Origin: Dehalogenimonas etheniformans
GTDB taxonomy: Bacteria > Chloroflexota > Dehalococcoidia > Dehalococcoidales > Dehalococcoidaceae
Assembly (NCBI RefSeq): GCF_014672715.2
Contig: NZ_CP058566.2
Span: forward strand, 1,426,001 to 1,490,000
Length of the DNA: 64,000 nt
Reading direction: 5' to 3'
Every line of letters starts with the position of its first letter. Within the stretch, counting starts at the first letter, position 1. The notes beneath the pieces are model-generated. The model searched no databases. It saw only the letters and a list, made by a program, of their open reading frames with translations, and had not been told where the DNA came from. The position numbers and the translations under genes are program-made. Below are positions 1 to 64,000 of this stretch, one piece after another.

Positions 1-1174
1 CGTTGATCAGGAAGAAGCGCTGCCTTGTATTTGGAACGTTCAGATAAGGCCAGGCCTTACCGTTGACGCATAACGCAGCCAAGGTATTAGGATCACCATC
101 GAAGAATTCCGGAGCCCAGAACTGGTGCTCCGGATTTAACGCAGGATTGGTGGGATCATCGGGGCCGGCAGGGAAGTAAAGCTGACCGTTTTGATCGAAG
201 ATACGATCCTGGATAACCAGCGGAACCAGGACATCAGTTCCCACGCCAGTCGCAGTAAGGCCGGGGGGAAGCTGTAGGTTCGGATCGATTAGCAAGTACG
301 CGCCTGCAAGACCGGCGTAAACATTAAGGCGGGTGGCACCCAGGGTGTGATCATGGAACCAAAGCGGGGCCGCTTCCTGGATGTTGGGGTAAGTATAGAT
401 GGAATAATTCTGAGGTGTAATGCCGTCCCAGCCCTCGGAGTAGAATGCCTTGCCGGTCCTCCCAGCAGAAGTGAACCAAGCTTCAGGACCACCATCAACC
501 GCCGCGATATCCTCTCCGCCATGCAGGTGCACCGCGGCAGGGATATCCGCCAGATAATGGGCGGGGTTGCCGATCCACGGAACCCCCGGATCCGCATTTG
601 GAATATACATCGGGGAACCATCGGGGTTAGCCCAATGGAGACTCTGGTCGATGGCCCATTTATATGCCAGTACGTTGGTGGTATTTGCATTACCAAGATT
701 GTTGGTGAATTTGAAGGTGTTGGGTGTGCCGCGAGCGGCTACCACAACAGGTCCGGTGTAAGTATCGCGGGTGATGGTGGTATCGGTCCCTGCCGTTACA
801 TAGCCCCACACCCAGGTGCCGGTGTACGTTCCGGCGGCCGGAACAAAATCAGAAGGCAGCATGTTTGCCTTAAATTCACGCATCTCGATGTTGACTTGAG
901 AGGCAGGCGTGACGATAGTTTGGATTGTTCCGTTAGGCAATGGAGTGATATCCAGAACAGGCAGCGGATCCAGGTATTTTGTCAAAGTTCCTCCCACAAT
1001 GGGCACCTGGCCCTGGGAGTTCGGCGTCATGACCGCCGCCTGAGCTTTGACTCTCTTGGGTTTTTCAATGAGTTGGACACCAGTTGCCGCCAGCGCGCCT
1101 AAGGCTACGCCAGCTGCGCCTGCCGCTTTGGCAAAATCGCGGCGTGTCATTTTGATCATGTCAAATCTTTCCAT
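1..1174 (-). CDS. Multicopper oxidase, Tat-exported (C-terminus cut by window edge)
   Basis: The reading frame runs off the left edge of the window, so only the N-terminal ~391 residues are seen. It starts with a twin-arginine signal (MTRRDFAKAAG about nine residues in, then an Ala-rich hydrophobic stretch), so the enzyme should be exported folded. Two cupredoxin copper motifs are visible: HLHGGEDI and, about 60 residues later, WFHDHTLGATRLN, the first two of the four ligand blocks of multicopper oxidases. The ATG at 1174 is preceded by a strong GGAAGGA site. Family members oxidise metals, phenols or similar substrates with oxygen; the substrate cannot be told here. A different multicopper oxidase lies at 53362-54999. 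Such enzymes are unexpected in a strict anaerobe and may serve copper or oxygen tolerance (inference). Confidence 0.88.
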   Translation of the reverse strand, partial: MERFDMIKMTRRDFAKAAGAAGVALGALAATGVQLIEKPKRVKAQAAVMTPNSQGQVPIVGGTLTKYLDPLPVLDITPLPNGTIQTIVTPASQVNIEMREFKANMLPSDFVPAAGTYTGTWVWGYVTAGTDTTITRDTYTGPVVVAARGTPNTFKFTNNLGNANTTNVLAYKWAIDQSLHWANPDGSPMYIPNADPGVPWIGNPAHYLADIPAAVHLHGGEDIAAVDGGPEAWFTSAGRTGKAFYSEGWDGITPQNYSIYTYPNIQEAAPLWFHDHTLGATRLNVYAGLAGAYLLIDPNLQLPPGLTATGVGTDVLVPLVIQDRIFDQNGQLYFPAGPDDPTNPALNPEHQFWAPEFFDGDPNTLAALCVNGKAWPYLNVPNTRQRFFLIN

Positions 1175-1442
1175 TAAAAATCCTTCCTTCCTTTTTATTA
1201 ACCGTGGATTGAGATCCGGGAACCGAAATGGGGCACCGCTACACCTCCCGAAAAACACTTCGCTCAGTACTTAAGTCATTATTAAACTGAATAATGTTGG
1301 GTGCTATAGGTATATCTACTTATTTTTTACACATTTCAATACTCGTTTTTCAGGCCAGATGATCGGCATAAGTTAGCAATGGTATTGTATAGTTAGGTTT
1401 TGTCCCTGAAGTCCTATTTAATCGATTGGAGCCTATCATTTC
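1175..1442. other. Intergenic region, no gene seen
   Basis: No credible coding frame on either strand. It must hold the promoter of the leftward multicopper oxidase gene; AT-rich blocks are present around 1270-1340 but I could not pick one -35/-10 pair with confidence. Confidence 0.4.
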
Positions 1443-1472
1443 TTGCCCGCCCCCAGCCCCCGCCCGTATAAT
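1443..1472 (+). promoter_or_regulatory. Sigma-70-like promoter of methyltransferase/nadA group
   Basis: TTGCCC at 1443 and a perfect TATAAT at 1467 are separated by 18 bases. The predicted transcript would start near 1479, about 20 bases before the ATG at 1498. Confidence 0.55.
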
Positions 1473-1497
1473 GCTGCTATTCAACCGAGGAGCGTTT

Positions 1498-2166
1498 ATG
1501 GCCGAAATTTCCCCTGAGATAAAAACCCCGAATTACTACAGCGTCGCCTATTGGCGGAAGTGGGCCGGACTCTACGACCGGACAACGAAACTAGCTTTTC
1601 TGCCCTTCGGGGGTGAAAAAAGATTCCGCCGAAAATTCGTAGCCATGGCGAAATTGAAGGATACGAACCAGGTGCTGGACATCTGCTGCGGCACAGGTTC
1701 CACCACAGCCATTATTGCCGAAGAGGTAAACCAGGGTCACATCATCGGCGTTGACCTTTCGCCCGATATGCTGGCCGTCGCCCGGAGAAAGGTACCAGCC
1801 CAGTGGGTCGGTTTCGAACGCGCCAGTGTCGATGCCCTGCCCTTCGGCGACAATTCATTCAATGCCATCTTATGTTCCTACGGCTTGCACGAAATCCCGA
1901 AGGAGATCCGCGCCGGGGCCTTGAAAGAGGTTTTCCGCGTCCTCAAACCGGGCGGCAAGTTCCTGACCCTGGATTACAACCTACCCCGCCGTTTCCCCGC
2001 CCGCCAGGCGGTCTCGGTCTTCGTACGAATATTCGAACATGACACCGCCTACCGGATGATGAAAGGCAGTTTGTCGGGCGAGGTCGAGGCATCAGGCATG
2101 CGGGTGCTGTGCAAGAGAGAGGCTCTGGGGGGGATGTTCCAGATCATCGAGAGTGTTAAGGATTAG
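1498..2166 (+). CDS. Class I SAM-dependent methyltransferase (UbiE/MenG-like)
   Basis: A 222-residue protein with the SAM-binding glycine motif DICCGTGSTT, the acidic second motif GVDLSPDM, and the post-motif LKPGGKFLTLDY typical of the UbiE/MenG methyltransferase group. The start at 1498 is chosen because GAGGAGCG precedes it and a promoter lies just upstream; an upstream in-frame ATG at 1426 would add a Pro/Cys-rich leader with no ribosome site. Family members methylate quinones or other small molecules; the substrate here is unknown. It is followed 19 bases later by nadA on the same strand and is probably cotranscribed with nadA and cutA. Confidence 0.85.
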   Translation: MAEISPEIKTPNYYSVAYWRKWAGLYDRTTKLAFLPFGGEKRFRRKFVAMAKLKDTNQVLDICCGTGSTTAIIAEEVNQGHIIGVDLSPDMLAVARRKVPAQWVGFERASVDALPFGDNSFNAILCSYGLHEIPKEIRAGALKEVFRVLKPGGKFLTLDYNLPRRFPARQAVSVFVRIFEHDTAYRMMKGSLSGEVEASGMRVLCKREALGGMFQIIESVKD

Positions 2167-2185
2167 TCCTCGAGAGGTTTCGACC

Positions 2186-3097
2186 ATGAACATTGATAAC
2201 GTCGCCGCCAAAATCAGGGCTTTAGCTAAGGAAAAGAACGCAGTCATTCTGGCGCATAATTACCAATTGGGTGAAATCCAGGACATTGCCGATTTTGTAG
2301 GAGACTCCCTGGAACTGTCCCAAAAAGCAGCGGCAACGGGTTCGAAGCTAATCGTCTTCTGCGGCGTACATTTCATGGCGGAGACCGCGGCGATTATCGC
2401 GCCGGGATCAAGAGTCCTCCTGCCCGACGCCCATGCTGGTTGCCTAATGGCAGACATGATAACCGTCGCCGGGCTCAGGCGGATGAAGGAACAACTGCCG
2501 GGCCGCCCGGTGGTGTGTTATGTCAACTCAACGGCGGAGGTCAAGGCTGAAAGCGACATCTGCTGCACCTCCGCCAATGCAGTAAAAGTGGTCGAAAGCG
2601 TGCCTAACCCGGAGGTCATTTTCGTTCCCGACCAGTACCTGGGTTATTACGTGCAGCAGCAGACCAAAAAGCGAATCCACTTCTGGCCGGGTTACTGCCC
2701 AACCCATGCCCGCATACTGCCGGAACACATCCTGGAACTCAAAGCAGATCATCCGAATGCCAAGGCCATGGTGCATCCTGAGTGCCGGCCTGAAGTTGCC
2801 GCGATCGCCGACGCAGTTCTTTCCACCGGCGGGATGATCAGATATGCCAAGAATCCGGCATATAATGAATTCATCGTCGGCACGGAAATGGGCATCATCC
2901 ACCGCCTGCGGAAAGAGAATCCAGGGAAGAAGTTTTATCCAGTCTCTGAGCAGGCTGTCTGCCCTAATATGAAACTGATCACCCTCGAAAAGGTCTTATA
3001 TTCCCTCGAGACCGAGGAGCCCCAGGTCAAAGTACCGGAACTTGTCGCCGAAAAAGCGCGATTGGCGATAGAAAGAATGCTTGAGGTAAAAGGATAA
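2186..3097 (+). CDS. nadA: Quinolinate synthase A
   Basis: A 303-residue NadA, which condenses iminoaspartate with dihydroxyacetone phosphate to quinolinate, the first ring-forming step of NAD synthesis. Visible hallmarks are AHNYQ near the N-terminus, GDSLELS, FMAETA, the Cys in HAGCLMAD, HPEC, and the late Cys in AVCPNMKLITL; the conserved cysteines hold an oxygen-sensitive [4Fe-4S] cluster. The ATG at 2186 follows a GAGAGG site; an earlier ATG at 2153 overlaps the upstream methyltransferase and is less likely. cutA follows after 7 bases, so the genes are probably in one operon. No nadB or nadC is in view. Confidence 0.96.
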   Translation: MNIDNVAAKIRALAKEKNAVILAHNYQLGEIQDIADFVGDSLELSQKAAATGSKLIVFCGVHFMAETAAIIAPGSRVLLPDAHAGCLMADMITVAGLRRMKEQLPGRPVVCYVNSTAEVKAESDICCTSANAVKVVESVPNPEVIFVPDQYLGYYVQQQTKKRIHFWPGYCPTHARILPEHILELKADHPNAKAMVHPECRPEVAAIADAVLSTGGMIRYAKNPAYNEFIVGTEMGIIHRLRKENPGKKFYPVSEQAVCPNMKLITLEKVLYSLETEEPQVKVPELVAEKARLAIERMLEVKG

Positions 3098-3104
3098 AAG
3101 CTAA

Positions 3105-3452
3105 ATGAACGATTTCAAATACATGATGGTCATGGTCACCGCCGCCGACAATGAGGAAGCCCGGCTCATCGCCAAGATGCTTTTGGAGCAGAAAAAAGCC
3201 GCCTGCGTCAGCATCATGGACGGCATGAACTCAGCCTATTGGTGGAAAGGCGCCGTCGAGAACGCTACGGAAAGCCTGTTAATGGTCAAGACAAAAGCCG
3301 CGTTGCTCGATGATATCGTAACAGCGGTGACCGAGATCCACAGCTACGAAAACCCGGAAATCATCGCCCTGCCGGTCCTCGGCGGCAGCGATAGCTATTT
3401 CGAATGGATCGATGAATCACTCGAACCTGAGGCTGAAGAACCGGCTGCGTAG
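3105..3452 (+). CDS. cutA: Divalent-cation tolerance protein CutA
   Basis: A 115-residue protein of normal CutA length, with the family signature KKAACVSI near residue 30, the aromatic YWWKG block, and the C-terminal YENPEIIALPV...YFEWIDESL. CutA forms very stable trimers and has been linked to copper tolerance, although its biochemical role is not settled. It begins 7 bases after nadA and is probably translated from the same message. The acidic Glu/Ala tail is not unusual. Confidence 0.95.
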   Translation: MNDFKYMMVMVTAADNEEARLIAKMLLEQKKAACVSIMDGMNSAYWWKGAVENATESLLMVKTKAALLDDIVTAVTEIHSYENPEIIALPVLGGSDSYFEWIDESLEPEAEEPAA

Positions 3453-3473
3453 CTATTTTAAGGTTCGCCGCCG

Positions 3474-3479
3474 TATAAT
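3474..3479 (+). promoter_or_regulatory. -10 element upstream of cysE
   Basis: A perfect TATAAT lies 20 bases before the cysE ATG, inside the 47-base gap after cutA. No good -35 was found, so cysE may have its own weak or activated promoter. Confidence 0.4.
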
Positions 3480-3499
3480 AGCTGTTCAAGAGCGAACAG

Positions 3500-4219
3500 A
3501 TGTTTAATACCGTCCGCGAAGATATCAATAATGTTTTCACAAAGGACCCGGCGGCGCGGGGTGTCTTCGAGGTCATTTTCTGCTATCCAGGCCTTCACGC
3601 CCTGTGGGGATACCGGATTTTCCATTGGTTCTGGAAGATCAGATGGCATTTCCTGGCGCGTTGGCTTTCACACGTAACGCGGTTTCTAACTGGCATTGAG
3701 ATCCACCCCGGCGCCACCATCGGCCGCCGTTTTTTCATTGATCATGGAATGGGCGTGGTCATCGGCGAAACGAGCATCATCGGTGACGATGTACTGCTCT
3801 ATAAGGGCGTGGTTTTGGGCGGCACCAGCCTGTCCAAAGGCAAGCGCCATCCCACCCTGGGCAACAACGTGGTCATCGGCACCAACGCCTGTGTCCTGGG
3901 CAACATAACCCTGGGCGATGGTACCCGTGTGGGGGCGGGATCAGTGGTGGTCAAGAGCGTGCCGCCGGGGTCAACTGTTGTGGGCATCCCTGGACGCGTC
4001 GTCGAGGAACATAAACCACAGGTCGTCACCGACCTCGAACACGGCAAGTTGCCTGATCCGGTCGCCGAGGCGGTGCGTTACATGCTGGCCGAACATGCCA
4101 AGCTGGACAAGCGGTTGGCAGCACTGGAAAAACTGGGAAGCATCGTGACACCGACCGATGAACTCGAGGACAAGCTCAAGGAACTGGCCAAGGAATTTGA
4201 TTCAAACGAGCCAACCTAG
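3500..4219 (+). CDS. cysE: Serine O-acetyltransferase
   Basis: A 239-residue protein that transfers acetyl from acetyl-CoA to serine, the entry step of cysteine synthesis. The N-terminal helical part (about 1-65) is followed by left-handed beta-helix hexapeptide repeats. These include [16 protein letters not shown] and [13 protein letters not shown], with the conserved His/Asp active-site context, then [43 protein letters not shown]. The C-terminus has a helical tail rather than ending at the inhibitory Ile seen in enteric CysE, so feedback control may differ. The ribosome site before 3500 is weak. Confidence 0.94.
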
Positions 4220-4227
4220 CCAACGGT

Positions 4228-5052
4228 TCAAGCCTTAGGCACCAGTTCGATCTCAAACAATAGCGGCCACAGCTTCCCTGTAACGAAAAGCCTCTTTCCT
4301 GCTGCATCGTAGGCGATCCCGTTGAGCACATCGACAGCCACGGGATTGGAAAAGGGCGGCAGCAGCCCGGTTAAATCAATCCAGGATTCCACGTTGCCGG
4401 TACCCGGGTTGATTACGGCGATCTTATCGGTCATCCAGATATTGGCATAGATTTTGCCATTGACGTATTCCAGTTCGTTTATGTTGACTACCGGCGTGCC
4501 CTTGTCTTTGACTTCGATCTTGCCACTCACCTGGAACGTCGCCGGGTCCAGGAAGTATATCGTCGAGGTACCGTCGCTCATAATCAGGCGGGTTCCATCT
4601 TGCGTCAGCCCCCAGCCTTCGGTGGCGTAACTGAAGCTTTTCAACACACTAAACGTGTCTTTGGAAGACACGAAACCGATATGGGTCTGCCATGTCAATT
4701 GGACGAGCGAGTCCTGCCACACGGTCAATCCTTCGCCGAAGTACTTAGAGTCCAGGCTTGCGTTTTGCAAGGCTCGGCCGGTAGCCAACTCAACCTTTCT
4801 CAGAGTGGATTGCCCGTAAAGCCCGGTGCTTTCGTAGAGGAAACCATCGCTGTAGATCAAGCCTTCAGTGAAGGCACCCCGGTCATGAGGGTAGGTGTTG
4901 ACGATGCGATAAGTGTACTCGGCGACCGGGGGAGTGGTGGTCTGGGGAGCAGTAGTCGAAGTCGTTGGAGCAGTGCCGCAACTCAACAGGGAAAACAGCA
5001 ACGTGGCGACAAACGCCGCGGCAACCATCTCCCGGATTCTCGTCAAGTGCAT
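4228..5052 (-). CDS. Glutaminyl-peptide cyclotransferase, lipoprotein
   Basis: A 274-residue lipoprotein. The N-terminus is a signal peptide ending in the lipobox LLSC near residue 25, followed by a Thr/Pro-rich linker of about 20 residues. The body matches the bacterial/plant glutaminyl cyclase beta-propeller family: FTEGLIYSDGFLYESTGLYGQS, YFGEGL, YATEGWGLTQDG, VNINELEYVNGKIYANIW and NGIAYD. The enzyme converts N-terminal glutamine to pyroglutamate, probably outside the membrane. The ATG at 5052 is preferred because GGGGGAAGTG lies directly before it; a GTG one codon earlier is possible. It is convergent with cysE, with only 8 bases between the stops. Confidence 0.9.
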   Translation of the reverse strand: MHLTRIREMVAAAFVATLLFSLLSCGTAPTTSTTAPQTTTPPVAEYTYRIVNTYPHDRGAFTEGLIYSDGFLYESTGLYGQSTLRKVELATGRALQNASLDSKYFGEGLTVWQDSLVQLTWQTHIGFVSSKDTFSVLKSFSYATEGWGLTQDGTRLIMSDGTSTIYFLDPATFQVSGKIEVKDKGTPVVNINELEYVNGKIYANIWMTDKIAVINPGTGNVESWIDLTGLLPPFSNPVAVDVLNGIAYDAAGKRLFVTGKLWPLLFEIELVPKA

Positions 5053-5123
5053 CACTTCCCCCTAAAGACAACGACTAAATAATATCCCTCTGGTGACATC
5101 AGGCCAAAATCCTGAACGTCAAC

Positions 5124-5166
5124 TTGATCCAAATCATACACAACCAACCGCGGTCAGCTATATACT
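5124..5166 (+). promoter_or_regulatory. FNR/HcpR-type box and -10 element of hcp
   Basis: TTGATCCAAATCAT at 5124-5137 matches the FNR-family palindrome TTGAT-N4-ATCAA except the last base. A -10 element TATACT lies at 5161. The predicted start near 5172 puts the box centre at about -42, the normal class II activator position. CRP/FNR-family control of hcp is common in anaerobes; the particular regulator is not in this window. Confidence 0.6.
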
Positions 5167-5228
5167 GGCTTTGTCGCGCGATTGAGAGCGCGAACAATTT
5201 TTATTAAGGGAGAACTATTTCGGGCGAA

Positions 5229-6782
5229 ATGTTTTGTTTCCAGTGCGAGCAGACGGTGGGCAGCAAAGCCTGCACTAAAGTTGGCGCCTGCGGTAAATCG
5301 CCGCAGGTTTCAGCCGCGCAAGATGAGTTGACGGCTGCGCTGGTCGATCTGGCAAGAACCGTCGAGGGTAAAAACACCGATTCCTCAATGGATGGTCTGA
5401 TGATGCGGGGACTGTTCGTCACCGTCACCAACGTCAATTTCGATAATCAAGATTTCAAAGAATTGGTGGAAGAGGTCAGGAGTCAGACTAGTCGACTGGG
5501 CGGATCCGCGACATTCCCGGCCGCCGCCCTGTGGCGGGGCGATCCCGACATCGTCTCACTCCGCTCAACGCTGCTTTTCGGCCTGCGCGGCATGGCCGCC
5601 TATGCCTGGCACGCCAGAGCCCTGGGTCATACCGATGAAACGGTTACCGGCTGGCTGTACAAAGGCCTGCGCGAGATCGAGTGCGAGCATTCCGTCACCG
5701 AGTGGTTTGACCTGCTGATGGAATTCGGCCGCGTCAACCTGAAATGCATGGAACTCCTGAACGCCGCCAACACCGGGACTTTCGGACACCCGGCGCCAGC
5801 GCAGGTAACCACCACCATCGAACCGGGCCCGTTCGTAGTCATGAGCGGCCACGACTTACTCGACCTGGAGGAACTGCTGGAGCAAACGGCGGGCAAGGGC
5901 GTCAACGTTTACACCCACGGCGAGATGCTGCCGGCTCACGCCTATCCCGGGCTGAGAAAATATCCCCATCTTAAAGGAAATTTCGGCACAGCCTGGCAGA
6001 ACCAGCAGCAGGAGTTCGCCGGCGCCCCCGGGGTCTTCGTCTTCAACACCAACTGTCTCATGCCACCGAAGGCTTCCTACGCCGACCGGGTCTTTACCTC
6101 GGCGGTGGTCGCCTACCCCGGTCTAAAGCACCTGCCCGAGTCTGGTGGGCGGACCGACTATACCCCGGCCATCGAAAAAGCACTAGAACTCGGCGGCTAT
6201 AAAACTCGCCAGGAGTTCACCGGCATCAACGGCGGTAAAACCCTGACCACCGGCTTTGGCCTGGAGGCGGTGATGGGCGTGGCCGGCGCCGTTATCGAGG
6301 CGGTCAAAAGCGGTGCAGTGAAACACTTCCTGCTGGTTGGCGGCTGCGATGGCGCCAAGCCCGGCCGCAACTACTACACCGAGCTTGTTGCCAAATCACC
6401 GGCTGATACTTTCATCTTGACCCTGGCGTGCGGTAAATACCGTTTCAACGACCTGGACCTCGGAACCGTCGGCGGGCTGCCGCGCCTGATCGATGTGGGC
6501 CAGTGCAACGACGCCTATTCGGCCATCCGGATCGCCCTGGCGCTGGCAGACGCATTCAAATGCGGCGTCAACGAATTGCCTTTGTCGCTGGTTCTTTCCT
6601 GGTATGAACAGAAGGCAGTGTGCATTCTTTTGACCCTGCTCGCGCTGGGCATCAGAAACATCCGCCTGGGTCCGTCGCTGCCAGCATTCATCTCTCCCAA
6701 CGTGCTGGCGGTGCTGGTCGAGCAGTTCGGCCTTAAACCTATCGATACCGCAGAAGCGGATCTAAAGGCCATTCTCGGTTAG
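5229..6782 (+). CDS. hcp: Hybrid cluster protein (hydroxylamine reductase/NO stress)
   Basis: A 517-residue hybrid cluster protein. The N-terminus MFCFQCEQT gives the spacing CX2CX8CX5C (Cys 3, 6, 15, 21), the class found in strict anaerobes, which binds the proximal [4Fe-4S] cluster. Hybrid-cluster ligand regions are visible as NTNCLMPP, GGCDGAKPGRNYY, LACGKYRFND and VGQCNDAYSAI. Hcp proteins reduce NO or hydroxylamine and protect against nitrosative stress in the cytoplasm. The ATG at 5229 lies 13-18 bases after AAGGGAGAA. An FNR-like box upstream supports anaerobic or NO-responsive control. Confidence 0.96.
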   Translation: MFCFQCEQTVGSKACTKVGACGKSPQVSAAQDELTAALVDLARTVEGKNTDSSMDGLMMRGLFVTVTNVNFDNQDFKELVEEVRSQTSRLGGSATFPAAALWRGDPDIVSLRSTLLFGLRGMAAYAWHARALGHTDETVTGWLYKGLREIECEHSVTEWFDLLMEFGRVNLKCMELLNAANTGTFGHPAPAQVTTTIEPGPFVVMSGHDLLDLEELLEQTAGKGVNVYTHGEMLPAHAYPGLRKYPHLKGNFGTAWQNQQQEFAGAPGVFVFNTNCLMPPKASYADRVFTSAVVAYPGLKHLPESGGRTDYTPAIEKALELGGYKTRQEFTGINGGKTLTTGFGLEAVMGVAGAVIEAVKSGAVKHFLLVGGCDGAKPGRNYYTELVAKSPADTFILTLACGKYRFNDLDLGTVGGLPRLIDVGQCNDAYSAIRIALALADAFKCGVNELPLSLVLSWYEQKAVCILLTLLALGIRNIRLGPSLPAFISPNVLAVLVEQFGLKPIDTAEADLKAILG

Positions 6783-6789
6783 CTTTTTC

Positions 6790-6826
6790 GGGTGCGAGGC
6801 CGGCGCATCCCGCTGGCTCGCACCCC
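6790..6826. terminator. GC-rich hairpin between hcp and smpB
   Basis: GGGTGCGAG at 6790 pairs with CTCGCACCC ending at 6825. It lies 7 bases after the hcp stop. The T-tract on the + side is weak. Confidence 0.6.
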
Positions 6827-6860
6827 TTACGTTCAGAATTCTCCGGGCATAACAATCCTA

Positions 6861-6869
6861 TGGTATAAT
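6861..6869 (+). promoter_or_regulatory. Extended -10 promoter of smpB
   Basis: TGGTATAAT (TGn-TATAAT) ends 7 bases before the smpB ATG at 6877, so the transcript probably begins at or within a base of the start codon (leaderless mRNA). No ribosome site is present, which fits. Confidence 0.55.
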
Positions 6870-6876
6870 AATTAAT

Positions 6877-7332
6877 ATGGCTGAGATAAAGGTCGTCGCC
6901 ACCAACCAGAAGGCGTACCACAACTACTTCATCAGCGACCCGGTTGAAGCCGGGCTGGTGCTGACCGGCACGGAGATCAAATCCCTCCGCGGCGGCCGCG
7001 TCAGCCTGGGCGACGCCTATGTCAAGCCTGAGAACGGCGAGATGTGGCTTTTGAATGCCCACATCGCCCGTTATGAGCCTGGCTCTTATATGAGCCACGA
7101 GCCGACCCGGCAGCGCAAGCTTCTGGTCCACAAAAAACAGATGCGCCAGATGCTCTGCAAGATCAAAGAGCGTGGACTCACCCTGGTGCCGACCAAGATC
7201 TATATCAAGGGCAACATCGCCAAGGTGGAAGTGGCGGTGGGTAAGGGCAAGAAGCTCTACGATAAGCGTGAAGTCATCGAGAAGCGCGAGTGCGAGCGGG
7301 AACTCGGCCGGGTACTCAAAAACCGGCTCTAA
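6877..7332 (+). CDS. smpB: SsrA-binding protein SmpB
   Basis: A 151-residue SmpB, the protein partner that brings tmRNA to stalled ribosomes. Family blocks are clear: ATNQKAYHNYFISD, AGLVLTGTEIKSLR, VSLGDAYV, LNAHIARYEPGS, TRQRKLLVHK and a basic tail rich in KK/DKRE that folds in the decoding centre. The gene lacks a ribosome site and lies just after an extended -10 element. Its stop is only 5 bases before the 5' end of ssrA on the same strand, so protein and RNA partner are adjacent and perhaps processed from one transcript. Confidence 0.97.
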   Translation: MAEIKVVATNQKAYHNYFISDPVEAGLVLTGTEIKSLRGGRVSLGDAYVKPENGEMWLLNAHIARYEPGSYMSHEPTRQRKLLVHKKQMRQMLCKIKERGLTLVPTKIYIKGNIAKVEVAVGKGKKLYDKREVIEKRECERELGRVLKNRL

Positions 7333-7337
7333 ATCAT

Positions 7338-7692
7338 GGGGACGCGTGGTTTCGACAGGGGAGGTTAGTTACGGAATTGCGGGTTGAGCTTGCCGCTAAG
7401 CTCATTAATCCTGGTGGCAAAATACAATTGGCGAACGTGAACTCGTTCTCGCCGGCTAAATAAAGCCAGCGCATCCGCCGCGCTCCACCCCAACGGGCGC
7501 GGACCGGGTGCCGAAAGATTGGGGTGCCTCCAACCAGACACCGATACGGAAGGCGAAAGAAAAATCGGCTGGCCCCTAAAGATTCCGCCGGTTGAAGCTT
7601 AAAGGGCGAGAAACAAACATCCGGCTAGACCTGTAGTAAATTCCGGACAGTCTTTTCTGGACGGGGAGTTCGACTCTCCCCCGTCTCCACCA
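7338..7692 (+). ncRNA. ssrA: tmRNA (SsrA)
   Basis: The 5' end GGGGACG pairs with CGTCTCC before the 3' ACCA, giving the tRNA-like acceptor stem, and the 5' side has the conserved GTGGTTTCGACAGG block. The T-arm is GGGGAGTTCGACTCTCCCC at 7663-7681. The mRNA-like part encodes GERELVLAG followed by TAA (resume codon at 7430, stop 7457-7459); this is the tag I recall for Dehalococcoides, supporting a Dehalococcoidia host. The RNA of 355 bases is intact although the 3' part (from the T-arm on) has been supplied by an integrated element. A strong terminator follows at 7703. Confidence 0.97.
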
Positions 7693-9295
7693 GAAACACG
7701 ACCGAGCCTTTGGGAGAAGATCCCAAGGGCTCGTTTATTATATGGATTTTAGAATCTTTCTTGGCTGAAGCTACTTGGAAGATCGGCCTAAAGGGCGGCT
7801 TTGGCATCACGGCAACCACATTCTTCCCAGCTTTCGCATCGATGTAAACTGCATCAAGCATGGTAACGAGAATCTTTCTCTGCTCTGAGAGGTTGGCTTT
7901 AGCCCATAGCTTTGGAAGATCCAGAATAAGCTTTCCAGCTTCCTCAGCGGCGTTATAGTCAGGAACAATTAGAGACTCAAGACTAAGTTCTAGTAGTCTC
8001 TTCTGTTTCTTGTACTCTTCCTCTTCAATCAGACCATCGATGTAAGCTCTGCCCATTCTGTGTAGTTTGCCTTTAGCCTCTTCCCTTTCTTGGTTGATCC
8101 GGTCAACATCATCTTTCAAGGCAATCACCGAGAGTACTTCTTCAAGCCACCTAGGACCGAGTTCAATGGCTGAGACTAAGCTTCTAACCTGTTCATCGAT
8201 AGTTGAACAGCTTATGGCTCCTCCATGTCCGGGACAGTCCTCAATGCTCCTGGTGGCTTTGTGTTCCCGATAATAAGTATTTCCGCTCTTATAGGTCTGA
8301 GCCCACATCGGCATACCGCAATAGGCGCATCTCACCAAGCCTTTAAGCAGATATTCTCTTTCAGGGTGAGACGATAGAGTCTCAGACCGGCTGCAGTTCT
8401 TTCTAAGTGCTGCCTGAACTGTGTCAAACACTTTTTTACTGACAATCGGTTGATGAGCGCCAGGTAAGGCCTTACCTCGATAGATGACTTGACCTGTAAA
8501 GAATGGATTGTGAAGTATGCCTCTCACTGAGGCGGTTGTGAAGAACCTTGGTCCTGAAACAAGGTTGCCAATGGCATCCGGCATTGCCTTAGTATTTCTG
8601 GTCCTGAAACCCTGAGCATTGAGCCAGGAAGCAAGGGTAGCCAACGTTGCTGAGCCAGAAGCGTAGCGTCTGAAAAGATCGGTTACCGTTGGTCCCTCAG
8701 TTGGATGAATATGGATCCCGGCTGGGTGCTCGGGGTCGCACTTCTTGATCTTCTCGCCTTTTTCTGATTTGTCCCAGCATGATTCATATCCGAAAGGGAT
8801 AGCCCCATGGTGTTTGCCCTCAAATATCCGCTGTTCCTGTCCTTTCTTCACATGCTTGGCCAGAGAAGATGAAAAGAACTGGTTGAAAGCTCCCAGCATG
8901 TGTAGGTGCAGCATGCCGTCTGGCGTGGAATAGTCCAGGCTCTCGGTGATCGATATCAAACCGATGTTGTGCTTGGACAGGATCGATAATGACTCGAGCA
9001 TCACCTTCAGATTCCTGCTCCAGCGGTCGAGGGTGTGGATCACGATGACATCAAATTGATGTTTTGTGGCATCGTCTAGAAGTTTCCGAAAGACTGGACG
9101 CTTATTGATAGCATCGACATGAGCGCTCTTGCCTTCTTCCCGATAAACATCAACCGCTTGCCAGCCCCTGTTCTGGCAGAGCTCACGGAAAAGTCTTTCT
9201 TGAGCGCTAAGTGAATGACCCTGCACCTGGGATTGATCGGAGACCCTTGTGTAGGTAACCGCTCTCTTCTGTTCAAGCAAGTCGGTCGCTTTCAA
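7625..9295 (-). CDS. Large serine recombinase (site-specific integrase)
   Basis: A 556-residue large serine recombinase. The N-terminal resolvase domain has the catalytic serine in YTRVSDQSQ (Ser19) with the usual Arg-rich blocks (LDRWSRNLKV). The middle recombinase domain spans about 170-300, and a Cys4 zinc ribbon follows (CAYC...DCPGHGGAISC, about 315-360). A coiled coil (about 395-450) comes before the C-terminal region. It starts at TTG 9295 inside the upstream small gene. The last 22 codons and the stop lie antisense in the 3' end of ssrA, so the tail (RPEKTVRNLLQV) is made of host DNA; a fragment of a sister recombinase at 39173-39535 carries the presumed un-integrated tail. It should integrate and excise the island at ssrA. 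Confidence 0.95.
   Translation of the reverse strand: MKATDLLEQKRAVTYTRVSDQSQVQGHSLSAQERLFRELCQNRGWQAVDVYREEGKSAHVDAINKRPVFRKLLDDATKHQFDVIVIHTLDRWSRNLKVMLESLSILSKHNIGLISITESLDYSTPDGMLHLHMLGAFNQFFSSSLAKHVKKGQEQRIFEGKHHGAIPFGYESCWDKSEKGEKIKKCDPEHPAGIHIHPTEGPTVTDLFRRYASGSATLATLASWLNAQGFRTRNTKAMPDAIGNLVSGPRFFTTASVRGILHNPFFTGQVIYRGKALPGAHQPIVSKKVFDTVQAALRKNCSRSETLSSHPEREYLLKGLVRCAYCGMPMWAQTYKSGNTYYREHKATRSIEDCPGHGGAISCSTIDEQVRSLVSAIELGPRWLEEVLSVIALKDDVDRINQEREEAKGKLHRMGRAYIDGLIEEEEYKKQKRLLELSLESLIVPDYNAAEEAGKLILDLPKLWAKANLSEQRKILVTMLDAVYIDAKAGKNVVAVMPKPPFRPIFQVASAKKDSKIHIINEPLGSSPKGSVVFLVETGESRTPRPEKTVRNLLQV
7660..7692 (+). other. Left attachment site of the island in ssrA
   Basis: The T-arm and 3' end of ssrA form the host side of the integration site. 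The centre, TTCGACTCTCCCCCGTCTCC, recurs at 39336 and, with one change, at 42525, there joined to a different left arm. The left arm here is ssrA; the right arm continues directly into the recombinase gene. This is established behaviour for ssrA-integrating islands of Dehalococcoides (vcr-type islands). Confidence 0.8.
7703..7740 (+). terminator. ssrA terminator
   Basis: CGAGCCTTTGGGA at 7703 pairs with TCCCAAGGGCTCG at 7721, loop of five, followed by TTTATTATAT. Copies of this same hairpin occur at 39371, 42560 and 49663, which is how the successive right-hand borders of the island can be recognised. Confidence 0.85.
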
Positions 9296-9503
9296 CTATA
9301 GGGACCTTATCCTTCCTTGATGCTATCGACAGAGCTACCTCAGCAAGTGCATCCAAGAATTGATTAACCAATAAGGCGTCAAGTTCTGACCCTTCTCTTG
9401 AAGTGGTGGTGAGTGTAGCCGCTTCCACCTTACCCGTCAACGCATCCTTACTGAGTTGTTCAGGAGCCATATCCATCGTCTTCCTGCAATCTCTCCAGTA
9501 CAT
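9273..9503 (-). CDS. Small protein overlapping the recombinase start
   Basis: A 76-residue protein whose end overlaps the recombinase start by 23 bases, implying translational coupling. It is rich in Ala/Leu, with a predicted helix LLVNQFLDALAEVALSIASRK and no membrane segment. Small genes directly upstream of the recombinase occur in related ssrA islands; a role as accessory or directionality protein is a guess from position only. The ribosome site is weak. Confidence 0.55.
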   Translation of the reverse strand: MYWRDCRKTMDMAPEQLSKDALTGKVEAATLTTTSREGSELDALLVNQFLDALAEVALSIASRKDKVPIVESDRLA

Positions 9504-9536
9504 CTATTACCTGTTTGACATATCCTTGGTCGTTGA

Positions 9537-10442
9537 CGAAACCACGGAAGTGGCGAGGCGTCTCACAGTAGAACATCACCGAGACTGCCCGTTCCCGGCC
9601 ATGAGATAGTTGGTGTCGTGTCGGAGGTCGGATCAAGTACAGGCGACCTTAAGATCGGAGACCGGGTCGGCATCGGTTGGCTAGGCCGGCCATGTGGACG
9701 ATGCGAATGGTGTAGTAAGGGTCAAGAACAACTCTGCATGGACATCGTACAAGCGGCGACATGGCTGCCTTATGGCGGTTTCTCGTCATCTGTTGTCGCA
9801 AACAGCCGCTTTGCCAATCTACTTCCCCGGTCCATGTCCTCGGAAGTAGCTGCTGTTATGATGTGCGCCGGAATTACTGTTTATTCCCCTTTAATAGCGC
9901 GAGTCAGTCAATTACCTTTAAACATCGGGATTATCGGCATGGGCGGTTTGGGACACCTCGCGATACAGTTTGCGCATGCTATGGGTTACGAGGTCACCGC
10001 TATTTCTTCCTCTCCCGACAAGAAAAAACAAGCCTTTTCTTTCGGGGCAGATCACTTTCTTGATCTAAACGATAGGACCGCACTCAGGCAGCGGCAATAT
10101 GCATTCGATTTTCTCTTCTGCACCGCGCACGGTAATTTCAAATGGGAGCCGTTACTCGAGATCCTGAAAAAGAGGGGCACCATAGTCATGATAGGCTTCC
10201 CCAACGTATCTTTGAATTCCACCGACCTCGTCGCGCACGAACTCACGATAACCGGTTCGTTTCTTGGTTCGAGACTGGTCATGAGAGAAATGCTGGCTTT
10301 CGCCGCCGAGCACAATATTGAGCCTCTAATCCAATCTATGCCCATGTCACTCATAAACAAAGCTATTGAAATCGTACGGCAGAACAAGGCTAGATATCGG
10401 ATTGTCTTATATAATGACCTTCTACCAAATTCTAAGGCGTGA
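9537..10442 (+). pseudogene. 5'-truncated zinc-dependent alcohol dehydrogenase
   Basis: From about 9560 the frame reads LPVPGHEIVGVVSEVG, then the structural-zinc block CGRCEWCSKGQEQLC, and a Rossmann motif GIIGMGGLGHLA, ending normally at 10442. About 60 N-terminal residues, including the first catalytic zinc ligand, are missing: the frame meets a stop at 9534-9536 and the sequence before it belongs to the recombinase module. A GTG at 9618 could still give a 274-residue product, but it would lack the catalytic site. The break coincides with the end of the recombinase module, so it looks like a recombination scar. Confidence 0.75.
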
Positions 10443-10512
10443 CAACCTACCTAATAACACACGAGGGGTTTTCTACGGCCACCATCTAATTCCCATCCAA
10501 TCTAAAAATATC

Positions 10513-10667
10513 TCGTTTCAGAGTGGACTCGACTCTCCGAGAATGAAGCTAACATAAACAAAGAGGCTTCGTCGCGTTTAAGGCGCGAGTCCTACGCTCC
10601 GAGAAAGACGATGCTTAGGAGCCAGGTTAACAGCTCCCACGTTGCGGGGAGAGTCCGACTCTCTTCA
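10513..10667. repeat. Three degenerate attachment-like repeats
   Basis: Three copies of the island repeat at 10513-10547, 10573-10610 and 10641-10667. The first and third keep GACTCGACTCTCC or GAGAGTCCGACTCTC; the middle one is decayed (GAGTCCTACGCTCC). They are 60-70 bases apart, closer than elsewhere, and the terminator hairpins are reduced. They fill most of the gap between the broken dehydrogenase and the binding-protein gene; the remainder to 10841 has no gene. Confidence 0.65.
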
Positions 10668-10841
10668 TATCGAATCGATCAAAAGCCCTGCAGACATACT
10701 TTTAAGCTCTTGTAATTCGTACTGCTAAAGCTATAATGCTTTTATGAAGAACCGTACACCCGCATTACGGAAAGACTAAAAACGTCATTTCAGTTCAGGA
10801 CAAAGACAGCACCATATTTTGTCAACTAGGAGGAGAATACA

Positions 10842-11729
10842 ATGAGAGGCAATCCTGCAAAAAGGAATCTTCGTTTTGCAATTATTCCAAAGGTTAGCCA
10901 TCCCTGGTTTGATGAAGTCAACAAGGGTGCCTTGGCTCAAGCTGAATTACTCGGAAATCAATTGGGTATAAAGATAATGATTGAGTATCTTGCACCTAAA
11001 ACCGCAAATATAAATGAGCAGAATTCTATTCTTGACAAAGTTGCATCCACCAATTGTGATGGTATCGCAATTGACCCTCTTGCTAACCCATGTGAGATGA
11101 AGGCTATTGCAAAAATTAAAACTAAGGGTATTCCCATAATTGTTTTTGACTCCCCATCATCAAATGAGGGGATTTCAAGTGTTGGAAACGATTTCACACA
11201 GCAGGGAGTGGTGGCTGCTGAGCGCCTAGTTAAATTGATTGGAGAGAGAGGGAAAGTAGCGGTCATGCAAGGTTTCCCAAGTGCCCCAAATCACAAGGCG
11301 CGTTACGAAGCACAAGTGTCGGTTTTGAAAAAATGCTCTGATATCATTATTGTTGACGGAGGAATCGACAATGATGATATTGAGATCGCTAAGCAGCAAG
11401 CGGCTATTGTTCTTAATTCTAATCCTGACCTCAACGGTTACTTGTGTTGTGATGCTTCTGGACCGATAGGCATAGCTTCTGCAATAAAGGAATCGGATAA
11501 GACATTTAAGGTTAAAGTTGTTGGAATGGACGGGATTAAACCTATACTCGAAGCAATCAAAGAGGGCGTGATAGAATCATCAGTTTCAACTATTCCAAGA
11601 GTTCAAGGCTCCATGTCAATTCTAATATTGTGGCAGTCTACTTTAGGCGTTCAGATTCCCCAAAGGATTGATACAGGCATTGATGTGATTACACAGGAGA
11701 ATATAGATTCATTCTTGTCTTCATCCTGA
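10842..11729 (+). CDS. Periplasmic-binding-protein-like sugar-binding protein without signal peptide
   Basis: A 295-residue type I binding fold of the RbsB/LacI-core family (FAIIPKVSHPWFDEVNKGA at the start, DGIAIDPLANP, PIIVFDSPSSN, VAVMQGFPS, VVGMDGIKPILEAIKEG). Family members normally bind sugars for ABC import or act as repressor cores. Here the protein starts directly with the fold: no export signal, no lipobox, no helix-turn-helix, and no transporter genes beside it. AGGAGGAG just before the ATG makes the start sure. It stands alone between two repeat blocks, so it behaves like a single-gene cassette. A cytoplasmic ligand sensor is one possibility. Confidence 0.8.
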   Translation: MRGNPAKRNLRFAIIPKVSHPWFDEVNKGALAQAELLGNQLGIKIMIEYLAPKTANINEQNSILDKVASTNCDGIAIDPLANPCEMKAIAKIKTKGIPIIVFDSPSSNEGISSVGNDFTQQGVVAAERLVKLIGERGKVAVMQGFPSAPNHKARYEAQVSVLKKCSDIIIVDGGIDNDDIEIAKQQAAIVLNSNPDLNGYLCCDASGPIGIASAIKESDKTFKVKVVGMDGIKPILEAIKEGVIESSVSTIPRVQGSMSILILWQSTLGVQIPQRIDTGIDVITQENIDSFLSSS

Positions 11730-11776
11730 ATGATGGGGGGTAACGTGATTGTTAAAATTGGGAGTTATAGACAACC

Positions 11777-11908
11777 GAGGGGCTTCACCAACCCCTCGCT
11801 CATCTCTTCAGTGATCCACTCCAGAATTTCCCGCGTTTCGGAGAGGCTCGACTCTCCGAGGAGGATTATATTAACAACAGACCGAGAGTTTTACGCTCTC
11901 GGTCTGTA
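11777..11908. repeat. Terminator hairpins flanking one attachment-like repeat
   Basis: A hairpin (GAGGGGCTT...AACCCCTC, 11777-11798) is followed by the repeat at 11832-11866 (GGAGAGGCTCGACTCTCCGA) and by a second hairpin (ACCGAGAG...CTCTCGGT, about 11880-11906). This is the standard order of the island unit: hairpin, dyad, hairpin. It separates the binding-protein gene from the convergent redox operon. Confidence 0.7.
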
Positions 11909-11973
11909 GGGATCTTAACCACTCCAGAATATCTATTGTTCCAAGTAAATTCATTTAGGCGCCAGGTTCTCCT

Positions 11974-13437
11974 TTAGAGCAAAGCACGCCTAGCACGTTC
12001 AAGATTGTTTTTGTAACCAGGCAATAATTTTAGCCCCAATTTTACAAAAGAATTACTCGAGACACTGTCAAGATAAGCTAGATCTCCTATCCGTTTGACT
12101 ATACCCTCAGAATAAGTGGGGAAGGCAAAACCAACATCATGTAATCCGGCAATCGTTTTTCCAGAATGTCGCATCAAATGAAACTGCTGTATGATCTCAT
12201 CGGCACCTACCCCCAGAATATGAGCACCCACCAATTTACCACCAGTAGTGGTTATTACTTTGGCTGAACCTTCCTCTCCTCCATCAATCCCAGCTCGTCG
12301 TACAGACCTGTAATCGTATCTATATATGCGTAGATTACTACCATAACGCTTAATCGCTTCAATCTCAGTTAAGCCGGTGTGAGCCAAGGGTGGGTCAGAA
12401 AAGACGACCGAAACAATGTTTTCGGAACGAAAACATTTTTTTAAAGGAATAAACATGTTGTTGGCGGCTATAAGACCTTGTTGTTCAGCTACCATAGCTA
12501 ATTGAAGGGGCGTAGTTACATCACCACACGCATAGATATTAGGGGTGGATGTCTTTTGGTGGGCATCAGTCTGGATGCCCTTTTTCGAATACTTGACACC
12601 CGCATTTTCTAATTGAAGTCCTCCAACTGCAGGGGCGCGACCGGCAGTCGTTAAAAGCACCTCTGCCTGAATCACCTCATGGAAATCTGAACCGGTAACC
12701 GAAAGCTCGATCGGTTTTCCCTTACCTACAACTTTAATGGTACGGCACCCTGTGTACAATCGGATACCAGAAGCCTTCATGATAGCGACCAAACTGGAAG
12801 TAAGTTCGTTATCCTCACGGTTTAAGATCGAAGAAGCAATGTCAACCAAGCTTACTTCAAGCCCGATATTTCTGAAAGCTTGAGCGAATTCAACTCCATC
12901 GGGTCCTCCGCCTAAGATAATTATCGATTTAGGCATATGATCAAGATCATAAATGGTTTCGCATGTGAGCACTGGCACCGATTCGATACCCTCGACCACT
13001 GGCTTAACTGGAGTTGAACCAGTGGCTATCAGAAAAAACCGAGATGAATAACTTTTACCGTTAAGCTCTATATAATTCTCGTCAGTAAAATGCGGTTGCC
13101 CGAACATCACTGTGATGCCAACTGCCTCTAAATCAGAAAGCAAGTTGCCAGCTGCGCGACTAGCGATTGCTGCTTTGACGTGGGCAAATACTCCATGGCT
13201 ATTTGAGTCGAAAACGCCAGAGCTAAATCCAAAGTTTCCAAGATTCCTTGCTTCTTTAATAGCATGACCGGCACGTATCAAAGCCTTCAAAGGTAAACAG
13301 TTGTTCCATGTGCACTTGCCGCCAAAAAGACCTGATTCAATGATAGCCACCTTTTTACCTAATCCAAGCACCATGATGGCAGCCGATAAACCGCCTAAAC
13401 CGCTACCAATGATTATGAGATCAAAGTCCTTTTTCAT
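11974..13437 (-). CDS. FAD-dependent pyridine nucleotide-disulfide oxidoreductase (MerA/Lpd-like)
   Basis: A 487-residue flavoprotein. An N-terminal FAD site (IIIGSGLGGLSAA) is followed by the redox-active disulfide CTWNNC near residue 42. An NAD(P) site follows (IILGGGPDGVEFAQAF, about 175-190), then TAGRAP and YACGDVTTPLQLA. The dimerisation domain ends with FPTYSEG in place of the usual HPT.SE. It belongs to the dihydrolipoamide dehydrogenase/mercuric reductase superfamily. It lacks the N-terminal heavy-metal domain and C-terminal Cys pair of true MerA, and no lipoyl enzymes are nearby, so the substrate is unknown. It is last in a leftward group with a ferritin-like and a PNPOx-type gene, suggesting a redox or oxygen-defence role (inference). 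Confidence 0.85.
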   Translation of the reverse strand: MKKDFDLIIIGSGLGGLSAAIMVLGLGKKVAIIESGLFGGKCTWNNCLPLKALIRAGHAIKEARNLGNFGFSSGVFDSNSHGVFAHVKAAIASRAAGNLLSDLEAVGITVMFGQPHFTDENYIELNGKSYSSRFFLIATGSTPVKPVVEGIESVPVLTCETIYDLDHMPKSIIILGGGPDGVEFAQAFRNIGLEVSLVDIASSILNREDNELTSSLVAIMKASGIRLYTGCRTIKVVGKGKPIELSVTGSDFHEVIQAEVLLTTAGRAPAVGGLQLENAGVKYSKKGIQTDAHQKTSTPNIYACGDVTTPLQLAMVAEQQGLIAANNMFIPLKKCFRSENIVSVVFSDPPLAHTGLTEIEAIKRYGSNLRIYRYDYRSVRRAGIDGGEEGSAKVITTTGGKLVGAHILGVGADEIIQQFHLMRHSGKTIAGLHDVGFAFPTYSEGIVKRIGDLAYLDSVSSNSFVKLGLKLLPGYKNNLERARRALL

Positions 13438-13537
13438 TTGTTAATATCCTGTTTTTGATATCAAGCGTGAATTAATGCGCAGCATAACTATACTTATTCG
13501 AATAATTCTACTGTTCCGGTCGCCTTTCTTATCGGCA

Positions 13538-14080
13538 TTACTTTACTTTTATTCTTTTTGTATTATGGAAATCTGACAATAAATAGTGGCTTATACTGAT
13601 GGTGACAATAGCGGTATCAGCTTGCTTGATGAACTCAGCTAATCTGGGATAACGCTGAATTAATTGATCAGCATATCTCGCTTTTTCGTCTGACACTTCA
13701 GAAGCCAATCCAAAAACGGTGACTGCGCTCGCATTCGAGATATCGGATGGCTGGTTGGTTCGATTATCAATTAATAGCGAAACTAAGGGATTTTGAACAA
13801 GATTAATGTATTTCTGGGTATTTCGAATAGTAGCAAATACTATCGTTTTCAGATTATCAGTTATGACAAAAGCGATTAGATTACAATGAGGCTGATTTGC
13901 GTTTGTTGTGGTTAATACGGCAAAGAGTTGGTTTATTATGATATTACGTACAGCCGCTACGCCTTTTGAAGTTCTCAACACCATCACTGACTTTATCCCT
14001 TTAGTAGCTGTATCATGTATTAAATCCCGGCAGTTACAGGAAATCTCGTGGAATGGGTCTATATCACATTTTTTCTTCAC
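13538..14080 (-). CDS. Pyridoxamine 5'-phosphate oxidase-family flavin protein
   Basis: A 180-residue protein with a split-barrel core: LFAVLTTTNANQPHCNLIAFVITDNLKTIVFATIRNTQKYINLVQNPLVSLLIDNR, the usual strand-helix order of small FMN or F420-binding PNPOx-like proteins. About 35 N-terminal residues with several Cys precede the barrel. It begins at GTG 14080, and this start overlaps the end of a short upstream membrane-peptide frame, so the two may be coupled. Such proteins bind flavin or heme; the activity is not known. Confidence 0.75.
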   Translation of the reverse strand: MKKKCDIDPFHEISCNCRDLIHDTATKGIKSVMVLRTSKGVAAVRNIIINQLFAVLTTTNANQPHCNLIAFVITDNLKTIVFATIRNTQKYINLVQNPLVSLLIDNRTNQPSDISNASAVTVFGLASEVSDEKARYADQLIQRYPRLAEFIKQADTAIVTISISHYLLSDFHNTKRIKVK

Positions 14081-14165
14081 CCTGGGCTATAAATCCACAA
14101 CCAACCGCCAGTACAGCTAAGCCTGCCGAGATAATTGTCCAGACTTCGATGTTTTTGTTCTGTAT
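14064..14165 (-). CDS. Possible tiny membrane peptide (non-standard start)
   Basis: A frame of about 33 residues containing one clear membrane helix (TIISAGLAVLAVGCGFIAQ) and ending ATG-TGA across the start of the next gene. There is no ATG, GTG or TTG at the expected position: AAAGGG is followed by GTA-ATA-CAG. It would have to start at ATA or be a remnant. Its place, 15 bases after the ferritin-like gene and overlapping the next, is what suggests it is real. Confidence 0.3.
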   Translation of the reverse strand: MQNKNIEVWTIISAGLAVLAVGCGFIAQGEEKM

Positions 14166-14180
14166 TACCCTTTCGTTCTG

Positions 14181-14624
14181 TTAGTTAAGTTGTGATTTGA
14201 TTTTCGAGATGTGGTTCTTTGTCTCGGCGACTAGCTGACTTAGTACTTCTTTGAATGACTGCCCTTCACCGGAAAAGGCATCAAAAAATCTCTTTTCTAT
14301 AAGACTCTCCTCAATATATAGACTAGTCACCAGCGCCTGTCTATCCTGAACTACCCCTGAAAGAGCTAGCTCAATCTCTTTTTGCACATAAGCACTATAA
14401 GTTGATACAGCGGCTATCGAAAACCTGTGGCTTACCTTGACGTCACCTTGCATTTGACCGAGTTGGCGTAACCAACCCGCGTGCATCTTCTCTTCAACTG
14501 CTAGAGACTGCCAGAATTGTTTTCTTATCAGCAATCGATCAGCATAAACTTGGTAAAGTTGACCGATCAGTTCTTCGTTCTGAGCCAATGACTCTATTAG
14601 TTTAAACGTGGTATCACTGGGCAT
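14181..14624 (-). CDS. Ferritin-like/rubrerythrin-type helical protein
   Basis: About 147 residues, all helical, with NEELIGQLYQVYAD near the start and LAVEEKMHAGWL, an ExxH pair typical of the diiron four-helix bundle, then IEESLIEKRFFDAF and VAETKNHISKI near the end. Rubrerythrin-like proteins detoxify peroxide or store iron in anaerobes; no rubredoxin domain is present. The start is uncertain: ATG 14624 fits the domain, a GTG at 14702 would add 26 residues, and neither has a ribosome site. It is probably first gene of the leftward redox operon. Confidence 0.65.
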   Translation of the reverse strand: MPSDTTFKLIESLAQNEELIGQLYQVYADRLLIRKQFWQSLAVEEKMHAGWLRQLGQMQGDVKVSHRFSIAAVSTYSAYVQKEIELALSGVVQDRQALVTSLYIEESLIEKRFFDAFSGEGQSFKEVLSQLVAETKNHISKIKSQLN

Positions 14625-14715
14625 AATGATTGGGGCAATAATACCATCGTCTAAAGTCGCACACAACACCGGAAAAGCTTTTTCAGCCCCTCTGTCATCC
14701 ACTTTAGGACGTCTA

Positions 14716-14795
14716 TTGTTTCAGCTAGAGTCCGACTCGAAGGAGAACGATGCCTTAACAGACCGATAGTATCGTGGATCTCTCGGTCTGGTTTA
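14716..14795. repeat. Attachment-like repeat plus hairpin
   Basis: One repeat (14716-14750, core AGAGTCCGACTC, right arm AAGGAGAACG) followed by a hairpin with arms CAGACCGA and TCTCGGTCTG. It separates the leftward redox operon from the next rightward gene. A further inverted repeat (CCTGAT...GTCAGG) lies near 14918-14936, and the rest to 14989 has no gene. Confidence 0.6.
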
Positions 14796-14989
14796 TGATA
14801 GCCCATCCAGCGTTTTTATTTGTTCCTAGCAAAGTCCGAATCACCCTGCGTAGATAAAATCTGACACTTCGACAACCCCGTTTGCCTTATTGCTACCATA
14901 TTTTTGATTTTTCAAACCTGATATCATGGTCAGGGGTGAATTACCCCCGGCATAACTGATATTATTGAATCAATTTCTAGGAGTGATTC

Positions 14990-15730
14990 ATGACAAAGCG
15001 GTTCATCGTTCTGATTGGCGTATTAGCAATCAGCGCGTCCATCATCTTATATCTCCTTCACTTTGTGATTTTCCAAGATGCTCACCATATACTTATTTAT
15101 CTACTCGGGGATTTGGCTTTCATGCCACTAGAGGTTTACCTCGTTGTCATAGTCATTGAACGACTATTAGCTCAGCAGGAAAAAAAAGCGCTCTACTCCA
15201 AGCTCAATATGGTTGTCGGCGCCTTTTTCATGGCTGTAGGTAACCGTCTCCTTGCCAACCTTTTAACAAATTTCCGTGAGCAGGAAAACCTCTTCAAGAC
15301 CTTTAGCGTTAACATCCACTGGCAACGTAACGACTACAAACTTGCTCGGGCAATGGCTCTAAAGGTTAAACTCAAGGTCGATTTCAACCAAATTGACTTG
15401 GAAGCATTGAAAGGATTCCTCTGCGATCAAAGACCATTCTTACTAAGTCTTATGGAAAATCCCAACCTATTGGAGCGCGAAGCTTTTTCTGAGTTATTAT
15501 GGGCTATTACGCACTTGGCTGAAGAACTTGAAGCCAGAAAAAGCCTAGGGTCACTAGGCGAAACCGACATGAAGCACCTCGAAGGAGATATCAACCGTTT
15601 CTACGACCGACTTGTATTCGAGTGGCTAAACTACGCTGAACATTTACAAACCCATTACCCATATTTCTTCTCGTTACTGGTACGAACCCACCCGTTCCAG
15701 CATGCACCGACGCCCGAAGTGAGTGCCTGA
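14990..15730 (+). CDS. Membrane protein of unknown function, two N-terminal helices
   Basis: A 246-residue protein I do not recognise. Two membrane helices lie at about 5-30 and 38-62, and the remaining 180 residues form a soluble, helix-rich domain with several acidic and Arg/Lys-rich segments and no Cys motif. GGAGTGATTC before the ATG supports the start. It is alone between repeat blocks, so it behaves as a single-gene cassette. A terminator (15790-15832) and repeats follow. Confidence 0.7.
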   Translation: MTKRFIVLIGVLAISASIILYLLHFVIFQDAHHILIYLLGDLAFMPLEVYLVVIVIERLLAQQEKKALYSKLNMVVGAFFMAVGNRLLANLLTNFREQENLFKTFSVNIHWQRNDYKLARAMALKVKLKVDFNQIDLEALKGFLCDQRPFLLSLMENPNLLEREAFSELLWAITHLAEELEARKSLGSLGETDMKHLEGDINRFYDRLVFEWLNYAEHLQTHYPYFFSLLVRTHPFQHAPTPEVSA

Positions 15731-15785
15731 AGGTCAATAACCCTCTTAATATTGCCCTTATAATTCACCTTTGCAAGTAAGGCTC

Positions 15786-16055
15786 GTAGAACTAATTGAG
15801 GGGCTTTTCTAACCCTCCAATTAGTTCTTTTCTTAAACATCTCAATGGATCACACCATATTCAGAAAGGCAGTCCGACTCTCCGAGGAGGACGTAATTTT
15901 ACACGAGACGAGATTTGTACGCTCTCGGTCTTTCAGGTTCTTAACCAATCCATATTACGGCGCGTTTCGGAGAAAGTCCGACTCTCTGAGGATGATGACC
16001 TAACAAAACACTTGAGGGGCTTCATTAACCCCTCAAGTGTCTATCACAAAAGTGT
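15786..16055. repeat. Two attachment-like repeats with three terminator hairpins
   Basis: Order: hairpin AACTAATTGAGGGG...CCTCCAATTAGTT (15790-15828), repeat 15857-15893 (AGTCCGACTCTCCGAGGAGG), hairpin around 15901-15933, repeat 15961-15997 (AAAGTCCGACTCTCTGAGG), hairpin ACACTTGAGGGG...CCCCTCAAGTGT (16017-16042). The two repeats are 104 bp apart. No gene is present in 15731-16061 apart from these elements. Confidence 0.75.
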
Positions 16056-16061
16056 CATTGA

Positions 16062-16832
16062 TTATGGATATATTTTGTTTACACCAGCGATATCGCCTGT
16101 CTCAAGACTACGCTTTTTAAGTTCTGAGTCAGAGGCATATCCGTACATCGTCTGTTCTGATGCAGCATCTGTGTAAAGATCGTTTAGCACCAACCAGTGC
16201 CCCGCTTCGTGAGTCATTATGTTTTGAACATCGACATCATAAGCTGAGGTATTGGTAAGCTGCGCCAAATCAGGATCAGCGCCCACAGAGATAGTGCCTT
16301 GTACCCAAGCATAACCAGAATCTAAGTTGAATATGGTGTCAGTATCGACAACTAGTTTCGTTCTGGTATTCGACCAGATGATTGTGATGGCTACACTTCC
16401 CGGGTCGTTCAGAGGTGCCCAGCCAACCACATTCTTGTAGTCGGGCACAGATACATCAAGGCCAGGTAATACATCTGTAGTACCACCGAATGTGAAGTCA
16501 ACGCCTGAGCCAGCAGCTTCCCAGGCTTCAAAAGAAGCAATCACTCCGTCCTGTGCGTTACTGACAGGGCTCGAGCTCGGGTTATAGTAATAGGTGACAG
16601 GCAAATTGGACCAGTGATAGCGACTATACGAGTACAATACCGGCTCTTTGGGCGGTTTTGCCGGTGATGGTTTAACATCTTTAACCTTCGGGTGGACAAA
16701 AACAATCCGCTCGAGATCAGGCGGATCTTTCCCCTGACCATTGTCGGCTGCAGTCAAAGCACCAGCGGAAGGCAAGATAAAAAGAGCCAGAACGCTAAAG
16801 ATTATTAGCGCGCGTCTGAGGAAATGTAACAT
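16062..16832 (-). CDS. Secreted matrixin-like zinc metalloprotease
   Basis: A 256-residue protein with an N-terminal signal peptide (hydrophobic 9-28, cleavage near GALTAA). The zinc-binding motif HEAGHWLVLND is followed by a Met-turn-like TMYGYA, matching the M10/matrixin metzincin layout, although the third ligand position is Asp/Asn-like rather than the usual His/Asp. A linker rich in Pro/Lys (30-60) precedes the catalytic domain. It should act outside the cell as an endopeptidase. A divergent secreted protein (17359) and a zinc-ribbon gene share the module. Its stop is next to a terminator and a repeat unit. Confidence 0.8.
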   Translation of the reverse strand: MLHFLRRALIIFSVLALFILPSAGALTAADNGQGKDPPDLERIVFVHPKVKDVKPSPAKPPKEPVLYSYSRYHWSNLPVTYYYNPSSSPVSNAQDGVIASFEAWEAAGSGVDFTFGGTTDVLPGLDVSVPDYKNVVGWAPLNDPGSVAITIIWSNTRTKLVVDTDTIFNLDSGYAWVQGTISVGADPDLAQLTNTSAYDVDVQNIMTHEAGHWLVLNDLYTDAASEQTMYGYASDSELKKRSLETGDIAGVNKIYP

Positions 16833-16892
16833 CTAACACTTCCTAAAATCTCAATGAATCTACTTGATATTTAACACCCAGTTTGGTCTATG

Positions 16893-17123
16893 TCAAGAAG
16901 CTTTATCGCGTTGCGTTGGAGAATTCGGCTTGATTCTGGTTCCGATTCGACCTTCTTCCGGAGCCTGGAAAGGAGAATACCCTCTTGCAACGAACTGGCC
17001 ACGTTCAGTGATAATGTAACCTACCCCACAGGTTGTACATGTCTGGTGCCGGGGTAAGGACAAACACCAACCATACACTTCAACACAGCATTTCGGGCAG
17101 GTCCCCTTCAGTACCATACTCAT
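16893..17123 (-). CDS. Small zinc-ribbon protein
   Basis: A 76-residue protein with paired cysteines CPKC and CTTC (plus CX2C-like YGWC) that should hold one zinc; the second half is basic and Pro-rich. It resembles the 60-residue zinc-ribbon protein at 43537 in its CPKC...C..CG pattern. It lies upstream of the metalloprotease on the same strand with a 60-base gap. Function unknown. Confidence 0.6.
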   Translation of the reverse strand: MSMVLKGTCPKCCVEVYGWCLSLPRHQTCTTCGVGYIITERGQFVARGYSPFQAPEEGRIGTRIKPNSPTQRDKAS

Positions 17124-17358
17124 ATTTTGGACCGATAACTCACTTTAAACAAGATGCATTTTCCTAACCTGAACTGCCCAGAGTTAGGTATTTTCACACC
17201 AGTCTTCCCATATTTCCGGCATAGTCAAATCCCAAAGGGCTGCATTATGACTTTTTTACCAATCGGTAGGGTACTAATTGGGGATTGATAATCATCAAAC
17301 CAAGACTTATCTTCTGATTGATGCGAATAAAGAACTGGGCGCATCAGAGGAGGAAGGT

Positions 17359-18360
17359 ATGAAAGGCAGAAAAGCAGTAAGGTTGTCGCTTGCGCTTATA
17401 CTCGTCTTGATTATGACGGGTGTTACACAGGTTGCAGCGGCAAAACCAGACGGTTCAAACGGCACCAATGATGTGATAGCCCGAAGCAATGGATTCCCCA
17501 GTGGTGAGCACTTCAATCTCAACATACTCGGTAAGAAGGTGGACTATATTGGCGACCCGACTCCGGGAGGCAACTCGGTTTTCATCCTAGAGTATGGAGC
17601 CTCAACAATCGAGTATGTCACTAATAAAAAATCATCTCAAACTGAACTCTACGTGCTTGACCCGCTTGCAGAAGCCTTCGATGGCGATGCTGCCCGGGTT
17701 CAACTTCCCTATGAAGCTGATGGCTACTACGTTTTTGGCCGAATTCTCGGGAAACCAAACAACGGTAGCATCGAACCGGTCAGCAGCATCATCCTCTATC
17801 CCAATCAGGTAATCGCAGCCTACAACGATACCGATCCAGCAAATCCGGAATTTCCTAATTACACTGATCCCGTTGATGACCCGCTGTTGGCTTTAGGCTT
17901 GATTGTAGGGCCAAACCTGTATGTCGCCGAGGAAGAAACTTACGTCCGGTTTGATCCTGATTCCACCGCCGGTAAAGGCAAATCAAAAGCCACCAACATC
18001 ACGGACCTGTTCACCTATACCGGATGGGTCGTGGACGCCCGCCTTGATACCAATGGTCCTGAAGGTGTGCCTGACGGGGTTATTTCTCTGTTCGATGTGC
18101 CAATCGGCGACTACGACAGCGATATCCTTACGGCGCCGAACAGAGACTATAACAATGACGGCGTTGAGGATGAACTGGATGTCGAAGCCTGGTTAACATC
18201 ACAGTCTCTACTCGATTCCCCGATGTCCTGGTATTACGATTCAGAATGGATACTTAACATCGCTGATCTGGTCATCACCGAACAAGGCCTCGTTAATGAC
18301 GGCACGAAATTGCTGCAGATCAGGTTTTACCCTGTCGATAGTACTACATTTATCGAGTAA
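17359..18360 (+). CDS. Secreted protein with Ca-binding-like Asp/Asn loops
   Basis: A 333-residue exported protein. The start at 17359 is chosen for its GAGGAGGAAG site and because it places a normal signal peptide first (KGRKAVRLSLALILVLIMTG, cleavage after VAAA). The C-terminal third has acidic loops such as DTNGPEGVPDGVISLFD and DYNNDGVEDELDVEAW, which look like EF-hand/dockerin-type calcium loops. No enzymatic motif is seen. It is divergent from the secreted metalloprotease, and the pair may work together outside the cell or may just share a module. Confidence 0.72.
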   Translation: MKGRKAVRLSLALILVLIMTGVTQVAAAKPDGSNGTNDVIARSNGFPSGEHFNLNILGKKVDYIGDPTPGGNSVFILEYGASTIEYVTNKKSSQTELYVLDPLAEAFDGDAARVQLPYEADGYYVFGRILGKPNNGSIEPVSSIILYPNQVIAAYNDTDPANPEFPNYTDPVDDPLLALGLIVGPNLYVAEEETYVRFDPDSTAGKGKSKATNITDLFTYTGWVVDARLDTNGPEGVPDGVISLFDVPIGDYDSDILTAPNRDYNNDGVEDELDVEAWLTSQSLLDSPMSWYYDSEWILNIADLVITEQGLVNDGTKLLQIRFYPVDSTTFIE

Positions 18361-18392
18361 CTAAGAATTCCTAACTGATTCGAATGGTTTAG

Positions 18393-18893
18393 AACAACAA
18401 CCGAGGGGCTTCTTCAGCCCCTCGGTCAAATCAATACTTCCCGTGTTTCCAAGAGCGCCCGGCACTCCCTTTCGAGGATGCCGACCTAAAAACGGACCGA
18501 GCGATTTACTCGCTCGGTCCGTTTGATGTGTAGCCAATCGAATCGTTTTCGCGTTTCAGAGAGAGAGTTTGACTCTCCGAGGAGGACGTAACTTTAACAA
18601 CAGATCGAGAGTTGTAATCTCCGGTCTGTTTGATGTGTAGCCAATCCATACTCCGTCGCGTTTCGGAGAGAGTCCGACTCTCCGAGGAAGACGATGCTTC
18701 GTAGCAACAGAGAGGCTTTAAAAGCCTCTCTGTTTCATCAGTTTTGAGCCAAATCAATACCTCCCGTGTTTCCAAGAGAGCCCGACACTCCCCGTCTCCC
18801 CGTCCAGGTCACAAAGTCTGCATTTGTTACTTCTGAGGATCTGACACCAAACAAAAACAGAGGCAGACTGAATCAATCTGCCTCTTTCTAACA
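18393..18893. repeat. Tandem array of four 107-108 bp island repeat units
   Basis: Four dyads start at 18442, 18550, 18657 and 18765, spaced 108, 107 and 108 bp. Each is preceded or followed by a terminator hairpin with different arms: ACCGAGGGGCTTC type at about 18398, GGACCGAGCG type at 18493, AGATCGAGAG type at 18602, AGAGAGGCTTT type at 18708, and AGAGGCAGA type at about 18857. The last dyad has CCGACACTCCCCGTCTCC, close to the ssrA 3' end. This is the clearest view of the unit. Confidence 0.85.
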
Positions 18894-19120
18894 GGTAACC
18901 TAAAGAAAAAATTTCGCATTTTGAGCGTGGAATAGTCTTCAACGGTGGAGTGGGTATTAGAAGATAGGCCTTTCAGGTCATACTTGCATCGGGGTAAATA
19001 TCGGCATCACCGTTATTTGGTGAATGCTTCGAATTGAGTAAACATACGCGCCAAGCGTGTTTATTGCTCATCCGGTATAACACAAGATAAAAATGGGTAT
19101 CAGTTTAATTATCCAAAAGG
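18894..19120. other. Intergenic region with a small palindrome
   Basis: No gene recognised. An inverted repeat AAACATACGC...GCGTGTTT lies at 19040-19062 and could be a terminator or an operator. Confidence 0.3.
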
Positions 19121-19167
19121 AAGTCAGGGGTGACGGAGAAAGTTGGAACTTCCATCACCCCTGACTT
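19121..19167 (-). terminator. Terminator after rdhA copy 1
   Basis: AAGTCAGGGGTGA at 19121 pairs with TCACCCCTGACTT ending at 19167. It lies 45 bases beyond the stop of the leftward rdhA. Confidence 0.65.
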
Positions 19168-19211
19168 ATAGCAAAAGCGCCGTTATTCAGGAATTCATTT
19201 GATGCAAAACG

Positions 19212-20681
19212 TTATTTCTTATAGGCTCCTGACGATGAAACAACGTTGTAGTCCTGGCCAAATACGGGGAGATTCAATTCCCACCAGCTGTCTGGTTCTT
19301 TACAGCCATAGTCAAAAGTCTCAGCCATCTTATAGAAGAATCCGTTAAAAAGACCGGTCGTGGAGATCGTGCTTTTAATTATCCCGTGTACCATGGCTCC
19401 CCTATTCACTGTAAAAGTGCACTCGCCCCAGCATAGCATACAGGCACCATTTTCATTGGTATAAGTTCGGCATATTGGAAAATCAGTGTAGAAGGCTTTG
19501 GTCCCCTTAACAGAGAATATGTTTGGTTGACCATTCACTAACGGCATTTCCCAAGATGAATCCTTTTCCTGAGAAATTGCTCCTGGGGGGCAAAAATTAG
19601 CGCATTTGTGACAGCTATGACAGAATCGATACATACCAGCGTCTATGGGCTTTGTAGGTGCTAATGGCAGGTCTGTGCCAATAGAATACAGACGCCCAGG
19701 AGCTCCATATTCAGGTGTAAGGGTGTACAGTTTCTGTCTCGATGCTTCGCCGACACCACTCATTATGGCCGGAGGCCCGCCAGAGTCAAGGTACAGTCCG
19801 TCGTTACCGATTATCGCTACCTGCTGATAGCCTAAAGCCCGTAAAAAGTTGAAAGTACATGCATTTAACACGCCGACAGTGGGAAACGTATTTCGATTTG
19901 CCAACAAACTCAATGCTGGAGCTCTACGGAAAAGTTCATTAGAACCTTGTGTAGAGACACTTATTTCCCACATTTGCTTTGTCGGAAATACCAGTTTCCC
20001 GTTGGGATTAGGAGTTTCATAGGCTCGATCAACATCCTCGTAGACAATAGGGCGAGCAGTTTTTGGATCCTTTTCGCCGTGAGACAAAAACACATGTTTG
20101 CGTTCATGATCTGTCACGTCAAGAAAACCTACCAATGAGCCACCGTACAGTCTTATGGCTGAACGCATCATTTGAGATGCTTCCTCAGGAGAACCGGTCC
20201 ACTTCGGAATTCCCATTTGTTCCGGTGTCTGAGATGGGATAACATTTTTTCCATTTGTCCCTGCCCACCCAAAATCGCCAGCTTCCCGACATATGTTCAA
20301 GGCCGTGTCGCCACTATATAAGGCCCGATCCTTATGGCGATAACCCAATTCATTCGCATCATATCGAGCTTTGTTGGCAGCATTGCCGATGGCTGAAGCT
20401 TTATCCACCCGATCGCCATAATAGATACGATTAATTTCTGCACGTTGTGCTTGCCTAAAACCAGCATGTCGTTCCATCATGTCCCAATCGATTTCGATCG
20501 TAGGTTCATCGACCTGTTTTACCCACCAAGGGCGGCCTGGATTGGCCTCAGATGAAGACATCAATTCATCCAAGTCATGAAATACCGGCGCAGCGCCAAC
20601 CACACCGCCCAAACCTGCACCCGCGAGCCCCAATACTTTCATGAAATCCCTGCGACTGACTGTGCTGTGGAAACTAGACAT
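19212..20681 (-). CDS. rdhA: Reductive dehalogenase catalytic subunit, copy 1
   Basis: A 489-residue corrinoid/Fe-S reductive dehalogenase, the terminal reductase that removes halogen from organohalides. The twin-arginine signal is SRRDFMKVLGLAGAG (residues 9-23). The first ferredoxin motif CHSCHKCANFCP begins near residue 354. The second, starting with Cys 404, has the CX2CX3C form (CMLCWGEC). The cobamide-binding middle domain has no classical DxHxxG box, as usual for the family. Export across the membrane by Tat is expected. No rdhB follows: the next downstream element is a terminator. A promoter-proximal box shared with copy 5 lies 54 bases upstream. The substrate cannot be inferred. Confidence 0.95.
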   Translation of the reverse strand: MSSFHSTVSRRDFMKVLGLAGAGLGGVVGAAPVFHDLDELMSSSEANPGRPWWVKQVDEPTIEIDWDMMERHAGFRQAQRAEINRIYYGDRVDKASAIGNAANKARYDANELGYRHKDRALYSGDTALNICREAGDFGWAGTNGKNVIPSQTPEQMGIPKWTGSPEEASQMMRSAIRLYGGSLVGFLDVTDHERKHVFLSHGEKDPKTARPIVYEDVDRAYETPNPNGKLVFPTKQMWEISVSTQGSNELFRRAPALSLLANRNTFPTVGVLNACTFNFLRALGYQQVAIIGNDGLYLDSGGPPAIMSGVGEASRQKLYTLTPEYGAPGRLYSIGTDLPLAPTKPIDAGMYRFCHSCHKCANFCPPGAISQEKDSSWEMPLVNGQPNIFSVKGTKAFYTDFPICRTYTNENGACMLCWGECTFTVNRGAMVHGIIKSTISTTGLFNGFFYKMAETFDYGCKEPDSWWELNLPVFGQDYNVVSSSGAYKK

Positions 20682-20735
20682 GGTCTCTCCTTTCGAGTAT
20701 TTACTTTTAAATTAAAGATTACAACCTTGAGGTCA

Positions 20736-20762
20736 AATGTAAATACGCATCTATGCTGATTT
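20736..20762 (-). promoter_or_regulatory. Box shared by rdhA copies 1 and 5
   Basis: On the minus strand AATCAGCAT, one variable base run, then ATGCGTATTTACATT ends 54 bases before the rdhA start. The same 26-base block, with one or two differences, lies 57 bases before rdhA copy 5 (32654-32680). Similar spacing argues for a promoter or operator. Confidence 0.55.
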
Positions 20763-20873
20763 ATTTTTATTAATCTCTGAATGAACGAAGGGATTAATAA
20801 ATATATATCTGGTTAATGATTTTCTAACTAATATAATCCACGGTTGGCTGGATATGAGCCAGTTTGATTGCAT

Positions 20874-21016
20874 CGCGTTTCCATGAGTCCGACTCTCCGA
20901 GGAGGACGCTGCCGAATTAGCAAAAGAGAGGCTCTTGAAGCCTCTCTTTTGCTCTAGTTCTGATCCAATCCAGGCTTTCCGCGTTTCAGAGAGAGTCCGA
21001 CTCTCCGAGGAGGACG
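20874..21016. repeat. Two attachment-like repeats, 106 bp apart
   Basis: Dyads at 20874-20908 and 20980-21016 (GAGAGTCCGACTCTCCGAGG) with the hairpin AAAAGAGAGGC...GCCTCTCTTTT between them (20922-20950). The unit 20889-20975 is nearly identical to 24818-24898. Nothing else is seen in 21017-21123. Confidence 0.75.
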
Positions 21017-21123
21017 ACCTGAAGGGTTAACCGCATTCGAGGAGCTAAATGGAGTCCCTCATGCGTAGTCTCCATCCTAATTAAGGTTCAGCACTTGTTT
21101 CAGAAAGACCTAGTTCGTGACGA

Positions 21124-22035
21124 TTACAGTTTTGGATTTAGCTGTCTGACTGGTCTGGCTTCTATGTAGCCACGATAACCCATCGGTTCAAGTTGGAAAC
21201 GTGGACCGTCATTGTCAGCCCATTCGAAGCCATAAATTGTTGGATCATAGGTTTTCATTACTTCCCATAAATCACTGATCGCGTCCTCGAACTTTGAATC
21301 ATCATACGACTGCCCTTGAAATACCATCATCTTACATGCTGGAAGAGAAATCATGTCAAAACCTTCAGGCACAGGACCGTTATATGAACTCGGCATTTCA
21401 ACACCTTGAGCGTATACGGAGGTCCCCGGCACGATCAGATTGTCGGGTAGCCACATCCCCATTGGTTCATATAGTGCATCTTTAATGTTACTGAGGGTAT
21501 CCCAAACCTCACACCCAACTTCTTCACAGTATTCAAAATAATGGGATGCCTTCCGGCCACATTTCAGAATCAATTTACGTTCAGGCCGATCAATTACCTG
21601 GACGAAAACGGTATTGTTCTTGCTCTTTTCCATTTCAAGTTCTCCATTCTGTTTATTGAGATAGTAGTTGGAGTCACGAGAGGGAAGAAACAGCTTCAAT
21701 GGCATCTTTCGCCTGCGGAATTCACCCGGTGGCACACCAAACTGCTTTGAAAAAGCCCGTGTAAAACCCTCATGCGATTCGAATACAAAATCAAAGGCGA
21801 CGTCGATTACCTTGCAGTCACCACCAGCTAGCTTGGTGGCTGCCGCCGACATACGCATCGCCCGTATGTATTCAAACGACGTCTTGCCAGTTACCTCCTT
21901 GAAAATCCTGGCCGAATAGAAGGGAGAATAACCAGCAGCCTGGGCGAGTTGATAGAGCGTTATCGGCTCTTTCAGCCGTTGCACAATGAACTGCTGCATC
22001 CGTCGGACAGCAAGGACCTTTTCTCGGTTCTCCAT
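21124..22035 (-). CDS. AraC-family regulator with GyrI-like effector domain
   Basis: A 303-residue regulator. Two helix-turn-helix units fill residues 10-110 (LYQLAQAAGYSPFYSARIFKEVTG and VIDVAFDFVFESHEGFTRAFSKQFGVPPGEFRRR). After a linker, the C-terminal 150 residues fit the GyrI-like small-molecule-binding domain (IDRPERKLILKCG, GFDMISLPACKMMVFQG, YIEARPV). Such proteins bind drugs or hydrophobic ligands and activate nearby genes. It is flanked by repeat units on both sides, so a cassette target is not obvious; rdhA copy 1 is its nearest neighbour downstream. ATG 22035 is taken over the GTG one codon before. Confidence 0.88.
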   Translation of the reverse strand: MENREKVLAVRRMQQFIVQRLKEPITLYQLAQAAGYSPFYSARIFKEVTGKTSFEYIRAMRMSAAATKLAGGDCKVIDVAFDFVFESHEGFTRAFSKQFGVPPGEFRRRKMPLKLFLPSRDSNYYLNKQNGELEMEKSKNNTVFVQVIDRPERKLILKCGRKASHYFEYCEEVGCEVWDTLSNIKDALYEPMGMWLPDNLIVPGTSVYAQGVEMPSSYNGPVPEGFDMISLPACKMMVFQGQSYDDSKFEDAISDLWEVMKTYDPTIYGFEWADNDGPRFQLEPMGYRGYIEARPVRQLNPKL

Positions 22036-22112
22036 CACTACTTCGTTGAAAGTATAGCATCCAAGTAAGTGGCGGAACTTGACCGGGATTGCTCAGTTTA
22101 TCGGTTTCGTAA

Positions 22113-22295
22113 AACAACCGGGGGGCTTCATCAGCCCCTCGGTTGTTATCGTCTCATCCAGCCACAATTAGATATCCGTCGCGTTTCGGAGAGAGTCCGA
22201 CTCTCCGAGGAGGATGATGCTTAATAGAAAAAGAGAGGCTTTAAAAGCCTCTCTTTTGTTTTGATCCTTAGCCAATCCATGCTCTGTCGCGTTTT
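22113..22295. repeat. Terminator, one full and one truncated attachment-like repeat
   Basis: The hairpin AACAACCGGGGGGCTTC...AGCCCCTCGGTTGTT (22113-22147) is followed by a full dyad at 22180-22216, a hairpin AAGAGAGGCTTT...AAAGCCTCTCTT (22230-22257), and the left arm only of another dyad at 22288, 108 bp further on. The truncation point is where the duplicated lipoprotein cassette begins. Confidence 0.75.
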
Positions 22296-23156
22296 AAGCA
22301 AAAAACGAAACAAGAACATTTTCGTTTTATATTAGACACTAATGCAGGATGGTTCTACAATGTTTAACATGAGATCTGTTTGCATAATTGCGTTATTGAT
22401 TCTACTAACCTTCACAGGTGTATCGTGTGCCCAATCGAACACAGGGTCTCAGGAAGGCGGACAAAAAGTAGCCCTAAAATTTGTGAAGCTGGAGGCTACT
22501 TATCGGTTTGATGGGATTCCAGAGACCTTAAAAGTAACGAGTACCACTTCCGTAGGCAATGACTGGAAGTACACCATCGAATATGATAGTAGACACGCCG
22601 GTTACGGAAACCGGACCGGGCAGGTACTCGCCGAGGTATTAACCCATCATACTGCCGAAGTTACCGTCCAGGCTGGGAAGGTAACCAAAGCTATTATGGA
22701 TCAGCAATGGGATATGATTAACCAGCGGCTGGATGTGGAAATCAAACTGGCGCCCATAGACGAGGTTAAAGTTTATATTATGAAATCTAATCCCCCGCAG
22801 ATAGGCGTATATATCAAAGGTGGTTTATCCGATGGCTGTACTACCTTTCACAATATCGAGACAACCAGAGAGGGCAACACTGTCAATATCAAGGTGACTG
22901 TCCAGCGGCCTAAAGGAGTCGACTGCCCAGCGATATATACCTGGTTTGAGAAAGATGTTAACCTGGGTACCGATTTTGCTTTTGGTACCATTTACACCCT
23001 GAATGTTAACGGCTATAGCACCACATTCAGTGGCACCTCTGAATAATGAAACTCTAATAATTCAGACTAGGACAATACTCTCATCTAATCTATTATTAGT
23101 CGCGTCTCGTAAAATAGTCCGGCAAGATGATGAGCAAGTTAAAAAGCAGACCGAGA
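22271..23156 (+). repeat. Lipoprotein cassette, copy A of a near-identical duplication
   Basis: About 886 bases are almost identical to 40974-41861, 18.7 kb away. The identity starts in the left arm of a repeat (GCCAATCCATGCTCTG) and ends just after the decayed repeat that follows the gene. The duplicated unit is therefore one gene plus its flanking repeats, not a random block. Confidence 0.88.
22360..23046 (+). CDS. Lipoprotein of unknown function, copy A
   Basis: A 228-residue predicted lipoprotein with a hydrophobic signal and lipobox (FTGVSC, Cys near residue 24). The mature part is beta-rich with no recognised domain: KFVKLEATYRFDGIPETLKVT, then TGQVLAEVLTHHTAEVTVQAGKVTKA, and a C-terminal block with two Cys (DGCTTFH, GVDCPAIYTW) that could form a disulfide. 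It differs from copy B at 41065 only in the first few codons (MFNMRSVC against MFNMKSVC). An ATG in a poor ribosome-site context (GGTTCTACA) is used in both. Near identity suggests recent duplication or gene conversion. Confidence 0.75.
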   Translation: MFNMRSVCIIALLILLTFTGVSCAQSNTGSQEGGQKVALKFVKLEATYRFDGIPETLKVTSTTSVGNDWKYTIEYDSRHAGYGNRTGQVLAEVLTHHTAEVTVQAGKVTKAIMDQQWDMINQRLDVEIKLAPIDEVKVYIMKSNPPQIGVYIKGGLSDGCTTFHNIETTREGNTVNIKVTVQRPKGVDCPAIYTWFEKDVNLGTDFAFGTIYTLNVNGYSTTFSGTSE

Positions 23157-23343
23157 CCTTTTAACTCTCGGCCTGTCCGGTTCTTACCCATTCCAGGATA
23201 GGTCGCGTTTCGGAAAGAGTCCGACTCTCCGAGGAGGACGTCCTAACAACAGACCGAGAGTTGTACGCTCTCGGTCTGTCTAATTATTAACCAATCGAGG
23301 CTTAGTCGTGTTTCCGGCAGAGTCCGACTCTCAAAGAAAGACT
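23101..23343. repeat. Three attachment-like repeats, 103 bp apart
   Basis: A decayed dyad at 23101-23136 (AATAGTCCGGCAAGATGATG), a good one at 23204-23240 (AAGAGTCCGACTCTCCGAGG) and a third at 23307-23343 (CAGAGTCCGACTCTCAAAG), with CAGACCGAGA-type hairpins between them (about 23147-23177 and 23250-23280). The spacing is 103 in both intervals. Confidence 0.75.
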
Positions 23344-23416
23344 GGAAAGGTCTACTCGATAACTAAAACCGAATGTGTTCGTTGTATCATTTAGTTGGGT
23401 ACTGCGGAGACCTAAA

Positions 23417-23677
23417 ATGAGATCTTAGTCATTTGTGCTGCTTAGCGTAACAATTTCGTTTTTACTCTTGGGGGCATATTCCTCGAAAAAGTATTTTGTG
23501 GAATCTCATTATGAAGAATTTGCCGCGGTCCAAGACACTATTAGCCGACACGTCAATAGAGCATCGATGTTCCTCTCGGGTTTCATTTACAGTGACGCTA
23601 TGGTCGAATCAAACGACAGGTTTCAAATGGTCAGAGTCAGCACTGATCAGAGATCAAAACTTGGTGGAGCAATCTAA
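23417..23677 (+). pseudogene. Small exported-protein remnant with early stop
   Basis: ATG at 23417 opens a frame MRS, then TAG, then continues open as SFVLLSVTISFLLLGAYSSKKYFVESH to 23677. The start context and ATGAGATCT resemble the lipoprotein gene at 22360, so this may be a broken relative. A GTG at 23435 could restart an 80-residue product with an N-terminal membrane helix. Nothing is recognised in the rest. The following 280 bases to 23960 hold no gene. Confidence 0.4.
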
Positions 23678-23960
23678 CCACAAATATGTTCCTCCCAGGA
23701 CCAAAAAATAGTCGGGGCAGCCGGAAAAGAGATTCGGACATTTAAGACAAAAAAATAGACACAACGATGATATCAATGGAATATAGCCAACTATGAGAAG
23801 GCGGGTAAAAGGATGCCTTTGGACTCTTCTTGACGGTAAATGTAAAATAATACACCTTGTCAATGTGGAAGATGATAATTCGGTGATCTAATCCTGTTAA
23901 ACGGTCACTGCCATCCCATAGATCTGTCCCAGAGCTAGGGAGGCAAGTAAATGAATCCGT

Positions 23961-24464
23961 TCAGATCACGTTTAGATTGTGTAGGATGTGAATTGGCAGT
24001 ATAAAAATAAGAGAGAGAGCCAATCCGACGTGAATGAATCTTAAATTATTGTAAATTGGAGATACCGTTCCGAAGCGTCTCATCAGGCCGGTTGCGACGA
24101 TACCAGTAATTATCAAGTACATCGCCAATCCAGTACCGAAGTCCGGGGCAAACTCGGTCGGACGGCCTAATTGCTGGGCGAAGTGAACCGAGATCATACC
24201 GAAAGCAATGAGGTTACCAAAAACATGTACGGTTAAAATCGTGGCGAATGGAATCTTTGATTGCCGTTTCAGAACTGAGTAAAGAGGGACGAATATTGTC
24301 AAATACCCGGCCCCAATCCAACTCAGCCAGTGTGTAAAAGAAAAGGATCCGATATCGAAACGCAAATCCCACCATCTAAAGTAGGTACCGATTGAGAGGA
24401 ATATGAGCGAGAGGATAATAGCTAACGCCACCCCGATTTGCAACCAATCGCGTCTCTGTTCCAT
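23961..24464 (-). CDS. Cytochrome b561-like four-helix membrane protein
   Basis: A 167-residue integral membrane protein with four to five helices. Paired histidines are in helices 3 and last (TVHVFGNLIAFGMISVHF and FIHVGLALSLIFILPIHILHNL), consistent with one or two b-type hemes. It is too long, with the wrong pattern, for an RdhB anchor, which is about 90 residues with three helices and no His pairs. The ATG at 24464 follows GAGGTGGAG. It sits between rdhA copies 1 and 2, so a role passing electrons to exported RdhA is conceivable but unproven. Confidence 0.65.
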   Translation of the reverse strand: MEQRRDWLQIGVALAIILSLIFLSIGTYFRWWDLRFDIGSFSFTHWLSWIGAGYLTIFVPLYSVLKRQSKIPFATILTVHVFGNLIAFGMISVHFAQQLGRPTEFAPDFGTGLAMYLIITGIVATGLMRRFGTVSPIYNNLRFIHVGLALSLIFILPIHILHNLNVI

Positions 24465-24801
24465 TCTCCACCTCACGGAATGAATATCTCACGCTCGACC
24501 ATACACTTTGAATATTACCAAGATATTTGTTGAACTGCACTTCGACTATTGATCGAATTTTGATTGGTTTTGGCTTTACCCACTTCATACAAAAACGCAT
24601 TTCTGGCTTAAAACCGTCGAAGACCAGAACTAAGGACGGAAATTGGCATAACAGCCGGCGGCAACTATTAAGACTTGGCAAGTTCCACTGAGATCGGCTT
24701 CTCCACATAACCGTTATGGATTTCAACCTTTGAATGCAAACTCATCGACTGACCTCATAAGCCCGTTACTCATATATTCTGAGATCCACTCCAAGAAATA
24801 T
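24465..24801. other. Intergenic region, no gene seen
   Basis: No convincing gene. A 25-codon minus-strand frame ending near 24669 contains YVEKPISVELA, which resembles the GYGEKPISPELA of the zinc-ribbon protein at 43537 and may be a remnant. Confidence 0.3.
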
Positions 24802-24990
24802 CGCGTTTCGAGAGAGTCCGACACTCCGAGGAGGACGATGCCGAATTAGCAAAAGAGAGGCTCTTGAAGCCTCTCTTTTGCTCTAGTTCTGATCCAATTT
24901 AAGTACGTCCGCATTTCGGAGAGAGTCCGACTCCCCGAGGAGGACGAAATTTTATCGCCAGACCGAGATCTGGACAATCGCCTCCCTGAG
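24802..24990. repeat. Two attachment-like repeats, 108 bp apart
   Basis: Dyads at 24802-24837 (GAGAGTCCGACACTCCGAGG) and 24910-24946 (GAGAGTCCGACTCCCCGAGG), with the hairpin AAAAGAGAGGC...GCCTCTCTTTT at 24849-24879. The unit 24818-24898 is a close copy of 20889-20975. No gene is seen in the following bases to the promoter box at 25145. Confidence 0.75.
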
Positions 24991-25144
24991 AAATGCGATG
25001 TTTAGTCTAACAAACGCAGAAGCCTTAAAAACCTCTACGTTGCACTGGTTTTTAATTAGTTCAATAAGTCCATTTTAGGTTCTGATTCTACCTCAATGTA
25101 CATTTGGTTCGATATACATACTTTAGTTCCAGGCTCAATCCAAA

Positions 25145-25177
25145 ATGCTTAGATAATTAAGCCTTTAGGACGATGTA
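25145..25177 (+). promoter_or_regulatory. rdhA-upstream box B (copy 2)
   Basis: AATGCTTAGATAATTAAGC followed by CTTTAGGACGATG, ending 54 bases before rdhA copy 2. It contains the palindrome GCTTA-N6-TAAGC. Close relatives are at 34648 (before rdhA copy 6) and 26888 (without an adjacent rdhA). Confidence 0.5.
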
Positions 25178-25231
25178 TTGTTAGACCTATAAATTTAAAA
25201 ATGTGCCATAAATACACAAAGGGGGTTAAAG

Positions 25232-26779
25232 ATGTCTGTATTCCATAGCACCATAAGTAGACGGGAATTCATGAAGGTTCTCGGTTTTGCTGGGGCCGGC
25301 ACTGGTGCTGCTTCGCTCGTTGCGCCTATCTTTCATGACCTTGATGAGGTGATTTCTTCCGAGAGCGCTGGTTGGAAACGCGCCTGGTGGGTTAAATCTG
25401 TCGATGAGCCCACAGTAGAAATTGACTGGGGCCAGGTCAAAAGGTTTGACCATAGGGTATCTGCCCACGCCTCTTGGGCTAACGCACAACATTGGGGAAA
25501 AGAAAGATGGAATCAAGCCGCAAAAGAGGGCGAAACGAAGGCTGCTGCGCTCATCGGCACAAAGGGCTATAAGTTGCGCGATTACGCACTGGCTGCAGGA
25601 GGAGGTGTCTATTCCAGTTATCGGTTAACATGGAATTGGGATTTCACCGGTTCTGATAAAACCGCTACTCCTGAAAGCCTCAATATGCCTAAATGGCAAG
25701 GAACTCCAGAGGAAAACGTTCGAATTATACGTGCCGCGGCTAAAAACTATGGGGCTGGGCAAATTGGCGCTGCTGAACTTTCGGGCCATGAAAAGAATCT
25801 TGTGTATACGTACAATCGGACCGGTCCCTTGGGCTCCAGCACCTCCGACAGCTGGATCGACAAACCTTGGCCCCCACCGCCAGGCTATTGGCGAAAGATC
25901 GATTTTGAAAATGTAGACGTGGGATATACAGAGTCTTATGAAGGCGTGAAAGACGTGCGCTTAGTGTTACCAAACAAAACTCTCTGGGATATTGGTATCA
26001 TGATCCCGATGGCCCGCGAGTCTTGGAGCACCTCTGCTGATGGGATAACCTCTACCCAGTTATCATCAGACGCCAACGGAGCTCGCTATCGGATGTTCCA
26101 TCAGTCATTGCTTCCGAGTCTCCAGGGATTCGTTCGAACACTAGGTTACCATAGCTACGGCTATGCAAAGAAGGATGGACCCGGTGGCTTAATGCCTTCG
26201 GAAGCCAGCGCCGTACTGGGCGGCGTCTCCGAAATGGGCCGAAGTAGTGAGATTTGCATAAACCCCGAACACGGCTCGGTAACGGGCTACTATAGTATGC
26301 TCACTGATCTAGAGCTTGAGCCAGCTAAACCAATCGACGCCGGTATCTTCCGCTTCTGCCATACTTGCCGGATGTGCGCAAACACCTGCCCAAGCCAATC
26401 AATTTCGCACGATTCCGAACCTTCTTGGGAAATACCAAACTTCGACTATAAGGTACCCAATATGTGTTCGGTTCCAGGGAAGAAACTTTTCTGGATTAAT
26501 ATCACCTCCTGCCAGGCATCACGGAGCTATACAAACAACTGCCCACAGATCTGCCGTGCGGTTTGCAACTTTAATACCAGTTCAGCAGCTATGGCCCACG
26601 AACTTGTCAGGAGCACAATATCCACGACCTCGATATTTAATGGTTTCTTCTGGCAAATGAGCAAGACCTTTGGTTACGGAACATTGGATCCCGAAAAATG
26701 GTGGGAGATTGCACCAGACTTACCAACTTGGGGCACGGATAGCACGCTATTCACTTCTGCAGGTGCGTATAAGCGCTAA
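25232..26779 (+). CDS. rdhA: Reductive dehalogenase catalytic subunit, copy 2
   Basis: A 515-residue RdhA with Tat motif SRREFMKVLGFAGAG. The first Fe-S motif CHTCRMCANTCP starts near residue 376. The second set is CQASRSYTNNCPQICRAVC, where the usual CX2C is CX3C (CPQIC). Copies 6 and 7 share this and a PEW/YG...VSEMGRSSEICINPE block, so the three (and, in part, copy 5) form a subgroup in this island. AAGGGGG precedes the ATG. A terminator follows at 26809 and no rdhB is present. It is transcribed away from the cytochrome b-like gene and is a monocistronic cassette. Confidence 0.95.
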   Translation: MSVFHSTISRREFMKVLGFAGAGTGAASLVAPIFHDLDEVISSESAGWKRAWWVKSVDEPTVEIDWGQVKRFDHRVSAHASWANAQHWGKERWNQAAKEGETKAAALIGTKGYKLRDYALAAGGGVYSSYRLTWNWDFTGSDKTATPESLNMPKWQGTPEENVRIIRAAAKNYGAGQIGAAELSGHEKNLVYTYNRTGPLGSSTSDSWIDKPWPPPPGYWRKIDFENVDVGYTESYEGVKDVRLVLPNKTLWDIGIMIPMARESWSTSADGITSTQLSSDANGARYRMFHQSLLPSLQGFVRTLGYHSYGYAKKDGPGGLMPSEASAVLGGVSEMGRSSEICINPEHGSVTGYYSMLTDLELEPAKPIDAGIFRFCHTCRMCANTCPSQSISHDSEPSWEIPNFDYKVPNMCSVPGKKLFWINITSCQASRSYTNNCPQICRAVCNFNTSSAAMAHELVRSTISTTSIFNGFFWQMSKTFGYGTLDPEKWWEIAPDLPTWGTDSTLFTSAGAYKR

Positions 26780-26808
26780 TTCTCTTTATTGAAAAATATT
26801 TCATCGGA

Positions 26809-26841
26809 CGAAGGGAGAGTTTTCTCTCCCTTCGCTTTTTC
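26809..26841 (+). terminator. Terminator of rdhA copy 2
   Basis: CGAAGGGAGAG at 26809 pairs with CTCTCCCTTCG at 26824, followed by CTTTTTCT. Confidence 0.85.
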
Positions 26842-26887
26842 TATTTGACGCGGTTTTAGGCAGATTTTAGGTTAGAGTAGGTTCAGA

Positions 26888-27120
26888 ATGCTAAGATGAT
26901 TAGTCCTTTGTGCGATGCTTTAACAACGGGCCGAGAGTTGTATGCTCTCGGTCTGTCCGGAGCTTAACCATTCCATACTCCGTCGCGTTTCCGAGAGAGT
27001 CCGACTCTTAGGAGGACAAAATTCTAACACGAGACCGAGAGCCTTAGACTCTCGGTCCGTCTGGTTCTTAGCCAATCCATCCTCCGTCGCGTTTCGGAGT
27101 GAGTCCGGATCTCCCTCGAG
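26888..27120. repeat. Orphan box B and two attachment-like repeats
   Basis: A box B relative (AATGCTAAGATGATTAGTCC) at 26888-26916 leads directly into a CCGAGAG...CTCTCGG hairpin at about 26930-26953 instead of an rdhA. Dyads follow at 26984-27017 and 27088-27120, 104 bp apart, with the hairpin ACCGAGAGCC...CTCTCGGT between. The second dyad is decayed (GAGTCCGGATCTCC). Confidence 0.65.
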
Positions 27121-27139
27121 GGGTTAATAAGACGAATAA

Positions 27140-27181
27140 AATAACAATACTGGCTCCTCATAAAAGCCAGCATTGTTATTT
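27140..27181 (-). terminator. Terminator of leftward rdhA copies 4 and 3
   Basis: AATAACAATACTGGCT pairs with AGCCAGCATTGTTATT across a short loop, 16 bases after the rdhA copy 3 stop. Confidence 0.75.
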
Positions 27182-27196
27182 CAGAATGGAATGGAA

Positions 27197-28684
27197 CTAT
27201 TTTCGATACCCTCCATCATAGGAAACGATGGTGCTATCGAAACCCATAATCGGAAGTGACTGATCCCACCAATCTTCTGGATTATAAAGGCCGTAATCAA
27301 AAGATTTACTCATCGAGTAGAAAAACCCATTAAATAGCCCGGTTGCAGCTGCGGCGCCTTTGACTAATTCATGGACCATCGCGCCACTTCCAACCATGAA
27401 AGAACAGTTACCAATGCATTGTTTACATCCATGGCCAGCTTCATATATGTAAGTCCAACAAAGAGCCCCGTTTCCGAAATATGATTTCCTACCAAGGTGG
27501 TGCATTATATTCTCTTTCCCGTCAACTGGAGGCGCTTCCCAAGAGGGATCTCCCATTGGGATTGTACCCGCTGGACAGGTCTCCGCACACTTCCCACACC
27601 TTTGACAGAAACGGAAAATCCCGGCATCGATAGGTTTTGTTGGAGCAACAGGTAAATCTGTAAGTAACGTCCAAGATGAATGCGCCAAAGCCATTTCAGG
27701 AGTCAAAGATAATACACCCTGGCGATTTTCTTCAGCAATCCCTCCAAGTATTGCTGTGGAGTTATCTGGCACTGCATCCCATCCATCCTGCATCGTACCT
27801 AGAGTCTGATACCCCAAATAACGCATAAAATACGAAAAGGAAGGGTAGAAAAGAACCCTTAGGTTATCATGCGGACCCCTTCCGTTTGCGAGCAACGATG
27901 GAGCAGCTTGATATTGGTGTTTGCCCCCAGGGAAATCAGCACATATCCAATACATGTTTTTTAATGGGATGACCAGTTTTGTGGGCGTAGAATAACCCAA
28001 ATCAACATCTTCATATACGATTGGATTCGTCATCGCATCGGTCCAATTGGATTTGTCGATGTACATTTCTGTATTCTGCCAAACGTTTCCTCTTGAATGT
28101 GAGTTTACGACTTTTGTACGCATCCTCTGATCCAACTCACCATACCCAAATAAAGCGCCCCCAAAAAAACGCATTGCAGCATTGAGCATGCGGCTCGCTT
28201 CCTCTGGCGTCCCGGTCCATTTGGGTTCTCCTCTTTCTTGGGGTGTCTTGGCGATAGTGACGCCCTTCGCTCCCGTCCAGGATCTTTCAACATCTTTTCG
28301 AACTAGAGTCAGGGCTTGATCTCGGACAGTGAATCCGGATTGACCGGCAGCCATTCGCTTAGCATTCTCGGCCGCTCCTTTGGCCTGACAAGTCAATACT
28401 CTATCTTTGCCGTAATACATAGCTCGTACGTAGGCCGCTTGGCCTGAAAATCGAGGATCATAGCGATTTGGGGTCATTTCCCAGTCAACTTCTACTGTGG
28501 GATTGTACAAATCTCGTTCTTTCACGTACCAAGGGCGACGCTGGATACTTTTCTGTGACGATATAAGTTCATCAACATCATGGAAAATCGGGGCTGCCAG
28601 AGATGCACTACCGATGCCGGCACCGACTAAACCAATAGCTTTCATAAAGTCTCTACGACTTACGGTACTATGAAATAATGACAT
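27197..28684 (-). CDS. rdhA: Reductive dehalogenase catalytic subunit, copy 3
   Basis: A 495-residue RdhA starting MSLFHSTVSRRDFMKAIG. The ATG at 28684 is chosen because AAGGAGAATATC precedes it; a longer frame to 28717 lacks a ribosome site. Fe-S motifs are CQRCGKCAETCP and CWTYIYEAGHGCKQCIGNC (CX2CX3C form). It follows copy 4 by 61 bases on the same strand and ends at a terminator, so the two form a two-gene rdhA-rdhA operon, an unusual arrangement with no rdhB between or after. The C-terminal YDGGYRK ending is shared with copies 4 and 5. Confidence 0.95.
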   Translation of the reverse strand: MSLFHSTVSRRDFMKAIGLVGAGIGSASLAAPIFHDVDELISSQKSIQRRPWYVKERDLYNPTVEVDWEMTPNRYDPRFSGQAAYVRAMYYGKDRVLTCQAKGAAENAKRMAAGQSGFTVRDQALTLVRKDVERSWTGAKGVTIAKTPQERGEPKWTGTPEEASRMLNAAMRFFGGALFGYGELDQRMRTKVVNSHSRGNVWQNTEMYIDKSNWTDAMTNPIVYEDVDLGYSTPTKLVIPLKNMYWICADFPGGKHQYQAAPSLLANGRGPHDNLRVLFYPSFSYFMRYLGYQTLGTMQDGWDAVPDNSTAILGGIAEENRQGVLSLTPEMALAHSSWTLLTDLPVAPTKPIDAGIFRFCQRCGKCAETCPAGTIPMGDPSWEAPPVDGKENIMHHLGRKSYFGNGALCWTYIYEAGHGCKQCIGNCSFMVGSGAMVHELVKGAAAATGLFNGFFYSMSKSFDYGLYNPEDWWDQSLPIMGFDSTIVSYDGGYRK

Positions 28685-28745
28685 GATATTCTCCTTCACA
28701 ATTACTGCTTGTTTCAATGCTGCATTGGATAGCTAAAGTCAAACT

Positions 28746-30248
28746 TTACCTTCTATAACCACCATCGTATGCAATTCTTGTTGTATCTACACCTTGAGCA
28801 GGAAGAGATAAATCCCACCACTTTTCGGGATCCATTTGCCCATATCCAAAAACTTCGCTCATGTTGTAGAAAAAACTATTGAAGATATTTGTCGAAGCCA
28901 TCGTGGTTTTGACGATTTCATGGACTAATGCCCTGTCGTTATTGTTAAAAGGGCAGACAGCGTAGCAAATTTTACAACTGCTGTTGACGTATCCATTTTC
29001 TTGGCTCCACATGGAGCAAGTTTCAGTATCCTGCCAAAAAGCCCGAATACCCTTTGGATGGAAAATTGTTGGTTTCCCTTCCACCATCGGTTGGTCCCAG
29101 GTGGGTTCTTTTTCATTGGAGATAGCGCTTGCGGGGCAGCTTTTAGCACACTTCCCGCAACTGTGGCAAAACTGCCAAATACCGGCATCTATTGGCTTGG
29201 TAGGAGCTAGAGGTAAGTCCGTTAAAAAAACGAACATACGACCAAACTGACCGTATTCCGGTGTAATAGTGTATAGCTGTTGCCGCGTGTGTTCACCGAC
29301 GCCCGACAAGACCTCGCCAGGCCCGCCGGCAATTGGCTCGTCGCCATCTACATGGTTGGTCAACATCTGATAACCCAGGTATCTTTGGAAATTAAAGGAA
29401 TGGCAATACGTGTTCATATTGACGTATGCCCCACCAACGTTACCCACAGAGCCCAGGGGGGATGGGGCACATCGAAAAAGTTCCTTTGACATTTGGGTGA
29501 AATAGGCGACATACCACATCGGTTTGGTGGGGATAACTCGTTTGCTGGTCGTTTCATACCCCTTAACAACATCCTCATAAACATAGGGAGGCGCCGCACT
29601 TGCCGGAGGAGGCCATGAGTCAATGAAATTTGTGCCTGAAGTCGATGCGCGAGGATAAGCCAAAACGATCTTATCCCTCATACGTTGATCTAGTTCCCCA
29701 TAACCAACCAGGGTGGCGCCACGGTGCCTGAGAACAGCCGTTAGCATCTGGCTTGCCTCTTCGGGTGTGCCAGTCCACTTGGGCTCTCCCCTTTCTTCTG
29801 GGGTCTTGGCTTGAGCGATGCCAACGGGTCCATTTGCCCAGGTATGAGCGACATCGATTTTGTAGGGTACTTCACTCAAAGCCCGCGCTCTATATGTATA
29901 ACCAGGCTCATTGGCAGCGACGCGTTGAGCGTAAACCTCCGCGTTCTTCTTAGCAGCGTTAATTACACGTTGTTTCCCGAAGTATTGGGCACGAGAGTAG
30001 GCGGTTTGCGATGTGAGTCTTGAATCGTACCGTTCAAGCATGGTCCAATCAACGTCGATAGTTGGATTATAAATTTCTCTATCCTTGACGTACCACGGGC
30101 GTTTCTGGATCGATTTTGATGAAGCCATTACTTCGTCTAGGTCATGAAAGGTTGGCGAAGTCAATGCAGCCCCTCCAAATCCCACTCCAGCAAAACCAAG
30201 TCCTTTCATAAAATCCCTTCGGCTTACTGTGCTATGAAATACCGACAT
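28746..30248 (-). CDS. rdhA: Reductive dehalogenase catalytic subunit, copy 4
   Basis: A 500-residue RdhA (MSVFHSTVSRRDFMKGLGFAG) with Fe-S motifs CHSCGKCAKSCP and CKICYAVC (CX2CX3C form; the preceding Cys is in ETCSMWSQENG). The start at 30248 follows AAGGAGAAGG. Its upstream region, and only that of copy 6, contains a conserved ~88-base divergent unit with its own promoter and terminator (30303-30390), which would overlap the mRNA leader. It is the first gene of an operon with copy 3. Confidence 0.95.
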   Translation of the reverse strand: MSVFHSTVSRRDFMKGLGFAGVGFGGAALTSPTFHDLDEVMASSKSIQKRPWYVKDREIYNPTIDVDWTMLERYDSRLTSQTAYSRAQYFGKQRVINAAKKNAEVYAQRVAANEPGYTYRARALSEVPYKIDVAHTWANGPVGIAQAKTPEERGEPKWTGTPEEASQMLTAVLRHRGATLVGYGELDQRMRDKIVLAYPRASTSGTNFIDSWPPPASAAPPYVYEDVVKGYETTSKRVIPTKPMWYVAYFTQMSKELFRCAPSPLGSVGNVGGAYVNMNTYCHSFNFQRYLGYQMLTNHVDGDEPIAGGPGEVLSGVGEHTRQQLYTITPEYGQFGRMFVFLTDLPLAPTKPIDAGIWQFCHSCGKCAKSCPASAISNEKEPTWDQPMVEGKPTIFHPKGIRAFWQDTETCSMWSQENGYVNSSCKICYAVCPFNNNDRALVHEIVKTTMASTNIFNSFFYNMSEVFGYGQMDPEKWWDLSLPAQGVDTTRIAYDGGYRR

Positions 30249-30302
30249 TTTTCCTTCTCCTTCTTTTTGAATCGTTTTGTCGTTTTGGGATAAAATAAGC
30301 AT

Positions 30303-30390
30303 GGGAAGGTCGTTAAATTCTGACCCTCATCCGGCAGTTTTTACGTTCTTCCTTTCTGGCGGCCTCTCGAACAGGCCGCCGGTTTTTTTT
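30303..30390 (+). ncRNA. Putative small RNA divergent to rdhA copy 4 (copy 1 of family)
   Basis: A + strand promoter TTGAAT-N17-TAAAAT (30268-30296) is followed, from about 30303, by an 88-base segment that ends in the perfect terminator GGCGGCCT...AGGCCGCC with eight T (30358-30390). The segment is ~75% identical to the reverse complement of 34838-34924, including CTGACCCTCA, CCGGCAGT and CTTCCTTTCTGGCGGCC. In both places the unit points away from an rdhA and overlaps its leader. No coding frame is conserved between the copies. RNA function is inferred. Confidence 0.6.
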
Positions 30391-30703
30391 GTTTTTACGC
30401 GCTAAAAATATAAAAGCACCTGCACAGTCTTGATGCCCCTTTTTGTTCTGGTAGGCAACTCCTTACCGCTTAAAACGCGACGTGTCTATATTTGGTATTT
30501 ATTTCTCATCTGGTGGTTTTATAGGCTACTTTTTGTGAAGTTGCATCGTCCTTTGGTACTAGTACTGCATTGTACTTTATGCCGATTTCTATTTTGTTAT
30601 TACCTTCTAAACGAGTTAATTAACGTTCCGTTATGTCATTTATGGCACCTATTGTATAGACTCTTCATGCTATGATGTATGCAGTTGAGGTCATAAAGGA
30701 CTG
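30391..30703. other. AT-rich intergenic region before the two-component genes
   Basis: No convincing gene. An 81-codon hydrophobic frame (30430-30675) has no ribosome site, is AT-driven and does not resemble RdhB. The region should hold the promoter of the kinase gene. Confidence 0.35.
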
Positions 30704-31864
30704 ATGAATAATTCCCAGCGACTCGAGTCAGAGTTAAAATATCAAATTCTCTTTGATAACGCTGACGATGCGATATTGGTCTGGAAGGTTAACGAGAAAC
30801 TCAATGAGTTTGTTGTAATTGAAGCTAATCAGGTGGCATGTAACCGTTACGGATATGCGCATAATGAGATTATCGGCCTGACCGGAGAACAGTTGAACAC
30901 TCCTGAAAGCCTTTTAAGGAATAGGTATGTTGGTGCAGCCCTCGCTAGAGATGGGCATGTCACCGCTGAAATTACCCATTTAACCAAATACGGTAAACCG
31001 ATCCCTAATGAGGTGCGCTCCCACCTATTTTCTCTGAACGGAGAACGGGTAATCATCTCTGTCTGCAGGGATGTTTCCGAGCGCAAAGAACTCGAAAGAC
31101 AACGCCAGGAACTCCTTCAACAAGAGCGTCGGCTCCGTGAAAAAGCTGAGGCGGACACGCTGATGAGGGCTAATTACGTCCGTGCGCTGGCTCACGAGTT
31201 GAAAACACCACTCACATCGCTCATGGCCTCCAGTGAGCACCTGATGGATGTACTAAAAGACGGTCACCTTAATGAGTTCGCCAAGAATATTTGCTACGGA
31301 GCGGAAAGAATCAACAACCGCATCGAAGAACTACATGACATGGTACGCCTCGAAAGTGGAAATTTTAACCTACCATCATATCCAGTCGATATGAAGCAAC
31401 TACTTCTTGACGCGGTCGCTTTCGTTAAACCCACAGCGGTTAAGGGCAAGATTTCTCTTGAAATCACAATTCCAAATGAATTGCCTTTGGTTTGTGGCGA
31501 TACCGAGCGTTTGCAGCAGGTCGTACTTAATCTGCTGAACAATGCCTTGAAATACACCCCTAAGGGGGGGGCGGTCTGGCTTAAAGCCTCAGTTGGACAA
31601 AAGGGGCTCATAGTCGAAGTAGGAGACACCGGATGTGGCATTCCAAAAACGGATCAAAATGATCTATTCAAGCCCTACAATCGACGACATCCTAAACAGC
31701 AGAAGGTTGATGGGCTGGGTTTGGGACTAGTTATCGCAAAAGCTATCATCGAACGATACGGCGGACGAATATGGTTAGACAGTCAGCCCGGCAAAGGAAG
31801 TAGGTTTTTTATCGCCATGCCCATAATCACCCCGGAGGCTAATTGTGAAGGCGCTTGTAATTGA
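30704..31864 (+). CDS. Cytoplasmic PAS-domain sensor histidine kinase
   Basis: A 386-residue kinase without membrane segments. One PAS domain covers about 10-125, a short coiled coil about 125-155, and the HisKA domain has the phosphoacceptor His164 in ALAHELKTPL. The HATPase domain shows NNALKYTPKGGAVW (N box), VGDTGCGIP (G1) and GLGLVIAKAIIERYGGRIW (G2). Soluble PAS kinases next to rdhA genes are common in Dehalococcoidia and are thought to sense organohalides or redox state. Its end overlaps the response regulator start by 20 bases, so the pair is coupled. Confidence 0.93.
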   Translation: MNNSQRLESELKYQILFDNADDAILVWKVNEKLNEFVVIEANQVACNRYGYAHNEIIGLTGEQLNTPESLLRNRYVGAALARDGHVTAEITHLTKYGKPIPNEVRSHLFSLNGERVIISVCRDVSERKELERQRQELLQQERRLREKAEADTLMRANYVRALAHELKTPLTSLMASSEHLMDVLKDGHLNEFAKNICYGAERINNRIEELHDMVRLESGNFNLPSYPVDMKQLLLDAVAFVKPTAVKGKISLEITIPNELPLVCGDTERLQQVVLNLLNNALKYTPKGGAVWLKASVGQKGLIVEVGDTGCGIPKTDQNDLFKPYNRRHPKQQKVDGLGLGLVIAKAIIERYGGRIWLDSQPGKGSRFFIAMPIITPEANCEGACN

Positions 31865-32546
31865 CGATGATGATGGAATAATCCAGTCAGTTTCACTATG
31901 CCTGGGGCTGATCTGGCCGGATTCCGATATCAACTGGTGCCATCTAGGAAACGAAGGGATTAGTATGGTCCGGGAGACCTCTCCCGAATTGGTAGTTCTC
32001 GATCTTGGTCTGCCCGATATTTCCGGATATGACGCCCTGAAATCAATCCGCTCTTTTTCAAAAGTACCGGTCATCGTGCTCACCGTTCGAAGCGATGAAG
32101 ATGATGTGGTTAGAGCTTTCAAACTAGGGGCCGATGACTATATTACCAAACCTTTTCGCAAGTTTGAGTTCCTTGCCAGGATTCAATCGGCCCTTTCCAA
32201 GTTTTATCCTAGAGCGGAGGATACCGGCAGCATAAAGACAAAATATGGCAACCTCCAATTCGACTCAACGCTCAAACAGCTTATCTACAATGGCAAGACA
32301 ATCAGCTTGACCTCGACTGAAAGTAACACCTTGCGCATTCTCCTTGACCGCCAAGGTAAAATCGTAAGTTATAAAGAAATCGAACAAGAACTCTGGGGAC
32401 ATAACGTTCCAAATTCAGTCAAGGTAATCCGCGTTTATGTGAATCGGCTGAGAGAAAAACTTGAGCTTAATCCCAAAAATCCAAGACTAATTATCACCGA
32501 ACCGGGTATTGGTTATTCGATTCATCCGACTGGCCCTAGGTCGTAA
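31845..32546 (+). CDS. OmpR/PhoB-family response regulator
   Basis: A 233-residue regulator beginning at GTG 31845 inside the kinase gene. The receiver domain shows the acidic pocket IDDDDG, the phosphoacceptor Asp in VVLDLGLPD (about residue 52), the Thr in VIVLTVRSDEDD and the Lys in ITKPFRKFE. The C-terminal winged helix has LTSTESNTLRILLDRQGKIVS and VYVNRLREKLELNPKNPRLIITEPGIGYSI. It is followed by rdhA copy 5 and is the obvious candidate to bind the shared box upstream of copies 5 and 1. Confidence 0.93.
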   Translation: MKALVIDDDDGIIQSVSLCLGLIWPDSDINWCHLGNEGISMVRETSPELVVLDLGLPDISGYDALKSIRSFSKVPVIVLTVRSDEDDVVRAFKLGADDYITKPFRKFEFLARIQSALSKFYPRAEDTGSIKTKYGNLQFDSTLKQLIYNGKTISLTSTESNTLRILLDRQGKIVSYKEIEQELWGHNVPNSVKVIRVYVNRLREKLELNPKNPRLIITEPGIGYSIHPTGPRS

Positions 32547-32653
32547 CTTCAAAGCTTTCTAAGTTCCTGCACAACTCCTTAGCCATCTATTATTGATTCC
32601 AAAAAGTATAACTTTTCGTTAATCTATTCGTTTATCATCACATAACAATTCAG

Positions 32654-32680
32654 AAATCAGCATAAATGCGTATTTACATT
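32654..32680 (+). promoter_or_regulatory. Box shared by rdhA copies 5 and 1
   Basis: AATCAGCATAAATGCG followed by TATTTACATT, 57 bases before the rdhA copy 5 ATG and about 110 bases after the response regulator stop. It matches the box before copy 1 almost base for base. Confidence 0.55.
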
Positions 32681-32737
32681 GGAAAAACGCAATAGTACAG
32701 TTTCTCCCAATGCAACGAAGGAGGAGTAGAAAAAGAC

Positions 32738-34264
32738 ATGTTTCATAGTACAGTCTCAAGAAGAGAATTTATGAAAGGACTCGGCCTTGCTGGTGCCGGC
32801 ATTGGAGCAGCCAGTCTGGTTTCCCCTGTGTTCCATGACCTTGATGAACTAGCTTCATCTGAGAGCGCATCTTATCGGCGCTCTTGGTGGGTCAAACAGA
32901 ATTTGGAACATCATCATCCGACTGTTGAAGTCGACTGGGGCCAGATGAAACGCATTGACCAACGTCTGACGACTCAGTCGGCCTATGTCAATGCCCAATA
33001 CGAGGGACTAGCCGAATGGAAAGCATTGATAACGCAAGGCGCCCCGACTCTGGCAAGTTTTAACGGACAAAAAGGCAACCGGCTAAGAGATTTAGCTCTG
33101 AATGCTGGGGCTGGTTATCATATGCAATCTGGCCCCGTAAAATTAACTCCCGTTTATTACCGTTCAACGTTACTTGGTCCTACCGATGGGGCACCGACTC
33201 CACAACAGAGAAATATGCCTAAATGGACAGGAACGCCAGAAGAAGGATCACGCATATTACGGGCAGCGGCGGTGTTTTATGGTGCCGGTCAAATAGGTGG
33301 CGCTGAGCTGGACCACAAACTGGTCTTCACTCACATCAAACATGGCAAAACAGCAACGGCTAACGACGCAACATTTATCGATACTTTCCCGCAGCCCTTA
33401 ACTGCCGGACCAAAAATAGAATTCGTGGACGATGATATTGGCCACGAAACCGATGAAATTAAATATCTGCCAAATAAAACACTAATGGAAGTCGGAGTCA
33501 TGATTCCCATGTCTAGAGAAGCTTGGAGAACGGATGACCCAGTAGCCGGCTCGTCCATTAGGGCTGCTGCTAATATAAGTCGATATAGAATATGGACCAC
33601 CTGCGTTCAGCCTGCTATCCAGGTTTTTCTCCGTTCTCTCGGGTACACGGGTTACGGCTACCCATATCCTGATATGTCAGGTGGGCTTGTCCCCGCCCAG
33701 GCAAGCGCTGTGCTGGGTGGTGTTTCGGAAATGGGACGCTCGAGCGAAGTCGCGATAAATCCAGAACATGGCTCGACTGGAGGATACTACAGCTTCCTTA
33801 CAGACCTCCCGATGGAGCATGATAGGCCTATTGATGCCGGTATCTTCCGCTTTTGTCATACCTGTCGTAAATGCGCGGATGCCTGCCCATCGGAATCCAT
33901 TTCGCAGGACGCGGAGCCTTCTTGGGACATACCCCAATTTGATTACAAAGTACCGGCTATGAATATGGCTGCCGGCAAAAAATTGTTTTGGACCAATACA
34001 CACTCATGCGCCAAATATCGGCTATCCGCTGCATGCTGTATCTGTCGTCCAGTGTGTACTTTCAATGTGAATCAAGGCTCAATGGTTCACGAATTGGTCA
34101 AATCTACTGCAGCAAACACATCACTGTTTAATGGCTTTTTCTGGAGTATGGCCAAACCATTCGGATATGGGCTGAAAGATCCTGACGAATGGTGGGATTT
34201 GTCTCTGCCGAGTTGGGGGACAGATAGCACTATGAGTGCATTCGATGGGGGCTATCGGAAATAA
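32738..34264 (+). CDS. rdhA: Reductive dehalogenase catalytic subunit, copy 5
   Basis: A 508-residue RdhA with the Tat motif SRREFMKGLGLAGAG only six residues from the start (one residue shorter leader than the others). Fe-S motifs are CHTCRKCADACP and CAKYRLSAACCICRPVC, where adjacent Cys residues make the CX2C/CX3C assignment ambiguous. GAAGGAGGAG precedes the ATG. It directly follows the two-component genes and shares its upstream box with copy 1. A very strong terminator follows at 34286. No rdhB. Confidence 0.95.
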   Translation: MFHSTVSRREFMKGLGLAGAGIGAASLVSPVFHDLDELASSESASYRRSWWVKQNLEHHHPTVEVDWGQMKRIDQRLTTQSAYVNAQYEGLAEWKALITQGAPTLASFNGQKGNRLRDLALNAGAGYHMQSGPVKLTPVYYRSTLLGPTDGAPTPQQRNMPKWTGTPEEGSRILRAAAVFYGAGQIGGAELDHKLVFTHIKHGKTATANDATFIDTFPQPLTAGPKIEFVDDDIGHETDEIKYLPNKTLMEVGVMIPMSREAWRTDDPVAGSSIRAAANISRYRIWTTCVQPAIQVFLRSLGYTGYGYPYPDMSGGLVPAQASAVLGGVSEMGRSSEVAINPEHGSTGGYYSFLTDLPMEHDRPIDAGIFRFCHTCRKCADACPSESISQDAEPSWDIPQFDYKVPAMNMAAGKKLFWTNTHSCAKYRLSAACCICRPVCTFNVNQGSMVHELVKSTAANTSLFNGFFWSMAKPFGYGLKDPDEWWDLSLPSWGTDSTMSAFDGGYRK

Positions 34265-34285
34265 ACGAATCGCGTCAATAATCAT

Positions 34286-34319
34286 AAAGGCGGGCTCGTT
34301 TTCGAGCCCGCCTTTTCTT
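34286..34319 (+). terminator. Terminator of rdhA copy 5
   Basis: AAAGGCGGGCTCG pairs with CGAGCCCGCCTTT, loop of four T, followed by TCTT. Confidence 0.9.
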
Positions 34320-34488
34320 CAATGATTCTCAAGGAATTGATAACCAATTTTTATATGACATTTCCTCGAGTTTATCTCACTGTTTATAGCATTTTGCGCC
34401 TCGATCTCAATGAAGAGTCAGATAACTGAACTTCTCGAGAAGCTTCATAGTCCCCTTTATTGCCATCGAGTTCCGTTCTATGATCGAT

Positions 34489-34570
34489 CGCGTTTCAGGT
34501 AGAGTCCGACTCTCCGAGGAGGACACTTTACAAATGACCGAGATGGTTTAAAGCCATCTCGGTCATTTCT
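34489..34570. repeat. Attachment-like repeat and hairpin
   Basis: One dyad at 34489-34524 (AGAGTCCGACTCTCCGAGG) followed by the hairpin AAATGACCGAGATGG...CCATCTCGGTCATTT (34531-34567). The 170 bases before it, 34320-34488, hold no gene. Confidence 0.7.
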
Positions 34571-34647
34571 CGACTCACCCACTCCAGGATAGCCATTCTT
34601 TACGCCAGGCTCGGGTATGTATACATAAGTTTCAGGGTAAGTCCAAA

Positions 34648-34680
34648 ATGCTTAGATTATTAGTCCTTTAGTACGATGCA
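34648..34680 (+). promoter_or_regulatory. rdhA-upstream box B (copy 6)
   Basis: AATGCTTAGATTATTAGTCC then TTTAGTACGATG. It matches the box before rdhA copy 2, but here it lies 290 bases from the gene because a leader RNA-like segment and a small RNA unit are interposed. Confidence 0.5.
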
Positions 34681-34683
34681 TTC

Positions 34684-34828
34684 TTGACCTTTGAAAGGTA
34701 TAAATAAGCATAATATGTGATAACTTGAATGTGTAATCGTTGAAGGCCTACGCACCTTTGGCGAGAAGGGGGTAGCCTACCGATTGGTGAAGCACTAGAC
34801 CTGATAAGGTTTAGTGCTTTTGTGTTTC
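34684..34828 (+). promoter_or_regulatory. Possible promoter and structured leader ending in a terminator
   Basis: TTGACC at 34684 with CATAAT at 34709 may be a promoter. A structured segment follows (GGCCTACGCACC...GGGGGTAGCCTACC, 34745-34780), then an intrinsic terminator AGCACTAGACCT...AGGTTTAGTGCT (34791-34818) with TTTTGTGTTT. The order promoter, structure, terminator, gene suggests an attenuator or a short RNA. It does not match a riboswitch class I know. Confidence 0.4.
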
Positions 34829-34837
34829 TGGAGCCTA

Positions 34838-34924
34838 ATAAAAGACCAGCGGCCAGTGCGAGTGGCCGCCAGAAAGGAAGGTGTAAAGACTGCCGGTTGA
34901 GGGTCAGAGGTTAGTGGCCTTCCC
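34838..34924 (-). ncRNA. Putative small RNA divergent to rdhA copy 6 (copy 2 of family)
   Basis: Minus-strand promoter TTGATT-N18-TAAAAT (the -10 at 34931-34936) followed from about 34924 by a segment homologous to 30303-30390 and ending in the hairpin GCGGCCA...TGGCCGC with a TGGTCTTTTA tail. It is antisense to the region between the structured leader and rdhA copy 6. The promoter, internal motifs and terminator are all conserved with the copy beside rdhA copy 4, while the loop bases differ, as expected of a functional RNA. Confidence 0.6.
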
Positions 34925-34971
34925 ATATTCATTTTAGCTAATCGGTAAGAATTAAATCAAGGAGGTCATCT

Positions 34972-36504
34972 ATGTCAAAGTTTCATAGTGTGATCAGCAG
35001 GCGGGATTTCATGAAGGCAATTGGTTTAGCGAGTGCCGGTATAGGCGCTGCCTCCCTAGTTGCACCTGTGTTTCACGATCTGGATGAGTTGATCTCTTCG
35101 GATAGTGCGGGGTGGCAACGTCCTTGGTGGATAAAACAAAAAGATGAGCCCACTGTTGAAATCGATTGGAGCCAAATAAAGCCATATGATCACCGGCTGA
35201 TTGGTTTTGCGGCTTACGCAAATGCACAGCATTGGGGATTGGATAGATGGAAAGAGGTAATCGCTCAGGGACCAGCGAAGACTGCCTCACTTAAAGGAAC
35301 GAAGGGTTGGCGTATACGGGAAATGGCCCTTAGCCAAGCTGGCACCCCGTTTGCCGATTGGCGAACGAAAAATGCAGAATTTATGGGTTTTTCTACGGTT
35401 ACTCCCGAGACTCTAGGGCTTCCAAAATGGCAGGGTAGCCCCGAAGAAAACACCCGGATGATTAGGGCAGCAGCGATCATTGAAGGTGCCACTCAGATTA
35501 GCACTACCGAGCTTGGCTCGAACGAACGTAATCTTGTGTATACCTACGGAAGACAGGGCATATTGGGTATGTCAACAGAAGATCAATTTATGACCAAGTG
35601 GCCGCCGCCAGCCGGTTATTGGCACAAATACGAATTTAGAAACGTTGATATCGGGTATACAGCACCAGTCGACGGTGTAGATGGTGTTTTGTGCGTTTTG
35701 CCGGATAGGCCTCTTTATGATATCAGCGTAATGATCCCAATGGCTAAAGAAGCCTGGAGAACGACTTCGGACGATCAAAAATCATCCGCGATGATTGGTT
35801 CTGAAGCGAATGCGGCACGCTATCGCATGTTCCATACCTCGACGTTACCGGGCATTCAGACGTTCATAAAAGCCATAGGATATCATAGTTATGCGTATGC
35901 AAAAAACGATACCGCAGGTGGGTGCTTGCCTTCCGAAGCAAGTGCAGTCCTAGGCGGGATATCGGAGATGAGTCGCAGCAGTGAAATTTGTATCAATCCT
36001 GAATATGGTCCTGTAACTGGTTATTATAGTATCTTAACTGATCTACCTATGGCGTCTCTAAAACCGATCGATGCCGGTATTTTCCGTTTCTGCCATTCTT
36101 GCCGCAAATGCGCAGATTATTGCCCATCTGGTTCGATCTCTTTTGATAAAGAACCGTCTTGGGAAATACCTAATTTTGACTACAAAGTTAAAAATATGTG
36201 TCTGGCTCCTGGGAAAAAACTCTTTTGGATAGACATTACCAAATGTCAATCCTCTCGCCAGTATATCAACCAATGTTCTTTCTTATGTAGAGGGGTTTGT
36301 TCTTTTAACGTAAACAACACGGCTCTAATCCATGAAGCGGTACATGTAACGGCATCCACCACGGGTGTCTTCAACGGATTCTTTTACAACATGAGTAAAG
36401 CTTTTGGGTATGGACCCCTTGATCCTGATGATTGGTGGAGTATGGCATCAAACCTACCTACCTGGGGGACATTCCCAACACAAAATACTACAAGGGGAAT
36501 CTAA
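34972..36504 (+). CDS. rdhA: Reductive dehalogenase catalytic subunit, copy 6
   Basis: A 510-residue RdhA (MSKFHSVISRRDFMKAIGLAS), with CHSCRKCADYCP and CQSSRQYINQCSFLCRGVC (CX3CX3C form). It ends TTRGI, like copy 7 (TRGL) and unlike the others. AAGGAGGTCATCT precedes the ATG. Its long upstream region carries box B, a leader-like structure and a divergent small RNA. A terminator (36518) separates it from copy 7, 123 bases further on. No rdhB. Confidence 0.95.
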   Translation: MSKFHSVISRRDFMKAIGLASAGIGAASLVAPVFHDLDELISSDSAGWQRPWWIKQKDEPTVEIDWSQIKPYDHRLIGFAAYANAQHWGLDRWKEVIAQGPAKTASLKGTKGWRIREMALSQAGTPFADWRTKNAEFMGFSTVTPETLGLPKWQGSPEENTRMIRAAAIIEGATQISTTELGSNERNLVYTYGRQGILGMSTEDQFMTKWPPPAGYWHKYEFRNVDIGYTAPVDGVDGVLCVLPDRPLYDISVMIPMAKEAWRTTSDDQKSSAMIGSEANAARYRMFHTSTLPGIQTFIKAIGYHSYAYAKNDTAGGCLPSEASAVLGGISEMSRSSEICINPEYGPVTGYYSILTDLPMASLKPIDAGIFRFCHSCRKCADYCPSGSISFDKEPSWEIPNFDYKVKNMCLAPGKKLFWIDITKCQSSRQYINQCSFLCRGVCSFNVNNTALIHEAVHVTASTTGVFNGFFYNMSKAFGYGPLDPDDWWSMASNLPTWGTFPTQNTTRGI

Positions 36505-36517
36505 TTGATGACCTAAT

Positions 36518-36553
36518 AAACAGGGAGCCGATAAAAATCGGCTCCCTGTTTAT
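36518..36553 (+). terminator. Terminator of rdhA copy 6
   Basis: AAACAGGGAGCCGAT pairs with ATCGGCTCCCTGTTT, followed by ATT. Confidence 0.88.
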
Positions 36554-36627
36554 TCCGCCTTTGATGACAAAGTTGGCTGTATTTTATAAATCTAATTATC
36601 CAAATTTGTTGTAAGGAGTTAAAAAAG

Positions 36628-38163
36628 ATGTCCAAGTTTCATTCAATGGTAAGCCGCCGAGATTTCATGAAAGGCTTAGGATTAGCAGGCATGGGTGCAG
36701 CTGCGTTGACAACTCCAATATTCCATGACCTGGATGAGGTTGTTTCTTCTTCGCTTGCCAGTTTCGAGCGCCCTTGGTGGGTAAAGCAAAGAGAAGAACC
36801 CACGGTGGAAATTGACTGGAACGTATTGAAGCGCTATGACGCGCGCATCGCCAAAGGGAAATATACCGATGTCCAGCACTGGGGCATGGATAGAATGCTA
36901 AAAGCGGCTCAAGAGAAAAGTGCCTTCTCTGCGGCGCAAGCTGCCGGTGCAAAGGGCTTTACAACCAGAGACCGTGCTTTTTCGAGTGCCGCCAGTCTCG
37001 TACCGAGGAACCCTGAAGGAGAAACGTGGATGGGTTATACCAAAGTCAAAACTCCGGAACAACAGGGCCTCCCAAAGTGGCAGGGCACCCCCGAGGAGAA
37101 TACCCGTATGCTGAGAGCCGTAGCGAAAGCATATGGTGCCAGCGCACTTGGTGCTGACTCGCTTGGAAGCGCCAGTGACAAGCGCCGGAATCTTATCCAT
37201 TCTTACGACAGATGTGGCCCGAAAGGCTCCAGTATCTCACTACCTTTGTCATCGGGAACCTCATGGCCACCGGCCGCGGGATATTGGAGGAAGATAGACT
37301 TTGAGGATGTTGATGTCGGGTACTCGGCTCCTCTTAATGGTGAAGCAGATTGTCGTTTAGTTTTGCCCAATAAAGAATTGTGGAGCGCCCCGATCATGAT
37401 TCAAATGCCCAGGGACGGCTGGCGTACCTGCGCCCCTGATAAAATGCGCGGTTCAACCATCAGTGGATGGTCCAACGGCATGCGCTATCAAATATGGCAT
37501 CATTCAGTAAGCCCCGGCGTTAAAGGCTTTCTCCGTGGTATAGGCTACAATGGCTACGGCTCTGGCTACCCCGAAAGTTCTTCCGGCGGCCTGATGCAAT
37601 CCGAAGCCGCCGCCGTAACGGGAGGTCTGGCCGAGATGGGCCGCCCCAGCGAGGTTTGCATCTACCCGGAATGGGGTCCCGCCAGCGGCTGGTTCGACGT
37701 TATTACCGACCTGCCCCTGGCGCCTTTGAAGCCGGTTGATGCCGGTATCTTCCGCTTCTGCCATACCTGCAAAAAGTGTGCCGAGGTATGTCCCTCCCAA
37801 TCGGTTTCTTACGACAAAGAGCCTTCCTGGGAGATACCACAGTTCGACTATCTGGTGCCGAACATGAGACAACAGGCAGGAAAAAGGCTCTTCTGGATCG
37901 ACACCCAACAATGCAACCAAAACCAATGGGGCTGCACCAACATATGCAGGGGCCAATGCACCATGAATGTTGACGCAGCGGCCATGGTCCACGCTGTAGT
38001 GCGTGGCACGGTATCTGTCACTCCAATATTTAATAGCTTCTTGTGGAACATGGGTAAGACTTTCAACTACGGCTTCGTAGATCCGGAGGATTGGTGGGCG
38101 ATAGCGTCAGACCTGCCGACTCATCACACCGTCGGCACCTTAGGTGCCACCCGTGGACTATGA
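36628..38163 (+). CDS. rdhA: Reductive dehalogenase catalytic subunit, copy 7
   Basis: A 511-residue RdhA (MSKFHSMVSRRDFMKGLGLAG) with CHTCKKCAEVCP and CNQNQWGCTNICRGQC (CX3CX3C form). The second half (from about 37500) is visibly more GC-rich in codon use than the first half and than the neighbouring copies, which may mark a recombinant gene. TAAGGAGTT precedes the ATG. It is followed by a terminator at 38241 and by a YkgJ-type gene. It lacks rdhB. Confidence 0.95.
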   Translation: MSKFHSMVSRRDFMKGLGLAGMGAAALTTPIFHDLDEVVSSSLASFERPWWVKQREEPTVEIDWNVLKRYDARIAKGKYTDVQHWGMDRMLKAAQEKSAFSAAQAAGAKGFTTRDRAFSSAASLVPRNPEGETWMGYTKVKTPEQQGLPKWQGTPEENTRMLRAVAKAYGASALGADSLGSASDKRRNLIHSYDRCGPKGSSISLPLSSGTSWPPAAGYWRKIDFEDVDVGYSAPLNGEADCRLVLPNKELWSAPIMIQMPRDGWRTCAPDKMRGSTISGWSNGMRYQIWHHSVSPGVKGFLRGIGYNGYGSGYPESSSGGLMQSEAAAVTGGLAEMGRPSEVCIYPEWGPASGWFDVITDLPLAPLKPVDAGIFRFCHTCKKCAEVCPSQSVSYDKEPSWEIPQFDYLVPNMRQQAGKRLFWIDTQQCNQNQWGCTNICRGQCTMNVDAAAMVHAVVRGTVSVTPIFNSFLWNMGKTFNYGFVDPEDWWAIASDLPTHHTVGTLGATRGL

Positions 38164-38240
38164 CATAGAAAAGAGTTGACTATCACCTAGCAGTTGGTCA
38201 TCTGATACAGAAAGACAGCCTAAAGCAAGGCACCGCCCTA

Positions 38241-38275
38241 CCGAGGGGCTCTCGATGAGCCCCTCGGTTATTTAA
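38241..38275 (+). terminator. Terminator of rdhA copy 7
   Basis: CCGAGGGGCT at 38241 pairs with AGCCCCTCGG at 38258, followed by TTATTTAAG. The arms match the third hairpin type found in the island repeat units. Confidence 0.8.
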
Positions 38276-38545
38276 GATAAAAAAATCATGGATCAAAGAT
38301 TAGTACATGATTGGGAGCGACTAGGGTATTGATTGAGCAATAGAGAAGGGAATAGAATCAAGTACATTATCATAGGACTTTGTACTACTGGTTTCTAGAA
38401 CCTGAGGCTATCAGAACCGGGGGGGGGTAAATACAACTGTACCCTTACTTATACCGTAACTAGACGCCGCTCGGTTGGCTAAGATAAATCCGAGCTTCGC
38501 ACTGGAGGATGTTTTTATTCATAAACATTGATATATGCGGGGAAC
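38276..38545. other. Intergenic region with a nine-G run
   Basis: No gene seen. A run of nine G at 38419-38427 could vary in length by slippage, but it is 120 bases from the nearest start and no regulatory link is evident. Confidence 0.3.
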
Positions 38546-39136
38546 ATGTCACATTTATTGTCAGGTTTACTCAAGGAATCAGAACTAGCTATCGTTGCGC
38601 AAATTGCTTCAGCAAAACGCAATCTTCACGGCGCCAGGTTTGATACGTATATTGATAAAGTAATCGAGGTACTTAAAGTTAAATGCCCAGAAGTGAATAA
38701 GCTAACATCTCCTGAACTACGTGATGTCGTGGCTATGGTAGACGTGTGGGGAGTCGAATCCCGCGGCATGATGAAAATGCTCACTGATACTTGCACCGGG
38801 TGTGGTTGGTGCTGTTCACAGACCTCCACCGTCATTGTCGACCTTGAAGACACAGAGCGTATCAGCAGACAATTACGCAAGAAAAGAGATGAGCTATTTG
38901 TTTCCGATGGCAAATATTGGCATATAAAGCGTTGCTGTCCTTGCCAGTGGTGGAACCCACGCAACGGTCATTGTTTGATTTATCACATCCGGCCGTCTAC
39001 TTGCAGGTGGTGGCCATTACAGGTCAACGAATACGGGCAGGATACCCTCCACAACGCAACCGAATGTAATTACTCCGTCATGGTGTTGGTTTACAAGGTG
39101 ATTGGGGCTCTCCAGGCGTCGGAGCAGGTTCAATAA
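38546..39136 (+). CDS. YkgJ-type cysteine-cluster protein (island paralog)
   Basis: A 196-residue cytoplasmic protein with the Cys cluster CTGCGWCCSQ (about residue 88), a second group in CCPCQWWNPRNGHCLIYHIRPSTCRWWP, and a late Cys (ATECNYSVMVL). This matches the YkgJ/CxxCxxCC putative zinc or iron-chelating family. It is clearly homologous along its length to the core gene product at 61023-61604, including ESRG.MK.L, DTERISR.L and NP.NG.C.IY.IRP. The ATG at 38546 follows GGGGA; an upstream TTG is less likely. Function unknown; the family has been linked to Fe-S or metal handling. Confidence 0.75.
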   Translation: MSHLLSGLLKESELAIVAQIASAKRNLHGARFDTYIDKVIEVLKVKCPEVNKLTSPELRDVVAMVDVWGVESRGMMKMLTDTCTGCGWCCSQTSTVIVDLEDTERISRQLRKKRDELFVSDGKYWHIKRCCPCQWWNPRNGHCLIYHIRPSTCRWWPLQVNEYGQDTLHNATECNYSVMVLVYKVIGALQASEQVQ

Positions 39137-39172
39137 CACAAACTGAGCATAGTCGCTAACTCAGAAGTCTTA

Positions 39173-39535
39173 TTAAGGCCCCTCGGGTGGGCTTGTACCA
39201 ATCAACTCTATGATTTCCATGTTTCCGGCAGGGACTTCCTCCAAAAAGGACGACGCCTGACACTCGGCCGGCCGTATCAACCCCTCGTTCATCTCTTCAG
39301 CGATCCACTCTAGGATCTCCCGTGTTTCAGGTATCGTTCGACTCTCCCCCGTCTCCACCAGAAACACGAACGAGCCTTTGGGAGAAGATCCCAAGGGCTC
39401 GTTTATTATATGGATCTTAGAATCTTTCTTGGCTGAAGCCACCTGGAAGATCGGTCTGAAGGGCGGCTTTGGCATAACGGCAACCACATTCTTCCCAGCT
39501 TTGGCATCGATGTAAACTGCATCAAGCTTTGATAT
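39173..39535 (-). pseudogene. 3' fragment of a second serine recombinase
   Basis: From 39352 to 39535 the DNA is ~95% identical to the 3' part of the intact recombinase (7683-7866), encoding VAVMPKPPFRPIFQVASAKKDSKIH and VFLVETGESRT. The homology stops abruptly at 39535, where a DNA glycosylase fragment begins. Beyond ESRT the tail is IPETREILEWIAEEMNEGLI and so on to a stop at 39173, different from the intact gene's ssrA-derived tail. It thus preserves what is probably the native (un-integrated) C-terminus. Confidence 0.85.
39218..39404. repeat. Hybrid attachment site: island left arm joined to ssrA-type right arm and terminator
   Basis: A decayed dyad at 39218-39252 is followed 103 bp later by the site 39321-39360. 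There the left arm is the island repeat (CCCGTGTTTCAGG) but the centre and right arm are the ssrA 3' end (TTCGACTCTCCCCCGTCTCC, then ACCAG). The ssrA-type terminator CGAGCCTTTGGGA...TCCCAAGGGCTCG follows at 39371-39402. This is what a junction between two successive ssrA integrants should look like. Confidence 0.8.
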
Positions 39536-39782
39536 TCTCGGATTTTGCTCGAAAATCCAAACCTACAAACCAAAGATCATAGCTTTCAACGGAAAGGCCG
39601 CTGCCAGTGTGTTTTTTGGCCGTTCAGTCCTGTATGGTGGCCCTATGTTCGATCCGAGAGTTGGGGAAACCGCTATTTTTGTGCTCTCTTCAACCTCTGG
39701 AGCTGCGAGACGATACTGGGATCTAATATATTGGATGCAGCTAGCGGATGCGATTCACAGACTCAATTTGTCCAGTACTTAA
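39536..39782 (+). pseudogene. C-terminal fragment of a Mug/uracil-DNA glycosylase-type protein
   Basis: Starting exactly where the recombinase homology ends, an open frame reads KPKIIAFNGKAAASVFFG, YGGPMFDPRVGETAIFVLSS, then TSGAARRYWDLIYWMQLAD and stops at 39780-39782. This matches the C-terminal half of G:T/U mismatch DNA glycosylases. The N-terminal half with the active-site motif is missing. The join shows a deletion between two modules. Confidence 0.6.
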
Positions 39783-39798
39783 CCAGTTCATGCTCCGT

Positions 39799-39936
39799 CG
39801 CGTTTCCGAGAGAGTCCGACTCTCCGAGGAGGACGAAGTCAATTAATGAATGAGAGGCTCTTGAAGCCTCTCATTTGCTCTGGTTTTGATCCAGTCCAGC
39901 ATCTCCCGCGTTTCAGAGAGAGTCCGACTCTCCGCC
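39799..39936. repeat. Two attachment-like repeats, 108 bp apart
   Basis: Dyads at 39799-39835 and 39907-39936 (both GAGAGTCCGACTCTCCG), with the hairpin ATGAGAGGCTCTTGAAGCCTCTCAT between (39849-39873). On the minus strand the second encodes AESRTLSETREMLDWIKT, a good copy of the recombinase tail. Confidence 0.8.
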
Positions 39937-40096
39937 TTAGAGCCAGATTCAATGAAACCGAGAGACTTAATGCGTCTCCCTGTTTCATCGTCCCAATTAA
40001 TTCGTTCACCATGTTTCTGAATATCACTGTTGTACTTTTTGAACTCCCTTTCATTCACTTTATAATTATTATGATATGAGTCTTCAAGGGGGAAAT

Positions 40097-40648
40097 ATGA
40101 ATCCAACTGATCAACTGAGAGAAGAACATGGTGCCATTCTAGAATTGCTATCTGTGATGGATAATATTTCCCAAAGATTGAACACAAATGAGGCTGTCGA
40201 TCAAGAAGACCTAGAGTCGATCGTTGATTTCATTCGCATCTTCGCTGACAAATGCCATCATGGAAAAGAGGAGGGTCTGCTTTTCCCCGCGATGGAAGCA
40301 GCAGGTATGGAGGGGGAATATGGGCCGATTGCAGTAATGCTATCTGACCATGAACAGGGACGGAAATACGTCGGAGAACTCGCACACGGAGTTGAGACTT
40401 ATTCGAGTGATAATAACAACGCTCCAATGACAATCATAGGAGCAATTTCAAGCTACACAAATCTATTGAGACAACATATCTACAAAGAAAATAACATCCT
40501 TTTCCCTATGGCTGACCGCTTGTTATCACCCGAGAAACAGCAAGTACTGATGGATGGCTTTGAAGAACTTGAGGAACGCGTAATCGGTCTAGGCAAGCAT
40601 GAAGAACTTCACAAAACGCTACATAATCTAAAAAAGGCCTACGATTAA
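40097..40648 (+). CDS. Hemerythrin-like (HHE) cation-binding protein
   Basis: A 183-residue protein with the metal-ligand pattern of hemerythrin domains: LREEHGAI (about residue 10), FADKCHHGKEEGLLFPAME (about 55), MLSDHEQGRKYV (about 90) and LRQHIYKENNILFPMAD (about 130). Two irons would be held in the four-helix bundle. Such cytoplasmic proteins bind oxygen or help in oxygen/NO defence in anaerobes. AAGGGGGAAAT precedes the ATG. It stands alone between repeat blocks as a single-gene cassette. Confidence 0.88.
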   Translation: MNPTDQLREEHGAILELLSVMDNISQRLNTNEAVDQEDLESIVDFIRIFADKCHHGKEEGLLFPAMEAAGMEGEYGPIAVMLSDHEQGRKYVGELAHGVETYSSDNNNAPMTIIGAISSYTNLLRQHIYKENNILFPMADRLLSPEKQQVLMDGFEELEERVIGLGKHEELHKTLHNLKKAYD

Positions 40649-40779
40649 TCAAAGTCCCTTGACCTGTCCAAATCTCTTGGGGAGTTAAACTGGCCGAACC
40701 CCGACCAAAAAGATTGGGTACCAATAGCCCAACGCCTTAGCCTCTATTGATTGGTACCAAGATCCATTCAAGAATGTCT

Positions 40780-40991
40780 CGTGTTTCCAGCCGAGTCCGA
40801 CTCTCTGAGGAGGACGATAAAACTAACAACAGACCGAGAGTTGTAAGCTCTCGGTCTGTCCGGTTCTTAACCAAACCTGTCCTGCGTTTCCGAAAGAGTC
40901 CGACTCTCCGGGGAGGACGAGCCTAACACCAACAGTGAGGCTTTTAAAAGCCTCACTGTTTCACCATTTTAGAGCCAATCCATGCTCTGCC
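40780..40991. repeat. Three attachment-like repeats at 103 and 108 bp
   Basis: Dyads at 40780-40816 (CCGAGTCCGACTCTCTGAGG) and 40883-40919 (AAGAGTCCGACTCTCCGGGG), then the left arm only at 40991. Hairpins AGACCGAGAG...CTCTCGGTCT (40830-40859) and CAGTGAGGCTTTT...AAAAGCCTCACTG (40932-40960) lie between. The truncated third arm marks the start of the duplicated lipoprotein cassette, exactly as at 22288. Nothing else is seen in 40649-40779. Confidence 0.78.
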
Positions 40992-41861
40992 GCATTTTAA
41001 GCAAAAAACGAAACAAGGACATTGTCGTTTTATATATTAGACACTAATTCAGGGTGGTTCTAAAATGTTTAATATGAAATCTGTTTGCATAATTGCGTTA
41101 TTGATTCTACTAACCTTCACAGGTGTATCGTGTGCCCAATCGAACACAGGGTCTCAGGAAGGCGGACAAAAAGTAGCCCTAAAATTTGTGAAGCTGGAGG
41201 CTACTTATCGGTTTGATGGGATTCCAGAGACCTTAAAAGTAACGAGTACCACTTCCGTAGGCAATGACTGGAAGTACACCATCGAATATGATAGTAGACA
41301 CGCCGGTTACGGAAACCGGACCGGGCAGGTACTCGCCGAGGTATTAACCCATCATACTGCCGAAGTTACCGTCCAGGCTGGGAAGGTAACCAAAGCTATT
41401 ATGGATCAGCAATGGGATATGATTAACCAGCGGCTGGATGTGGAAATCAAACTGGCGCCCATAGACGAGGTTAAAGTTTATATTATGAAATCTAATCCCC
41501 CGCAGATAGGCGTATATATCAAAGGTGGTTTATCCGATGGCTGTACTACCTTTCACAATATCGAGACAACCAGAGAGGGCAACACTGTCAATATCAAGGT
41601 GACTGTCCAGCGGCCTAAAGGAGTCGACTGCCCAGCGATATATACCTGGTTTGAGAAAGATGTTAACCTGGGTACCGATTTTGCTTTTGGTACCATTTAC
41701 ACCCTGAATGTTAACGGCTATAGCACCACATTCAGTGGCACCTCTGAATAATGAAACTCTAATAATTCAGACTAGGACAATACTCTCATCTAATCTATTA
41801 TTAGTCGCGTCTCGTAAAATAGTCCGGCAAGATGATGAGCAAGTTAAAAAGCAAACCGAGA
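40974..41861 (+). repeat. Lipoprotein cassette, copy B
   Basis: Near-identical to 22271-23156 over about 886 bases; small differences lie mainly in the leader before the gene, and the coding region after codon 5 appears identical. Outside these limits the two loci differ. The limits fall inside repeat arms. Confidence 0.88.
41065..41751 (+). CDS. Lipoprotein of unknown function, copy B
   Basis: Same 228-residue predicted lipoprotein as at 22360, with a Lys instead of Arg at position 5, the signal end FTGVSC and the two late Cys. Both copies keep an intact frame, which suggests that the product is used or that duplication is very recent. It is bounded by repeats on both sides and has no obvious partner gene. 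Confidence 0.75.
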   Translation: MFNMKSVCIIALLILLTFTGVSCAQSNTGSQEGGQKVALKFVKLEATYRFDGIPETLKVTSTTSVGNDWKYTIEYDSRHAGYGNRTGQVLAEVLTHHTAEVTVQAGKVTKAIMDQQWDMINQRLDVEIKLAPIDEVKVYIMKSNPPQIGVYIKGGLSDGCTTFHNIETTREGNTVNIKVTVQRPKGVDCPAIYTWFEKDVNLGTDFAFGTIYTLNVNGYSTTFSGTSE

Positions 41862-41944
41862 GCTTACATCTCTCGGTTTGGTCTTCCTTAACCAATAAAG
41901 TCTGCGTCGCGTTTCGGAGAGAGCCCGAATCTCCGAGGAGGACG
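41806..41944. repeat. Two attachment-like repeats, 102 bp apart
   Basis: The decayed dyad at 41806-41840 belongs to the duplicated cassette (as at 23101). The second at 41908-41944 has GAGAGCCCGAATCTCCGAGG. The hairpin AACCGAGAGC...CTCTCGGTT lies between (41853-41879). Downstream, 42006-42030 contains AATCAGCATAAAG, a partial match to the rdhA copy 1/5 box, about 105 bases before the next small gene. Confidence 0.7.
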
Positions 41945-42136
41945 CTTCTAGAAACAGCCGATAGTTCACAACTCTCGGTTTGCTGAAGAATGAACCCTGA
42001 TGGAAATCAGCATAAAGTACAATGATGATTAATACTACGGTACGATGATTCATTCTCGGATGTCATGATACAATATTATGTAACATAAATCCGATCGGTT
42101 TAATTAAAAACCTCGGGATATAAGGAGATCATCAAA

Positions 42137-42331
42137 GTGGACCATGGTATCGCCAAACAGGTCGTGGAGCTATTTGAAGAGAACACCAGCCAAAAATTAG
42201 ATGAGATTTTGAAGACGGTAAAACTGGAACACCATTTTTCGGTTACTGAAATCGACTCGGTTAAAAAAGAGGCTGAAGCACTTTTAACGCTCGAATTATT
42301 GGAACCCGAAAGACACGTCGACGTCTGCTAG
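42137..42331 (+). CDS. Small acidic protein, unknown
   Basis: A 64-residue protein from GTG 42137 with AAGGAGATC in place. It is helical and acidic (VVELFEENTSQKLDEILKTVKLEHHF) with no membrane segment or metal motif apart from the C-terminal Cys. Not recognised. It stands alone between the lipoprotein cassette and the right-hand attachment site. Confidence 0.5.
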   Translation: MDHGIAKQVVELFEENTSQKLDEILKTVKLEHHFSVTEIDSVKKEAEALLTLELLEPERHVDVC

Positions 42332-42403
42332 GTGCTTCCCAATTGGGCAATAGCGCCTCGCCAACACCTCGTTCATTTTCTTAGAGACCAACTCCAGCGT
42401 CTC

Positions 42404-42594
42404 ACATATTTCCGGCAGAGTCCGACTCTCCGAGGAGGACGATGCCTAATAATCGAACGATAGCTTCACGTTTTCGAACTGTCTAGTCCAGAACCAGTTC
42501 GACAGGTTATGCGTGTCTGACAGATTCCGACTCTCCCCCGTCTCCACTAGAAACACGAACGAGCCTTTGGGATTTTCTCTCAAAGGCTCGTTTT
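42404..42594. repeat. Right-hand hybrid attachment site with ssrA-type terminator
   Basis: A dyad at 42404-42441 is followed 108 bp later by 42512-42549, where an island left arm (GCGTGTCTGACAG) joins the ssrA-type centre and right arm (TTCCGACTCTCCCCCGTCTCC, one base changed from ssrA; ACTAG replaces ACCAG). The terminator GAGCCTTTGG...CAAAGGCTCG (42560-42590) has a shortened stem. No recombinase remnant follows, so this may be the real right end of the island. Confidence 0.75.
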
Positions 42595-42701
42595 GACCGG
42601 TTCCTTAAAGTCTCAAAATTACTGAGATCATACGTGGCTTGGGCAAACTAACCAAAGAACTCTAAGACCTGAGCTCTCTTTATTAACGTGAAACATCCAA
42701 A

Positions 42702-43469
42702 TTAAGCTGGCATTAATACCGGGAAGAAGACTTGCCAGGCCAATAATGCCTTCGCAGTAAGACTCAGGATGATATACGCCCTTTCACCGAAAAGGTAATC
42801 CCGCCATGGGCCGATTTTCTTGTACTGCAAAATCATATTGACAGCAAAGCAATTGAAGAAGATGAAAAGAGACACAATAATACCGTAGACGAAACCGGGC
42901 GGGGAAGCGTTAAGCCCTGGAGCCCAAACATAAATCAAAATAGCTAGCCAGGGGATAATTCCGGCAAAACTACCGAACCAAAACGGGAGAAGTTTGTTGG
43001 TACCCGGTTTTTCGTATTTTTCCTGAACAGCACCAAAAAGGATCATTGCCGCATTTATGCCAAATATTGCCATCAGAGCCGCGATATCACTGATCCCGGT
43101 AATCTGCGAGATAAGTACGATCATGATTGAGGAGCTGAAAAAATACTCGATCCATCGGCCATAATTGCGGCTTTGTAGCAAGTTACGCTTATACCAGGGA
43201 AATACAGATGGAGAAGCAATGATTAAAAGAGCCGCGGCGGAAATGAACAAAAAGGCAAAAACGCCCCACCCGGTGGGAATATCAAATAAAATTCTAAGCT
43301 GTGGGGCGGTTCCGGGGGGACCACTCATAAAAGTAGATGTTACGGGTAGAGCAAAATCGTTGGTTAAAAATGCAATGACAAACGCTTGGATAGCAAGAAT
43401 GAAACCCACAACGACATTTAAGACGCGTAATCGTTTGATTTTGCCCTCTGTCACTGGATCGACTACCAT
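42702..43469 (-). CDS. Heliorhodopsin
   Basis: A 255-residue seven-helix protein. The retinal-binding lysine is Lys240 in SLTAKALLAWQ of the last helix, and the counterion glutamate is Glu108 in RWIEYFFSSSIMI of the third helix; these correspond to Lys241 and Glu107 of the founding heliorhodopsin 48C12. The helix-3/4 block QITGISDIAALMAIFGINAAMILFG is also typical. Heliorhodopsins bind retinal and are light sensors or enzyme modulators rather than simple pumps. GGAGG lies 7 bases before ATG 43469. A small zinc-ribbon gene with a CRP-type box lies upstream, 67 bases away, and the two are probably cotranscribed. No retinal-synthesis gene is in the window. Confidence 0.85.
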   Translation of the reverse strand: MVVDPVTEGKIKRLRVLNVVVGFILAIQAFVIAFLTNDFALPVTSTFMSGPPGTAPQLRILFDIPTGWGVFAFLFISAAALLIIASPSVFPWYKRNLLQSRNYGRWIEYFFSSSIMIVLISQITGISDIAALMAIFGINAAMILFGAVQEKYEKPGTNKLLPFWFGSFAGIIPWLAILIYVWAPGLNASPPGFVYGIIVSLFIFFNCFAVNMILQYKKIGPWRDYLFGERAYIILSLTAKALLAWQVFFPVLMPA

Positions 43470-43536
43470 AAGCAATCCTCCTAATTTATTTGCTTTCTAC
43501 TGTATGTTTGCATCAGGTTTGATACATATCAATACA

Positions 43537-43719
43537 CTATCGAACCGTACGCCGGCCATGCCGCTTTAACACTTCAGATGCTGCCAATTCGGGTGAAATG
43601 GGCTTTTCACCATAGCCCATGTACCCACATTGTATACATACCGTATAACACCCGTATTCATCATTGCCATCGAACAGGTCACCAACGCGGCATTTGGGGC
43701 AACTTTTCAGCTTGATTAT
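43537..43719 (-). CDS. Small zinc-ribbon protein with apparent ATA start
   Basis: A 60-residue frame reading KLKSCPKCRVGDLF, then CYTVCIQCGYMGYGEKPISPELA and ending RRTVR. The Cys pairs CPKC and CIQC should bind one zinc. The Shine-Dalgarno GAGGTGA is correctly placed, but the codon at the start position is ATA (43717-43719) with a stop (TGA) a few codons upstream and no ATG, GTG or TTG. Either ATA initiates or a point change has weakened the gene. A promoter with a CRP-type box lies directly upstream. Confidence 0.6.
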   Translation of the reverse strand: MIKLKSCPKCRVGDLFDGNDEYGCYTVCIQCGYMGYGEKPISPELAASEVLKRHGRRTVR

Positions 43720-43746
43720 GGCGTCACCTCAAGATCTGTTTGAAGT

Positions 43747-43789
43747 ATTTTATCCATAGCCACTTAAGCCCACAGTGACCCAGATCACA
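43747..43789 (-). promoter_or_regulatory. CRP/FNR-type box and -10 upstream of zinc-ribbon/heliorhodopsin genes
   Basis: TGTGATCTGGGTCACT on the minus strand (43774-43789) fits TGTGA-N6-TCACA with one mismatch. A -10 TAAAAT lies at 43747-43752, giving a start near 43740 and the box centre at about -41.5, the class II activator position. Confidence 0.6.
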
Positions 43790-43825
43790 TTTGGCGACAA
43801 ATAGTCAATCGGCATCTAGATCGTT

Positions 43826-44704
43826 TCAACCCAGATCCACTTCCCGTAGTGTTGCGTCGGGGGCGAAGGCTAAACCAACTACACTGGGGCCTGTATGGGC
43901 ACCAAGCACCAATGAAATGGTGAATGTCGGCATCCAGTCACACTTACAAATCTTGTCTAGGGCGTTTTTAAGCATGTCAGCCCCATCTGGATTTTGAGCA
44001 TGAACAATTTGAGCGCGGAGTTTGGTTCCGGCCGGGTATCGTCCCACCACCTGGCTCACCAAATTCTCGATAGCGCTGTAAAAGGTCCTAGCCTGACCCA
44101 TTTGGACATATTTCCCGTGTACTTTTTCGACCCCAATTATCGGTTTGATATTCAAGAGTGAAGCCATCAGACCCTTGATGTGACTGATACGCCCGCCATG
44201 AATCAAATAGCGCAGTTCCTTAAGCGTAAATAGAGTGTCCGTCGCGTCACCAATTCGTTTCATAATCGATAACACCTGTTCAACAGGTTGATCGACCTTA
44301 ACGGCACGGGCAGCCGCTATCGCCTGCCAGCCTGAGGCCACCGAAAGTGTCTTGGTATCGAAGTGAGTGACCTTAGCATTGGGTACCAAACCGGCGGCGA
44401 TACGGGCTGCATCATAGGTGCCGCTGAGACCAGAAGACATATGAATGGAGAGGATATCAGGATCGTTGGCGGCTAGCGCTTTGTAAGTCTCGGCAATCAA
44501 TCCAGGTGAAGGTTGTGAGGTAACTGGAAACTCGGAGTTTTCACTTAACATCGAATAAAACTGAACGCGGTCGATGTCCACGCCTTCTCTGTAGGTTTTT
44601 CCCTTAAATGTAACACTCAGGGGCACCTGGTGGATGCCCATCTCCAACATGGTTTCCGGGGTCATGTTCAAGTCGACTCCGCTATCAACAACAATTTGCA
44701 TCAT
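43826..44704 (-). CDS. DegV-family fatty-acid-binding protein
   Basis: A 292-residue DegV protein: N-terminal IVVDSGVDLN, the middle block EFPVTSQPSPG, SIHMSSGLSGTYDAARIAA, the C-terminal KELRYLIHGGRISHIKGLMASLLNIKPII, and HTGPSVVGLAF. DegV proteins bind a fatty acid and hand it to the fatty-acid kinase FakA; no fakA is visible nearby. Two adjacent ATGs (44704 and 44701) follow GGAGATGA. It is convergent with nothing and stands between the zinc-ribbon promoter and the efflux operon. Confidence 0.92.
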   Translation of the reverse strand: MMQIVVDSGVDLNMTPETMLEMGIHQVPLSVTFKGKTYREGVDIDRVQFYSMLSENSEFPVTSQPSPGLIAETYKALAANDPDILSIHMSSGLSGTYDAARIAAGLVPNAKVTHFDTKTLSVASGWQAIAAARAVKVDQPVEQVLSIMKRIGDATDTLFTLKELRYLIHGGRISHIKGLMASLLNIKPIIGVEKVHGKYVQMGQARTFYSAIENLVSQVVGRYPAGTKLRAQIVHAQNPDGADMLKNALDKICKCDWMPTFTISLVLGAHTGPSVVGLAFAPDATLREVDLG

Positions 44705-44809
44705 TCATCTCCAAATTCGATTATTACTCTCAGAAAGATACCGCTATTCGTTTTAATCTAAAATTGTCTTTTCATAATAGACTGGATCATCTGGGATAAA
44801 GCTTTTGTT

Positions 44810-46399
44810 TCATCGAGAAACAGACCCTCCCACGACGTTGCCGACACCGCCAGCTGTTATTCTTGAGAAATGGTCAGGACTCTTGATCAACAAGGCCGCC
44901 ACAGCGCCGATGAAGCAGAATATCGCGGCGACGACCATCGCTGCGTTCAGGGCGCCGGCAAATTCGTTGGTAAACATTTGACCTACCGCTGCCTGGACCG
45001 TTTCCGGTATGCCACTTCCATTCAGAGCGCCCGTCCCTCCGGCACTCAGGCTTCCGTCATTGATTGCATTGATTATGCTTGTTTTTATTGATTCCGGTAT
45101 GCCGGCTGCGTTGGTCAGGGCGGCAATCAATCCGCTTGCCAGCCTTGCCTGTAACACCGCGCCGAGCACCGCAATCCCGAGCAGGCTACCAACTTGCCGC
45201 ATCGTCGTCATGATTCCGCTGGCGGCTCCCGACTGCTCCACTCTGGCGGCCGCCATCATCACGGTATTGACCGGAGCCATCACCAGTCCCATGCCCACCC
45301 CGGCAAATATCAGTGGTACTATCAGAGATTGCCAGGTCGTGTTGATGGAAAGATGGGCCATGAAAAAAATGGCGACGGATATTGTTAGCATGCCGGAGGC
45401 CAGTATCCAGCGCACTCCGTTGCGTTCGGCCATTCTGCCCGCCATTGGAGCGATAAATACTACAACGGCTGACATGGGCAGGAGCACCAGGCCGGTCTTC
45501 ACGGCGCTGAACCCCAGGACGATCTGGAAGTAAAGCACCAACAGAAAAAGGATGCCGATTAGTCCGAACATCAGCAGCGCGCTCACGACATTTCCCGCCG
45601 CGAAGTTGATGTTCTTGAACAGACTTAACTGGATTAAGGGAGCTTGGCTGCGCTTTTCAATAAAGAAAAACAATATCAGGCCTATCACAAACAGCCCAAA
45701 AGAACTCAGAATGATAGGCGAACTCCAACCGAACCGCTGTCCTTCGATAAGGGCGAAAGTCAAGCCCGCCATACCCGCCGTGGCGCTGGCGACTCCAGGC
45801 CAGTCTATCTGCCGTACGGCGGTCGGGTCAGTTGACTCCTTGACGACAATCATGCCGGCGATTATGGCGATGATACCCAGAGGGATATTGACAAGGAAGA
45901 TGGACCCCCAGGAAAATCTATCGACCAGGAGGCCGCCAATAATAGGCCCCATGGCGCTGGCGGCCCCGGAAACCGCACCCCAGACCCCCATAGCCGCTCC
46001 CCTGCCTCCGTTTTTAAAGGCTACGTTCAATATCGAAAGCGTAGCCGGCATCATGGCCGCTCCACCGAACGCCTGTAGAGCGCGGCTGGCAACCAGAGTT
46101 TGTATGTTTTGAGACAAACCGCAGGCTAAAGAGGCGGCGGTAAACAGCACCAGGCCGCCGATGAACAGGCGCTTGCGCCCAAAAATATCGCCGAAGCGCC
46201 CCATGGTGATCAAACTGACCGCAAATATCAGGATGTAGATGTTGACCACCCATTCCGCGTCGGTTAAAGAAGCCTTCAGATTGTTCATGATGCTGGGCAG
46301 GGCGATATTCACGATGGTGACATCAAGGTTGATCATGAACAGCGCGATGGCCAGGATGGTCAGCACCAACCATTTACTATATGAAACGGATTTAAACAT
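44810..46399 (-). CDS. MFS multidrug transporter, DHA2 (EmrB/QacA) family
   Basis: A 529-residue transporter with 14 predicted helices. The family motif A GRFGDIFGRKRLF follows helix 2, and the N-terminal LDVTIVNIALPSI (motif D1) and GGAAMMPATLSIL are typical of DHA2 drug:H+ antiporters. A loop of about 60 residues with Gly/Ala/Ser (around 425-485) separates the last helices. Its start overlaps the MarR gene by 8 bases, so the two are translationally coupled. Likely a drug or solvent exporter controlled by that MarR protein. Confidence 0.93.
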   Translation of the reverse strand: MFKSVSYSKWLVLTILAIALFMINLDVTIVNIALPSIMNNLKASLTDAEWVVNIYILIFAVSLITMGRFGDIFGRKRLFIGGLVLFTAASLACGLSQNIQTLVASRALQAFGGAAMMPATLSILNVAFKNGGRGAAMGVWGAVSGAASAMGPIIGGLLVDRFSWGSIFLVNIPLGIIAIIAGMIVVKESTDPTAVRQIDWPGVASATAGMAGLTFALIEGQRFGWSSPIILSSFGLFVIGLILFFFIEKRSQAPLIQLSLFKNINFAAGNVVSALLMFGLIGILFLLVLYFQIVLGFSAVKTGLVLLPMSAVVVFIAPMAGRMAERNGVRWILASGMLTISVAIFFMAHLSINTTWQSLIVPLIFAGVGMGLVMAPVNTVMMAAARVEQSGAASGIMTTMRQVGSLLGIAVLGAVLQARLASGLIAALTNAAGIPESIKTSIINAINDGSLSAGGTGALNGSGIPETVQAAVGQMFTNEFAGALNAAMVVAAIFCFIGAVAALLIKSPDHFSRITAGGVGNVVGGSVSR

Positions 46400-46862
46400 T
46401 GGTGGTCCTTGCGTGTGACAACTCCTCTGTTAAGTCGATAACTTGCTGAAGCGCATTGGACAGTGCATCAGCCTTTTCTGGCCCCAGGGCTTGCGTTTTC
46501 TCTGCGATATGGTTACGGACTGCGCGGCGGTAATCGGCAAGGATTGATCTACCTTGATTTGTGATTTCAACAATCACTCGCCGTCGGTCATCGAGATCAT
46601 TGTTTCTTGAAACGGCTTTGTCGTCCTTCAGTTTGTCGATAAACTGAGTTACTTGCGGTCTGGTCAATGACAGTCTTCTGGCAAGTTCTGAGGCTGCCAT
46701 CGGACCATTTAAGGTGAGCAGGTTCAGAATAGCAAGGTTGTGGTGAATCATTTTCCGGCCTGGTAGGTTCACGAGGTCACGATGCAGTAGGTGCAATGCG
46801 CGATAGGCCTTATCGGCGATTTCATCGGCAATATCATGTTGATTCATTATTGAATAATTCAT
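46392..46862 (-). CDS. MarR-family transcriptional regulator
   Basis: A 156-residue winged-helix repressor: LNLLTLNGPMAASELARRLSLTRPQVTQFIDKLKDDKAVSRNNDLDDRRRVIVEIT is the MarR recognition helix and wing. It lies immediately upstream of the efflux gene and overlaps it, the classical marR-transporter arrangement. A TATAAT at 46870-46875 on this strand ends 7 bases before the ATG, so the message may be leaderless. The odd-length palindrome TGAATAATTCA overlaps the start codon and could be the autoregulatory operator. Confidence 0.92.
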   Translation of the reverse strand: MNYSIMNQHDIADEIADKAYRALHLLHRDLVNLPGRKMIHHNLAILNLLTLNGPMAASELARRLSLTRPQVTQFIDKLKDDKAVSRNNDLDDRRRVIVEITNQGRSILADYRRAVRNHIAEKTQALGPEKADALSNALQQVIDLTEELSHARTTNV

Positions 46863-47037
46863 TTTTTAATTATATCAGTCCTGCAGAACGATTTAAATGC
46901 CAAGAGACTCCTGAAATCCCAAAATGAACCCACACCGAATAATTACGAACGGGACGTCCCAGACCTTCCTGTGACACCCGGGGCAGATCCCCCAGCCATT
47001 GAGGCTGCTTTAGAGATCCAATTTGGAAATTCTTGTT

Positions 47038-47958
47038 TTACTTATTCGGAAGTGTCTGCAGAAACGCCGTAAGGTTCACATGGCTGTTTGTGACACGCAG
47101 TTTTCGTCGAATATTTTCTCTGTGTCGATTGATCGTACCAGGCGCTACATTCCTGAGCTTGGCAATCTCTTTCGTCGAAAGACCTACTTTAATCAGATTA
47201 GAAATCTCTAACTCGGTGAGTGACAAACTTGAATAGGTATGGGTTAAATTTGATACAAAAGGCGAGACTATATCGTCAAGGAGAGACGAAATTAAATGCG
47301 TGCATGTCTTTTGATCCGGTGTGAGTTGTGATTCCAGCGAGAATAGAAGTGGTTTAATGACTTTATCCACATTCGTATTGATATCGCCAATAATTTCGTT
47401 CCGGTCATCTTCTTTTCGAGATAGGATGACCTTGAGAGCGATATTCGCCTCCTGAAGGGCTTTTCTTTCCGATTGAAGTTGGCTATTGACCTTCTTCAAT
47501 TCTTCGTCCGCCGCGATGTGACTGGCCAAGTTACCGATTCGTTCTGCGACTGCGTCAAGGAGAACGCGCTCTTCCTCTAGAAACGGACCTTCGAAGGCCA
47601 GGGGACGTAGCTCGGTGTAATAAATTGCACATTCTCCAACCACCGATTTGCCAATTTTTATTTGGGATACTTGATGCCATTCGCTTACATTGAACCCCGA
47701 TGATGTAAAGACCTGATCGTTATAAACGATTTTCGCCTTTGCTACATCAGGATACTGCCACGCATGCGGCAAAAATTCTGCAATCTCTCTTAAAAATTGG
47801 TTCAGAGATGAATGAGCGCGTTCTGCAAGCCGGGAAATGCCATAGAGGCAATTTAGTTCCTTTACACGCTCGCGAAGAGCAGCTTCTATCTGGCCAGATT
47901 GAGTAACAGCCGGTAACGAAATGGGCTCAAAGTCAGAGTAATTTTCAGTCATATACAT
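47038..47958 (-). CDS. LuxR-type regulator with N-terminal sensor region
   Basis: A 306-residue protein. The C-terminal LuxR/NarL helix-turn-helix (LTELEISNLIKVGLSTKEIAKLRNVAPGTINRHRENIRRKL, about 240-285) is clear. The first 170 residues look like a GAF-type sensor domain (LNCLYGISRLAERAH, VVGECAIYY, FLEEERVLLDAVAERIGNLASHIAADEEL), followed by a coiled coil. There is no receiver domain. It is divergent from glutamate dehydrogenase across 109 bases, which makes that gene a plausible target. The start lacks a ribosome site and a TATAAT lies close, as for a leaderless message. Confidence 0.82.
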   Translation of the reverse strand: MYMTENYSDFEPISLPAVTQSGQIEAALRERVKELNCLYGISRLAERAHSSLNQFLREIAEFLPHAWQYPDVAKAKIVYNDQVFTSSGFNVSEWHQVSQIKIGKSVVGECAIYYTELRPLAFEGPFLEEERVLLDAVAERIGNLASHIAADEELKKVNSQLQSERKALQEANIALKVILSRKEDDRNEIIGDINTNVDKVIKPLLFSLESQLTPDQKTCTHLISSLLDDIVSPFVSNLTHTYSSLSLTELEISNLIKVGLSTKEIAKLRNVAPGTINRHRENIRRKLRVTNSHVNLTAFLQTLPNK

Positions 47959-48067
47959 TATTTATGTGTATTATATATGTACTGGTTTGGTATTCCTAAA
48001 TGGAATAATAGCAGTTATCCTTAAACCTAATCAAAAATCATCCAATTGAGCTAAAAAAAGGAGTTAA

Positions 48068-49339
48068 ATGGTACAAGTACTGACCAGTAATGTCATTGAG
48101 AACAATCCGTTTGAAATTGTCAAAACCCAGATAGACAAGTGCGCCGAAATTCTTAAATTGACACCAGCCGTTACGGAAGTCCTTAAACACCCTTTGCGTG
48201 AACTTCATGTTTCTCTTCCAATCCGAATGGACGATGGCTCGATCAGAGTCTTCCAGGGTTTCCGGGTACTGTATAACGATGCTAGGGGACCGGGTAAGGG
48301 AGGGATCCGCTTCCATCCTCAAGAAACGGCCGATACAGTCAGGGCATTGGCCGCATGGATGACATGGAAATGTTCTCTGATGGATATTCCCCTTGGAGGC
48401 GCGAAGGGTGGCATAATTTGCAATCCTAAAGAGATGTCCCAAGCCGAGCTCGAGAGGCTCAGCAGGGCTTATATCAGACAGGTCTATCAATTCATCGGTC
48501 CGTGCAAGGATGTCCCAGCGCCAGACGTATATACCAATCCGCAGATAATGGCCTGGATGGCCGACGAATATTCTGTGATCGCCGGCGAGCCCAAATTTGG
48601 CGTTATCACTGGCAAGCCACTGTGTTTGGGTGGCTCACGAGGAAGAGGCGATGCAACCGCTCGAGGCGGCATGTTTACCATCCGTGAGGCGGCCAAGAAT
48701 TTGGGTATTGACCTGAAGAACGCCACGGTGGCTATTCAGGGTTATGGCAATGCAGGGTATTATGCGGCAAAATTATGCCAGGAGATGTTAGGCTGCCGGG
48801 TAATCGCAGCCTGCGACAGCAAAGGCGGCGTGTATAACGACAAGGGTATTGACCCACATGAGGCGATGAGATGTAAAGAAGAATCAGGGTCTGTTTGCGA
48901 CTTGCCGGGAGTCGAGAAGGTAACCAATGAAGATGTCTTGACCCTTGACGTTGACATTCTTATCCCCGCGGCGATTGAAAACGTTATCACGGCGGATAAT
49001 GCGGAAAACATTAAAGCGAAAATCGTCGCCGAGTTAGCCAATGGGCCGACCACTCCTGAGGCCGATGATATCCTTTTCCAGAATAATGTTCATGTTATCC
49101 CCGACTTTTTGTGCAATGCGGGCGGCGTGACGGTATCTTACTTTGAGATGGTACAGAATACCTCCATGTATTACTGGGAAGAAGAAGAGGTATACGCCAA
49201 GCTTGACAAGAGGATCTCGTCAGCTTACGCCAGTGTGCTGGAGGCAAGCCGCAAATACAACGTCAATATGCGTCAAGCAGCTTACTCAGTCGCAGTGAAA
49301 CGGGTGGTCGACACAATGAAGGTCAGGGGTTGGGTTTAA
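48068..49339 (+). CDS. gdhA: Glu/Leu-type dehydrogenase (glutamate dehydrogenase)
   Basis: A 423-residue enzyme of the hexameric glutamate dehydrogenase family, which interconverts glutamate with 2-oxoglutarate and ammonia using NAD(P). Visible are GPGKGGIRFHP, the catalytic-lysine block CSLMDIPLGGAKGGI, PAPDVYTNPQIMAWM, the Rossmann motif IQGYGNAGYYAA, and ANGPTTPEADDIL. AAAGGAGTTAA precedes the ATG. It is the usual length for bacterial GdhA of the archaeal/clostridial type. A LuxR-type regulator is divergently placed upstream. Confidence 0.93.
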   Translation: MVQVLTSNVIENNPFEIVKTQIDKCAEILKLTPAVTEVLKHPLRELHVSLPIRMDDGSIRVFQGFRVLYNDARGPGKGGIRFHPQETADTVRALAAWMTWKCSLMDIPLGGAKGGIICNPKEMSQAELERLSRAYIRQVYQFIGPCKDVPAPDVYTNPQIMAWMADEYSVIAGEPKFGVITGKPLCLGGSRGRGDATARGGMFTIREAAKNLGIDLKNATVAIQGYGNAGYYAAKLCQEMLGCRVIAACDSKGGVYNDKGIDPHEAMRCKEESGSVCDLPGVEKVTNEDVLTLDVDILIPAAIENVITADNAENIKAKIVAELANGPTTPEADDILFQNNVHVIPDFLCNAGGVTVSYFEMVQNTSMYYWEEEEVYAKLDKRISSAYASVLEASRKYNVNMRQAAYSVAVKRVVDTMKVRGWV

Positions 49340-49384
49340 ATTTGTTCCCGGCAAGGAATATTACGCCGAAGTTCCGATAATCTG

Positions 49385-49618
49385 ATGGATGAATTTTTGA
49401 CGCCAAAACAGATGACTAAATATATATGCGTCAGGCATAAGTATTGTGATGACAAGTGCACTAATAAACTGCCGCATCAATGGAATGCGCACTGTCAACA
49501 ACAAAATTCACTCTGTTCGGCGTATTGCGTGCCTTGTTCCGAACACATAATTTTTAGCGAACTTCCTATGCGGGACATTGTGGCAAACGACCACTTTGTG
49601 AGGTCATCACACTTTTAG
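49385..49618 (+). CDS. Small cysteine-rich protein, uncertain
   Basis: A 77-residue frame starting 45 bases after gdhA. It contains ten cysteines in the middle (YICVRHKYCDDKCTNK, HCQQQNSLCSAYCVPCSEH), which suggests a metal-binding fold, but there is no good ribosome site and no recognised family. Length, Cys spacing and position after gdhA are the only support. Confidence 0.35.
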   Translation: MDEFLTPKQMTKYICVRHKYCDDKCTNKLPHQWNAHCQQQNSLCSAYCVPCSEHIIFSELPMRDIVANDHFVRSSHF

Positions 49619-49662
49619 CTACAGGTAGTCACAGCCGTCTAAATTTGCCCCGGAAACAATAC

Positions 49663-49700
49663 CGAGCCTTTGGGAGAATGTCCCAGAGGCTCGTTGATTT
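49663..49700 (+). terminator. Fourth copy of the ssrA-type terminator
   Basis: CGAGCCTTTGGGA at 49663 pairs with TCCCAGAGGCTCG at 49681, followed by TTGATTTT. The preceding bases (CGTCT at 49636, GGAAACAATAC at 49652) also resemble the end of ssrA. It may mark the outermost, oldest right border of material inserted at ssrA. Confidence 0.6.
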
Positions 49701-50110
49701 TGGGTGTAATTTCTCAATCGCCAGGAATCCGATTACCTTTGAAAATCCTGGAAATAACTTTACAATAATCTGCGACTCGGGCAGCTAAGGATGCTGTCTT
49801 CAGGTTTCGGAGATCGGTTTTGCTCGAAGTAACGATTGGCATCATTGTCACTCTGGCGGCATCTTTTTCCCCACGTTAAGGATATGCAAGATCCGGTAGA
49901 AAACCGGAGTGAACATAATACCCACAGATCAACAAAACAAGCCTGCATTTCACATTGGCTAGGTTGAATGCGTATCTTTGCGATCGAGCCTGACGCTAAC
50001 ACTTGCTTAATCCCGAAAAAACTGCCGCGGAGAGCCCGGCGCAATTTATGTTATAATGTCGCCTATTTACCTCCGATATTTACGATCTATTTTAGGAAAG
50101 GCGATCGCTT
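49701..50110. other. Intergenic region, no gene seen
   Basis: Frames on both strands look like noise. The last 60 bases, with GGAAAGGCGATC, serve the next gene. Confidence 0.35.
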
Positions 50111-50566
50111 TTGAAATCGATTTTAGAAAAAACCAAGTTTCTGACTCTGATCGGCGTCGTGTCGACCCTAATAGCCTCCGCAAGCGCGTTTGTATGGGGA
50201 CTCTACAAATCGGGGGAAATCGTCGTCGGTTTCTTGACGGATTCAGACGCCGATACCGTTGCCTCCGTTGCCCTGATCGAGATAATGGACATTTTCCTGA
50301 TCGCAATAGTCCTGCTGATATTCGCCCTGGGCATTTACGAGTTGTTTGTCGGTAAGCTCAACGTACCGGAGTGGCTCATCGTTCGCAACCTGCACGACCT
50401 CAAGATAAAATTGAGCAGCGTCGTTATCATGGTCATGGGCATCGTGTTTTTGAAACACCTTGTAGAGTGGCAGGACCCGCAAGGCACTCTCTTCTTCGGC
50501 CTCGGTGTGGCGGTGGTGGCTTCAGTTCTGGTCGCCTTCGGCTACTTCGGGAGTAAAACCGACTGA
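50111..50566 (+). CDS. UPF0114/YqhA-family membrane protein
   Basis: A 151-residue protein with four predicted membrane helices (about 10-30, 55-80, 95-118 and 125-145) and the family block LIEIMDIFLIAIVLLIFALGIYELF, then WLIVRNLHDLKIKLSSVVIMVMGIVFL. It starts at TTG 50111, nine bases after AGGAAAGG. The family has no settled function. A terminator follows at 50593. Confidence 0.88.
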   Translation: MKSILEKTKFLTLIGVVSTLIASASAFVWGLYKSGEIVVGFLTDSDADTVASVALIEIMDIFLIAIVLLIFALGIYELFVGKLNVPEWLIVRNLHDLKIKLSSVVIMVMGIVFLKHLVEWQDPQGTLFFGLGVAVVASVLVAFGYFGSKTD

Positions 50567-50592
50567 TATCGACCAATGGTTCTGAAAAACAG

Positions 50593-50621
50593 AGGGGATT
50601 TGCCGACAGAATCCCCTTTTT
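50593..50621 (+). terminator. Terminator after UPF0114 gene
   Basis: AGGGGATT at 50593 pairs with AATCCCCTT across nine bases, followed by TTTTA. Confidence 0.8.
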
Positions 50622-50709
50622 ACTTTGAAGCAATTACCGTCTCACGATTGATTGGCTTTCGGCTCGAGTTTATGTAAAATAATTCCCAAGATTCAGTGGA
50701 AAGGCAACC

Positions 50710-52506
50710 TTGAAAGCTCTCAATTTAGTATTAACCTATACACGAAAATACAGGCTCGTTTTGTCCGTAACCATCATCGCCATGCTCCTTTTGGTCGCGG
50801 TTCAACTCGCAATACCATGGGCGATCAAGAGCCTGCTGGCTCTCTTTTCAGGTTCAGAGATCACTGCCGATGCCTTAAGCACCGTCGGCCGTATCGCCTT
50901 GCTCGTTCTGGCCATTTATTTAGCCCGCGCGGGTCTGGAGTTCTTGCGTTCCTATTACGCCCACGTGGCGGGATGGGGCGTCGTCGCCGACCTGCGTAAA
51001 CATATCTATGAGCGGATGCAGCGATTCTCACTGCGGTTTTACCAGGACAAGCAAACCGGTCAGCTGATGTCGCATGTCGTCAATGACACCGATCAATTCG
51101 AAGACCTCATCGCTCACGCCATTCCCGACATTTTCGTAAGTTTTGTGACCCTGGTCGGTGTTTGCGCGGTTCTGGCCTATATTAACTGGCAACTAGCTTT
51201 GCTGGCCCTGATCCCGATTCCCTTCATTGTCATCCTGATGCGTCTTTATGCCCGTTATGTGCGTCCCGCGTTCCGCGAACGCCAAAAAGAGCTGGGAAAC
51301 CTTAATGCCGTCCTAGCCGACAACCTTTCCGGCATACGGGAAATCAAGGCTTTCACCCGCGAAGATGAGGAAAACGAGAAGGTCGGACATCAGGTCGAGA
51401 AATACCGCCAACTATCCCTGAGGGCTATCGGCCTCATGTCCGCTTTTCAGCCGGTGATCGCCTTCTTCTCCTCACTGGGACTGGTGATCGTCATTTACTT
51501 TGGCGGCCACCTGGCTTTCCGCCAGACCCTGTCACTGCCAGACCTGGTTGCCTTCGTGTTGTATCTCGATCTGCTTTACCAACCGGTGAAAACTCTTTCG
51601 GGCTCCTGGGAACAGATTCAACGGGCACTGGCTGGCGCCGATCGAGTAGCAGACCTGCTCGAAGAAACACCCGAACCTCAGCAAAAACAGGGTTCATTTC
51701 TTATAGCCGGGCGAGCACCCGGGGCTATCAGGTTGAAAGGCGTATGTTTCGAATACAAGCAGGGACAACCTGTTCTGGAGGATATTGACCTGGAGATCCC
51801 TGCCCGCAAAGTCATCGCCCTGGTAGGGCCGAGCGGCGTGGGTAAATCGACTCTCGTAAGTCTTATCCCCCGTTTTTATGATCCGACACAAGGGACTGTT
51901 TCACTGGACGGCAGAGATGTACGCGAAATTGACCTGCAAGGCCTGCGTCAACAGATCAGCATCGTCCTGCAGGATGTCTTCCTCTTTTACGGCAGCATTC
52001 GTGAAAACATCCTTTTTGGGCGGCCAAACGCTACCGAGGCTGAACTTATTACCGCGGCCAAGGTAGCCAATGCGCACGATTTCATTACGTCCATGCCCGA
52101 CGGCTACCAGACCCTGATCGGCGAAAGGGGATTGAAACTGTCCGGGGGTCAAAAACAGCGGATATCAATCGCCAGGGCGGTTCTGCGGGACGCGCCGGTG
52201 CTGATTCTGGATGAAGCGACCTCCGCCGTCGATACCGAAACCGAACTCCTGATCCAGCAGGCTTTGGAACGGCTGATCGCCGGTAGGACAACGATTATCA
52301 TCGCCCACCGCCTTTCCACGATCAGAAACGCGGATAAAATCGTGGTTCTGGACGGGCGCCGGATAGCCGAAACCGGCAATCATGATGAATTGATCAAGAA
52401 GAAAGGGCTGTATCACAAGCTGTATTCAATCCAAAATAAATTGAGCGAAAGCCCGCTTCTTTATAACAACGAACCCGAGGATCACATCTCCGCTTCAGTT
52501 ATCTAG
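50710..52506 (+). CDS. ABC exporter half-transporter (fused membrane and ATPase domains)
   Basis: A 598-residue protein. Six membrane helices fill residues 1-310; the ATPase domain has Walker A GPSGVGKST, signature LSGGQKQRISIARA, Walker B VLILDEATSAVD and the H-loop IIIAHRLST. This is the MsbA/LmrA-type type IV exporter layout, which works as a dimer; lipid or drug export is typical but the substrate is unknown. It starts at TTG 50710 after GGAAAGGCAAC. The nitroreductase gene follows after 16 bases. Confidence 0.95.
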   Translation: MKALNLVLTYTRKYRLVLSVTIIAMLLLVAVQLAIPWAIKSLLALFSGSEITADALSTVGRIALLVLAIYLARAGLEFLRSYYAHVAGWGVVADLRKHIYERMQRFSLRFYQDKQTGQLMSHVVNDTDQFEDLIAHAIPDIFVSFVTLVGVCAVLAYINWQLALLALIPIPFIVILMRLYARYVRPAFRERQKELGNLNAVLADNLSGIREIKAFTREDEENEKVGHQVEKYRQLSLRAIGLMSAFQPVIAFFSSLGLVIVIYFGGHLAFRQTLSLPDLVAFVLYLDLLYQPVKTLSGSWEQIQRALAGADRVADLLEETPEPQQKQGSFLIAGRAPGAIRLKGVCFEYKQGQPVLEDIDLEIPARKVIALVGPSGVGKSTLVSLIPRFYDPTQGTVSLDGRDVREIDLQGLRQQISIVLQDVFLFYGSIRENILFGRPNATEAELITAAKVANAHDFITSMPDGYQTLIGERGLKLSGGQKQRISIARAVLRDAPVLILDEATSAVDTETELLIQQALERLIAGRTTIIIAHRLSTIRNADKIVVLDGRRIAETGNHDELIKKKGLYHKLYSIQNKLSESPLLYNNEPEDHISASVI

Positions 52507-52522
52507 TACGAGAGGAGGCATG

Positions 52523-53290
52523 ATGAACGATACTCTTAGAGTAATTCATAACCGGCGCTCAGTCCGAGCCTACAGCGATAGACCGATCACCCGGGAAGAA
52601 AAGAATGAGATCTTGGAGGCTACTTTCCGTGCCCCGACAGCGGGCAATCTTATGCTTTACTCTATCATTGAGGTCGAGGCTCAGGAGATCAAAGACCGTC
52701 TTGCGGTAACCTGCGACAATCAGCCTTTTATCGCCCGGGCGCCTTACATACTACTTTTCCTGGCCGACTACCAGAGATGGATGGATTATTTCAAACAATC
52801 AGGCGTTTCAGGGCTAGCTGAGTCCCTTGGTGTCGTCGAGCGGAAACCCCAAACGGGCGACCTATTACTGGCCTGTTGCGATGCCCTGATCGCTGCACAA
52901 ACAGCCGTGATCGCTGCGGAATCGATGGGTATTGGATCCTGCTATATCGGTGATATCCTGGAGCAATATGAAATCCATCGGGAACTTTTCGATCTGCCGC
53001 CGCACACTTTACCCATCACAATGTTGTGTTTTGGTTACCCTGCCGTTCCCGGTAAAAAGTTGACCACCCGATTCGACAAGGAAATGATTGTTCACACTGA
53101 TAAATACCGGAGGTTAAGCTCCGATGAACTTGGAAAAGGATTTGCTCGCCTGGAGTCTGATTTCCGGGTGGGGCACCATTCGAGCCAATACGCCAACGCC
53201 GGGCAAGCTGTATATTTCCGAAAATTCGCCTCCAGATTCGCCGCTGAAATGAATCGGTCGGTCAAAGAAATGCTGAAAAACTGGGAGTAG
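52523..53290 (+). CDS. Nitroreductase-family flavoprotein
   Basis: A 255-residue FMN enzyme with the N-terminal NRRSVRAYSDRPITREE and APTAGNLMLYS, the middle AAQTAVIAAESMGIGSCYIGDI and LPITMLCFGYP typical of the oxygen-insensitive nitroreductase family (NfsA/FRP group). The C-terminal 60 residues extend beyond the core with a conserved-looking RLESDFRVGHHSSQYANAGQAVYFRKF. Two ATGs (52520, 52523) follow AGAGGAGG; the second has better spacing. It ends inside a terminator hairpin. Confidence 0.9.
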   Translation: MNDTLRVIHNRRSVRAYSDRPITREEKNEILEATFRAPTAGNLMLYSIIEVEAQEIKDRLAVTCDNQPFIARAPYILLFLADYQRWMDYFKQSGVSGLAESLGVVERKPQTGDLLLACCDALIAAQTAVIAAESMGIGSCYIGDILEQYEIHRELFDLPPHTLPITMLCFGYPAVPGKKLTTRFDKEMIVHTDKYRRLSSDELGKGFARLESDFRVGHHSSQYANAGQAVYFRKFASRFAAEMNRSVKEMLKNWE

Positions 53291-53310
53291 GAAACCTACT
53301 CCCAGTTTGC
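53279..53310 (+). terminator. Terminator overlapping the nitroreductase stop codon
   Basis: AACTGGGAGTAGG pairs with CCTACTCCCAGTT with a loop of three, followed by TGCTTTGC. The stop codon lies in the ascending arm. Confidence 0.8.
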
Positions 53311-53361
53311 TTTGCTGTTGCGCATCCAACCGACCGAAAAATCGAATGGAACTGCCGATAT

Positions 53362-54999
53362 CTACATCGGCATCGGCGACATCAAATGCCACATGCCCAT
53401 CATACCGATATCCTCATGTTCCAGGATGTGGCAGTGGAACATGGCCATGCCGTCGTAATCCAGAACAGGGATCAGAAGCCTTATACTGCCTCCCTTGGGT
53501 ACAATGACGACATCTTTCCATGCCGGGGTCGTGGTGTAAAGATTGGTGTAAGCACTGTCGCCGCCAGTGATCGACAGCACCTGTGCGGCGTTGACGTGCT
53601 GATGGAAAGGATGGTCCATGTTGGAGTTATTCACCACTTCCCACACTTCGTATGAAGGCATGTCCATCGTTCCAACCTGCGACATTATAGTGTAAGGCGC
53701 CACATCGAAGTCCATGCCGTTAATATAACCGCGGCTCATACTCATACTGAGAACGATGGTGCGCTTGGGGAAGTTCGCCACATTCAGATTGAGCCTCTTC
53801 GCCGATGGATCGACAACTGCAGGAATCGACTGGTTTACCTTCGATCCCTGTACCGCCATGGTGAGCATTGTTATCTGAGCGCTTTGCATCATGCCCATCC
53901 TGGAATAAGGTAGCGACAGAAACTTGTAGTTTCCTTTGGTGGTACTCGCCTTCACCAGGAGATCCACCCTCTCTCCCGGCGACAGGATCAGGCTTGAAAC
54001 CGCATAAGGTTTGTCCAGCATGCCACCATCAGTTCCCACTACGTTCAATTGATGACCTTGTAAGCTCAGTTTGTAAAAACGAGCGTTGGATGCGTTCAGG
54101 ACACGCCACCTCTGCACCTGCCCCGGTTTTGTCGCGAGAAGAGGATTCACCAATCCGTTAACGGTAACCGTGTTGCCCTCTTTGCCGTGCATGTAGTCCA
54201 TGCTGGAAGAATGGGCCTCAGGTGCCCCGTTCACGATGTTGATGTCTTTCAGGATCATTACGTGACTCTCGAAACCCTGGAGAACCGGGATTTCATCATT
54301 TACCAAAATGGGCGATACAAGCCCGCCCCAATGCTGCTCCGCAACCAACCCATGCTTATGAGCGTGCAGGAAATACAGGGAACCACCAGGCTGCAAGCCA
54401 AGGTCGTATTCATAATCGTAGCCGTTACCTGGAAGAATATCCAGGTGGGCGGCATCAGCCGGTTCCTTGGGTGACACATGTAAGCCATGGGTATGGATAT
54501 TGGTGTGGTTTTTTTCGAAACCGAGATAGTTTGTGGCTGTGGTTTTCGGCAGGGAATTGGTGAAATGGATCTTCATCCTGTCGCCATGATTGACTTTGAT
54601 CATCGGCCCCGGGTAGAGCCCGTTGTAGGTGTAAAGGTTTGCAGTCGTGCCATTGACGTTTACTGACGCCATGCCGGCACCGAGATATCCCTCGAAGATG
54701 CCGGGAGTTGTCGAGGTGTTGGCCAACAGAGCCGGATCCTTGAAAGCCGCGCCGATCGGAGGATCGATAGTGCCGCCTCCCATTCCACCGCCGCCACCAC
54801 CTCCGCCCATTCCACCGCCACCACCACCCATACCGCCACCGCCCCCTCCCATGCCTCCACCGCCTCCGCCCATACCGCCCTGAGCCTCCAGCGGCAGCGG
54901 TACTCTGGTCAAAATTGCCCCGACCGCAGCTCCGGCTGAAATAAGACCAACTCTGGTCATGAAATCCCTGCGTGAAACACCAATTTCTTTGTCAGACAT
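53362..54999 (-). CDS. Multicopper oxidase with Gly-Met repeats, Tat-exported
   Basis: A 545-residue oxidase. A Tat signal (SRRDFMTRVGLISAG) is followed at about 40-75 by a run of five GGMGGGG-type units, a low-complexity Gly/Met segment. All four copper-ligand blocks are present: THTHGLH-like NIHTHGLH, FLHAHKHG, HPFHQH and FHCHILEHEDIGMMG. The enzyme should be active outside the membrane. Methionine-rich segments in CueO-like enzymes bind Cu(I), so the repeats may do so here (inference). ATG 54999 is preferred because GGAGGTG lies 7 bases upstream. No copper exporter is nearby. It is the second oxidase of this type in the window. Confidence 0.93.
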   Translation of the reverse strand: MSDKEIGVSRRDFMTRVGLISAGAAVGAILTRVPLPLEAQGGMGGGGGGMGGGGGGMGGGGGGMGGGGGGGGMGGGTIDPPIGAAFKDPALLANTSTTPGIFEGYLGAGMASVNVNGTTANLYTYNGLYPGPMIKVNHGDRMKIHFTNSLPKTTATNYLGFEKNHTNIHTHGLHVSPKEPADAAHLDILPGNGYDYEYDLGLQPGGSLYFLHAHKHGLVAEQHWGGLVSPILVNDEIPVLQGFESHVMILKDINIVNGAPEAHSSSMDYMHGKEGNTVTVNGLVNPLLATKPGQVQRWRVLNASNARFYKLSLQGHQLNVVGTDGGMLDKPYAVSSLILSPGERVDLLVKASTTKGNYKFLSLPYSRMGMMQSAQITMLTMAVQGSKVNQSIPAVVDPSAKRLNLNVANFPKRTIVLSMSMSRGYINGMDFDVAPYTIMSQVGTMDMPSYEVWEVVNNSNMDHPFHQHVNAAQVLSITGGDSAYTNLYTTTPAWKDVVIVPKGGSIRLLIPVLDYDGMAMFHCHILEHEDIGMMGMWHLMSPMPM

Positions 55000-55211
55000 A
55001 ATTGACACCTCCAAGCCTAATCAAATAACTACCAAAACAATCTTATCCGCAGCAAGCGGCGAATTTAATTCGTAAAAATACCTATTTTCCGCGTATTAAA
55101 TACTGAAAATCAGCGGATTCATTCCGCACCGAAAAATCTGCCTTTATCCTCGGGGCAGGGATAATCGTTACAATTCAAAATGATCGGGGAAGATTTCAGG
55201 ATGAGTTTTTG

Positions 55212-56114
55212 TCAGAGGGTTAGTTTGGACTCAAAAAACCCGACTATCCTGTTGATATACGCGGTCGGGTCATAATCATAAGCCCGGCTGTGGTAGGCGC
55301 CCTGTACTTCCCAGAACATGACATCGGTTACTGTAGCCCTTGAGTAAATATCTAACGTGTCCTGATAACTTACCAGGTCATCGAATTGCTCATGGATCAG
55401 AAGAATTGGCGACTCGATTTTTCCGATGAAATCGATGGGGTCTTGTGTTTCGTACCGGTAGGAATATTTGACGATCTGCTTCATTGTGGAATGGAAGGCA
55501 CTCAATAATCGGATGGGTATGTGCCGTTCTCTGGCCTGGTTGATCACCATAGACTTTATGGTATTAAAACAGCCGTCGAGAACGACCGCGCCAACCTGTT
55601 CGCCTGCGGAAAAGATGCACACTCCGGCCGCTCCTGAACAGAAACCCATCAAACCGATCGAATTGGTATTAAACCCTCTCTGTTTTAGGTAGTCCACCGC
55701 CCCGCCGATGTCCGAGGGTTCATACTTGAGGTTTACTCCTTTGCCCCCACTCTCCCCTCTTCCACTCAAGTCAAACAGCAGAAGGTTGAAGCCCAACCTG
55801 ACCAGGTCCCGTCCGATCCCTGCGGTGTTGGCCAAGTCATCCACGCGATTTTGGAAACCTCCATGGACGATGACGATTACCGTCCCGTTGTCGCCGGGAA
55901 AGAACCATCCCTTCAAAGTCACACCGTCCCGGGCGATAAATGAGACCGACTGGTACTCCGGATTGATCAAAATCGGGTCTGCTGTTAACGGCAGGCGTGG
56001 AACCGTCATTATAGCGACAGAACCGATAACTGACAGGAGTAAAAACCCCGCCAACAGGGCGCCCATCACCTTGAGGAGTTTCCGGAACCACTTCCCTGTT
56101 GAAGTGACAATCAT
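55212..56114 (-). CDS. Alpha/beta hydrolase with N-terminal membrane anchor
   Basis: A 300-residue protein with one membrane helix (about 14-36), then an alpha/beta hydrolase fold: VIVHGGFQNR (oxyanion loop), LLLFDLSGRGESGG, the nucleophile elbow GFCSG, the acid Asp in LIHEQFDDLVSY and the His in VQGAYHSRAY. The nucleophile position holds Cys instead of Ser, as in dienelactone hydrolases. It is probably a membrane-tethered esterase or peptidase. The substrate is unknown. Confidence 0.85.
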   Translation of the reverse strand: MIVTSTGKWFRKLLKVMGALLAGFLLLSVIGSVAIMTVPRLPLTADPILINPEYQSVSFIARDGVTLKGWFFPGDNGTVIVIVHGGFQNRVDDLANTAGIGRDLVRLGFNLLLFDLSGRGESGGKGVNLKYEPSDIGGAVDYLKQRGFNTNSIGLMGFCSGAAGVCIFSAGEQVGAVVLDGCFNTIKSMVINQARERHIPIRLLSAFHSTMKQIVKYSYRYETQDPIDFIGKIESPILLIHEQFDDLVSYQDTLDIYSRATVTDVMFWEVQGAYHSRAYDYDPTAYINRIVGFFESKLTL

Positions 56115-56207
56115 TAATGACTACTATATCACCGCGCCGTTCCGCGCGTTATCCGAAGGTGCTAAAAATAGCCCGTTAATTTATGATGATGGGAATCGAA
56201 CTAAAAA

Positions 56208-56699
56208 GTGAGTACTGTTATGAATTCTTTGAAAAAGAAACTCCTTCTTGATTCGTTCGTAGCCGCTCCGGATCAATTGGAATCTGCCTTAAAATCAATA
56301 GATCTAAAGATTGTGGATTGGAAGCCGGGTCAGGGAGAATGGAGCGTCCGGCAAGTGGTCTTTCATGTGGTTGATGGCGAGGCCAACTATTACCTGCGGA
56401 TTAGAAAGGCGATCGCCGAGCCGGGCGGGACCGTCATCGCCTATGATCAAAACAAGTGGACGGATCATTTTGATTATCCGGGACGCAGCATCGAGGAAGG
56501 TCTGCGCCTGTTTCGTCTGCTCAGAACGTCAACGTACCAGTTGATGGCTCAATTGCCCGACAGCGCATGGGCAAACACCGTCCAACATTCCGAACGTGGC
56601 ACATTGACCCTTGAAAACCTTCTAAATGGAACCGAAAGTCATGTGCTCGAACACTTGAGACAGATCCAGGACAATGTTACCCGATTCGCGAATAGGTAA
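56208..56699 (+). CDS. DinB-family protein
   Basis: A 163-residue four-helix protein with the DinB/YfiT metal-site pattern: WSVRQVVFHVVDGEANYY (first His) and ESHVLEHLRQI (HxxxH). The family includes damage-inducible proteins and bacillithiol or mycothiol transferases; the partner thiol is unknown here. Start at GTG 56208 or ATG 56220 cannot be settled, since neither has a ribosome site. Confidence 0.88.
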   Translation: MSTVMNSLKKKLLLDSFVAAPDQLESALKSIDLKIVDWKPGQGEWSVRQVVFHVVDGEANYYLRIRKAIAEPGGTVIAYDQNKWTDHFDYPGRSIEEGLRLFRLLRTSTYQLMAQLPDSAWANTVQHSERGTLTLENLLNGTESHVLEHLRQIQDNVTRFANR

Positions 56700-56715
56700 T
56701 ACGGCTCCCAGAGAA

Positions 56716-57831
56716 TTATCTGTTGTCCTGGCAGCGGCTTTTAAGCTGGCCGCATCCAGCATCGATATCCGAGCCACGGGAGACCCGGAGCATCGCCCTG
56801 ATGCCGCCAGCGATCAACCGTTTCTGAAAAGCGTGCGCTTTTTCAACGGGTGACGGACCGAAACCGTTTTTTCCTGGCGTTATGTTGCAGGGAATCAGGT
56901 TGATCGGGAAATCGCCTTGCCCCAGCAATTCTATGAGTTTGTCCGCGTCCTCCGGGGAATCGTTTATCCCGTTAAACAGAGCGTACTCGATATAGACATG
57001 TCTTCGGGTTTGTGCCGAGTATTCGCGGCAAGCTGCGATCAACTCCTGCAAAGGATATTTCCTCGTCAAAGGCACCAGTTGCTGACGGAGTTCATCTGTA
57101 GCGGCGTGCAAGGAGAGCGCAAGCTGACACGGGACATTTTCGCGCGCTAGCCTTTGAATTTCCGGCACCATGCCCGCGGTCGAAAGAGTGATCTGACGCA
57201 GCCCCATGTTCAAGCCCTTTGGCGAACCGATGATATCGATTGCGGACCTGACGTTTTCATAATTGGCGAGGGGTTCACCCATTCCCATAAACACAACGTT
57301 AGTCGCTTTGTAATGGGGTTCCGTTGTTTCAGCCCTAACGGATTCGTTTTCGAGGCGGCGAATAAAGTATAAGAGCTGTGCTACTATTTCACCGGGGCTT
57401 AAATTCCTCTCGAATCCCTGTTGCCCGGTAGCGCAAAACCGGCAGCCGATCGGGCACCCGACCTGGCTGGAGACGCACACCGTGCGGCGTTCCCTCCCAT
57501 TGCCCTGGTTGTTAAAAAGCATAAGTGCCGCTTCGATCGTTTTGCCGTCTTCCAGTCTGAAAAGGACTTTGGTCGTCAAGCCGTCTGCGGATACGGCTTC
57601 TTCAAGAAGTTCAAGAACGGTGAACCTGGCAGATTCACTCAATCGGCCTTGTAAGGATGCGCCCAAGCCGGTCATGTCATCAAAATCCGTTTGAAAGCGC
57701 CGGTATAAACACCTCCAGAGTTCGGTCGCTTGGTTTGCCGTTGCCCCCAACGTCCCGACGAATTCCGTCAATTCGCGAAACGTCAGGTCCTGAAGATTCA
57801 CTTTTTCCGGATTCTCAGACATGGAGCACAT
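56716..57831 (-). CDS. rlmN: 23S rRNA (adenine-C2)-methyltransferase RlmN
   Basis: A 371-residue radical-SAM enzyme that methylates C2 of A2503 in 23S rRNA and A37 in some tRNAs. The radical cluster motif is CPIGCRFC (CX3CX2C), followed by MGMGEPL, and the C-terminal catalytic Cys is in LRVSRGSDIDAGCGQL, next to the FINLIPCN.TPG-like block (FPINLIPCNITPGKNG). It belongs to RlmN and not Cfr by length and tail. ATG 57831 is chosen because GAGGTGG lies 11 bases upstream; ATG 57822 is an alternative. Confidence 0.96.
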   Translation of the reverse strand: MCSMSENPEKVNLQDLTFRELTEFVGTLGATANQATELWRCLYRRFQTDFDDMTGLGASLQGRLSESARFTVLELLEEAVSADGLTTKVLFRLEDGKTIEAALMLFNNQGNGRERRTVCVSSQVGCPIGCRFCATGQQGFERNLSPGEIVAQLLYFIRRLENESVRAETTEPHYKATNVVFMGMGEPLANYENVRSAIDIIGSPKGLNMGLRQITLSTAGMVPEIQRLARENVPCQLALSLHAATDELRQQLVPLTRKYPLQELIAACREYSAQTRRHVYIEYALFNGINDSPEDADKLIELLGQGDFPINLIPCNITPGKNGFGPSPVEKAHAFQKRLIAGGIRAMLRVSRGSDIDAGCGQLKSRCQDNR

Positions 57832-57899
57832 TGTAAACGAAGACCACCTCAATGAAAACCGATTGCCCTAATTCACAATCCATAGTACACTTTCTTTTT

Positions 57900-58412
57900 A
57901 TGAAAAGTGACATTTCCATCAGGCTGGCAACCGCAGAAGATTTGAAAGCCATCAATGATATTTACAATTATTATGTCACGGCATCTACCTGCACTTACCA
58001 GGAAGAGCATGAAACCCTAGAGGGCCGAAAAAAGTGGTTTGAACACCATCAGCCTGGGATCCACCCTGTGGTGGTCGCCGAACAGGCTGGAGTAGTTTTA
58101 GGGTGGGGCTCTCTGTCCCCTTATCACTCCAGGTGCGCTTACCGTTATACCGTGGAAAATTCAATTTATATTCATCCCGAGTATCTCCGGCAGGGGATCG
58201 GTTCGGCTATTCTAAAAGACCTTGTGAAGCGCGCCCGCGGGATCGGATACCACGCCATTATTGCAGCAATAGACGGCAGCCAGAGCGCCAGCATTGAGAT
58301 GCACCACAAATTTGGCTTCAAGGAAGTTGGGCAATTCCGGGAAGTGGGTTTCAAGTTCGGGACCTGGCTGAACGTCATTTACCTTGAACTCATGCTTGAC
58401 GAGTCACATTGA
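57900..58412 (+). CDS. GNAT acetyltransferase (phosphinothricin acetyltransferase-like)
   Basis: A 170-residue acyltransferase with the N-terminal IRLATAEDLKAINDIYNYYV, EEHETLEGRKKWFEHH, the acetyl-CoA loop IYIHPEYLRQGIGSAIL and SIEMHHKFGFKEVGQFREVG, matching the PAT/YncA group that acetylates amino compounds or methionine derivatives. The ATG at 57900 starts the domain; an upstream ATG at 57852 adds a leader unlike the family. It overlaps the next gene by 4 bases. Confidence 0.9.
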   Translation: MKSDISIRLATAEDLKAINDIYNYYVTASTCTYQEEHETLEGRKKWFEHHQPGIHPVVVAEQAGVVLGWGSLSPYHSRCAYRYTVENSIYIHPEYLRQGIGSAILKDLVKRARGIGYHAIIAAIDGSQSASIEMHHKFGFKEVGQFREVGFKFGTWLNVIYLELMLDESH

Positions 58413-58609
58413 GCATCATCAACCGATCCGATCTGAAACCCGGGGTCCGGGTATCAATAGTGCAAAAAGCCGATCAGAAGACCGGCAGGCTCACCGATGG
58501 AGTAGTCCAGGACATCCTGACCTCTTCCGCCACCCACCCCCACGGCATCAAAGTCCGCCTGGTGAGCGGCGAGGTCGGTCGGGTGAAGTCAATCAGAAAG
58601 CCGACTTAA
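58409..58609 (+). CDS. YwbE-family protein
   Basis: A 66-residue protein of the YwbE family (RSDLKPGVRVSIVQKADQKTGRLTDGVVQDILTSSATHPHGIKVRLVSGEVGRVK), full length for the family; function unknown. It starts at TTG 58409 overlapping the stop of the acetyltransferase (TTGA overlap), so it is translationally coupled. Confidence 0.92.
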   Translation: MSIINRSDLKPGVRVSIVQKADQKTGRLTDGVVQDILTSSATHPHGIKVRLVSGEVGRVKSIRKPT

Positions 58610-59679
58610 TCGCACAGGCCGGCGACCGTAGCTTCATCGAGCCGACGTACCAACGCCGTCACCAGTTTGCTCGTCAGGTCAAAATCTTTGCGCCGAATGA
58701 TCGAATTGTGGCTGTGGGCGTGCCTGGTCGGTATGGCGATGACCACCGTCGGTACTCCGCTCTTATGTAGATGAATTGCTCCGCCGTCATAGCCACCGAA
58801 TTCCAGTGTGTCCAGCTGCAGGGGGATATCCAGGGTTTTGGCGGTATCCATAACCAGGTCCCGTAGCTTGAGGTTCGGGATCATCCTGGTGTCGTAAACC
58901 AGCAGATTCGGACCGCCGCCGAGACGTGTAACGGATTCATCCGGCTTGATACCCGGAACGTCGCCGATCGGACCGATATCGAGGATTACTGCCACATCGG
59001 GATTGACCATTTCCGCGCTGGTGGTGGCGCCGCGCAACCCCACTTCCTCCTGGACCGTCCCGACGCCGTGAACTGCGTTGGGATGCTTTCCGTCGGCTAA
59101 CGATTCCATCACTGAGATAAGCAGGGCACAACCGACCCGGTCGTCGAATGCCTTGGCCATATAGGTCGGCTCTTTGACCGAGAGTACCGTGAAATCGGTT
59201 ATCGGAATGATGGGATCGCCTACCCGGACTCCGGCGGCTTCAACTTCTTCATTGGAAGTCGCCCCGATGTCGATGAACATTTCCTTTTTATCGGGCGTCG
59301 CGTTTCTGTCCTTATCACGCAGCAAATGGGGCGGCGGGGTTCCAATGACCCCGATAACCGGACCGGACGAGGTTTGTATCTTCACACGCTGGGCGGGCAG
59401 GTGCTGGTTCGGCCAGCCGCCGAGAGGCACAAATTTAATGAATCCCTCTTTGGTGACCATTTTCACCATGAAGCCGATCTCATCCATATGAGCCGCGATT
59501 AGTATGCGCGGACTCACGGACGATCCTTTCTGAAATCCGATGACGCTGCCAAGCCTGTCGCGCGACACCCTTCCAAGGGGCACAAACCGGCGCTCCATGA
59601 TCAGCCTGACATCTTTTTCGTAACCAGAAACACCGCTGGCCTCGGTAAGTTCCTTGAGAAGTCGCTCGATATCATCCAT
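58606..59679 (-). CDS. M42-family metallo-aminopeptidase
   Basis: A 357-residue two-metal peptidase of the M42 (glutamyl aminopeptidase/FrvX/TET) family. Metal ligands and catalytic residues are visible in AAHMDEIGFMV (His, Asp), KAFDDRVGCALL (bridging Asp), GTVQEEVGLRGA (catalytic Glu-Glu), VILDIGPIGD and IPTRHAHSHNSII (His). It probably forms a dodecamer in the cytoplasm that degrades short peptides. It overlaps the end of ywbE, which is convergent, by 4 bases. Confidence 0.95.
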   Translation of the reverse strand: MDDIERLLKELTEASGVSGYEKDVRLIMERRFVPLGRVSRDRLGSVIGFQKGSSVSPRILIAAHMDEIGFMVKMVTKEGFIKFVPLGGWPNQHLPAQRVKIQTSSGPVIGVIGTPPPHLLRDKDRNATPDKKEMFIDIGATSNEEVEAAGVRVGDPIIPITDFTVLSVKEPTYMAKAFDDRVGCALLISVMESLADGKHPNAVHGVGTVQEEVGLRGATTSAEMVNPDVAVILDIGPIGDVPGIKPDESVTRLGGGPNLLVYDTRMIPNLKLRDLVMDTAKTLDIPLQLDTLEFGGYDGGAIHLHKSGVPTVVIAIPTRHAHSHNSIIRRKDFDLTSKLVTALVRRLDEATVAGLCD

Positions 59680-59705
59680 AGTTCGTCTCCTTGTTCGATA
59701 AAAGC

Positions 59706-59730
59706 GAGCGCCGTCCCGTTGGACGGCGCC
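59706..59730. terminator. Hairpin between pheA and the M42 peptidase gene
   Basis: GCGCCGTCC pairs with GGACGGCGC around a four-base loop in the 72-base gap. No T-tract, so it may only attenuate. Confidence 0.5.
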
Positions 59731-59751
59731 GTAGCATTAACGAAGTCAGCC

Positions 59752-60591
59752 TCACTGCTCTTCGACTTTTTCGTCCCTTTTGTATGTGCCCAGCACCTTT
59801 ATCATGCTGGTAACTTTTTCGAGTTCCTTCAACGCCCGCTGTGTCGCCGGGGCATTGAGGCCTTTCTCGAAATCGAGATAGAAATAGTATTCCCAGACCC
59901 TTCCCGTAACCATGGGACGGCTTTCAATCTTTGAAAGGTTTATACCCTCGTCATTGAAGCATTTGAGGACCAGGTACAACGCGCCAGGAATATTCTTGGC
60001 GCGAACCACCAGTGATGTTTTATCGGCATCAAGGTCGTAGGGAGTATTGGGACGGGCGATGATCAGGAAGCGGGTGTAGTTGCGTTTCTCGGTCTCGATG
60101 TCCTTGGCAAGGATCTTCATACCGTAGATTTCCGCCGCTAGCGCCGATCCGATAGCCGCCGCCGTGTGCAGGTCCTGCCCTTTGATCAACCGGACGGCCG
60201 CGGCGGTATCCTCGGATTCGATGCGCCGCATCTTGGGGTGCTTTTCCAGGAAATCCTCTGATTGGTTCATTGCCATCGGATGCGTGTAGATTTCGGTAAT
60301 ATTCTCGATCTTGGTCCCCGGCAGGGCGATCAGGTTCAGGACAATGCGCAGATATTCTTCGCCGACAATTCGCGCGTCGTATTTCAGCAGGAAGTCATAG
60401 TTTTCCAGGAATGAGCCGTAAATTGAATTTTCGATCGCCACGACGCCATAGTCGGTGATTCCCTTGTGGACGTCCTCAAATACCTGTTTGAATGTTTCGC
60501 TCTCGATGATCTCGGAGTCGCCGGGAAATTTTTTTCGGGCGACGATGTCGTGGAAAGAACCGCGGGCGCCCTGGATGGAAATCTTGATCAT
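59752..60591 (-). CDS. pheA: Prephenate dehydratase
   Basis: A 279-residue stand-alone prephenate dehydratase: the catalytic domain with GARGSFHDIVA, VAIENSIYGSF, the signature NYTRFLIIAR near residue 175, and a C-terminal ACT regulatory domain (GALYLVLKCFNDEGINLSKIESRP) with the ESRP motif that binds phenylalanine. It converts prephenate to phenylpyruvate. There is no fused chorismate mutase. Feedback inhibition by Phe is expected from the ACT motif. Confidence 0.95.
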   Translation of the reverse strand: MIKISIQGARGSFHDIVARKKFPGDSEIIESETFKQVFEDVHKGITDYGVVAIENSIYGSFLENYDFLLKYDARIVGEEYLRIVLNLIALPGTKIENITEIYTHPMAMNQSEDFLEKHPKMRRIESEDTAAAVRLIKGQDLHTAAAIGSALAAEIYGMKILAKDIETEKRNYTRFLIIARPNTPYDLDADKTSLVVRAKNIPGALYLVLKCFNDEGINLSKIESRPMVTGRVWEYYFYLDFEKGLNAPATQRALKELEKVTSMIKVLGTYKRDEKVEEQ

Positions 60592-60696
60592 TGACGCCTC
60601 CTTGAAGTTTGAAATGCTGGCGATTTCCTTATTATGATACCGGCAAAACCAGCCGGTGGCAATAGATTCAATGCGGGATTTCTGGGCAACGCTCGA

Positions 60697-61002
60697 TCAA
60701 ACCCTCGCTTCGTAATGCTGCAGTCTCTGGTCAAAATGAGAGAGCAGCTATCTGGCCTTAGGCGGCACCACCGCCGCTTCGTAATCGATTCCGGCAAACT
60801 GCTTCACTGCATCGAAATCATCGAAGGTCATGAGGGGTGATGAACTCGGTTTCATTGCCGGACTCGCGCCGGAGAAGTTGGATTCCCTTGTATCCGGCGA
60901 TTTTCCGGCCGGTGATTCCGGTGAACACCTCTTCTTTTTAAAAGGCTCTCGAAGCTGTCGGCGTTTTTAGAAGGCGTCCAGACATACCATCCGGACAATC
61001 AT
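60697..61002 (-). pseudogene. Decayed antibiotic-biosynthesis-monooxygenase-like gene
   Basis: Piecing frames together on the minus strand gives MIVRM, WYVWTPSKNADSFESLLKR, EVFTGITGRKIAGYKG, LLRRESGNETEFIT, MTFDDFDAVKQFAG and IDYEAAVVPPKAR, then a TAG, and LLSHFDQRLQHYEARV before the final TGA. The order and spacing match the ~100-residue small monooxygenase-like (ABM fold) proteins. At least three frameshifts and one in-frame stop are needed, so it is dead. Nothing else is visible in 60592-61022. Confidence 0.65.
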
Positions 61003-61022
61003 TCGATACCTCGATCAATCTT

Positions 61023-61604
61023 CTAAGTTGCCTTGGGTGTTTGCAGGTAACGTATCACCTTGCTTGCCAGCACCATCACCGCGTAGGAACATTCCGAGAC
61101 GCTGTGCACCATCTTTTGGCCGATCTCATTTACCGCCATCGGCCAGACGCGGCAAACCTGCGGCCGGATGTTGTAGATGGCGCACCTCCCGTTCTTGGGA
61201 TTCCACCACCGGCAGGGACGCACCTTTTTCATCGACCATTCTTTACCGTCAAACACGAAAAGATCTTCGGTTTTTTGCTTAAGCGCCCGGCTGATGCGCT
61301 CGGTGTCTTCTTTCGTCACAACGATCTTATTCGTCCGTGAGCAGCACCAGCCACAGCGGGCGCAATATTCGCCTAATTTCTTCATAGTACCGCGCGATTC
61401 CTCGCCGATGACGTCAACCAGCATGACCAGTTCGGTGATCTCTTCGTCAGTCATTGTCTCGAACGTGGCGTTGTTGGCGCGGAGCACTGCCACCACCCGG
61501 GCAACATAACGGTCATACTTGACCCCGAGCTTCTGGCGCTTGGTCTCCACCATCGCCTTAACTTCGGCTATCTCTTTCTCTTGCTTTTCGGTCAGCTCGG
61601 GCAT
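61023..61604 (-). CDS. YkgJ-type cysteine-cluster protein (core paralog)
   Basis: A 193-residue protein with CARCGWCCSR (about residue 85), RPCRWWNPKNGRCAIYNIRPQVCRVWP, and SECSYAVMVL, the YkgJ/CxxCxxCC putative zinc- or iron-chelating arrangement. The first 70 residues are a charged helical region. It is homologous along its whole length to the island copy at 38546. The ATG at 61604 has only a weak GGGGAA upstream. The biochemical role is unknown. Confidence 0.82.
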   Translation of the reverse strand: MPELTEKQEKEIAEVKAMVETKRQKLGVKYDRYVARVVAVLRANNATFETMTDEEITELVMLVDVIGEESRGTMKKLGEYCARCGWCCSRTNKIVVTKEDTERISRALKQKTEDLFVFDGKEWSMKKVRPCRWWNPKNGRCAIYNIRPQVCRVWPMAVNEIGQKMVHSVSECSYAVMVLASKVIRYLQTPKAT

Positions 61605-61723
61605 GTTTTCCCCTGGAATTTTACGTTTGAATTGCCGGTACCGACGGTCACTTTAGTAGCTTTCGCGGCTCGTGTCAAAGAAGCTGTTTGAAAGACCGTT
61701 TAATAAGTGCTTTAATGGGAAAT

Positions 61724-62212
61724 ATGAACTGGCTAGATGTTGTGATTATAGTCATCCTGGCCATCCAGGTGATCACCGGTTTCGCCCAGGGATTTATAAA
61801 AGCGCTGGCGGGGTTGGTTGGACTTATCGTCGGCATCATCCTGGCCGGGCGTTTCTACGAGAATCTCGCCGGCAGTCTCCTCAGTTTCATCTCCAATACC
61901 GATGTTGCCAACGTCGCCGCCTTCGTCCTGATCCTGCTGGTGGTTTGGGGTATTTTCTCGCTGGTTGCTTCGTTGCTGACCAAGCTGGTATCGGTGGCCT
62001 TTCTCGGTCTGCTGAACCGCCTCCTGGGCGCGGTTTTCGGTCTGGTCATGGGCGCCTTATTCGTCGCCGCCGCGCTGGCTGTCTGGGCCCGGTATTTCGG
62101 CACCGATTCTCTTTCGAATTCGGTGATGGCTACCTTCCTGCTCGATAAATTCCCGTTCGTGCTGAGCCTGTTGCCATCCCAATTCGACTCTATCAAAGAT
62201 TTCTTTAAATAG
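61724..62212 (+). CDS. CvpA-family membrane protein
   Basis: A 162-residue protein with four membrane helices (NWLDVVIIVILAIQVITGFAQGF, ALAGLVGLIVGIILA, ANVAAFVLILLVVWGIFSLV and LGLVMGALFVAAALAVW), matching the CvpA family (colicin V production/envelope integrity). ATG 61724 starts the domain; a TTG at 61688 is possible. A zf-TFIIB protein, lemA and htpX follow on the same strand. Confidence 0.85.
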   Translation: MNWLDVVIIVILAIQVITGFAQGFIKALAGLVGLIVGIILAGRFYENLAGSLLSFISNTDVANVAAFVLILLVVWGIFSLVASLLTKLVSVAFLGLLNRLLGAVFGLVMGALFVAAALAVWARYFGTDSLSNSVMATFLLDKFPFVLSLLPSQFDSIKDFFK

Positions 62213-62295
62213 ATTCAGCCCAAAACGGGTGATCATCGATCAATCCAACAGGCTATTGACAGCCTTCGAATGGACGCTTAAACTTGACGCAAGTT

Positions 62296-62730
62296 ATGAA
62301 TTGTCCCAAAGACAGCAGCCCTATGATTGTGGTCGAACACGACCAGATCGCCCTTGATTATTGCCCAACTTGCCACGGAGTCTGGTTCGACCGCGGCGAA
62401 TTGGAACTGGTAACCGAGCGGGCTTGCGGTCCTAAAGCCGAGATTTGCGTTGCCGACATCTTGACCCGACCCGACGCCTCCACCCCTGAGGCAAGCCGTC
62501 GTTGTCCCATCTGTAATCGCAAAATGTTGAAGAAAAATGTGGGTACCTCTCCCGCCGTTATTATCGACGCCTGCGATCGTGGAGACGGCTTGTGGTTTGA
62601 CGGCGGCGAGCTGCACCAGGTCCTTTCCAAGGCTGAGCCGGCTGAGGGCAGCGCCGTGGATACCGGAATGCTCTCATTTCTCAAGGATACATTGAAAGCG
62701 GATATCTCAAATAAAGGAGGAGCTGAATGA
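62296..62730 (+). CDS. Zinc-ribbon (zf-TFIIB) protein
   Basis: A 144-residue protein with two repeats of the zf-TFIIB fold: [10 protein letters not shown]...[20 protein letters not shown] at the start, and [13 protein letters not shown]...[21 protein letters not shown] in the second half. In the second repeat the CxxC partner reads CDRG, so one zinc ligand is lost. Its stop overlaps the lemA start by 4 bases (ATGA), so the genes are coupled. Function unknown. Confidence 0.87.
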
Positions 62731-63290
62731 TACCACTGATCATCATCCTGGCCGTCATCGTCATCCTGTTCCTGATTTTCATCGGCATCTACAACGGCCT
62801 GGTCGGGTTGAGGAACCAGGTCAAGAACGCCTGGGCTCAGATCGACGTCCAGTTGAAACGGCGGTACGACCTGATCCCCAACCTGGTCGAGACGGTCAAA
62901 GGCTACGCCAAGCACGAGCGCGAAGTCTTTGAAAACGTTACCAAAGCCCGGAACATGGCCCAGCAGGTTGCCTCAGCCGGACCGGCTACCCGCGCTCAGG
63001 CTGAAGGCGAACTCACCGCCGTCCTCGGCCGCTTGATCGCGGTCGCCGAAGCTTACCCGGAACTGAAGGCTAACCAGAACTTCCTGGCTCTGCAGGAAGA
63101 GTTGTCCTCGACCGAAAACAAGATTTCCTTCTCCCGCCAGTTCTACAACGATTCGGTCCTGAACTATAACAACAAGATCCAGATGTTTCCATCCAACATC
63201 ATCGCCGGGATGTTCGGTTTCACTGTCAGCGAATTCTTCGAAGTCAAGGTCGAGGCTGAGCGGACCGCCCCAAAGGTTTCTTTCACTTAA
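62727..63290 (+). CDS. lemA: LemA-family protein
   Basis: A 187-residue LemA protein: one N-terminal membrane helix ([19 protein letters not shown]), then [41 protein letters not shown] and the late [36 protein letters not shown]. The first part is outside or in the membrane and the rest is a helical bundle in the periphery. AAAGGAGGAGC precedes the ATG. It is coupled to the zf-TFIIB gene and is followed by htpX, a pairing seen in many bacteria. Confidence 0.96.
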
Positions 63291-63308
63291 TGAGTCGATG
63301 GTTGAATC

Positions 63309-63336
63309 GTCGGGGCGCGATTTCTCGCGCCCCGAC
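63309..63336 (+). terminator. Hairpin between lemA and htpX
   Basis: GTCGGGGCGCGA pairs with TCGCGCCCCGAC, loop of four. There is no T-tract, so read-through into htpX remains likely. Confidence 0.55.
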
Positions 63337-63367
63337 TCAAGTGTAAAGATGGTTTTATCGTAACACT

Positions 63368-64000
63368 ATGTGGGAACAGATAAGCGCAAACCGCACCCGC
63401 TCGATCATCCTGGTGATTTTCATGGGAGCGGTGCTCATCGGAGTAGGCTTTGCCCTTGGCGACTATTTCTTCGGGACTCCTTACGGCGGAGTAGCCATTG
63501 CCGCGGTAGTCTGGATTATCATGACGCTGGTGGCATATTTCCAGGGCGATAGCATCCTTTTAGCCACAGCAGGCGCCAGGAAGATCGAGAAGAAGGATCA
63601 CCCGAGGCTCTTTAACGTCGTCGAGGAAATGACCATCGCCTGCGGCCTGGCCAAAATGCCGGATGTCTACATCATCGACGACCCGGCGTTGAATGCCTTC
63701 GCCACCGGCCGAGACCAGAACCACGCGGCCGTGGCTATCACCTCGGGACTGCTACAGAAACTTAACCGGGATGAACTCCAGGGCGTCATCGCCCACGAAA
63801 TGTCCCACGTCAAAAACCGGGACGTGCTGCTGATGTCAATCGCAGCGGTTCTCCTGGGCACCGTCGTCATCCTGTCATACTATTTCAGCCGGATGATCTT
63901 TTTCACCGGCGGCCGGGGTTCACGGCGATCCAGCGACTCGGGCGGCAGCGGCGGCGCCATTATTGCGATCGTCGGTATCCTCTTCATCATCCTGGCGCCC
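63368..64000 (+). CDS. htpX: HtpX-type M48 membrane metalloprotease (C-terminus cut by window edge)
   Basis: The first 211 residues are visible. Two membrane helices lie at about 13-32 and 40-58, then the soluble protease part with DPALNAFATGRDQNHAAVAITSGLL and the zinc motif HEMSH (about 142), followed by KNRDVLLMSIAAVL. HtpX degrades misfolded membrane proteins from the cytoplasmic side. A Gly/Ser-rich linker (GGRGSRRSSDSGGSGG) precedes the next helix. The pairing with lemA is conserved in many bacteria. The ATG at 63368 has no clear ribosome site. Confidence 0.94.
   Translation, partial: MWEQISANRTRSIILVIFMGAVLIGVGFALGDYFFGTPYGGVAIAAVVWIIMTLVAYFQGDSILLATAGARKIEKKDHPRLFNVVEEMTIACGLAKMPDVYIIDDPALNAFATGRDQNHAAVAITSGLLQKLNRDELQGVIAHEMSHVKNRDVLLMSIAAVLLGTVVILSYYFSRMIFFTGGRGSRRSSDSGGSGGAIIAIVGILFIILAP

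Follow-up and report, generated by a model that had tools for sequence, protein, structure and literature searches.

A family of small structured RNAs predicted to be encoded antisense within rdhA leaders of Dehalogenimonas and Dehalococcoides

Introduction

The genomes of organohalide-respiring bacteria hold dozens of rdhA genes. A substrate is known for few of these, and few are expressed at any one time. How these genes are kept off bears directly on groundwater clean-up, and to our knowledge only protein regulators have been described for them. In Dehalogenimonas these comprise two-component systems, MarR and Crp/Fnr, all of them proteins, and the section on rdhA regulation in the source that describes them names no RNA regulator (PMC13390414). 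Here we ask what is encoded by two short elements pointing away from rdhA genes in a 64,000-nt stretch of the Dehalogenimonas etheniformans genome, hereafter the window, and whether they could form a second layer of rdhA control.

Results and Discussion

Two copies of a small RNA gene upstream of divergent rdhA genes

In a whole-genome search, the element at 30303-30390 (+) finds the one at 34838-34924 (-) with 83% identity (E=4e-19), in agreement with the homology, places and strands of the original prediction. By their sequence, the reading of both as copies of one RNA gene of ~87 nt holds; each has a promoter of the sigma70 type, a fold of two hairpins and an intrinsic terminator. Copy 1 (30303..30391, +; ~87 nt; model score 96-103 bits) has five homologues at other places in this genome and consists of a closing stem GGAAGG/CUUCC, an inner hairpin, a terminator hairpin and a U-tract; copy 2 (34837..34924, -; 91-98 bits) is assigned by homology to it. 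Their folding z-scores are -4.7 and -2.7, respectively. The predicted promoter of copy 1 lies at 30267..30296 (+) and reads TTGAAT-N18-TAAAAT, and that of copy 2 lies at 34931..34960 (-) and reads TTGATT-N18-TAAAAT; both promoters had been proposed, the first with a spacer of N17 that proved to be N18. Both proposed terminators were also recovered, at 30356..30390 (+), where a hairpin with a 10-bp stem (30356-30382) precedes eight T, and at 34838..34872 (-), where the hairpin 34872-34846 is followed by TCTTTTATTA. Taken singly, promoter-like and terminator-like sites are no more common in this region than in shuffles, so the case for them is their conservation. A coding sORF was ruled out by eye, as copies 1 and 2 have no ATG.

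Each copy is located 48-56 nt upstream of the start codon of an rdhA gene (PF13486) on the opposite strand and points away from it, as had been claimed. Copy 1 is divergent from the rdhA at 28746..30248 (-; MSVFHSTVSRRDFMK; E=7e-37), whose true start is the ATG at 30248, as judged by the SD and Tat motifs, and not the ORF start at 30302. Copy 2 is divergent from the rdhA at 34972..36504 (+; MSKFHSVISRRDFMK; E=3e-38).

Conservation, covariation and coding strand

The original prediction staked itself in part on the conservation of promoter and terminator in homologues, and both are kept at every one of them. The promoter is present in 18/18 homologous loci from 14 genomes at a kept offset to the RNA start, on the strand opposite to the would-be target where an rdhA adjoins, and it ends 5-9 nt before the conserved GGAAGG; at each locus, between 0 and 2% of random positions score as high. 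At one locus (L040) its spacer is wider than at the other examined loci. The 3' end is set by a terminator whose stem covaries among homologues and is followed by a T-tract. Across the alignment, 92.8% of cells are paired and 8 pairs are changed on both sides, a level reached in 0/500 shuffles. The closing stem GGAAGG/CCUUCC is kept in sequence beyond what pairing alone would ask, and pyrimidines predominate in the apical loop (CCCUCA and variants). The internal motifs CTGACCCTCA and CCGGCAGT, predicted to be kept, are intact in copies 1-3 and carry small changes in the remaining copies. The alignment also tells the strands apart: read as sRNA, it has 17 G-U cells against 5 A-C cells, and its consensus fold reaches -27.9 kcal/mol, compared with -20.2 kcal/mol in the rdhA orientation. 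With promoter and terminator retained in all homologues, covarying helices and pairing that fits the sRNA strand, there is good sequence support for these elements being real small-RNA genes rather than chance features or leader elements of the sense strand.

A sense-strand rdhA leader element, such as a riboswitch or attenuator, might nevertheless have been mistaken for an sRNA, since hairpins can form on both strands, the rdhA leader holds other structure (P1 and T1, see below), and a structured RNA candidate directly upstream of rdhA has been published for Dehalococcoides: the 'rdhA motif' WRC-34-1, a weak riboswitch candidate with 18 representatives reported in 2024 (PMC11109978). We find such a mistake very improbable. 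The G-U pairs, the U-tract and the promoter all suit the opposite strand, and free-standing copies exist without any rdhA downstream on the other strand; a sense-strand riboswitch was rejected, as the 17 G-U cells become A-C there and the consensus fold is weaker. WRC-34-1 is described as a sense-strand leader element found immediately upstream of rdhA (PMC11109978), whereas the present sRNA lies on the opposite strand and five of its copies do not adjoin rdhA. The description of WRC-34-1 is better fitted by a different hairpin motif on the sense strand, GGCAUCCGGGARAGACCGGAUG, which occurs widely in the family at about 65 nt ahead of rdhA. Judged by what is described of it, WRC-34-1 is probably a different element. 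No Rfam release 15 family, 6S RNA included, scored at or near its gathering threshold on any copy. On the sequence evidence, the ~87-nt structured RNA is a new family of a known kind.

Copies and distribution

What had been presented as a pair, both members of which are real, is an undercount. Six copies are present in the D. etheniformans genome, of which five lie antisense to an rdhA leader and one stands alone (L031), and the family also occurs away from rdhA. The suggested covariance search of other Dehalococcoidia yielded further copies next to rdhA in Dehalococcoides, where three copies (L033, L034 and the weak L037) are all opposite an rdhA, and in Dehalogenimonas, where one further locus opposite an rdhA is common to five other species (L035, L042-L045). 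Free-standing copies not adjoining rdhA were found in four distant Dehalococcoidia, bringing the copies away from rdhA to five (L031, L039, L040, L041 and L062). Within the Dehalococcoidaceae, 13/14 copies have an rdhA on the opposite strand, and the rdhA-linked copies hold a conserved position about 48-145 nt ahead of that gene's start codon. The RdhAs bearing the sRNA are scattered on the RdhA tree and do not form one clade, so descent within a single rdhA lineage does not by itself account for the cassette. The existence of free-standing copies suggests that the sRNA began as an independent trans-acting RNA and was later captured next to rdhA; no sRNA was found at the orthologous position of L031 in relatives.

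Covariance matches outside Dehalococcoidia (L085-L088) and the weak matches L036/L046, L047-L059, L083 and L084 were rejected as GC-rich terminators only, with neither promoter nor GGAAGG stem. In viral contigs a structural pattern search gave no matches, and the three matches to CTGACCCTCAN{1,2}CCGGCAGT were rejected as coding phage DNA. The pattern GGAAGGN{30,50}CTTCCTTTCTGGCGG gave ten matches in a genome contig collection from which very near genomes may be absent; none had the inner motif and terminator, and none was from Dehalococcoidia. Large searches scored only 11-28 candidates per genome and missed known copies in five Dehalogenimonas genomes, so absence from them carries little weight.

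A conserved rdhA promoter beyond the sRNA gene

A box promoter, TAGTCCTTTAGGACGATG-N20-TATAAA, is located less than 80 nt from the start codon (about -72..-75) in short-leader rdhAs, and the same promoter type occurs at -306..-397 in 5/5 sRNA-bearing rdhAs of the source genome; its placement relative to the sRNA is a new observation here. The box is present at 8/44 rdhAs, as against 0.08 expected in shuffles, and is associated with the sRNA (Fisher p=4e-4). For the rdhA at 28746-30248, the predicted regulated promoter is at 30518..30561 (-), with the box TAGTACCAAAGGACGATG at 30561-30544, N20, and TATAAA at 30523-30518, giving a predicted 5'UTR of about 263 nt. That of the rdhA at 34972-36504 is at 34661..34704 (+; TAGTCCTTTAGTACGATG, N20, TATAAA), with a 5'UTR of about 261 nt. 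Since at 5/5 loci the sRNA gene falls between this conserved promoter and the rdhA start codon, the rdhA mRNA should span the whole sRNA gene. The antisense placement put forward in the original prediction is thus supported by sequence: the rdhA 5'UTR would hold the full sRNA complement. A counter-example is the shared Dehalogenimonas locus: its sRNA sits between two rdhAs in tandem, and no box promoter was seen there.

The protein regulators described so far act at rdhA promoters, and genes of such kinds lie near some sRNA-bearing rdhAs, including a MarR at L034. In the window, a PAS histidine kinase (30704-31864) and an OmpR-type response regulator (31845-32546), both on the + strand and assigned by Pfam, are a candidate regulator of the box promoter.

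Ahead of the antisense region, the leader segment at 34735..34828 (+) contains a P1 hairpin (GGCCUAC...GUAGCC) and a terminator-like hairpin, T1 (34789-34820), which faces the sRNA terminator. A related motif is found at copies L001, L002 and L004. The leader of the rdhA at 28746-30248 has a weaker T1-like hairpin (30404..30439, -), recognized by position and sequence similarity only, in which a terminator scan gave no stable terminator. Many rdhA transcripts might stop at T1, short of the antisense region, which speaks against regulation through the overlap.

Convergent terminators in an rdhA leader, together with a promoter that is kept everywhere, would also befit a promoter-terminator unit with an inert RNA, in which insulation or interference by the act of divergent transcription is what matters. 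We regard this as unlikely, given that sequence and covariation show conservation outside the terminator as well, in the inner hairpin and the closing stem, and that free-standing copies have nothing to insulate.

Possible modes of action

Like cis-encoded antisense RNAs, the sRNA has its own promoter and intrinsic terminator opposite the 5' leader of its target, with full complementarity in cis. It differs from them in a fold that covaries across paralogues and species, in also occurring as free-standing genes, and in that the target leader carries a terminator hairpin before the overlap begins. Perfect complementarity in cis is automatic for any opposite-strand gene and alone proves nothing. 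In attenuation of the pT181/pIP501 type, a small antisense RNA with secondary structure likewise faces a long leader containing an intrinsic terminator. In those systems, however, the terminator comes after the site of pairing, whereas in the rdhA leader T1 comes ahead of the antisense region (34837-34924), so this mechanism cannot apply as such.

The most likely reading, at about even odds, is that this new ~87-nt sRNA family, embedded antisense in some rdhA leaders, damps rdhA via the leader. The sRNA would be made at a basal level from its own housekeeping-type promoter and, while the rdhA promoter is weakly active, would hold rdhA expression down, either through head-on RNA polymerase interference or through sRNA-leader pairing that blocks or destabilises the leader, or both. 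Strong induction of the rdhA promoter would override the sRNA, giving a thresholded on/off response.

A trans-acting structured sRNA, pairing with or binding a protein at targets elsewhere, could instead have come to lie opposite rdhA for convenience or by hitch-hiking, with no control in cis. This is possible, if doubtful. It would account for free-standing copies with strong promoters, none adjoining rdhA, in the four distant Dehalococcoidia and at L031, and agrees with the sequence-conserved closing stem and the pyrimidine-rich apical loop. Hitch-hiking, however, leaves unexplained both the 13/14 Dehalococcoidaceae copies opposite rdhA and the common promoter type of the unrelated RdhAs that carry the sRNA in the source genome. 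In an RsaE-like anti-Shine-Dalgarno sRNA, an exposed C-rich stretch would pair by preference with the SD regions of its targets. The target search at rdhA ribosome-binding sites found no convincing specific sRNA pairing: the loop pairs with rdhA start regions at -8.7 kcal/mol versus -9.9 for control genes, with no enrichment. The CCUUCCUUUC linker pairs weakly better with rdhA than with controls (p 6e-5 to 2e-3), a bias that the purine-rich start regions of rdhA genes probably explain. Neither the conserved structure nor the free-standing copies would be needed for a purely antisense role, and both point to another function.

If the sRNA does damp rdhA through the leader, cross-repression among rdhA genes would be physically possible, if speculative, because the sRNAs and leaders of paralogues are 77-86% alike. 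Within the source genome, the predicted energies of each sRNA with every paralogous leader range from -53 to -114 kcal/mol, versus about -28 for shuffled controls, and by this calculation paralogous leaders could pair with the sRNA in trans. A farther-reaching scheme, to which we give little credence, is that of a mobile leader cassette (box promoter, terminator hairpin and antisense sRNA) swapped among unrelated rdhAs, whose cross-pairing RNA network silences the bulk of the ~43 dehalogenase genes and leaves one active at a time.

An RNA gene not recognised before thus appears to exist in bacteria that respire chlorinated pollutants, and it would be a candidate for an RNA switch controlling that respiration. 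Its conservation opposite the leaders of unrelated rdhAs with one promoter type offers a concrete, testable second control layer, and the box promoter with a long leader makes a regulatory class of rdhAs recognisable from sequence. In practice, rdhA transcript assays that carry no strand information may count the antisense RNA.

Structure and conservation of a very probable small RNA gene family

The two elements originally proposed in the window, at positions 30303-30391 (+) and 34837-34924 (-), proved to be real and homologous to each other, and the observation could be extended beyond this region. Each copy is preceded at a distance of ~7 nt by a sigma70-type promoter (TTGAAT-N18-TAAAAT and TTGATT-N18-TAAAAT, respectively) and ends with a 10-bp terminator hairpin followed by a U-tract. 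In their common fold, GGAAGG/CYUUCC forms the closing stem and CUGACC/GGCAG the inner hairpin; an internal loop and the terminator complete it. Promoter and terminator matches from consensus scans are about as frequent in shuffled sequences and are not significant by themselves; these signals are credible because they are conserved. Specifically, all 18 loci examined retain a promoter that stops 5-9 nt upstream of the initial GGAAGG, while such a fit occurs at only 0-2% of random positions within the same loci. The promoter of one distant locus, L040 (TTGACA-N19-TATAAT), has a spacer outside the range covered by the promoter scan.

In a 10-sequence alignment, which leans to the structure of the model, 92.8% of the cells are paired and eight pairs are changed on both sides, mostly in the terminator. 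None of 500 shuffles reaches the observed pairing, and sliding the partners abolishes it. Despite sequence variation (CUGAC/GUCGG, CUGGC/GUCAG, AAGUUA/UAGCUU), the inner hairpin re-forms in single folds. The RNA was assigned to the strand opposite rdhA based on an excess of G-U over A-C cells (17 vs. 5) and a lower consensus energy (-27.9 vs. -20.2 on the rdhA strand). We consider it very probable that these loci constitute a genuine small RNA gene family.

BLAST and covariance model searches identified six copies in the D. etheniformans genome (one contig, C1, 2,068,322 bp), five of which lie opposite an rdhA gene (L001-L005). The sixth, free-standing copy (L031, C1:595627-595712, minus strand) is flanked by a response regulator gene and a radical-SAM gene; the family of the latter has 14 matches in this genome, which are paralogues of at most 83% identity, and has members in relatives. 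Among Dehalococcoides, two genomes each carry a single copy that lies opposite an rdhA and close to a marR gene (L033, L034), and a third has a weak copy (L037). A nearly identical copy is common to five other Dehalogenimonas species (L035, L042-L045), where it is placed between two tandem rdhAs and runs antisense to the second one's leader. Four distant Dehalococcoidia (L039, L040, L041, L062) have copies with near-consensus promoters and no adjoining rdhA. No family in Rfam 15 matches this RNA, and no small RNA for rdhA was found in a literature search with most subscription journals outside its reach; in a 2026 comparative study, the section on Dehalogenimonas rdhA control discusses only protein regulators (PMC13390414). 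The small RNA is a new family of a known kind.

Likely antisense position within rdhA transcription units

The dehalogenase family has 45 matches in the genome, representing ~43 genes. A conserved promoter TAGTCCTTTAGGACGATG-N17..20-TATAAA was found upstream of eight out of 44 rdh-type starts, with N20 in seven (0.08 expected from shuffled upstream regions), and at three further rdhAs the box is combined with a less strict -10 element. In the window, the box of the N20 form lies at 25158-25175, 30544-30561 and 34661-34678. An rdh response regulator may bind to this box. In short-leader rdhAs without the small RNA (C1:31762, 298251 and 1451232, the last corresponding to window 25158), it is located 72-75 nt before the start codon, whereas in all five rdhAs bearing the small RNA it lies at -306 to -397. 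Their predicted 5'UTRs of ~260-350 nt include the entire complement of the small RNA. The leaders of rdhAs 86348, 321700 and 327123 lack the small RNA and are of intermediate length (186-249 nt). The box is present at 5/5 rdhAs with the small RNA vs. 6/39 others (Fisher p=4e-4). Since the box promoter lies beyond the small RNA in all five cases, the small RNA gene is placed on the opposite strand within the rdhA transcription unit, as delimited by a predicted transcription start, and this independently supports the antisense reading of the original prediction. Antisense overlap with the rdhA mRNA is likely. At L033, direct repeats ATAATGTTCGTATC separate the small RNA from marR; in strain CBDB1, mapped rdhA starts and MarR binding both coincide with direct repeats, which would make the arrangement the same there.

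Between the box promoter and the small RNA, the rdhA leader contains two hairpins, P1 (GGUAGCCUACC region) and the terminator-like T1 (window 34735-34828, plus strand, with T1 at 34789-34820). They recur in other rdhA leaders bearing the small RNA, at L002 and L004 and weakly at L001 and L005. T1 and the small RNA terminator face each other. T1 may be an rdhA attenuator or a roadblock shielding the small RNA gene; the whole segment may act in attenuation or encode another small RNA. Because T1 precedes the antisense region in the rdhA leader, a pT181-type mechanism of antisense attenuation is excluded as such. A related stretch, GUAAUUGCCUAUCGAUU, occurs at the rdhA at C1:327123, which lacks the small RNA.

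RdhA phylogeny and possible function

The nine RdhA proteins tested that adjoin the small RNA do not form a clade; the label needs four changes on the tree, and several carriers have nearest relatives without it. The regulatory leader has thus joined unrelated rdhAs more than once or has often been lost, a pattern that favours a regulatory cassette being selected for or exchanged over its being simply inherited.

The RNA gene, its fold, strand and position and the rdhA promoter beyond it are read from the DNA; a damping of rdhA is what we infer. Basal antisense transcription and its RNA product would lower rdhA expression until strong induction of the regulated rdhA promoter, a plausible function to which we give an even chance. 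Its conserved fold, together with the existence of free-standing copies, implies that the small RNA also has, or once had, a role as an independent molecule. Predicted pairing energies of each small RNA with the leaders of its paralogues range from -53 to -101 kcal/mol, and those of L031 with all five leaders from -54 to -65 kcal/mol; both are far stronger than in shuffled controls (~-28), which reflects the relatedness of the sequences, and cross-talk among them is thus possible. Exposed parts of the small RNA showed no convincing pairing specificity for rdhA ribosome-binding sites.

A separate sense-strand leader motif

A distinct motif on the sense strand, GGCAUCCGGGARAGACCGGAUG, was identified in ten out of eleven Dehalococcoidaceae genomes (no matches in the reversed control), mostly at a distance of ~62-73 nt from the start codon of the downstream rdhA; 18 of the 20 loci checked have rdhA directly downstream. 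Downstream of its fuller form, GGCAUCCGGGARAGACCGGAUGAC, there is another small hairpin, GGGAAAGACC. Examples in D. etheniformans include C1:1177934, 1291190, 1358116 and 1362902 (loci L104-L122 overall), and the motif was not seen at the five rdhAs bearing the small RNA. Compared by description only, it fits WRC-34-1, the weak riboswitch candidate published as the 'rdhA motif' of Dehalococcoides (PMC11109978), better than the antisense RNA does; that the two are identical is a guess.

tmRNA-like repeats

The tmRNA gene and recurrences of its 3' end occupy window positions 7338-7692, 7666-7859, 39334-39527, 42523-42593 and 49626-49696. The recurrence at 39336 is 96% identical over 192 nt, and identity is lower further on. 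These repeats probably represent attachment sites of rdh islands that integrated at ssrA, and both small RNA copies of the window are situated inside such putative islands. In addition, ~20 copies of a ~105-nt unit with the palindrome GAGAGTCCGACTCTC, often in tandem, are spread over window ~10580-42540; the units (families D1-D16) are separated by a variable long hairpin and resemble partial tmRNA 3' ends.
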